Virus record (IMG/VR): IMGVR_UViG_3300025880_000077
Coordinates: 1 to 27,426 of that record
Length of the DNA stretch: 27,426 nucleotides
Strand: one strand, 5' to 3'
Source: a virus
A program made the position numbers and the translations under genes. Under the pieces are notes generated by a model. It was given only the letters and a program-made list of their open reading frames with translations, was not told where the DNA came from and searched no databases. Below, in pieces: positions 1 through 27,426 of the stretch (positions are counted from its first letter, which is position 1; each line of letters opens with the position of its first letter).

Positions 1-320
1 TAGATGGTCGAACATTACCAATTAGGTCTGAACATTCTGCATTAAACATGCTGTTGCAATCGGCTGGGGCAATCCTGGCGAAGAGAGCAACAGTCATATT
101 CTACGAAAACTTAACCCGCATGGGCTATGAATTTGGAAATGACTACGCACTTGTGGCGCATGTCCATGACGAAATCCAAGTCATATGCAAAAAGGAGTTA
201 GCCGATATTGTCGGACAAGAAGCAGTCAAATCTTTTGAACTTGCTGGGGAATACTACGAACTGCGATGCCCGCTCACGGGTGAATACAAGCAGGGTCAGA
301 CATGGGCAGACACTCACTGA
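1..320 (+). CDS. DNA polymerase, family A (T7 gp5-like), C-terminal end only
   Basis: This is the 3' end of a replicative family A DNA polymerase; the rest lies upstream of the window. The frame is open from the first base. It reads DGRTLPIRSEHSALNMLLQS from position 3, matching the palm/fingers region of T7 gp5 (DGR...VRSPHAALNTLLQSAGA). The motif C segment HVHDEIQ follows, with the catalytic Asp and Glu that bind metal in the palm. The ending GQTWADTH resembles the natural end of T7 gp5, so the C-terminus looks complete. The internal ATG at 48 is not the start. The last 113 bases are overlapped in another frame by an HNH gene. Confidence 0.93.
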   Translation, partial: DGRTLPIRSEHSALNMLLQSAGAILAKRATVIFYENLTRMGYEFGNDYALVAHVHDEIQVICKKELADIVGQEAVKSFELAGEYYELRCPLTGEYKQGQTWADTH

Positions 321-585
321 TAAACAAAGAAGTAAACGTAACAGTCGTAGACGTGATTTAGTCACTTATAAAGGTGGCGTATGTGAGAGATGCAATGCCT
401 CTCCATTATATGTCGCCTTTGACTTCCATCACAAAGACCCAGAGCAAAAGAAATTCCCATTATCCCAGCGTAATATGGCTAGAAAGTGGGAAGACCTCAT
501 AAAAGAAGCAGACAAATGCCACTTACTTTGTGCCAATTGTCACAGAATTGTTCACTTCAAACGTGAAACAAAGTTCTTAAAATAA
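208..585 (+). CDS. HNH homing-type endonuclease, overlapping the polymerase end
   Basis: The protein (up to 125 residues) carries an HNH nuclease core with two zinc-binding pairs, CERC at residues 59-62 and CANC at 108-111. It also has the FHH catalytic histidines at 73-75 and later C104, H112 and H116. A basic stretch (RSKRNSRRRD, 41-50) precedes the core and may contact DNA. Small HNH genes beside the polymerase gene are common in T7-like phages, usually as free-standing homing endonucleases. The frame opens only at position 202 and has no ATG. The best start is TTG at 208, ten bases after AAAGGAG (191-197); GTG at 280 is an alternative. Either way it begins inside the polymerase gene. The family is certain, the start is not. 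Confidence 0.82.
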   Translation: MSDKKQSNLLNLLGNTTNCDARSRVNTSRVRHGQTLTDKQRSKRNSRRRDLVTYKGGVCERCNASPLYVAFDFHHKDPEQKKFPLSQRNMARKWEDLIKEADKCHLLCANCHRIVHFKRETKFLK

Positions 586-591
586 ACATTA

Positions 592-605
592 GTTTAATAT
601 TAAAC
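592..605. repeat. 14-bp perfect AT-rich palindrome
   Basis: GTTTAATATTAAAC is a perfect palindrome in the short gap between the HNH gene and the next small gene. It could be an operator-like site or chance in AT-rich DNA. There is no T-tract, so it is not a convincing terminator. Confidence 0.3.
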
Positions 606-623
606 CAAACCCATAGGATATAT

Positions 624-824
624 ATGACAGAAATTGATTTAGACGTAGCTGTAGTACATGCCATGTGCGAGTGCATAGCATCTTTAAATAAATCGTGTTT
701 AAAAAATGATGAACACATGAAGCAAATCACGCACACTGCAGCGAGTATTTGTTTGAACACGATGTTAGAAACGCAGAAAAAACCAAACCTCCTTCACAGT
801 ATAGATGGAGGTAAGATACAATGA
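624..824 (+). CDS. small hypothetical protein (66 aa)
   Basis: I do not recognise a family. The protein is 66 residues, mostly helical in appearance, with three cysteines (CEC near residue 14 and one at about 25) and a charged C-terminus. It starts at ATG 624 behind AGGA (about 614-617). Its stop overlaps the ATG of the following exonuclease gene (ATGA at 821-824), which suggests translational coupling and supports it being real. Its place among replication genes suggests an early or middle role, but no function can be read from the sequence. Confidence 0.6.
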   Translation: MTEIDLDVAVVHAMCECIASLNKSCLKNDEHMKQITHTAASICLNTMLETQKKPNLLHSIDGGKIQ

Positions 825-1561
825 CAAAGTTTCTAGTCGATGCAGACATTGTGGCCTTCAAGGCTGCAACTGCTGCAGAACAGCCTACCAATTGGGGTGA
901 TGGCCTATGGACGCTTCATGCCTATGAACAAGATGCCATGGAATACTGTCTCAATTACTTTGCTAACCTACCTAAGATACTGGGTGAAGGTTACACATCC
1001 CTATATTTAACTGGGAAAAAGAACTGGAGAAAGGAAATACTCCCATCATATAAGGCCAATAGAGACGATAAGCGTAAGCCTATGCTTCTTCAGTTTCTGC
1101 GTAATTGGATGCAATCGCAGTTCAATGCCATTATCATTGAGGGATTAGAAGCAGACGACTTGCTAGGCATTACTGCTACATCTTCAAGAGAAGAGTGTAT
1201 TATTGTCTCAGAGGATAAAGACCTCAATACAATTCCATGTAAAATTTTTAACCCCGCTAAAGATACAAAAGCTAGAACAATTACAGAGTTCGAAGCTGAC
1301 TATAATCACATGATGCAGACCCTTTGTGGTGACGCTAGTGATAACTATTCTGGATGCCCCAGCATAGGGCCAAAAACTGCAGAAAAAATTTTAGCAGATT
1401 GTGAAACAAGTGCAGACCTTTGGGATGCAACTTTAGCAACTTTCAAAAAGAAAAAATTGTCAGAAGAGGTGGCTCTTATACAAGCGCAAGTCGCTCGTAT
1501 TTGTCGTGCATCCGAATACAATTTTGAAACAAAAGAGGTAATCCCATGGACACCAAAATAG
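821..1561 (+). CDS. 5'-3' exonuclease (T7 gp6-like, FEN/PIN fold)
   Basis: This is a 246-residue 5'-3' exonuclease/flap nuclease of the polymerase I N-terminal/T7 gp6 type, which removes RNA primers and degrades duplex DNA from 5' ends. The family's metal ligands are visible in order: D7/D9 (VDAD), the YKANR helix at 77-81, EADD at 110-113, SEDKD at 130-134 and GDASDN at 170-175. A helix-hairpin-helix-like DNA-binding loop GCPSIGPKTA follows at 178-187. T7 gp6 is somewhat longer (about 300 residues). The gene is coupled by ATGA to the gene before it and overlaps the next gene by 16 bases, so it sits inside one replication operon. Confidence 0.93.
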   Translation: MTKFLVDADIVAFKAATAAEQPTNWGDGLWTLHAYEQDAMEYCLNYFANLPKILGEGYTSLYLTGKKNWRKEILPSYKANRDDKRKPMLLQFLRNWMQSQFNAIIIEGLEADDLLGITATSSREECIIVSEDKDLNTIPCKIFNPAKDTKARTITEFEADYNHMMQTLCGDASDNYSGCPSIGPKTAEKILADCETSADLWDATLATFKKKKLSEEVALIQAQVARICRASEYNFETKEVIPWTPK

Positions 1562-1782
1562 ATGAAGAAGTGATTAATCCGCAACACTATTCAAACTACA
1601 GAATAGAACCTGCTGAATACATCATGCTTAACGGAATGGAATTTTGGAGAGGCAACATTATCAAGTACGCAAGCCGTGCAGGTATGAAGCTGTATCCAAA
1701 CCAAACACAAGTGCAATCAGAAATAACTGACCTGCAAAAAACAATACGATATTGCGAAATGCGTATCGAACAATTAGATTAG
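1546..1782 (+). CDS. DUF3310 protein (T7 gp1.7-related nucleotide kinase family)
   Basis: The 78-residue protein has the typical DUF3310 opening (INPQHY near residue 10, then IEPAEYI), followed by FWRGNIIKYASRAGMK and a C-terminal helix ending in TIRYCEMRIEQLD. DUF3310 is the conserved part of T7 gp1.7, described as a nucleotide kinase acting on dTMP and dGMP. This copy is much shorter than gp1.7 and lacks its extra region, so catalytic activity is not assured. The start at ATG 1546 has AGAGG upstream within the end of the exonuclease gene. Its place between exonuclease and MazG fits a role in nucleotide metabolism. Confidence 0.85.
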   Translation: MDTKIDEEVINPQHYSNYRIEPAEYIMLNGMEFWRGNIIKYASRAGMKLYPNQTQVQSEITDLQKTIRYCEMRIEQLD

Positions 1783-1799
1783 GAGTGTCTAGTAACTAT

Positions 1800-2117
1800 A
1801 TGAATACATTCGACGATTATCAAAAGGCTGCAGAGACTACTGCAATATACTCAAAGAAGACTGCGCTTGAGTATTTAAGCCTTGGACTTGCTTCAGAAGC
1901 AGGTGAAGTTGCAGGACACATTGCCAAATATTATCGCTCAGATAGACCCTATCCTATGGAAGACATCTTAGCTGAGTGTGGAGATGTTCTTTGGTTTATT
2001 TCAGAATTGGCTCGTATCCATAACAAGCCATTATCAGAATTAGCAGCAGAAAATATCGCCAAACTTCAATCCCGAAAACAACGAGGAAAACTGAAAGGCA
2101 ATGGTGATAAAAGATGA
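1800..2117 (+). CDS. MazG-like nucleotide pyrophosphohydrolase
   Basis: The 105-residue protein belongs to the all-alpha MazG/dUTPase superfamily that hydrolyses nucleoside triphosphates to monophosphates and pyrophosphate. The metal-binding signature is present as E33xxE36 (SEAGEV) and E59xxD62 (ECGDVLWF), with the usual helical context. I chose ATG 1800, preceded by AGGAG at 1781-1785, because the longer frame from 1752 adds residues absent from the family. Its last bases overlap the nrdJ start (ATGA at 2114-2117), which suggests coupled translation. Phage MazG proteins are thought either to recycle host nucleotides or to act on signalling nucleotides; the sequence does not decide between these. 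Confidence 0.87.
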   Translation: MNTFDDYQKAAETTAIYSKKTALEYLSLGLASEAGEVAGHIAKYYRSDRPYPMEDILAECGDVLWFISELARIHNKPLSELAAENIAKLQSRKQRGKLKGNGDKR

Positions 2118-3817
2118 ACCCAAATCACAATCAACCTTATGGCCCATCAATGCCTATCTCAGAAGAAATTGATAAAGTTAAATACCGCCAAACAGGTGAA
2201 GATTTTTACTCAAAAGTTGTGCGTATTGCAGACGCTCTCAAGGATGATGCAGGGCATTTTGAAGACTTTAAAGATGCCATGCGATACATGCGATTTCTAC
2301 CTGCAGGTCGTGTGCAAAATGCGATGGGTGCAGCACGTCAGACTACGGCTTATAATTGCTTTGTGTCTGGCATTATTGGGGACAGCATGGATAGCATCAT
2401 GCAGCGTGCCACTGAATCTGCTGAAACAATGCGCCGTGGCGGTGGCATCGGATACGATTTCAGCCGCTTGCGTCCACGAGGTGACCGTATAAAATCCCTT
2501 GAAAGCCAAGCCTCTGGTGCAGTTTCTTTCATGCAGATATTTGATGCAGTCTGTCAGACCATTGCAAGTAGTGGTGCAAGACGTGGCGCACAAATGGGGG
2601 TTTTAAGAATTGACCACCCAGACATTGAACAATTCATAACTGCAAAGAATGATGGCAGTTCACTAGCGGGATTTAATATTTCCGTTGGTGTGACCGATGA
2701 GTTCATGGAATGCCTTGAGCAAAACAAACCTTTCCCATTAAAATTTGATGGTAAGGTACATCGTGAAGTAGACCCTGTAGCCCTTTGGGATATGATTATG
2801 AGGTCGACTTGGGATTGGGCTGAACCAGGCGTATTGTTTATAGATACCATTAATAATATGAACAATTTGTACTATTGTGAAAAGATTGAAGCGACCAATC
2901 CGTGTGGCGAACAACCTCTTCCACCATATGGTGCTTGCCTTCTAGGGTCATTTAATCTGACTAAGTATGTGGTCGAAGGAGAGTTTAGCATACAGCAGTT
3001 CATGAGTGATATTGGAACTGTGGTCAGAGCAATGGACAACGTGGTTGATAGAACCATTTATCCTCTTGAAGCACAAAAGACTGAGGCAAAGAACAAACGG
3101 CGCATGGGTTTAGGTATAACAGGTTTAGCTAACGCAGCTGAAATGTGCGGCTATCCATATGCATCTGAAGAGTTCATGGCTTTTGCTGAGTTAATCTTAT
3201 CTACTTTACGAGACTATACATATTCAGCGAGTGCTGACTTAGCTGCAGAGAAGGGGTCTTTCCCTTTATATAATGCTGAGAAGTACATGCAGAGTAAGTT
3301 CATCCAAACCTTACCAGATTGGGTGAAAGAAAAGATTGCAGCCAATGGTATCAGAAACTCACACCTCACATCTATTGCACCAACAGGTACTATATCGTTG
3401 ACTGCTGACAATGTGAGTAGTGGAATTGAACCACCTTTTGCTCTCTTCTTTGATAGGACTATCCAACAATTTGATGGTCACCAAGTTGAACGAGTAGAAG
3501 ATTATGCATATCGACATGGTGTGCATGGGCGAACTGCTAATGAAATCTCAGCACAAGACCACCTTGCGGTACTCGCTTTGACTTCGAAATATGTAGATAG
3601 CGCAGTCTCAAAGACATGTAATGTTGGAGATGGCGTGAACTATGACGAATTCAAAGAGCTATATTTTGATGCATGGAAAGCTGGATGCAAAGGCATAACT
3701 ACCTTTCGTGCATCTGGAAAAAGATACGGAATTTTGAATGAAGTTCCATCCAAAGAAACACCTAAAGCAGAGGCTTGTTTCATTGACAAAGATACAGGTC
3801 AAAAGAGCTGTGAATAA
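2114..3817 (+). CDS. nrdJ: adenosylcobalamin-dependent class II ribonucleotide reductase (NrdJ)
   Basis: This 567-residue enzyme reduces ribonucleotides to deoxyribonucleotides using a thiyl radical generated from vitamin B12. Class II features are clear: a redox cysteine C82 (AYNCF), NPCGE at 262-266 with the thiyl Cys264, and the partner Cys275 (GACLLGSFNL). The spacing of 11 between the last two equals that in Thermotoga NrdJ. GLGITGLAN and the phosphate-binding SIAPTGTIS follow. The protein ends in a compact cysteine pair (C555, C566). It is shorter than bacterial NrdJ, as in many phage versions. No small subunit is encoded, as expected for class II. It is the last gene before a terminator, and its B12 requirement suggests a host that makes or imports cobalamin. 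Confidence 0.95.
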   Translation: MNPNHNQPYGPSMPISEEIDKVKYRQTGEDFYSKVVRIADALKDDAGHFEDFKDAMRYMRFLPAGRVQNAMGAARQTTAYNCFVSGIIGDSMDSIMQRATESAETMRRGGGIGYDFSRLRPRGDRIKSLESQASGAVSFMQIFDAVCQTIASSGARRGAQMGVLRIDHPDIEQFITAKNDGSSLAGFNISVGVTDEFMECLEQNKPFPLKFDGKVHREVDPVALWDMIMRSTWDWAEPGVLFIDTINNMNNLYYCEKIEATNPCGEQPLPPYGACLLGSFNLTKYVVEGEFSIQQFMSDIGTVVRAMDNVVDRTIYPLEAQKTEAKNKRRMGLGITGLANAAEMCGYPYASEEFMAFAELILSTLRDYTYSASADLAAEKGSFPLYNAEKYMQSKFIQTLPDWVKEKIAANGIRNSHLTSIAPTGTISLTADNVSSGIEPPFALFFDRTIQQFDGHQVERVEDYAYRHGVHGRTANEISAQDHLAVLALTSKYVDSAVSKTCNVGDGVNYDEFKELYFDAWKAGCKGITTFRASGKRYGILNEVPSKETPKAEACFIDKDTGQKSCE

Positions 3818-3832
3818 TAATAAACTACTTAG

Positions 3833-3860
3833 CTTGTCCCTATATGGGGCAAGTTTTGTT
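3833..3860 (+). terminator. intrinsic terminator after nrdJ
   Basis: An 8-bp stem (CTTGTCCC at 3833-3840 with GGGGCAAG at 3846-3853, one G-U pair) closes a 5-base TATAT loop and is followed by TTTTGTT. It separates the replication operon from the head genes. Confidence 0.75.
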
Positions 3861-3861
3861 A

Positions 3862-3877
3862 GTTGCACTAAAGAGGA
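3862..3877 (+). promoter_or_regulatory. possible phage-type promoter before the head genes
   Basis: GTTGCACTAAAGAGGA lies directly after the terminator. It shares CACTAAAG with the T3 RNA polymerase promoter core (CTCACTAAAGGGAGA) and GTTGCACT with a motif at 26392. Its 3' part also serves as the ribosome binding site of the next gene, so part of the match may reflect that. No phage RNA polymerase gene is visible in this window. Confidence 0.3.
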
Positions 3878-3883
3878 ATACAT

Positions 3884-4060
3884 ATGTTTCCACACGTTTC
3901 GAATGAACTAATAGATGAATTGAACAAACGCTTCCCAGATAAAAGTCCAAGTCTTGATGAAAACTATCAAGAACTTATGTGGCGTGGAGGACAACGCTCA
4001 ATTATCGATTTTTTAAATACAATACATGAAGACCAATTGGCTTCATCATTAGGAGAATAA
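3884..4060 (+). CDS. small hypothetical protein before the head genes (58 aa)
   Basis: An ATG at 3884 behind AGAGGA (3872-3877) opens a 58-residue frame that ends at TAA 4058-4060, just before the next start. The protein begins MFPHVSNELIDELNKRFP and contains a WRGGQRSIIDFL segment, so it looks folded and charged rather than random. The good ribosome binding site and tight fit between neighbours support it. I cannot name a family. Similar-sized proteins often occupy this slot before the portal gene of marine podoviruses. It is the first gene after the terminator and possible promoter. Confidence 0.75.
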   Translation: MFPHVSNELIDELNKRFPDKSPSLDENYQELMWRGGQRSIIDFLNTIHEDQLASSLGE

Positions 4061-4064
4061 TATC

Positions 4065-4301
4065 ATGTGCTTTGGAGGAGGAAAATCCGAACCCCCAGCT
4101 CCAGCCCCACCGCCCGCCGCACCACCTGCGCCAAATCCAGTCATGACAAATATGTATGACCCATCAACACCTGAGAGTGGTGATGCAGCAGAAAAAGGTG
4201 CAGTAGCTGATAAGGCCGCTGGTACATCACAACTAAGAGTAGACTTAGACCCTACTTTATCAAACATAGATAAGAACACTGGTCTACAAATTAACAAGTG
4301 A
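4065..4301 (+). CDS. small proline-rich virion-associated protein (78 aa)
   Basis: The protein begins MCFGGGKSEPPAPAPPPAAP. It is a Cys-Gly N-terminus and a Pro/Ala tract, then a charged middle, ending in RVDLDPTLSNIDKNTGLQINK-like sequence. Short proteins with a CFGGG start and poly-proline tract are frequent just before the portal gene of T7-like phages. Their position and C-terminal style recall T7 gp6.7/gp7.3, small structural proteins at the head-tail junction, but this equivalence is inference. A ribosome binding site (AGGAG, 4051-4055) precedes ATG 4065. The portal gene starts 7 bases after its stop. Confidence 0.75.
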   Translation: MCFGGGKSEPPAPAPPPAAPPAPNPVMTNMYDPSTPESGDAAEKGAVADKAAGTSQLRVDLDPTLSNIDKNTGLQINK

Positions 4302-4308
4302 GAATTAA

Positions 4309-5856
4309 ATGAGTATAGGAACAGCAGAAGCTCGTTACCGACAACTCGAACAGACAAGACAATCTTACTTAGATAGAGCCAGAGACTGCTCGGAACTAAC
4401 AATACCATCTCTCATTCCACCTGATGTCCACAATGAAACAAGTGATTTATATACTCCGTTTCAGGGCATAGGTGCGAGAGGGGTAAATAATTTAGCATCC
4501 AAATTGTCACTGGCTCTCATGCCACCCAACTCACCATTCTTTAGATTCATGGTTGAGCCTTATACCCTTAAAGATTTGGCTCAAGATGATGCTGCTCGTA
4601 CACAAATAGAGCAACAGCTAGGTGAATATGAACGGGCGGTCATGTCTGAGATTGAAACATCTGGCGACAGAGTTGCGGTGCATGAAGCACTCAAACACTT
4701 AATCGTTGGTGGCAACGTGCTTTTGCAAGTTGGTGCTGACAAAACACGAGTAGTACATTTAGATAGTTATGTTGTATCTCGCTCACCAAATGGTGATGTC
4801 TTAGAAATTGTTATTGTAGAGCATGTCTCACCTAACGCATTAGACAAAGCGACTGCTGCTAATATCTCTGGAAAACTCGAAGGCGATGAGAAGACCGTTG
4901 AGGTCTACACTCATATTGAACGCAAGAATCAATTCTTTACCGTCTATCAAGAATGCAAAGGCTCAGTCGTTTCTGGGTCTAAGGGTAAATATAAGAAGGA
5001 CAATGTTCCTTTCTTACCTTTACGCTTCTCACGCATTGATGGTGAAGATTATGGTCGTGGGTTTGTTGAAGAACTACTTGGCGACTTACGCTCACTTGAG
5101 GGATTATCACAAGCTATCGTTGAGGGCGCAGCCGCAGCTGCAAAGGTTCTCTTCATGGTTAATCCTAACGGTACAACTCGGATGCGAACAATCGCTCAAG
5201 CTGAAAATACAGCAATTATCGAGGGTAATAGTAATGACGTATCTGTATTGCAGATGGAAAAATTCAACGATTTCCGTGTGGCCTACCAAGCTATGGGCGG
5301 TATTGAGGAACGTCTTTCCCAACAATTCATGCTTCAGTCATCTGTTCAGCGTAATGGTGAGCGGGTAACCGCAGAAGAAATTAGGTATCTCGCTGGTGAA
5401 CTAGAGGATACTCTGTCTGGGATATATTCAATTTTATCTCAAGAGTTCCAGTTACCATATGTGAACCGTAAAATAGACGTACTGACCAAAGCTAAGAAGC
5501 TACCAAAATTACCAGACAGTATTGTGAAACCAACAATCGTTACTGGTATGGAAGCACTTGGACGTGGGCATGACTTGCGTAAACTCGATATGTTTATCCA
5601 GGGAATGTCACAAGCACTAGGGCCAGAAGTATTACAACAATATGTAAACCTACAAGATTATATCAAAAGAAGAGCCACAGCTCTCGGTATCGAGACTGAT
5701 GGTTTAATCAAATCACAAGAACAAATCGCTCAAGAACAACAGCAAGCACAGCTGCAAGCTATGGCTATGCAAGCAGGGCCATCAGCCGTTCAAGAGGGCG
5801 TAAAAGCATTAGGAAATTCTTATGTCGAAAACCAAAGACAACAAGGCGAAGGATGA
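4309..5856 (+). CDS. portal protein / head-tail connector (T7 gp8-like)
   Basis: The 515-residue protein matches the Head-tail connector family of T7 gp8 (536 residues), which forms the dodecameric ring at one head vertex through which DNA enters and leaves. Family segments are seen in order: an N-terminal helix (RYRQLEQTRQSYLDRARDCS), PPDVHNETSDLYTPFQGIGARGV and LASKLSLALMPPNSPFFRF in the N-terminal third. YGRGFVEELLGDLRSLEGL lies in the middle, followed by RNGERVTAEEIRYLAGELE. The C-terminal tail is rich in Gln and Ala (EQIAQEQQQAQLQAMAMQAG), as is usual. A 40-residue gene begins inside its last 35 bases. Confidence 0.95.
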   Translation: MSIGTAEARYRQLEQTRQSYLDRARDCSELTIPSLIPPDVHNETSDLYTPFQGIGARGVNNLASKLSLALMPPNSPFFRFMVEPYTLKDLAQDDAARTQIEQQLGEYERAVMSEIETSGDRVAVHEALKHLIVGGNVLLQVGADKTRVVHLDSYVVSRSPNGDVLEIVIVEHVSPNALDKATAANISGKLEGDEKTVEVYTHIERKNQFFTVYQECKGSVVSGSKGKYKKDNVPFLPLRFSRIDGEDYGRGFVEELLGDLRSLEGLSQAIVEGAAAAAKVLFMVNPNGTTRMRTIAQAENTAIIEGNSNDVSVLQMEKFNDFRVAYQAMGGIEERLSQQFMLQSSVQRNGERVTAEEIRYLAGELEDTLSGIYSILSQEFQLPYVNRKIDVLTKAKKLPKLPDSIVKPTIVTGMEALGRGHDLRKLDMFIQGMSQALGPEVLQQYVNLQDYIKRRATALGIETDGLIKSQEQIAQEQQQAQLQAMAMQAGPSAVQEGVKALGNSYVENQRQQGEG

Positions 5857-5944
5857 ACCATCCGTAGAGCCTGACAAAAAGCCACTGGCTGCACCTTCCA
5901 TACTCAAAGGAAATCCCTTCCCAACTAAAAGGGAAGATTTCTAA
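5822..5944 (+). CDS. 40-residue lysine-rich protein between portal and scaffold
   Basis: ATG 5822 lies in the last codons of the portal gene, in another frame, behind AGGAAA at about 5810-5815. It opens a 40-residue frame ending exactly one base before the scaffold ATG at 5945. The protein is hydrophilic, with many Lys, Asp and Pro residues and the ending NPFPTKREDF. The ribosome binding site, the overlap with the portal end and the perfect fit to the scaffold start make it a likely real gene. No family is recognised; its place suggests a head-assembly accessory factor. Confidence 0.6.
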   Translation: MSKTKDNKAKDEPSVEPDKKPLAAPSILKGNPFPTKREDF

Positions 5945-6634
5945 ATGGCAGAGAGCATCACAATAACAGAAGAAGATACTGGCCCAACTGCACCTGTTGC
6001 TGAGGATAACCCATCTGAACGACCTGAGTGGTTGCCAGAAAAGTTTAATTCAGCTGAGGATATGGCAAAGTCATATAGTGAACTTGAGAAGAAGATGTCT
6101 GCTCCAAATGAGCAAGCAGCTGAAACAGAGACACCACAGAGTGAACCTGTTTCATTTACCAAGTTTGCCGATGAATATGCTGAGGCAGGTGAATTGACTG
6201 CAGATAGTTTTACGGAACTTGAAGGCATGGGTTATCCAAAAGAAATGGTGGAGACTTATATTAAAGGAATGCAATCCTCACAGACTGCAGACGCTAATGA
6301 AGTTATGGCGACTGTTGGAGGTAAGGAAGGTTATGAAGAACTGACCGATTGGGCTAAGGCATCACTCGATGTCAAAGAGCTAGAACTCTATAATAATATG
6401 GTCAGTGGTAGCACTGAAAACGCTAAGATGGCTGTCGAATGGCTGTCTTCAAAGCGTGAAGCAGTTGAAGGAAATGAGCCAAACTTAATACAAGGCAAGG
6501 CATCAGCTGCACCCAAAGATGAATTTAGAAGCACAGCGCAAGTTGTAGCAGCTATGAAAGACCCACGATATGGCAAGGATACGGCATACACCAAAGACGT
6601 TGAAGAAAAGCTAGGGCGTTCATCAGTATTTTAA
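5945..6634 (+). CDS. capsid scaffolding / assembly protein (T7 gp9-like)
   Basis: The 229-residue acidic protein has the usual scaffold signature RPEWLPEKFNSAEDMAKSY near residues 27-45, followed by a helical Glu/Ala/Gln-rich middle. Near the C-terminus comes a positively charged block with DPRYGKDTAYTKDVEEKL, of the type that contacts capsid subunits. Scaffolds guide coat assembly and leave before DNA fills the head. It is shorter than T7 gp9 (307 residues). It stands in the conserved order portal, scaffold, capsid. Little primary conservation is expected in this family, but the WLPEKF motif and context are convincing. Confidence 0.88.
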   Translation: MAESITITEEDTGPTAPVAEDNPSERPEWLPEKFNSAEDMAKSYSELEKKMSAPNEQAAETETPQSEPVSFTKFADEYAEAGELTADSFTELEGMGYPKEMVETYIKGMQSSQTADANEVMATVGGKEGYEELTDWAKASLDVKELELYNNMVSGSTENAKMAVEWLSSKREAVEGNEPNLIQGKASAAPKDEFRSTAQVVAAMKDPRYGKDTAYTKDVEEKLGRSSVF

Positions 6635-6644
6635 AAATATCTCT

Positions 6645-6664
6645 GGCGGGGCATCAGTCCCGTC
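6645..6664 (+). other. hairpin after the scaffold gene
   Basis: GGCGGGG (6645-6651) can pair with TCCCGTC (6658-6664) through seven pairs, two of them G-U, around a CATCAG loop. There is no good T-tract, so it may be a weak terminator or an RNA-processing or stability element between scaffold and the next small gene. Confidence 0.4.
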
Positions 6665-6685
6665 AATTTATCATAAGGAATAATC

Positions 6686-6823
6686 ATGCCTAAAAAAACT
6701 GGCTTATATGCAAACATCCACGCAAAACGTGCAAGAGGTGGGACACCCCGCAAGGTTGGCTCAAAAGGCGCACCGACTGCAAAAAATTTTAGAGCTGCAG
6801 CTAAGACTGCAAAGAAGAAGTAA
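6686..6823 (+). CDS. small basic protein before the capsid gene (45 aa)
   Basis: ATG 6686 follows AAGGAATAATC and opens a 45-residue frame starting MPKKTGLYANIHAKRARGG. It continues with KVGSKGAPTAKNFRAAAKTAKKK. About a third of the residues are Lys or Arg and there are almost no acidic ones. The pattern LYANIHAKR followed by GSKGAPTA is one I recognise from many marine phages, always as a short basic protein near head genes, with no established function. It could bind DNA or the inner capsid surface; this is inference. The strong ribosome binding site and conserved pattern support it. Confidence 0.8.
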   Translation: MPKKTGLYANIHAKRARGGTPRKVGSKGAPTAKNFRAAAKTAKKK

Positions 6824-6829
6824 CTAACA

Positions 6830-6843
6830 CACCTCTTTAGGTG
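6830..6843 (+). other. short hairpin in the capsid leader
   Basis: CACCT and AGGTG pair around a CTTT loop at the start of the 124-base gap before the capsid gene. No T-run follows. The rest of the gap holds no credible gene; it has a weakly promoter-like GGTTGAGACTATCGAC at about 6842-6857. Confidence 0.35.
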
Positions 6844-6947
6844 GTTGAGACTATCGACAATGAACGACAGAGCCATATGCGTATGACAACCCTGATTAGT
6901 AAGAGCGAAAGTCATTCTTAAATCTTAAATTATCATAGGAAAAGATA

Positions 6948-7907
6948 ATGACAAACGTAACTCCGTCACGCCTCGGCGCGGCAAACCTTGCGGCAGCTAA
7001 CTACACGCAAACAAATGCTTTATTTCTTAAAGTCTTTGCTGGTGAAGTTTTAACTGCCTTTGACGAAACAAACGTAATGAAAGACTTACATGTTGCTCGA
7101 ACAATTTCGAGTGGTAAGTCAGCTTCATTCCCAGTGACAGGTAAAGCTAACGCTGCATACCACACTGTGGGTACGCCTTTATTGGGTACACAAGCGATTA
7201 AACATAATGAAATCGTTGTAAATATCGATGACATGTTGATTGCTGATACATTCATCGCAAACATCGATGAAGCAAAGAACCACTACGATGTACGTGCAGA
7301 ATACTCACGTCTATTGGGTATGGCTCTTGCGAAACAATTTGATGTTCGCTGTTTACAATTAGCTGTATTAGCGGCTCGTGCCTCTGCAACCATCTCTGGT
7401 GGTAACGGTGGTTCAGCTATTACTGATGCAGATGCTAAAACAAACGGTGCATCATTAGCAGCATCAATCTTTGAAGCAGCTAAAATCTTGGATGAGAAAG
7501 ACGTTCCTGAAAATGAACGTGTAGCCATCATGAAACCCGCACAATATTATAACTTGGTACAAACTACTGATGTTATTAATCGTGATTGGGGTGGAGCAGG
7601 TGTCTACGCTGATGGTAAAGTATTACGTGTGGCTGGTATTGAGATTGTGAAATCTAACAATGTACCATCAACAAACGTATCAGCAGTAGCTGGTGAACAG
7701 AATACTTACCACGGTAACTTCTCAACGACTGCAGCTGTTGTAATGCAGAAGCAAGCGATTGGTACTGTTAAGTTAATGGACTTAGCAGTTGAAAGAACAT
7801 CTGGTGACTTCGAAGTTATGTACCAAGGTACATTAATGGCTGCGAAGTACGCAATGGGCCACGGCATCTTGCGTCCTGAGTGTTCAGTAGAAATCAAAAC
7901 TGCTTAA
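6948..7907 (+). CDS. major capsid protein (T7 gp10A-like)
   Basis: The 319-residue protein forms the icosahedral shell. It resembles T7 gp10A (345 residues) and shares the HK97 fold. Recognisable segments are the N-terminal FAGEVLTAFDETNVMKDLHV, SSGKSASFPVTGKANAAYHT, and the NIDDMLIADTFIANIDEA stretch. Near the C-terminus are TSGDFEVMYQGTLMAAKYAM and the GHGILRPECSVEI end. The ribosome binding site is ATAGGAAAAG before ATG 6948. It is followed at once by a strong terminator, as in T7. There is no slippery sequence before the stop, so no T7-style 10B extension is expected. Confidence 0.95.
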   Translation: MTNVTPSRLGAANLAAANYTQTNALFLKVFAGEVLTAFDETNVMKDLHVARTISSGKSASFPVTGKANAAYHTVGTPLLGTQAIKHNEIVVNIDDMLIADTFIANIDEAKNHYDVRAEYSRLLGMALAKQFDVRCLQLAVLAARASATISGGNGGSAITDADAKTNGASLAASIFEAAKILDEKDVPENERVAIMKPAQYYNLVQTTDVINRDWGGAGVYADGKVLRVAGIEIVKSNNVPSTNVSAVAGEQNTYHGNFSTTAAVVMQKQAIGTVKLMDLAVERTSGDFEVMYQGTLMAAKYAMGHGILRPECSVEIKTA

Positions 7908-7915
7908 ACTTTTTT

Positions 7916-7948
7916 GGGTTGGCCTTTATGAGGTCAGCCCATTTTTTT
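7916..7948 (+). terminator. strong intrinsic terminator after the capsid gene
   Basis: A 10-bp stem (7916-7925 with 7931-7940, two G-U pairs) closes a TTATG loop and is followed by a run of seven Ts. It corresponds in position to the T7 T-phi terminator, which follows the capsid gene and lowers transcription of the tail genes. Confidence 0.88.
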
Positions 7949-7964
7949 ATTTTATGAGGACATC

Positions 7965-8552
7965 ATGACAAAACCATCGTCCATGACCGTACTAGAGGCG
8001 GTCAACGTCCTGTTGACAACAATTGGCGAAGCACCTGTGAATACACTTACAGGTAACCAAGTTACTGATGTGACAATAGCTAACCAAGTTTTAACTGAAG
8101 TGAGCCGTGAGGTACAAGCACAAGGCTGGCACTTCAACACAGAAGACAAAGTTGTCCTCAGCCGTAACGAATTTAATTTTATCGTAATACCTGCAGACGT
8201 AGCACGTATCGATACACCTGATTACAACACTGTAATACGTGGTGATAAACTATTTAACTTAGACACACGCAGCTATGAATTTACCACAACTGTTGAAGCA
8301 TCCATTGTTTACTACCAGGATTTCTTAGAACTTCCTGATGTTGTGAAGAAGTATATTACAACAAGAGCTGCTCGTATCTTCTCAGACCGAATGCTTAACT
8401 CAGAAACCATACACAGAATGGTATCTCGTGATGAGCAAAAAGCCCTGATTGACCTAAAAGATTTTGAAGGGGACACAGCGGATTTCAACATGATGGATAG
8501 CTATTCAGTATCTCGTGTAATGAACCGTGGGAATAAACGTAGGATACTTTAA
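7965..8552 (+). CDS. tail tubular protein A (T7 gp11-like)
   Basis: At 195 residues it matches T7 gp11 (196 residues), the adaptor ring between portal and nozzle. The N-terminal SMTVLEAVNVLLTTIGEAPV is typical of the family. It is followed by VLTEVSREVQAQGWHFNTED and later YITTRAARIFSDRMLNSE. The start ATG 7965 follows ATGAGGACATC, with AGGA as ribosome binding site. The stop shares one base with the start of the next gene, so tube proteins A and B are translationally coupled. Confidence 0.93.
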   Translation: MTKPSSMTVLEAVNVLLTTIGEAPVNTLTGNQVTDVTIANQVLTEVSREVQAQGWHFNTEDKVVLSRNEFNFIVIPADVARIDTPDYNTVIRGDKLFNLDTRSYEFTTTVEASIVYYQDFLELPDVVKKYITTRAARIFSDRMLNSETIHRMVSRDEQKALIDLKDFEGDTADFNMMDSYSVSRVMNRGNKRRIL

Positions 8553-10906
8553 TGGGAATGATAAGCTCTGCTATCCCCAACTTGATACAAGGCATATCGC
8601 AACAATCACCAGCTCTGAGGCTCTCGTCTCAGGCTGAAGTGCAAGTTAATGCGTTTCCTTCGCTGGTTGAGGGACTACAAAAGCGACCACCGCTTGAACA
8701 TGTGGCTATTATGAATGCATCCGAAACAACGGGGTCATTTACACAATTAATAAATCGTGATGCAAATGAACGCTATTTCATGTTCATAAATGCAAGTAAT
8801 CAGATTTCTATCTATGATTTAGCAGGGAATGCCAAAACTGTTACTTATCCAAATGGCACAAACTATTTAACCTCAAGTACACCTGCTACTGACTTTAGAG
8901 CAGTGACTGTTGCTGATTATACATTCATCGTGAATTCAAACCAAACGGTTGCAATGAGTTCACAACTTACACCGATATATCCATACACTGGTTTGATAGC
9001 TGTAAAACAAGGTGATTATAATCAACGATTTACAGTTTATCTTGATGGTAGTGTAGCTGCGGATATTACTACTTCTGAGACTGACCAAGTTCAAACTCGT
9101 ACAGATGACATCGCTACACGCCTGGCATCAGCAATAAATGGTCAATCAAACTTCACTGCACAAGCAGATGGTTCAACAGTTGTCATAAATAAAACTGGCA
9201 ATGCATCTTTTGACTTAGCTACTTATGATAGTTTGGGAGATACAGCATTAAGTCCAACTGTAGGAACAGTACAAAGATTTGATGATTTACCAAGACAAGC
9301 ACCAGATGGATATATTGCTCACATTCAAGGTGACCAAACAAACGATTTTGATGATTACTATGTAAAATTTGTAAGTGATAACGGGACACAAAGTAAAATT
9401 GGTACTGGTACTTGGATTGAGTGGGCAAAACCAAACATCGAATTCGAGCTGAATGCAGCTACTATGCCTCACTTATTGATACGCCAAGCCAACGGTAGCT
9501 TTACTTTTGAGCAAGCAGATTGGGGTGATAGGGCAGTTGGAGATGAAATCTCTATTCCTAATCCTTCATTCGTGGGTAAAAAGATAACAGACGTTTTCTT
9601 CTTTCAAAACCGTTTAGGTGTATTGGCAGATGAAAATGTAGTTATGTCGAGGACATCAGATTACTTTGATTTCTTTGGGACAACTGCAAGAAGTCTGTTG
9701 GATAATGACCCAATCGATGTTGCAGCAAGTCACGTTAAGGTTTCAGCACTTAAACATGCGATACCATTTGACCGTAAATTATTACTCTTTTCTGACCAAA
9801 CTCAGTTTATTTTGAAGGGTGGAGATTTCATCACACCTAAGAATACATCGATAAGCCAAACAACAGAGTATGAATCAAGTACAACATCCAGACCTGTTAG
9901 TGCTGGCAGTGTGGTTTACTTCCCGTCTACGAGAGGTGGATTTACCTCAGTTCGAGAATACTACGTTATTGATGATACTGACCGTTCTGATGCGCAAGAT
10001 GTGACAGCTCACGTAGCTAAATATGTGCCTGATAGTGTTTATAAGATGGCGACAAGTACAGCAGAGAATGCTTTGGTTGTCCTCAGTTCACAAGAACCCA
10101 GTAAAATATACATATATAAATATCACATGGCTGGTAGGGAAAAGGTTCAATCTTCTTGGTTTGAATACACCTGCACTGGCGCAACAATACTAAGTGCTGA
10201 ATTTATTGAGAGTTCATTATTTGTTGTGGCAAACAAAGCAGGTAAAACAATTCTATTCCAAATGCATTTCGATGCAGGTCGCTTTGATACAAACCAATCA
10301 TATGTAACCAGGCTTGATTATAGATTAACAAACACTCAAGTAACCAAGTCATATAATAGCAGTACAAATCGAACAACTATCACCACACCATATGCGCTTA
10401 CAGCTCCTGTAGTTGTAACTCGTGGTTCAAGCCAAGGAAATATTCTCCCTAATATCTCTGTATCTGGTGCAACTATTGTTGTGTCAGGCAATCATACATC
10501 TACTGAATTTTATGTGGGTGAGAGATATTCGATGACATATGAGTTCTCTGAACCAACCTTGAAAGAACCAACTGCAACTGGGGGTCGTGTTGCCATTACT
10601 GGTGGACGATTACAAATAAAGCACTGGTTGCTTCGCTATCAAGACAGTGGTGATTTCACAGTAAAAATTCAACAAAAGGGCAGCTCTACTTCAAAGGATT
10701 ATGTATTTACAGGCTTTGTGGTGGGTGATGGCACAAGTACATTAGGTGCAAATGCACTCACATCAGGGGATTTTAAGTTTCCTGTTATGTCAAAAGCTGA
10801 CCGTATTAGAGTTATAATCGAGAGCAATAGTCATCTCCCATGCCAATTCTTATCGGCAGAATGGGAAGGAAATATGCATCTCAGGTCAAGAAGAGTTAAT
10901 GGATAA
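8552..10906 (+). CDS. tail tubular protein B / nozzle (T7 gp12-like)
   Basis: This 784-residue protein matches T7 gp12 (794 residues), which forms the nozzle of the short tail. The N-terminus SAIPNLIQGISQQSPALRL and FPSLVEGLQKRPPLEHV are hallmark segments. Further family-like segments are FFFQNRLGVLADENVVMSRT and SDYFDFFGTTARSLLDNDPI in the middle third. The protein is rich in beta-strand sequence. The start overlaps the stop of gene 11 by one base; a second ATG six bases later is an alternative. Its end overlaps the next gene by eight bases. Confidence 0.94.
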   Translation: MGMISSAIPNLIQGISQQSPALRLSSQAEVQVNAFPSLVEGLQKRPPLEHVAIMNASETTGSFTQLINRDANERYFMFINASNQISIYDLAGNAKTVTYPNGTNYLTSSTPATDFRAVTVADYTFIVNSNQTVAMSSQLTPIYPYTGLIAVKQGDYNQRFTVYLDGSVAADITTSETDQVQTRTDDIATRLASAINGQSNFTAQADGSTVVINKTGNASFDLATYDSLGDTALSPTVGTVQRFDDLPRQAPDGYIAHIQGDQTNDFDDYYVKFVSDNGTQSKIGTGTWIEWAKPNIEFELNAATMPHLLIRQANGSFTFEQADWGDRAVGDEISIPNPSFVGKKITDVFFFQNRLGVLADENVVMSRTSDYFDFFGTTARSLLDNDPIDVAASHVKVSALKHAIPFDRKLLLFSDQTQFILKGGDFITPKNTSISQTTEYESSTTSRPVSAGSVVYFPSTRGGFTSVREYYVIDDTDRSDAQDVTAHVAKYVPDSVYKMATSTAENALVVLSSQEPSKIYIYKYHMAGREKVQSSWFEYTCTGATILSAEFIESSLFVVANKAGKTILFQMHFDAGRFDTNQSYVTRLDYRLTNTQVTKSYNSSTNRTTITTPYALTAPVVVTRGSSQGNILPNISVSGATIVVSGNHTSTEFYVGERYSMTYEFSEPTLKEPTATGGRVAITGGRLQIKHWLLRYQDSGDFTVKIQQKGSSTSKDYVFTGFVVGDGTSTLGANALTSGDFKFPVMSKADRIRVIIESNSHLPCQFLSAEWEGNMHLRSRRVNG

Positions 10907-11369
10907 ATTACTTACACCAACCACGGTGGAAGACGTAAGATACATAGCTCCAAAACTTAGAACAGCAGATAAGAATGAATGTCAGGCGGCAACAGGTAAA
11001 GAGCCGCTAGATGTCCTGTTGGCAAGTTTGGAAATAGGTGACCTCACACTGACCCTTCGAACACCACAAGGTGAACGAGTTGGGTTGTGTGGGGTCGTTG
11101 CGTCTCACCTAGACAACGCAGGTATTATTTGGATGTGTGCAACAGATGACATCTATCAACATCAAATGACCTTTCTGCGTAACAGCAAGGCAGCTCTGGC
11201 TAAGTTAAGCCAGGGATATACTGTCTTATTTAACTGTGTAGATGCCCGAAACACTGTCCATATGAAATGGCTTGAATGGATGGGCTTCACGTTCATCAAC
11301 AAGCACGAAAAATATGGGGCTGAAGACAGGCCCTTTTACGAATTTCTAAGGATAAATAATCATGTGTGA
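10899..11369 (+). CDS. gp13-like internal virion protein (GNAT-fold, DUF2833-like)
   Basis: The 156-residue protein occupies the place of T7 gp13 (138 residues) between the nozzle and gp14. Its pattern, with GERVGLCGVVASHLDNAGIIW in the middle and MKWLEWMGFTFINKHEKYG near the end, is that of an acetyltransferase-like (GNAT) fold. Such a fold is known for this phage family as DUF2833. In T7, gp13 is needed for proper internal core assembly and is not known to acetylate anything. The start ATG 10899 lies inside the end of the nozzle gene behind AAGAAGAG, and its stop overlaps the gp14 start by eight bases. Confidence 0.82.
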   Translation: MDKLLTPTTVEDVRYIAPKLRTADKNECQAATGKEPLDVLLASLEIGDLTLTLRTPQGERVGLCGVVASHLDNAGIIWMCATDDIYQHQMTFLRNSKAALAKLSQGYTVLFNCVDARNTVHMKWLEWMGFTFINKHEKYGAEDRPFYEFLRINNHV

Positions 11370-11937
11370 ACCAATGACAATGGCTGCTGTAGCAGGTGGT
11401 GGTGGAACAGCTGCAGCTGCATCATCAGCATCAATGGCTATAAAAGGCATATCTACGATTGCGCAGGTTGCAGGGACAATAGACGCAGCAAACAAAAAGA
11501 ATGAAGCTGTCCACCGTAACGCCAATGCAGCCAAAGACGCTTACTTTTTAAAATCTAAACAGGCAAACTTACGAATTGTCCAAGAACAAATACAAGCATC
11601 ACAACAAAAAATGGATGCTGACTTAAAGGCAATGCGCTCACAAGGTACAGCAATAGCTGCAGCCGCAGGGGCAGGTGTGCAAGGTGCAAATGTAGAACAG
11701 CTGGTAAATGACTTTGAGCGTTCTGAGGGTGTACTTACAGACCGTATTTCTCAACGCTTAGATGGTATGAAAGCCCAGAACGAAATGGACAAACTTGCAT
11801 TCCAATCTGAAGCGCAAAGCAGAATTAACTCAATGCAACCTGAGAGTTTTACAGAAACATTATTCAAAGTTGCTGAACCAATAGCTGGTTTCGGCATCGA
11901 CCATTACGATACGCAAGCGCGTCTCGCAGCAGTATAG
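11362..11937 (+). CDS. internal virion protein (T7 gp14-like)
   Basis: The 191-residue protein is close in length to T7 gp14 (196). It starts MCEPMTMAAVAGGGGTAAAA, with an Ala/Gly-rich hydrophobic segment to about residue 45. Long helices follow (ANAAKDAYFLKSKQANLRIV, then an Ala-rich AIAAAAGAGVQGANVEQLV and SEGVLTDRISQRLDGMK). In T7, gp14 is ejected at infection and forms the outer-membrane part of the DNA translocation channel. The order gp13, gp14, gp15, gp16 is conserved here. Assignment rests on length, composition and position. Confidence 0.85.
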   Translation: MCEPMTMAAVAGGGGTAAAASSASMAIKGISTIAQVAGTIDAANKKNEAVHRNANAAKDAYFLKSKQANLRIVQEQIQASQQKMDADLKAMRSQGTAIAAAAGAGVQGANVEQLVNDFERSEGVLTDRISQRLDGMKAQNEMDKLAFQSEAQSRINSMQPESFTETLFKVAEPIAGFGIDHYDTQARLAAV

Positions 11938-11948
11938 GGGTATAATTA

Positions 11949-13736
11949 ATGGCTAGAAGAGTAGTCGGAAACCCATTCGAGAACCAATTGCCCACAGTAG
12001 CAGCGACTGCACGTCCTGTAGATACATATGTTCGTGCTGTTGTAGAGAAAAGTCCACTTGAAGGATTAGCCAAATTATTAAGCAATCTTGAAAAGAAAGC
12101 TGTTCCCGCACTTCAAAGAGAAGAAGAGAGAAGAGCAAATGCTGAATATGCTGAGGGCGTAGAACTTTACAACAAAAACCGTATTGAAATGGGGCAAGCC
12201 GTTAAAGATGGTCTTATCGATGAAGGTGCAAGTCCATATCTGAGAAAAGGGTATAGAATATCACATCTCAGTGCGATGGGCGCACGATATACAAATGAAC
12301 TGAGCAATGCTTTAGATAACCAAGAGCTTTACAAGAATGGTAATCCTGAAAGCATCTCAGATTTTACGAATAAATTTTATACAGATTTCCAAGAAAATAA
12401 CGGTCTTGATGACTATGAAAATCTTGAGGTAGCTGAGTATTTCTCAGGTGCAGCATCAAAAGCAAATGAAGCATTCCGTCAATCTTGGACTGAGAAAAAC
12501 GTGGCATGGCAGAAAGACCAAAACTATGCTGCATGGACAAATGAAATAAGCACATATGCAGATGCAATGTTCTTAGAAGATGACACTGATTTAGAGCGTG
12601 TAATCAAAGCAGATGGTATGGCTAAGTGGCTTAACAACAAAGCTAAACTAGCTGAAATAGATGGAATGGACAGAGAGAAGGTCAATAAGACTATAATCGA
12701 TTCCATTGTATTATCAGCCTATGAGTTGAAAGACCCAGATGTTCTTGATGTACTTGATAGTGTTGTAACAGGTACAGGTAAGTTAGGTGGAAGCATTGCA
12801 GCTCGTGAAGCTGTTTTTGATGCTCGTGCCAATATATCAACGATTATTGCTAATGAAGAAGTGGCAGCAGGTAAGGCACTCGCACTACAGCAGAAGAAGT
12901 TTGTGGCGAATGCAGAGACTGACATTACAAGCCTAATTATACAATCAACAGTATCAAATATTACACCTGAGAAATTAGTAGAACTAAACGGTCAGGTTGA
13001 TGCTGTCATGGTTGAGCTGATGAAATCAGGACAACAAGGTAACAGTGATGCTTCTAGTCTTTATAGAACCCTTGTTAAGTTTCGACAGGCGCAAGCCAAG
13101 GTCGGTGCTGAAAATAGAGGTGATAAAGATGACGCATTTGCAGCTGTCATGTCACAGCTTGCCTCTGAATCTAGCATAACTGATGTATATCAATTACTTA
13201 CAACTGCTGTTGAAGATGATGTTATCGACCCAAAAGACTCAACCACGCTGCTTAGTCAGTGGAAAACTGTTTATGGAACAGGTGAAAGCCTTGATTTCTT
13301 AACGCCAAATTCACCATCTAAAACTGTAAAAGGTACTCTTTTAAAAGCTATTGATGGCCTAAATACATTTGACATCGCTGGTGGTTTAAAAGTTCGAAAT
13401 GCCAGTAATATGTTTGATAAAAATTACATGGAACAAAAAGTTCTTTGGAAACAGGCTAATCCAGGTGCAATGTTTACAGATGCTGTTCAGTATAAAATTG
13501 CACAAGATGCTGCAGTATTAACTGAAAGGTCTTTCATTCCATTAGATGACGCAGGTGTTGCTATATCTGACCAAATAACAAATGAAAATGAATTTGATGA
13601 TACGCAGCGAATGCTTGCAGAAGAAGCAGAAGCTGCAGCTAGAGAAGCAGCAATTGTTTCTGCATCACAATCAAATTCTGGTGAAACAACATTAACAACA
13701 GATGAAATGCTAAACCAAATAGAGGGGGGTAACTAA
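11949..13736 (+). CDS. internal virion protein (T7 gp15-like)
   Basis: The 595-residue protein is hydrophilic and almost wholly helical, with many Glu, Lys, Ala and Gln residues. Its opening is RVVGNPFENQLPTVAATARP, followed by KLLSNLEKKAVPALQREEER. In T7, gp15 (747 residues) is part of the internal core and, with gp16, builds the periplasmic tunnel for DNA entry. This version is shorter. Identity comes from the gp14-gp15-gp16 order, the size class and the helical make-up, not from a strong motif. Its TAA overlaps the next ATG by one base, so it is coupled to gp16. Confidence 0.85.
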   Translation: MARRVVGNPFENQLPTVAATARPVDTYVRAVVEKSPLEGLAKLLSNLEKKAVPALQREEERRANAEYAEGVELYNKNRIEMGQAVKDGLIDEGASPYLRKGYRISHLSAMGARYTNELSNALDNQELYKNGNPESISDFTNKFYTDFQENNGLDDYENLEVAEYFSGAASKANEAFRQSWTEKNVAWQKDQNYAAWTNEISTYADAMFLEDDTDLERVIKADGMAKWLNNKAKLAEIDGMDREKVNKTIIDSIVLSAYELKDPDVLDVLDSVVTGTGKLGGSIAAREAVFDARANISTIIANEEVAAGKALALQQKKFVANAETDITSLIIQSTVSNITPEKLVELNGQVDAVMVELMKSGQQGNSDASSLYRTLVKFRQAQAKVGAENRGDKDDAFAAVMSQLASESSITDVYQLLTTAVEDDVIDPKDSTTLLSQWKTVYGTGESLDFLTPNSPSKTVKGTLLKAIDGLNTFDIAGGLKVRNASNMFDKNYMEQKVLWKQANPGAMFTDAVQYKIAQDAAVLTERSFIPLDDAGVAISDQITNENEFDDTQRMLAEEAEAAAREAAIVSASQSNSGETTLTTDEMLNQIEGGN

Positions 13737-16700
13737 TGGCAGATGAAAATGTGCAAGAGTTTAAAATCCTCAAAAGTCCAGAAGAGCTACAACGAGCCAA
13801 AGATATTCTCATTAAAGGTGGTGCTGGTTCAGTTCCAACATTTGAAAAGATATATGGTGCTGGTTCTGCAGAGAAAGTCATAACAGATACATATGAGTTA
13901 CCTGCAGCACCAGAAGAACAAGGCATATTGGGCAATATATTTGATACTGTTACAGATATGGGTATTGGTCTTGCAGATGGCGTAGAGACAGCAATCAATG
14001 AAACTGCACAAACAATTAATAGTGCAGGTGAGTTTCTTGAAGATAAATTCAATACTGGACGACTTGTTTGGGAAGATAATGATAATGACGGTAAGGCTGA
14101 TAGCCTTATACCTACTTATTATGACAGAGAGAAAGTTGTCGCCAATAAAGACAAACTAGGTCAAGATTTTATAACAAGTGCTGTTGAGAACATAGACCTT
14201 ATATCAGAGCCAGAAACGGCTGCTGGTGGTATTGTTAAAGGTATCTCACAGTTTGCTACATCATTTTATGCACTTGGAGGCGGAAAAAGCCTGGCAAGAA
14301 GTATAGGTATAGGTGCTGTAGCAGATGCGACAGCCTTTGACCCATATGATGCAAATATTTCAAACTGGTTAGTTGATAATGATTGGGCAGTCCCATATTT
14401 AAATGAAGCGTTAGCAACTGATGCAAATGATAGTGAATGGGAGAATAGACTTAGGAACTCTGTAGAAGGTGGTATTCTAGGTTTAGGTGTGGAAAGCGTT
14501 GTAGGTATAATTAGACTTGCTCGTGGTTCTCGTAAGGCAAAAGCTGAAATTGAAGAAAATGGTGTAGTATCTGATGAAACATTGGCAGAAATTGCTGATG
14601 CAGAGACAAGTATTAAGCCAGAGAGTGAACTTGAAGTTGATGCAGATGTAGAACCAGTAGCGGTCAAACCAAGTGATATACCGCCAAAGGTGAATACAAA
14701 GTCACCAGAACAACCAAAAGCACCAAAAACCTTTGTTAATATGGATTTCGTGCGTAACACGATTAATAAAGCCAGAGTAAAAGATGAAGTTGTTCCAATC
14801 GGTGCATTAGATGCTGATGGCAACGATATGGGTTTATTTAACTATGATAAGATGGATGGCCCACCTGATGCATTTAAAATTATGGAAAGTGTCCAGGAGC
14901 AACTCAAGGCAAGTGATGTTGCAAAGAGTTTAGGCTTAAATAAAGAAGAAACCCATAAGCAAGTCTATAATGACTCAGTTCAACAAGTTGCAGACTTAAT
15001 AGGAGGCAAATCTGAAGATATAGGTAAAACCTACTTAGATGCTGCAAAAATCACTGCGGATAGCGCACAAAAGATTGTGTCTGGTAAGATGGTTCTACAA
15101 TCAACAGGTCGTAGAATTAACCAATTAGCTGACATAATTACTAAGTTGCAGCGAACAGGGGATACAGACACAGCCATTGAGAGACAGCTAGTCGACTTAA
15201 TGAAAGTACATGCTGATGTGCAAATGGCTGTTAAAGGAATACAAACTGCAACAGCTCGTGCTGTTTCAGCAGGGCGTATCAGAACTGCAGATGCATTAGA
15301 CGATATAGCCTTAGATAGGCTGGCACAATTTGGTGGCTCAATGACAGTTAAGAAACTGGCAAAGCAAATCCAAGGTGCTAAAGGTAATCCAGCTGCGCAA
15401 GCTAAACTTATAGAAAAAGCAAACTATAATAAGGTGTTAGGGGTCATAAATGAAGTATGGATTAATGCTATACTCTCTGGCCCACGTACACATTTCGTAA
15501 ACCTTGGTTCAAACACTTTCAACTTATTAGCACGACCTGCAATAAGAAGTGTTGGAGGTATCTTAACAGGTAATACGCAAGTTGCTGAAGAAGGTGTCAG
15601 ACAATATGTGTATCTTCTCAATGAAGTTCTTGAGTCTGTGAAATACATTGGAACGCTCGGTCATCAAAGTAATGATAGTGCAATCGCAAATACATTTCGC
15701 TCATTTCGTCAAAATGAGGGTGTTCTTGATACTGCTACTAAGTTTGACCCAAGTATAGGGCCAAAACAGGCAATATCATCTGACAGAGGTGGGATTGTTG
15801 GCGGTGGAATAAACTTTCTAGGAAAAGCCGTAACACTATCTGGGCGAACACTTACTGCTGAAGATGAGTTCTTCAAGCAGCTTATCTTCCGTTCACGCCT
15901 AAAATCTATGGTGACAGCGCAAGCACGTAGGATGGATGCAGATGGATTAAAGGCTCTTGGCTATAAAAGCAGGGATGAATACATCAGTGGTGAAGTAGGC
16001 AAGGCTATTAATACTAAAGAGAACCTGGCTGAAAAATGGGAGAAGATGGTCAAAGAAGGTAAAGTGCTAGATGATGAAGCCTCAAAAGCTGAATTTATTA
16101 GGCAAAATACTGGGTCGTATAATCATACAAGTGAAACAGCAATCAAAGCACTTGATGAGGCTCGTGAGACTACATTCACTACACCACTTAGAAGTGGTAC
16201 ATTTACGGCGCAACTTCAGCAGGTAGTCAATAAATTCCCTGCGTTGCGACAGGTAATGCCATTTATTCAAACACCAACAAACATATTACGAGTTTCATTT
16301 GAGCGTTTGCCCATTTTAAACTTTGCTATGAAGCGTCAGCGTGAACTGATTAGAAACGGTACACCTGATGAAAAAGCTATTATCATAGGTAACCTTACTT
16401 TAGGTGCTGGATTTACTGCATATGCCCTTAATTTAGCCATGAATGGCAAGATTACAGGGGGTGGCCCATCTTATACGACTGATACTAATGAGGCAAAGCT
16501 GTGGAATGCATCGCCTGATTGGCATCCGTATTCAATCAATGTTGGTACAAATGAAAACCCAGAGTGGCTTGAGCTAAAGCGTTTAGACCCACATGGTATG
16601 GCTTTTGGTATTGTTGGTGATATTTATGAAATGATTGAGCATATGGATGAACCTGATGCAGAACTGACTGATTTAGTTGGTATGGTAGCAGGGGCATTTG

Positions 16701-17446
16701 CTAATAACGTCATGTCTAAAACTTATATGATGTCATTAAATGATACGATGCGATTACTTGACGGAAATACATCAGGTAAGAAAGTTACTAATACGTTAGA
16801 ATATAGGCTTGCTTCGATGATACCTTATTCAAGTTTATCATATGAAATGAACAAGAACCTTAATGGGCAAATGACGGAACTGCGTACATTTACTGACAAG
16901 GTTAAATCAAGAATATATGGCATGGATGCATCAGCTGTTAAGCATGATTGGCTAACAGGTGAAGCGATAGATTTGCCACAGTATAAACTTGGGTTCATCA
17001 GGCAGAAGAAATTGGATGCAGAACAACACGTAGCAGCAGACGTATATACGGAGTTGCGCAAGTTAAGTCATCCATTTGTAGGGCCACAGAAAACTATAGG
17101 TGACGTACAGCTATCTGCAAAACAATATCAAAGATTCAATGAGTTAGTAGGTACTATTAATGTAAGAGGACGTAAAAATCTAATACAAACCTTAGACAAA
17201 CAAATTAAATCAAAGCGATATGCGCGGTTAGCGGATATGGCAGAAATTAATCAAACTCGTTCTTCAGATGATGGGCGTGTAAAGCATTTGAATATCTATA
17301 TTCAACTCGCAAAACGTAAAGCAAAGTACCAGTTGTTTAGGGAATATCCTGAACTTCAAAAGGCTGTTGCTTTTAACAGACGTTCCAGAAGTCTATCAAA
17401 GGCAGGTCGCTCATCTGACCCCTTAATAACTTCAATATCTGATTAA
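13736..17446 (+). CDS. internal virion protein (T7 gp16-like), no visible transglycosylase domain
   Basis: This is the largest protein, 1236 residues, in the place and size class of T7 gp16 (1318), the inner-membrane part of the DNA ejection channel. The N-terminal third has an acidic linker and the segment ISNWLVDNDWAVPYLNEAL, then a glycine-rich hydrophobic stretch near residues 238-255. The middle and C-terminal parts are long helices with hydrophobic patches. T7 gp16 has an N-terminal lytic transglycosylase domain; I see no equivalent Glu/Ser signature here. Residues 114-122 (DNDNDGKAD) look like a calcium-binding loop. The gene ends just before a terminator. Confidence 0.87.
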   Translation: MADENVQEFKILKSPEELQRAKDILIKGGAGSVPTFEKIYGAGSAEKVITDTYELPAAPEEQGILGNIFDTVTDMGIGLADGVETAINETAQTINSAGEFLEDKFNTGRLVWEDNDNDGKADSLIPTYYDREKVVANKDKLGQDFITSAVENIDLISEPETAAGGIVKGISQFATSFYALGGGKSLARSIGIGAVADATAFDPYDANISNWLVDNDWAVPYLNEALATDANDSEWENRLRNSVEGGILGLGVESVVGIIRLARGSRKAKAEIEENGVVSDETLAEIADAETSIKPESELEVDADVEPVAVKPSDIPPKVNTKSPEQPKAPKTFVNMDFVRNTINKARVKDEVVPIGALDADGNDMGLFNYDKMDGPPDAFKIMESVQEQLKASDVAKSLGLNKEETHKQVYNDSVQQVADLIGGKSEDIGKTYLDAAKITADSAQKIVSGKMVLQSTGRRINQLADIITKLQRTGDTDTAIERQLVDLMKVHADVQMAVKGIQTATARAVSAGRIRTADALDDIALDRLAQFGGSMTVKKLAKQIQGAKGNPAAQAKLIEKANYNKVLGVINEVWINAILSGPRTHFVNLGSNTFNLLARPAIRSVGGILTGNTQVAEEGVRQYVYLLNEVLESVKYIGTLGHQSNDSAIANTFRSFRQNEGVLDTATKFDPSIGPKQAISSDRGGIVGGGINFLGKAVTLSGRTLTAEDEFFKQLIFRSRLKSMVTAQARRMDADGLKALGYKSRDEYISGEVGKAINTKENLAEKWEKMVKEGKVLDDEASKAEFIRQNTGSYNHTSETAIKALDEARETTFTTPLRSGTFTAQLQQVVNKFPALRQVMPFIQTPTNILRVSFERLPILNFAMKRQRELIRNGTPDEKAIIIGNLTLGAGFTAYALNLAMNGKITGGGPSYTTDTNEAKLWNASPDWHPYSINVGTNENPEWLELKRLDPHGMAFGIVGDIYEMIEHMDEPDAELTDLVGMVAGAFANNVMSKTYMMSLNDTMRLLDGNTSGKKVTNTLEYRLASMIPYSSLSYEMNKNLNGQMTELRTFTDKVKSRIYGMDASAVKHDWLTGEAIDLPQYKLGFIRQKKLDAEQHVAADVYTELRKLSHPFVGPQKTIGDVQLSAKQYQRFNELVGTINVRGRKNLIQTLDKQIKSKRYARLADMAEINQTRSSDDGRVKHLNIYIQLAKRKAKYQLFREYPELQKAVAFNRRSRSLSKAGRSSDPLITSISD

Positions 17447-17454
17447 ACTATTTA

Positions 17455-17476
17455 CCCCGCTACGGCGGGGCTTTTT
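17455..17476 (+). terminator. intrinsic terminator after the gp16-like gene
   Basis: CCCCGC (17455-17460) and GCGGGG (17465-17470) form a perfect stem around TACG, followed by C and five Ts. It separates the internal virion genes from the fibre gene, whose start lies 18 bases on. Confidence 0.9.
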
Positions 17477-17494
17477 CTAACATAGGAGATATGG

Positions 17495-20400
17495 ATGGCA
17501 TCCATTATAAACTATGTCGCTGACGGGTCGACAAACCAGTTCCAAATCCCGTTCACATACATAAACCAAGCAGACGTGGTTGTAACCGTAAATGGAGCAA
17601 CTCCAACTTTTACATTTTTGAATTCAACAACGATTAATATAGCCGCAACACCAGCATCTGGTGCTAAAGTTATTATTAAGCGTGTAACACCATTGAATGC
17701 TCTTGTAGATTTCACTGATGGTTCAACACTATTTGAAGCTGACTTGGACTTGGCTCATCAACAGAATAGACTGATTTCTGAAGAGAGTAGGGATAGAGCT
17801 GACAGTGCAATAGCTACAATCAATGCAAATATTGATGATGTGAATACTGTTGCAGGTATTGCATCTAACGTAACTACAGTTGCTGACAATACAGCCAATG
17901 TAAATTCAGTTGCAAACAATATGGCAGAAGTGCTTACCGCAGACGATAACGCTGCTACAGCAACGACAAAAGCAGCTGAAGCATCAGCCTCTGCTAGTAC
18001 GGCATCAGCACAAGCTACAATTTCAACAACTAAAGCAAGTGAGAGTTCTGCAAGCGCAGCTGCTTCCCTGGCATCAGAGAATGCTGCGGCTACTTCAGAA
18101 ACAAATGCTGCAACAAGCGAAACAAATGCAGCAAATAGTGCTACTGCATCAGCAAATAGTGCATCGGCAAGTTCATCTAGTGCTACAAGTGCGAGTGGAA
18201 GTGCAACGACAGCAACTACAAAAGCATCAGAAGCCTTAACTTCAGCAAATAATTCGGCAACGAGTGCAACAAATAGTGCAAACTCTGCAACTACAGCTAC
18301 AACAAAAGCATCTGAGGCATCAGCATCTCAAAGTGCAGCGTCTACATCTGAAACTAATGCATTAAGTTCAAAGAATGCTGCAGCAACATCTGCAACCAAT
18401 GCGGCTACTTCAGAAACAAATGCTGCAACAAGCGAAACAAATGCAGCTACAAGTGCATCAACGGCTACAACTAAAGCTAGTGAGGCATCTACTTCAGCAT
18501 CAACAGCCACAACAAAGGCTACTGAAAGTGCCACAAGTGCTACTGCCAGTGCTAATAGTGCTACTGCATCAGCAAACTCTGCATCAACGGCTACAACTAA
18601 AGCAAGCGAAGCATCTGCAAGTGCGGCTACAGCATTATCTCATAAGAATGATGCACAGACAGCAAAGACTGCAGCAGAAACTGCAGAAACCAATGCAGAA
18701 ACTGCAGAGACAAATGCAGGGGCAAGTGCAACAGCTGCATCAAATTCAGCTTCAAGTGCCTCAACTTCAGCATCAACTGCGACTACTAAGGCATCTGAGG
18801 CATCCACATCAGCGTCAACTGCTACATCAAAAGCAACTGAAGCGGCTACATCTGCAAGTAATGCAAGCACATCCGCATCTACAGCTACTACAAAAGCAAG
18901 TGAAGCAAGTACATCTGCAACCAATGCAGCAACTTCAGCATCATCAGCGCAAGCCTCGAAGGATGCAGCTTTGTCTGCATTAGATTCATTTGATGATAGA
19001 TATTTGGGACAGAAGAGCGCAGATGTGACTGTTGATAATGACGGTGACAGTCTGGTTTCTGGTGCGCTCTATTATAATACTACCGACGACATCATGAAGG
19101 TTTATGATGGTAGCCAATGGGTTGCAGCGTATGCTTCTTTGTCAGGTGCTATGTTTGGTGCAAACAACCTATCTGATGTTGCATCTACAAGCGGTGCAGT
19201 AGCCAACCTTGGTCTAGTAATTGGCACTAACGTACAGGCATTCTCAGCTATTCTTGCAAATACTACAGCGTCCTATACGACTGCTGAAGAAAGCAAATTG
19301 GCAGGTATTGAGGCAAACGCAACTGCAGACCAAACAAATGCAGAAATACGTGCAGCTGTAGAAGCGGCTAGTGACTCTAATGTATTTACTGATGCTGACC
19401 ATACTAAGTTAAATGGTATTGAAGCATCTGCAACTGCTGACCAAACTTCAGCTGAAATTAGAGCATTGGTTGAAAGTGCAAGTGACAGTAATGTGTTTAC
19501 TGATGCTGACCATAGCAAGCTAAACGCTATTGAAACAAATGCTAAAGATGACCAAACAATAACTGCTGGTTCTGGCTTATCAGGTGGCGGTACTGGCGAT
19601 GTAACACTAAGCCATGCTGATACAAGTAGTGTGAGTAACAGTGACAATAGTGGTAATACATTTATACAAGATATTACCTTTGACACATATGGTCACGTTC
19701 AATCAGTAGGAACAGGCACTGTATCTGTAGGGGATGGCACATTAACAGTACAAGGTACTGGTGCATTAGGTGGGTCAGGCACTTTTACAGCTAACCAAAG
19801 TGGAAACACTACAATTAGTATTAGCCATGATGATACATCAAATCAGAGTTCTTCAAACAACTCTGGCAGAACATATATCCAAGACGTAACACTTGATGCA
19901 TATGGACACGTCACTGGTTTAGCTACAGCTACAGAAACAGTCGTAAATACTGACACAACCTATTCTGTAGGTGATGGGGGCTTAACTCAAAAGAACTTCA
20001 CTACTACTCTTAAATCTAAGTTAGACGGTATAGCAACATCAGCTAATAACTACTCACACCCAACAGGTAATGGTAATAACCATATTCCTAGTGGTGGTTC
20101 TTCTGGACAAATACTTGGATATTCATCTGCTGGTACAGCTCAATGGACAACTGCTGGCGGTGGCTTACCTGACCAAGTAAATTGGGGTAGCCCTAATCAA
20201 AATTTTACTTCTGGTTCTGGCTCTTGGACTGTACCTAGTTCTATTGGAGATGATGATTTTGTAACATTTTATCTTGTAGGCGGCGGTGGCGGTGGTACTA
20301 AGGATGGTGCTAATAATAAAGGCGGTTCTGGTGGTACTGCGACATTGTTTAATGTTCAAAAGAAATACTTACCTAGCAGTATTAGCTATAGCATAGGTTC

Positions 20401-20881
20401 AGGGGGTGCGGGGTCTTATTGGTATCTTGGCGGCGGTGTGGGAGGTACTACTACATGTACTGTTTCTGGAAGAGTTATGAGGGCAGTTGGCGGTGATAAT
20501 GGTAACTCTCATACACAAGCAAGGAAAGAAGGCACAAACCAAATGATAAGCTCTGGTGATACAAGTCTTCTTGGTGTTGAGCTTTCAACTTTTGGCGGTG
20601 GTTCAGTTTATTGGGCACACAATGGCTCTGTTTATTCATATACTGACAATACTGGGGATGAGAGAAGGCACGGCGTATTTGGCGGTGCGGCTGGTGGGTT
20701 TAGGTATTCTAATTCGCAGAAAGCAAATGGTACTTCTACTTATGCGGGTAATGGAGGTTCTGGTGGTAGCACCGGTACTGGTTCTGCTGGTCAAGCACCC
20801 GGTGGCGGTGGCGGTGGTTCTGGTTCTAGTGGCGGCGATGGTGGAAATGGTGCAAATGGTAGTTTGCGAATTTACTATTAA
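17495..20881 (+). CDS. tail fibre with T7 gp17-type N-terminus and glycine-rich C-terminal domain
   Basis: The 1128-residue fibre is about twice the length of T7 gp17 (553). Residues 1-110 match the T7 fibre N-terminal domain that docks on the tail (NYVADGSTNQFQIPFTYIN, then ADLDLAHQQNRLISEESRDR). Residues about 150-495 are a Ser/Thr/Ala-rich stalk with repeated ATTKASEAS and SETNAAT units. From 601, two 37-residue repeats (each with SDSNVFTDADH) are followed by a partial third. Two longer repeats ending in TYGHV/AYGHV come next. From about 887 a Gly-rich domain resembling the Gly_rich_2 family forms a likely receptor-binding tip. ATG 17495 follows TAGGAG. Confidence 0.9.
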   Translation: MASIINYVADGSTNQFQIPFTYINQADVVVTVNGATPTFTFLNSTTINIAATPASGAKVIIKRVTPLNALVDFTDGSTLFEADLDLAHQQNRLISEESRDRADSAIATINANIDDVNTVAGIASNVTTVADNTANVNSVANNMAEVLTADDNAATATTKAAEASASASTASAQATISTTKASESSASAAASLASENAAATSETNAATSETNAANSATASANSASASSSSATSASGSATTATTKASEALTSANNSATSATNSANSATTATTKASEASASQSAASTSETNALSSKNAAATSATNAATSETNAATSETNAATSASTATTKASEASTSASTATTKATESATSATASANSATASANSASTATTKASEASASAATALSHKNDAQTAKTAAETAETNAETAETNAGASATAASNSASSASTSASTATTKASEASTSASTATSKATEAATSASNASTSASTATTKASEASTSATNAATSASSAQASKDAALSALDSFDDRYLGQKSADVTVDNDGDSLVSGALYYNTTDDIMKVYDGSQWVAAYASLSGAMFGANNLSDVASTSGAVANLGLVIGTNVQAFSAILANTTASYTTAEESKLAGIEANATADQTNAEIRAAVEAASDSNVFTDADHTKLNGIEASATADQTSAEIRALVESASDSNVFTDADHSKLNAIETNAKDDQTITAGSGLSGGGTGDVTLSHADTSSVSNSDNSGNTFIQDITFDTYGHVQSVGTGTVSVGDGTLTVQGTGALGGSGTFTANQSGNTTISISHDDTSNQSSSNNSGRTYIQDVTLDAYGHVTGLATATETVVNTDTTYSVGDGGLTQKNFTTTLKSKLDGIATSANNYSHPTGNGNNHIPSGGSSGQILGYSSAGTAQWTTAGGGLPDQVNWGSPNQNFTSGSGSWTVPSSIGDDDFVTFYLVGGGGGGTKDGANNKGGSGGTATLFNVQKKYLPSSISYSIGSGGAGSYWYLGGGVGGTTTCTVSGRVMRAVGGDNGNSHTQARKEGTNQMISSGDTSLLGVELSTFGGGSVYWAHNGSVYSYTDNTGDERRHGVFGGAAGGFRYSNSQKANGTSTYAGNGGSGGSTGTGSAGQAPGGGGGGSGSSGGDGGNGANGSLRIYY
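18085..18132 (+). repeat. 48-bp direct repeat, copy 1 (fibre stalk)
   Basis: These 48 bases are identical to 18400-18447. The two copies lie 315 bp apart, a multiple of three, so recombination between them would delete or add 105 residues of stalk in frame. Confidence 0.9.
18400..18447 (+). repeat. 48-bp direct repeat, copy 2 (fibre stalk)
   Basis: This copy is identical to 18085-18132. It encodes the same SETNAATSETNA segment, while other stalk repeats differ in codon choice, suggesting a recent duplication or gene conversion. Confidence 0.9.
19295..19516 (+). repeat. two tandem 111-bp repeats (37-residue fibre units)
   Basis: Units at 19295-19405 and 19406-19516 each encode 37 residues running from KLxGIEA to SNVFTDADH. 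A degenerate third copy begins at 19517. Base differences are mostly synonymous or conservative. This unit type is typical of fibre shaft domains in marine phages. Confidence 0.88.
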
Positions 20882-20904
20882 ATAAAAGTACATAAGGATT
20901 TAAA

Positions 20905-21108
20905 ATGTCAAATTCAGAAGAAATAGCAACAGAGCTATTGAAAAAAGAAAGAATAATAGCTCTTACAGAAACAGACCATTGGTGTTTGTCTGACCGCACA
21001 CCAACCTCGGAACAACTTGCCTACAGGCAAGCTATAAGAGATATGCCAACAACAATTTCGGGTTATCCAATTATAGACCCGAATGATTGGCCTACTAAAC
21101 CTAATTGA
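20905..21108 (+). CDS. tail fibre assembly chaperone (Phage_tail_APC-like)
   Basis: The 67-residue protein has the pattern of small tail assembly chaperones: RIIALTETDHWCLSDRTPTS, then QLAYRQAIRDMP, then a C-terminal PNDWPTKP. The order (L..TD[WH]..SD, YRQA[LI]RD, WP..P) is well known in this family. These proteins help fold or trimerise the fibre encoded just upstream. The start ATG 20905 follows ATAAGGATTTAAA, with AAGGA as ribosome binding site. Its TGA overlaps the ATG of the next gene (TGATG at 21106-21110). Confidence 0.82.
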   Translation: MSNSEEIATELLKKERIIALTETDHWCLSDRTPTSEQLAYRQAIRDMPTTISGYPIIDPNDWPTKPN

Positions 21109-21368
21109 TGGAACAAAGTGAAGGTTGGCACATTTCCAGAAGTGTCCCCGCAACTTTGCTGTTAGGTCTTTTAACACAAGCTGCTGCAATCGTTTATGTA
21201 GTTTCTATGATGATGGCAGATATAGAAAAGAACCAGCAAGACATCGTTGAATTTAATCAGCGAGTTTCAAAAGTAGAACAGTTAGTACAGACACAAGCTG
21301 TCGCAATGGCACGTATAGATGTTAATATTGAACATATACGAACTGCTGTTGAAAAGATGGCAGATTGA
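21108..21368 (+). CDS. membrane protein with one TM segment and coiled coil (holin- or i-spanin-like)
   Basis: The 86-residue protein has a short N-terminus, one hydrophobic helix at about residues 13-36 (PATLLLGLLTQAAAIVYVVS), and then a coiled coil to the end (FNQRVSKVEQLVQTQAVAMA). The likely topology is N-in, C-out. Related small proteins in alphaproteobacterial phages are sometimes labelled holin. The TM-plus-coiled-coil build followed immediately by an overlapping lipoprotein gene also fits an inner-membrane spanin. I chose ATG 21108, which overlaps the previous stop (TGATG), over the TTG three bases earlier. No clear ribosome binding site is present, so translation probably depends on coupling. 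Confidence 0.75.
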   Translation: MEQSEGWHISRSVPATLLLGLLTQAAAIVYVVSMMMADIEKNQQDIVEFNQRVSKVEQLVQTQAVAMARIDVNIEHIRTAVEKMAD

Positions 21369-21619
21369 TTAGGCTTGGCCTAGCACTGACATCCTTATTA
21401 CTCACAGCATGTATCCCCGAAATTAGAGTTGATACTCCGATAGCTTTCCCATCGAGCTGTCCAATGGGGGATACTGTCTGTGAACGTAATCTAAACGCTC
21501 AAACCCTTGCCTACATTGGTTTTCCAGAAGCAGCCAAGAGATTGATGTGTGAAGATTATAAAATACAAAAAGTAATGGATGAAGAATGTGTAGATACCTC
21601 TTTATCACCTTTATATTAA
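21365..21619 (+). CDS. outer-membrane-type lipoprotein (possible o-spanin)
   Basis: TTG 21365 overlaps the stop of the preceding gene (TTGA). The 84-residue product has a signal sequence ending in a lipobox, LLTAC, with the lipid-bearing cysteine at residue 16. The next residues are Ile-Pro, so there is no Asp+2 inner-membrane retention signal. The mature part has four or more further cysteines (SCPMGDTVCE, LMCEDY, EECVD), which could form disulfides in the periplasm. No in-frame alternative start exists because a stop lies at 21350-21352. Pairing with the TM/coiled-coil gene suggests a two-component spanin, but cysteine richness is not typical. It could instead be a superinfection-exclusion lipoprotein. 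Confidence 0.68.
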   Translation: MIRLGLALTSLLLTACIPEIRVDTPIAFPSSCPMGDTVCERNLNAQTLAYIGFPEAAKRLMCEDYKIQKVMDEECVDTSLSPLY

Positions 21620-22353
21620 TACTGCTCGGAAAGGGTGCGTATGCAAATGATGTAAATGGTGATTTCAGCAATAATTACCAGGATAGCACTGTAGATTCTG
21701 GTAATGCCTCAACAACAAATAATTATAATGCAGCTGGAGCAGCTAGTGCTTCACCAGTAATGTCAGCGATTTCACCTACAATGATGGGTGGAGGCGGCAA
21801 CGATAGCTGCCTATTACCCACTACCTCTGGAATACAGGTAACAATGTTTGGGTTTTCACAAGGTACAATGCAACAAGATGAACATTGTAACCGTAGAAAG
21901 AACGCACGATTACTTGGCGCACCACAGCAAGTAGGTGGATTAGGGCTACAAGTGAGTGCCATATCGGTTCTCTGTAGTTCACCTGCCACTCCAAAATCTG
22001 AGAAAAACTCAGGTCAGAGTGTATTTAAAAGCATGATGCTTGCCTCAACACCCTGTCCAATAATGGACGTTGTGACGGGCAAAATCCTCATGGGTAAAGA
22101 CGCAATCGATAAATATAGACAGCATCCCCAAATCTACATCGTTGGATATGAAACTGACAAAGAGTTTTGGGACACTCTTTTACGAATTGGAGAAGATTTA
22201 AGTAATGAAGAAAATAAAGCAAAAGTTGCTTCTAACAGTAGGGACACTCGCTCTATTAGTGAGCGGTTCAGGACTACTCGCAGAGTCACCACCACCACCC
22301 GACTACAATCAGACGGGCGCACAGAAAATAACGGAACTGAAGGGAACGATTGA
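21586..22353 (+). CDS. exported cysteine-containing protein of unknown function (255 aa)
   Basis: The product has a Sec signal peptide (residues 1-20, cleavage after GAYA) followed by an Asn/Ser/Thr/Ala-rich linker. A central region follows with GGGGNDSCLLPTTSGIQVTM and SQGTMQQDEHCNRRKNARLL, several spaced cysteines and hydrophobic segments, consistent with a disulfide-bonded periplasmic or surface domain. From residue 207 the tail is low-complexity, rich in Arg, Thr, Ser and Asn, and overlaps the next gene. It starts at ATG 21586 inside the end of the lipoprotein gene, behind GGATGAAG. I recognise no family. A virion or envelope-associated role is possible but not shown. Confidence 0.7.
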   Translation: MCRYLFITFILILLGKGAYANDVNGDFSNNYQDSTVDSGNASTTNNYNAAGAASASPVMSAISPTMMGGGGNDSCLLPTTSGIQVTMFGFSQGTMQQDEHCNRRKNARLLGAPQQVGGLGLQVSAISVLCSSPATPKSEKNSGQSVFKSMMLASTPCPIMDVVTGKILMGKDAIDKYRQHPQIYIVGYETDKEFWDTLLRIGEDLSNEENKAKVASNSRDTRSISERFRTTRRVTTTTRLQSDGRTENNGTEGND

Positions 22354-23047
22354 TATAATTAATAATCGTTTGCTCGCAAGTGGACAGCTGACAAATGGTG
22401 CAGTTGGATATGCTACAGTAGGACGAATTATAATCGATGATGCCCTAGAAGGCGGTAAGATAACTGATGCTCAGTTTGTAGCTTACAAAGCTGCATTAGA
22501 TAAAGTTATCGCACACGATTACGCTACAGCTCAAAATGCTACTCAGCTGTTTACACAAGAGCATACTGCAGCGATGACACAACTGACACTAGCAATAGAT
22601 TTATTAAGCAGTGCTACATCAGTTCTAGCGACAGCAACATCAGTAGCTACAATAGCTGCAGAGGCAGATACAAAGCCAGAGCAGGTTGCACTACAGGATA
22701 TGCTGCAAACAGATGAATATTCTATCCAGGCATCAGAAGTAGCTACATATAATAATGCTTTGGACAGTGTAGAGAATTATGCTCAAAAAGCTGGTGCATT
22801 TATGGCAGCAGCAAACAATTCAGATTTAACAGCATCTATTGATGCATATACGGCTACGAATAATTTGGTCGCTGGGAACTATACTGCAATCACTTATACG
22901 CAAGCAGCTGATGAATTTATCATTACATGGGCAGATGCTGGAACTGGTTGGTCAGGATATTTAACGGATGACATGAAGGATGCCACTGCAATTTATGGTG
23001 CAAATACATATATGCAGCAACACGGCACACCCATAAAGGATATGTAA
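22205..23047 (+). CDS. exported Ala/Thr-rich helical protein of unknown function (280 aa)
   Basis: The product begins MKKIKQKLLLTVGTLALLVS, a clear Sec signal peptide with cleavage likely after GLLA (about residue 26), then SPPPPDY and a long Ala/Thr-rich helical body. GGKITDAQFVAYKAALDKVI and LTLAIDLLSSATSVLATATS are typical of it. ATG 22205 follows GGAGAAG (22189-22195) with nine bases between, a good ribosome binding site. The first 149 bases, encoding the signal peptide, overlap the end of the preceding gene in the +1 frame. The stop abuts the next ATG. No family is recognised. Confidence 0.75.
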   Translation: MKKIKQKLLLTVGTLALLVSGSGLLAESPPPPDYNQTGAQKITELKGTIDIINNRLLASGQLTNGAVGYATVGRIIIDDALEGGKITDAQFVAYKAALDKVIAHDYATAQNATQLFTQEHTAAMTQLTLAIDLLSSATSVLATATSVATIAAEADTKPEQVALQDMLQTDEYSIQASEVATYNNALDSVENYAQKAGAFMAAANNSDLTASIDAYTATNNLVAGNYTAITYTQAADEFIITWADAGTGWSGYLTDDMKDATAIYGANTYMQQHGTPIKDM

Positions 23048-23500
23048 ATGGAAGACACCGAACTTAAAGTTGGACGTTTTTCATTCAAAGGGTGGTACAT
23101 AGCTGCTGCCCTTCCAATCTTATCAGCGATTAGCGGTACGATTTATTATGGATATGACACCTTAAACCGCTTCTACGATGTAGAGGCAGGTATAGATTTA
23201 GTTGTTTCAGAATCTGACATGTTCAATGTGAGAGCATCTGACTTCAACTCAAGAATTCAAACACTAGAACAGGCGGTAACAGACAATGATGTTAGAGGTC
23301 TTAATACACGTTTATCAACGATTTCTACACAGATGCAGACAATTCTGGAACAGCAGAAAGCACTTCTGGAACTGCGTAGTATGGTTGAAAAATCAAGCAC
23401 TATCACTGACCAAATCGGTGATAAACTGGATACGTTCCAAGTTGAAATAGATGATATTTGGAAGGCTTACGATAGTTTAGCCGACAATCCACTAAAATAA
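23048..23500 (+). CDS. membrane-anchored coiled-coil protein (150 aa), unknown
   Basis: One hydrophobic helix at about residues 16-34 (WYIAAALPILSAISGTIYYG) is preceded by a short charged N-terminus. It is followed by more than 100 residues of heptad-like helix (FNSRIQTLEQAVTDNDVRGL, then STQMQTILEQQKALLELRSM). The build is like an inner-membrane spanin subunit: N-in anchor, long periplasmic coiled coil. However, no lipoprotein gene overlaps it. Similar coil-containing proteins occur near lysis genes of other marine podoviruses. It starts immediately after the stop of the previous gene and ends 12 bases before the holin gene, so it is part of the lysis region. Confidence 0.75.
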   Translation: MEDTELKVGRFSFKGWYIAAALPILSAISGTIYYGYDTLNRFYDVEAGIDLVVSESDMFNVRASDFNSRIQTLEQAVTDNDVRGLNTRLSTISTQMQTILEQQKALLELRSMVEKSSTITDQIGDKLDTFQVEIDDIWKAYDSLADNPLK

Positions 23501-23512
23501 TAAGGATACAAT

Positions 23513-23884
23513 ATGCTACAAGCATTGATTGGCCCAGTCGCTGGGCTATTGGATAAAGTTGTGCCTGACAAAGATGTAGCTGCGAAACTCGCACATGAGA
23601 TTGCAACTATGTCAGAAAAACACGCACAAGAACTCTCAATTGCGCAGCTGGCAGTAAACAAAGAGGAAGCCAAGGGAAATTGGTTTCAATCTTCTTGGAG
23701 GCCAGCAGTTGCATGGGTTTGCGTAATAGGCATGGCAATTAACTTCTTAGTTAGCCCGCTTTTATCACCACTAGGCGTAGTCGTACCACAAGCTGACACA
23801 TCAGTCATGATGCCAGTGCTTATGGGTATGCTCGGACTTGGTGGCCTACGTTCATTTGAAAAAACAAAGGGTGTAAGTAAATGA
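23513..23884 (+). CDS. holin, GTA_holin_3TM type
   Basis: The 123-residue protein fits the 3-TM holin family first described in gene transfer agents. An amphipathic N-terminus (LIGPVAGLLDKVVPDKDVAA) and a charged helix are followed by the family mark NWFQSSWRPAVAWVCVIGMA and a hydrophobic segment to about residue 88. A second hydrophobic helix (MMPVLMGMLGLGGLRSFEK) lies at the C-terminus. Holins accumulate in the inner membrane and open it at a set time so that endolysin reaches the wall. The stop overlaps the endolysin ATG by four bases (ATGA at 23881-23884), a standard coupled lysis pair. Confidence 0.88.
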   Translation: MLQALIGPVAGLLDKVVPDKDVAAKLAHEIATMSEKHAQELSIAQLAVNKEEAKGNWFQSSWRPAVAWVCVIGMAINFLVSPLLSPLGVVVPQADTSVMMPVLMGMLGLGGLRSFEKTKGVSK

Positions 23885-24402
23885 GAGAAAATTTTAACAA
23901 ATGCCTAGAAATGGTACTTGAACATGAAGGTGGCTATGTAAACAACGAAAACGACAGGGGTGGTATGACCAACCTTGGCGTTACTCGAAGAGTATATGAA
24001 GATTGGGTTGACCGTCCTGTATCTGAACAAGAGATGCGTGACCTGACACCAGAAGACGTAGCCCCAATATATAGAAAAAACTACGCTGATAGAATTCACT
24101 TTGATTCACTTCCATCTGGCTTGGATTGGGCTTGTCTGGATTGGGCTATTAATTCTGGAGCGAGTAGACCTGCAAAAGCTATACAACGTGCAGTTGGTGC
24201 AACAGCAGATGGTGTTATTGGGCCAAAAACCTTGCAGCTCGTAGCTGAAAAAGACCCAGAGTTCATAATAGATTACGTCTATACAGTCCGACAGTCGTTC
24301 TATGAAAGTCTGGATGATTATAAACACTTTGGCAGAGGTTGGTCACGACGAAACAAAGAAACGCTACACCAAGCTATGGAAATGGCAAAAGGGGGCAAGT
24401 GA
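23881..24402 (+). CDS. endolysin, GH108 N-acetylmuramidase with peptidoglycan-binding domain
   Basis: The 173-residue protein has a glycoside hydrolase family 108 domain in about residues 5-95. Its catalytic Glu16 lies in HEGGYVNNENDRGGMTNLGV, the family signature. A C-terminal peptidoglycan-binding domain follows (about 96-165; IQRAVGATADGVIGPKTLQL). GH108 enzymes cleave the glycan strand between MurNAc and GlcNAc. There is no signal peptide, so it depends on the holin for export. This differs from T7, whose lysozyme is an amidase. The stop overlaps the next ATG by one base (TGATG). Confidence 0.94.
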   Translation: MRENFNKCLEMVLEHEGGYVNNENDRGGMTNLGVTRRVYEDWVDRPVSEQEMRDLTPEDVAPIYRKNYADRIHFDSLPSGLDWACLDWAINSGASRPAKAIQRAVGATADGVIGPKTLQLVAEKDPEFIIDYVYTVRQSFYESLDDYKHFGRGWSRRNKETLHQAMEMAKGGK

Positions 24403-24635
24403 TGACAGAAGCAGAACTCATGTCGTTGCTACATAAAACATTAGCTGAGAACTTACTGATGCGTGTCAAAGACCCAGAAGCAAAGTCAGCTGACCTCAAT
24501 GTAGCAAGACAATTTTTAAAAGATAACGGAATAGATGCACTTCCAGCAGAGGGTTCACCACTGAGTGAACTCGTAGGTACGCTTCCAGATTTTAGTGATG
24601 CAGACTTTGATGTGAGTGAACTCAAGGCTAATTAA
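24402..24635 (+). CDS. terminase small subunit (T7 gp18-like)
   Basis: The 77-residue protein (T7 gp18 is 88) begins MTEAELMSLLHKTLAENLLM, a helical segment typical of the small maturase, with VARQFLKDNGIDALP and an acidic C-terminus (DFSDADFDVSELKAN). It recognises concatemeric DNA and assists the large subunit. I chose ATG 24402, which overlaps the endolysin stop and has AGGGGG upstream; the longer frame from 24339 would run back into the endolysin. Its TAA overlaps the large-subunit ATG by one base. Confidence 0.88.
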   Translation: MTEAELMSLLHKTLAENLLMRVKDPEAKSADLNVARQFLKDNGIDALPAEGSPLSELVGTLPDFSDADFDVSELKAN

Positions 24636-26353
24636 TGTTTACAGCAAAAACTTCGCTGGGCTTGCCTATAAAGCAAGACCCACTCTCAGACTTCCGTAAA
24701 TTCTTATTCGTAATATGGAAACACCTTAATCTACCAGACCCAACAGTGGTGCAGTATGACATCGCAAGAAAACTACAGCATGGTGAGAAGCGTATGATTA
24801 TCCAAGCCTTTCGAGGTGTAGGTAAGTCGTGGATTACCTCTGCTTACGTTGTATGGCTGCTATATATGAACCCACAATTAAACATATTAGTGGTTTCAGC
24901 ATCTAAATCACGCTCAGATGACTTTACTACATTCACGCTGCGTTTGATTAACGAAATGGATATATTGGCCCATTTGAGGCCAAAGACAGACCAAAGGCAG
25001 TCCAAGATTAGCTTTGACGTTGCACCAGCTGCAGCGTCTCACGCACCATCAGTTAAATCTGTTGGTATCAGTGGGCAACTTGCAGGTTCTCGTGCAGATG
25101 TCATTGTTGCAGACGATATTGAAGTCCCAAACAACTCGATGACGCAAGGCATGAGGGATAAACTGTCAGAAGCAGTTAAAGAATTTGACGCTATCTTGAA
25201 GCCAGATGGACGTATTATCTATCTTGGCACACCACAGAACCAAGAAAGCCTATATAATAAACTACCAGACCGTGGTTACACAGTGAGTATATGGCCCGCA
25301 CGTTATCCAAATCAGGAGCAATCTATAGGATATGGCACTAAGTTAGCCCCTATGATTGCCAATAAGCTGCAAGCAGATAGCAATTTGATTGGTGACCCAA
25401 CAGACCCATACCGCTTTTCTGACTTTGATTTGTTAGAACGTGAAGCATCCTATGGTCGCTCAGGGTTTGCGCTGCAGTTTATGCTCGATACCAGGCTATC
25501 AGATGCAGAACGCTATCCACTCAAGGTTTCAGACCTCGTGATTATGGATATACCAGTGCATGAAGCACCTGAGAAAGTCGTTTGGTCATCAGACCCACAG
25601 CATATCGTGGAAGAATTACCCAATGTTGCTTTCAACGGCGACCACTATCACAAGCCTATGTTTATGTCAGAAGACTTCATTGAATATACAGGCTCTGTGA
25701 TGTCCATAGACCCCTCTGGGCGGGGTAAAGATGAGACGGGGTATGCAGTCATAAAGATGCTCAATGGCTACCTATACGTGCGCAGATGCGGAGGTGTAGC
25801 AGGTGGGTACTCGCAAGAGGCATTGGAGAAACTTGCGGTCATCGCAAAGGAAGAAATGGTTAATGAGATAATCGTTGAGAGTAACTTTGGTGACGGTATG
25901 TTTAACCAACTGTTTCTACCAGTATTGACCAAGGTACACCCAGTGACGCTCTCTGAAGTTAGGCATAACACGCAGAAGGAACGTAGGATTATTGACGTTC
26001 TTGAGCCTGTAATGAACCAACACAGACTTGTGGTAGACAAGAAGGTTATCAAGAAAGACTTTGATAGCTGCCAACATTTACCACCAGAGCAAGCCTTGCG
26101 TTACCAGTTGATGTACCAATTGACCCGTATCACAGCTGACAGAGGGGCATTAACCAATGATGACCGTTTAGATGCATTGGCGATGGCCTGTCAGTATTGG
26201 GTAGATGCCATGGCGCAAGACGTAGAGCAGCGCATGTCTATCCGAAAGGAAGAACTTATGATGTCAGAGATACACAGATTGAAAGACCAATCGAATATGG
26301 GTTTAGCTGTTATATCAGGGCATCAGGCTGTTACTAAAAGTTTACGATGGTAA
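24635..26353 (+). CDS. terminase large subunit (T7 gp19-like)
   Basis: The 572-residue DNA packaging motor (T7 gp19 has 586) carries an ATPase with Walker A AFRGVGKS at 58-65 and Walker B VIVADDIE at 156-163. The coupling motif LGTPQNQ lies at 198-204. An RNase H-like nuclease follows, with Asp359 (SIDPSGRGKDETGY), the VESNFGDGMF segment and a C-terminal DDRLDALAMA acidic cluster. It docks on the portal, translocates DNA into the prohead and cuts the concatemer. It is the last gene of the late block, which supports genome ends lying downstream. Confidence 0.95.
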   Translation: MFTAKTSLGLPIKQDPLSDFRKFLFVIWKHLNLPDPTVVQYDIARKLQHGEKRMIIQAFRGVGKSWITSAYVVWLLYMNPQLNILVVSASKSRSDDFTTFTLRLINEMDILAHLRPKTDQRQSKISFDVAPAAASHAPSVKSVGISGQLAGSRADVIVADDIEVPNNSMTQGMRDKLSEAVKEFDAILKPDGRIIYLGTPQNQESLYNKLPDRGYTVSIWPARYPNQEQSIGYGTKLAPMIANKLQADSNLIGDPTDPYRFSDFDLLEREASYGRSGFALQFMLDTRLSDAERYPLKVSDLVIMDIPVHEAPEKVVWSSDPQHIVEELPNVAFNGDHYHKPMFMSEDFIEYTGSVMSIDPSGRGKDETGYAVIKMLNGYLYVRRCGGVAGGYSQEALEKLAVIAKEEMVNEIIVESNFGDGMFNQLFLPVLTKVHPVTLSEVRHNTQKERRIIDVLEPVMNQHRLVVDKKVIKKDFDSCQHLPPEQALRYQLMYQLTRITADRGALTNDDRLDALAMACQYWVDAMAQDVEQRMSIRKEELMMSEIHRLKDQSNMGLAVISGHQAVTKSLRW

Positions 26354-26391
26354 ATACTTTCCTCTCCTTATTTATATGACCAATTTTGAAG

Positions 26392-26409
26392 GTTGCACTT
26401 AAAGGGAGA
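26392..26409 (+). promoter_or_regulatory. possible T3-type phage promoter
   Basis: GTTGCACTTAAAGGGAGA resembles the T3 RNA polymerase promoter core (CTCACTAAAGGGAGA) with one extra T. It shares GTTGCACT and AAAG with 3862-3873. It lies 39 bases after the terminase stop. No cognate polymerase is seen in the window. Confidence 0.35.
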
Positions 26410-26552
26410 GGGAGTAGCTCTATAGGTTACCTAAATGTCTATTTTAAATATAAGACAAAAGAGGGAATGTCCCTATAGCAGAACTATAAGTAGCAATAAT
26501 TTAGAAGTAAAAATCTGAAGTGCTTACGATAAAAGTCTGGTCGCAAAATTCC

Positions 26553-26562
26553 CCCTATAGGG
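26553..26562. repeat. CCCTATAGGG palindrome within a repeated motif
   Basis: A perfect 10-bp palindrome continues into TTACC. The same CTATAGG(G)TTACC string, one G shorter, occurs at 26420-26431, and a half-copy CCCTATAG at 26471-26478. Confidence 0.5.
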
Positions 26563-26589
26563 TTACCGTTTTCAGCGTCTGGCGGGCTT

Positions 26590-26610
26590 ATTTACCGTCA
26601 TATTTACCGT
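26590..26610 (+). repeat. two ATTTACCGT direct repeats, 12-bp period
   Basis: ATTTACCGT occurs at 26590-26598 and 26602-26610. A third TTACCGT is at 26563-26569. They look like iteron- or protein-binding-type repeats. Confidence 0.45.
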
Positions 26611-26654
26611 TAAGGATACCTAGGGCTATATAAAACAGGGGTACGGGGGGTATT

Positions 26655-26690
26655 GGCAACAGTTTCCAGAACTGTTACCAGCTGTTTTTT
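26655..26690 (+). terminator. inverted repeat followed by six Ts, terminator-like
   Basis: GGCAACAGTT (26655-26664) pairs with AACTGTTACC (26670-26679) with one mismatch around TCCAG. Five bases later comes TTTTTT (26685-26690). The gap between stem and T-run is longer than ideal, so it may be a terminator or a protein-binding site. Confidence 0.4.
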
Positions 26691-26830
26691 CATCAATGTT
26701 CATGCTTTGTTCACCATGAGGGCGATTCTTTCGCTCGCCTGTCTCTCCTCTATCGTTTTCGAAATCATTGTTGATTACATTCAGAATAACCCAATAAAAC
26801 ATGGTGATAAACTAATTGATACCCATACAC

Positions 26831-26859
26831 TTGACTTCTAATCATCAGCGAGTTAGTTT
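26831..26859 (+). promoter_or_regulatory. possible host sigma-70-type promoter for the early genes
   Basis: TTGACT (26831-26836) and TAGTTT (26854-26859) stand 17 bases apart, upstream of the first gene after the non-coding region. A perfect TATAAT also occurs at 26884-26889 but without a good -35 box. An early promoter used by host RNA polymerase is expected here. Confidence 0.35.
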
Positions 26860-26909
26860 TTAATGGTGAGTTCATTTCGAACTTATAATTTAACAGTAAG
26901 GAATACATA

Positions 26910-27254
26910 ATGGGTTACATGAAAGATAAAATGATTGAAAAGAATGCACTGGAGTTTTTCCTGGAGTCAGCCAGAGCAGGGACGCTAGATGAATACTATC
27001 CAGGCATGGTAGGTAAACGCACTAAACGGGAAATGCTTGTTGATACTCGTGGCAACACTGAGACAACTGAAGGTACTATCCATATGTTTGACGGTGTGCA
27101 GGTATTTGTACCAGACCAAATATTCATGCTGACACAACCAGTTGTCGAGCCTATTGGCACTGATTATTATTTGAAGAATGATTTCCAACAACAGCAAAAT
27201 TATACTCTAGGGATGAATAGTTATTTTGACGCTGATGCTGATTTTTATAGCTAA
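26910..27254 (+). CDS. hypothetical early protein (114 aa)
   Basis: ATG 26910 follows AAGGAATACATA, a strong ribosome binding site that resembles the leader of the gene at 3884. The protein is 114 residues, without signal peptide or membrane segment. It has an acidic/aromatic make-up, a helical N-terminus (MIEKNALEFFLESARAGTLD), and an ending rich in Asp, Tyr and Phe. I recognise no family. As the first gene after the probable genome-end region it may be an early gene acting on the host, which is typically variable in sequence. Confidence 0.75.
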   Translation: MGYMKDKMIEKNALEFFLESARAGTLDEYYPGMVGKRTKREMLVDTRGNTETTEGTIHMFDGVQVFVPDQIFMLTQPVVEPIGTDYYLKNDFQQQQNYTLGMNSYFDADADFYS

Positions 27255-27293
27255 ATACATTCACCATTGATTAGAAAATGAAAGGCTTAAATA

Positions 27294-27426
27294 ATGGCAA
27301 TACTGCATACACAATTATCAAACTTAAACCAGGGGACACTGTTCCGTACATCAACTGATGGGACGTTTTATTGTCTCGATGGTTACAACAGGCTTACACG
27401 CAGAATGAACATCACTGCAGCTAACG
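27294..27426 (+). CDS. hypothetical early protein, cut by the window end
   Basis: ATG 27294 follows AAAGG (27281-27285) and opens a frame that stays open to the window end (44 full codons). The visible part begins MAILHTQLSNLNQGTLFRTS and continues with DGTFYCLDGYNRLTRRMN. Its turn-rich GTLFRTSTDGTFY pattern suggests a small beta-sheet protein. I cannot name a family from this much sequence. It lies 39 bases after the preceding gene in the same direction. Confidence 0.65.
   Translation, partial: MAILHTQLSNLNQGTLFRTSTDGTFYCLDGYNRLTRRMNITAAN

Follow-up and report, generated by a model that had tools for sequence, protein, structure and literature searches.

A conserved, mobile four-gene envelope module in the lysis cassette of marine phages, with a possible role in outer-membrane disruption

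Four consecutive genes, denoted here o2 to o5, form a conserved, mobile and so far unnamed module of Roseobacter phages, another version of which is present in SAR11 phages. Gene order, export signals, homology between o2 and o3, conservation, co-inheritance with lysis genes and position in the slot used by spanins in relatives are all directly observed. The best explanation, to which we give about an even chance, is that o2–o5 constitute an undescribed envelope module for outer-membrane disruption or lysis control. Outer-membrane disruption, most likely in place of a spanin, appears to be the best single explanation and is proposed with moderate confidence.

The window (the whole stretch of DNA analysed) comprises 27.4 kb from the genome of a marine, T7-like (Autographiviridae-like) phage. 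A sequence-only reading had noted five consecutive, coupled membrane or exported ORFs at positions 21108–23500. All five are present on the + strand, as are the flanking genes described below, and the coordinates, overlaps and abutment were confirmed. The left flank, outside the module, is a gene for a tail-fibre assembly chaperone (20905–21108; phrog_4912, E 4e-6; PF16778, E 1e-5, just below the PF16778 cut-off). It is followed by o1 (21108–21368), coding for a type II membrane protein of 86 aa with a short coiled coil, and by o2 (21365–21619; TTG start), coding for a lipoprotein of 84 aa with the lipobox LTAC and Cys16. The next two products carry signal peptides and are predicted to be Sec-exported, namely, o3 (21586–22353; 255 aa), which has an N/S/T-rich linker and a four-cysteine core, and o4 (22205–23047; 280 aa), which is probably mainly helical. 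The last one, o5 (23048–23500; 150 aa), has an inner-membrane anchor and a coiled coil. The overlaps are 4 nt between o1 and o2, 34 nt between o2 and o3, and 149 nt, out of frame, between o3 and o4 (22205–22353), while o4 and o5 abut. The block had been described as ending before the holin gene; this order is right, but o1–o5 are part of a longer run that continues into a holin of the GTA 3-TM type (23513–23884; PF11351, E 3e-16; phrog_3427, E 2e-30) and an endolysin composed of glycosyl hydrolase 108 (GH108) and PG-binding domains (23881–24402; PF05838, E 7e-27; PF09374, E 2e-7). Then come the genes for the small terminase subunit, terS (24402–24635; PF11123, E 9e-21), and the large one, terL (24635–26353), which we used as the backbone marker (TerL 78% to CRP-114 and 79% to CRP-171). 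Membrane segments and signal peptides were assigned by hydropathy and motif rules, the coiled coils of o1 and o5 by a heptad test, and lipoboxes by a simple regular-expression filter in its relaxed form. Profile searches against Pfam, PHROGs and NCBIfam gave no convincing family for o1, o2, o4 and o5, and the sole family match of o3 was phrog_20531 (E 3e-8), annotated as ‘unknown function’, in agreement with the original description of these proteins. In cultured phages, annotations label o5 ‘lysozyme’ and o3 ‘OmpA family protein’.

The conserved unit is the four genes o2–o5. An IMG/VR scan with o3 as a query produced 196 related stretches, from which 80 loci were retained, and the order o2-o3-o4-o5 is kept in essentially all of those long enough to show it. 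CRP-207 and CRP-810, two phages of Roseobacter, as well as a groundwater phage carry these four genes at 34–64% identity, and in CRP-207, CRP-810 and ct7L0027 they are together and in order. A scan of genome contigs with the Roseobacter-phage o3 gave no relative. The sequence-only reading had named absence of the block as a unit from relatives as evidence against it, but the synteny survey found o2–o5 there as a unit. The same does not hold for o1: it is recognisable in less than half of the 80 loci, and of 43 contigs centred on o1 and extending far enough downstream, 36 lack o2–o5. The proposed block of five therefore stands for o2–o5, whereas o1 is a separable gene of the lysis region and no obligate partner of o2. 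The o1 protein has its best 19-residue hydropathy (2.03) at residue 17 and a coiled coil after it, the heptad contrast of which was matched by only 9 of 300 shuffles. Its homologues are located beside u-spanins in ICBM1, SIO1 and CRP-171. These data bear on a simpler reading, according to which o1 and o2 are the i-spanin and o-spanin of an ordinary Rz/Rz1-type pair and o3–o5 are unrelated neighbours. Indeed, the type II membrane protein o1 is encoded by a gene whose last 4 nt lie within that of the o2 lipoprotein, o2 has three cysteines besides that of the lipobox, and exactly such pairs are sought by spanin surveys (PMC6139136). However, o1 is without o2 in the 36 contigs mentioned above and lies beside complete, ordinary spanins in CRP-171, CRP-118 and ICBM1. 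On these two grounds the o1/o2 pair was dropped as a candidate. In addition, o2 occurs without o1 in CRP-207 and in about half of the loci, is homologous to o3, and is always accompanied by o3–o5, making this reading decidedly unlikely.

The lipobox cysteine of o2 is kept in 83 of 84 aligned sequences, the remaining one having a gap at this position. According to the lipobox scan, o2 is the only non-nested lipoprotein ORF of the window, and in CRP-207 the scan revealed no credible lipoprotein other than o2. Cysteines of o3 are at positions 75, 101, 130 and 157, within a core of the form D-x-C ... D-x-x-C-x-R-x-K ... L-C ... T-P-C-P, and all four are invariant among 59 aligned sequences. Comparison of o2 with o3 using hhalign gave 93% over 39 columns, aligning D-x-x-C-x-R...G...A-A...C. 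Moreover, in a search with the o3-family profile, none of the unrelated ORFs in the module-bearing loci scored as well as any of the 83 o2 sequences (E 2.4 for the best of these ORFs, E 0.39 for the lowest-scoring o2). As judged from these profile comparisons, the mature part of o2 is homologous to the core domain of o3 but shorter; hence the block encodes one cysteine-rich periplasmic domain in two versions, lipid-anchored and soluble. The phrog_20531 profile is matched by o3 and by all seven other members of its family that were tested. AlphaFold2 models revealed no fold for either o3 (59 sequences, pLDDT 51.5) or o4 (22 sequences, pLDDT 37.0). Profile searches of solved structures likewise returned nothing for o3 and o4. 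JJJB_0025 of Achromobacter phage JWAlpha resembles the o3 core at only E 0.1 and may be regarded as a lead.

The o4 protein, which matched no family, is conserved in 82 loci, with 40–55% identity in CRP-207 and CRP-810. Its gene overlaps that of o3 in 78 of 78 loci, by 80–191 nt and always in the +1 frame, which means that the o4 signal peptide is always encoded within the C-terminal tail of o3. Found in 79 loci, o5 has one transmembrane (TM) segment, assigned by hydropathy only and with a modest value of 1.29, followed by a predicted periplasmic coiled coil of ~110 residues and a conserved D-N-P-L motif at the end. Orientation of both o1 and o5 was deduced from positive charges only. The heptad contrast of o5 was matched by only 6 of 300 shuffles, and profile searches of solved structures returned only coiled coils for it, with weak similarity to trimeric ones (E 0.016). 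An outer lipoprotein combined with an inner-membrane coiled coil is a topology that fits a periplasm-spanning complex.

Comparison of backbones revealed how the module is inherited. The stretch of the window from o1 through o5 to the holin and GH108 is 66–90% identical (40–81% for o1 and o2) to a cassette in about ten contigs, several of them ~41 kb long. Those cassette-sharing contigs that were searched had no match to the TerL or portal of the window, and the portal and capsid of one, G003, are of the SU10 type. In contrast, contigs with the backbone of the window (TerL 78–93%) are devoid of o2–o5, and their holin is only 28–37% identical. In these contigs o1 and terS are separated by ~400–1050 bp compared to 3037 in the window, and two of them (L257 and L259) represent almost exact empty sites. 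A cassette common to unrelated backbones, together with TerL siblings lacking o2–o5, indicates that the module moves as part of the lysis cassette, and that the lineage of the window most likely acquired module, holin and endolysin as one cassette. In some of the cassette-sharing contigs (L008 and L012), an EF-hand/TM gene and another holin-like gene take the place of the holin, and o2–o5 and GH108 stay. Of the 67 loci whose flanks are complete, 43 have a holin-like or endolysin gene near the module; no endolysin was detected near it in the main HMO-2011-type loci. With the exception of these, the module lies beside holin and endolysin genes and is inherited with them on different backbones, as is characteristic of lysis cassettes, and its membership in the lysis cassette is well supported. 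Such co-inheritance could also arise by plain hitch-hiking of neighbours.

The company kept by the module is informative for two further readings. One of them is lysis timing: o3 or o4 could be a periplasmic sensor or antiholin-like regulator of the neighbouring holin, held at both membranes by o2 and o5. The model here is T4 RI, an antiholin-like regulator. A module that adjoins the holin and is inherited with it, includes a small disulfide-rich Sec-exported protein and has an accessory presence would suit this role. However, the module is accompanied by at least three different holin-like families, or by none nearby, arguing against a specific holin partner, and four proteins exceed the needs of known regulators; we consider lysis timing unlikely. 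The other reading, in which the proteins are virion-associated and act on the envelope at entry, derives from the late-gene position beside tail-fibre genes. Yet proteins with Sec signal peptides or a lipobox would leave the cytoplasm, where virions assemble, and profile searches of o1–o5 found no similarity to virion proteins, including the known tail parts that had been raised as a possibility at the outset. In addition, the module occurs on T7-like, SU10-like and HMO-2011-type virion backbones alike. A virion role is accordingly very improbable.

Position of the module was further assessed by considering where spanins are encoded in related phages. The isolated roseophage CRP-171 has a u-spanin in the same chaperone-o1-...-terS interval (L189, 5173–5523); the deposited start of this gene, 5293, removes its lipobox. 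In CRP-118, two overlapping genes occupy the interval: an i-spanin-like one and another, unannotated, for an o-spanin-like lipoprotein. In cobavirus ICBM1 the annotated spanin is directly upstream of o1. HMO-2011-type phages CRP-1 and CRP-345 encode u-spanins (NCBIfam spanin2_3, E 2e-15 and 3e-14, below the curated cut-off) adjoining an EF-hand/TM gene or one gene apart from it. A homologue of this EF-hand/TM gene abuts o5 in CRP-207 and L012 and, in CRP-207, is located directly after o5. Since the interval contains spanins in syntenic relatives, o1 can be viewed as the constant neighbour, and o2–o5 as a replacement of the spanin. True spanins are patchy on roseophage backbones, being present in all cultured cobaviruses and only two environmental ones (PMC6775973). 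We did not find spanin2_3 in any module-bearing record tested. Among contigs with the backbone of the window, 32 of 33 are without the module and most are without a detectable spanin too; similarly, neither was detected in HMO-2011, CRP-2 and CRP-603. That many siblings have neither implies that a dedicated gene for outer-membrane disruption is dispensable on these backbones. Co-occurrence of module and u-spanin was observed 0 times versus ~1.3 expected by chance (121 loci). Mutual exclusivity as proof was dropped, because the difference is not significant and too many loci have neither.

Superinfection exclusion or receptor masking represents an alternative in which the lipoprotein and its exported partners make an outer-membrane receptor inaccessible, by coating or blocking it, with the lysis genes as mere neighbours. 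The T5 lipoprotein Llp blocks an outer-membrane receptor in this way, and exclusion systems typically use lipoproteins. The accessory, patchy and mobile nature of the module is consistent with such a function, and so is its variable middle exported gene, as for surface-interacting proteins. On the other hand, exclusion accounts poorly for the co-inherited holin and endolysin and the spanin-slot location, and an ever-present inner-membrane coiled-coil protein is unexpected for receptor blockers. We therefore regard exclusion as unlikely. The joint action on the envelope that was originally suggested is supported in part: transfer together with the holin and endolysin genes, and a location where relatives encode spanins, favour an envelope or lysis role; sequence alone does not separate outer-membrane lysis from lysis timing or superinfection exclusion.

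A profile of distant o3 relatives collected at least 594 further stretches as distant matches; added to the 196 close ones, they extend the family to several hundred viral contigs or more. In SAR11 phages, most loci with enough sequence encode an o3 homologue, then a long exported protein, then a short TM/coiled-coil protein usually ending with NPL (HTVC023P gp45-46-48; HTVC033P gp46-45-44; Mosig 202-201-200). The second protein begins with a CBM-like part, continues with an acidic linker and ends in a conserved C-terminal part. According to hhalign, it has no relation to o4 (probability 0.1%), and the third protein shares only the TM segment with o5, its likeness to o5 being based on topology and the NPL end. 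We therefore refer to the two proteins as positional counterparts, not homologues, of o4 and o5. A lipoprotein upstream of the SAR11-type o3 was detected in 8 of 81 loci, and most are without it. In yet another variant, L279, o1 is separated from the lysis genes by five genes for exported proteins. The middle exported gene can be o4, the CBM-like p4 or, in L279, four other exported proteins. Together, the SAR11 and o4-type versions point to a recurring design, composed of o3, an exported partner and a membrane coiled coil, with an exchangeable middle. A search of the literature on virion proteomics of SAR11 phages found nothing usable.

Taken together, outer-membrane disruption could be envisaged as follows. 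As an accessory and horizontally mobile module, o2–o5 would act on the envelope once the holin has fired. The o2 lipoprotein would be anchored in the outer membrane and o5 in the inner membrane, from which its coiled coil would extend into the periplasm, whereas o3 (with the core domain of o2) and o4 would be periplasmic and bridge o2 and o5 via disulfide-stabilised contacts. Removal of peptidoglycan by the endolysin would then cause the complex to collapse or rearrange, opening the outer membrane. Two points of this scheme are inferred: assembly of the four proteins into a single complex, and rupture of the outer membrane, not control of lysis timing, as the outcome. No spanin was found in ~13% of phage genomes analysed in the spanin survey, which asked about another route through the outer membrane; 20 of the 91 spanin-less genomes were from marine cyanophages (PMC6139136). 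With the cultured phages CRP-207, CRP-810, HTVC023P and HTVC033P this question becomes testable. If the proposal is true, a multi-protein machine would explain lysis by some apparently spanin-less marine phages.

Of the known systems, two-component spanins (lambda Rz/Rz1, T4 PseT.3/PseT.2) are similar in that they combine a cysteine-bearing outer lipoprotein with an inner-membrane coiled coil, encoded by overlapping genes in the lysis cassette. Like an o-spanin, o2 is a small lipoprotein with a lipobox (LTAC), and both o5 and o1 have the N-terminal hydrophobic segment and heptads of an i-spanin, i.e. an N-in membrane protein with a periplasmic coiled coil, although their orientation is based on positive charges only. 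Periplasmic cysteines are found in at least one component in 507 of 528 cases of the spanin survey (PMC6139136), and o2 has them as well. In that survey, i- and o-spanin genes are embedded, overlapping or closely linked, the largest separation being ~1 kb (PMC6139136). The genes of o2 and its constant inner-membrane partner o5 are conserved together but ~1.4 kb apart, whereas o1 and o2 overlap but are not conserved together. Other differences are the two extra Sec-exported proteins, which are always present, and the homology of o2 to the exported o3. No match of o2–o5 to known spanin families was found in Pfam, PHROGs and NCBIfam, a weak test given the extreme diversity of spanins. The u-spanins of roseophages (SIO1/ICBM1/CRP-171/CRP-1 type, NCBIfam spanin2_3) share with the module the slot in syntenic genomes, beside o1 or the EF-hand/TM gene, and a patchy distribution. 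However, a u-spanin is a single lipoprotein with a C-terminal TM segment, and mature o2 has no TM (maximum hydropathy 0.30). The phrog_20531 profile matched by o3 is a sequence cluster only, with no function or gene context attached. The exported CBM-like modules of SAR11 phages resemble o2–o5 in having an o3 homologue, a second exported protein and a TM/coiled-coil protein, and differ in that the second protein is unrelated to o4 and a lipoprotein is usually not detected. We tentatively suggest, as a possibility short of an even chance, that o2–o5 may represent a multi-protein, periplasm-spanning, outer-membrane-breaking machine, distinct from two-component spanins, u-spanins and disruptin peptides, with a SAR11 version whose second protein includes a long acidic linker in addition to a carbohydrate-binding-like domain.

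The o5 homologues (membrane-anchored coiled-coil proteins) CRP207_gp73 of Roseobacter phage CRP-207 (record L082, 3292-3873) and CRP810_gp51 of CRP-810 (record L083, 8384-8806) were deposited as 'putative lysozyme' and 'lysozyme', respectively, and CRP810_gp53 (L083, 6998-7753), a homologue of the exported protein o3, as 'OmpA family protein'; their sequences support neither the lysozyme nor the OmpA names. A variant block in record L279 (1701-4834), placed between o1 and the lysis genes, comprises an o3-like protein, four more signal-peptide proteins, which had no match in Pfam, and a membrane coiled coil terminating in NPLAD. Outside marine phages, the N4-like Achromobacter phage JWAlpha encodes an exported N/S-rich protein, JJJB_0025 (L172, 3455-4369), the C-terminal part of which is similar to the four-cysteine core of o3, at an E-value of 0.1 only.

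Elsewhere in the window, the long tail-fibre ORF (17495-20881; 1128 aa) contains an extended, repetitive A/S/T/E-rich stretch and has a Gly-rich C-terminus. The 114-aa ORF downstream of terL (26910-27254) had no match in PHROG or Pfam.

No credible lipoprotein ORF was found in any frame in HMO-2011, CRP-2 and CRP-603 (records L174, L175, L177, L181, L182 and L183), so that, judging from sequence, these phages appear to be spanin-less. In CRP-2 and CRP-603, the site of o2-o5 in CRP-207 is occupied by a single TM/coiled-coil gene. The start of the u-spanin gene of the syntenic roseophage CRP-171 (L189, 5173-5523) was mis-called, the deposited CDS beginning at 5293 and lacking the signal sequence and lipobox. 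In CRP-118, also syntenic, a lipoprotein ORF absent from the annotation (L188, 5634-5906; lipobox VSGC) shares DNA out of frame with gp40, a 72-aa membrane protein, and together the two look like an Rz/Rz1-type pair.
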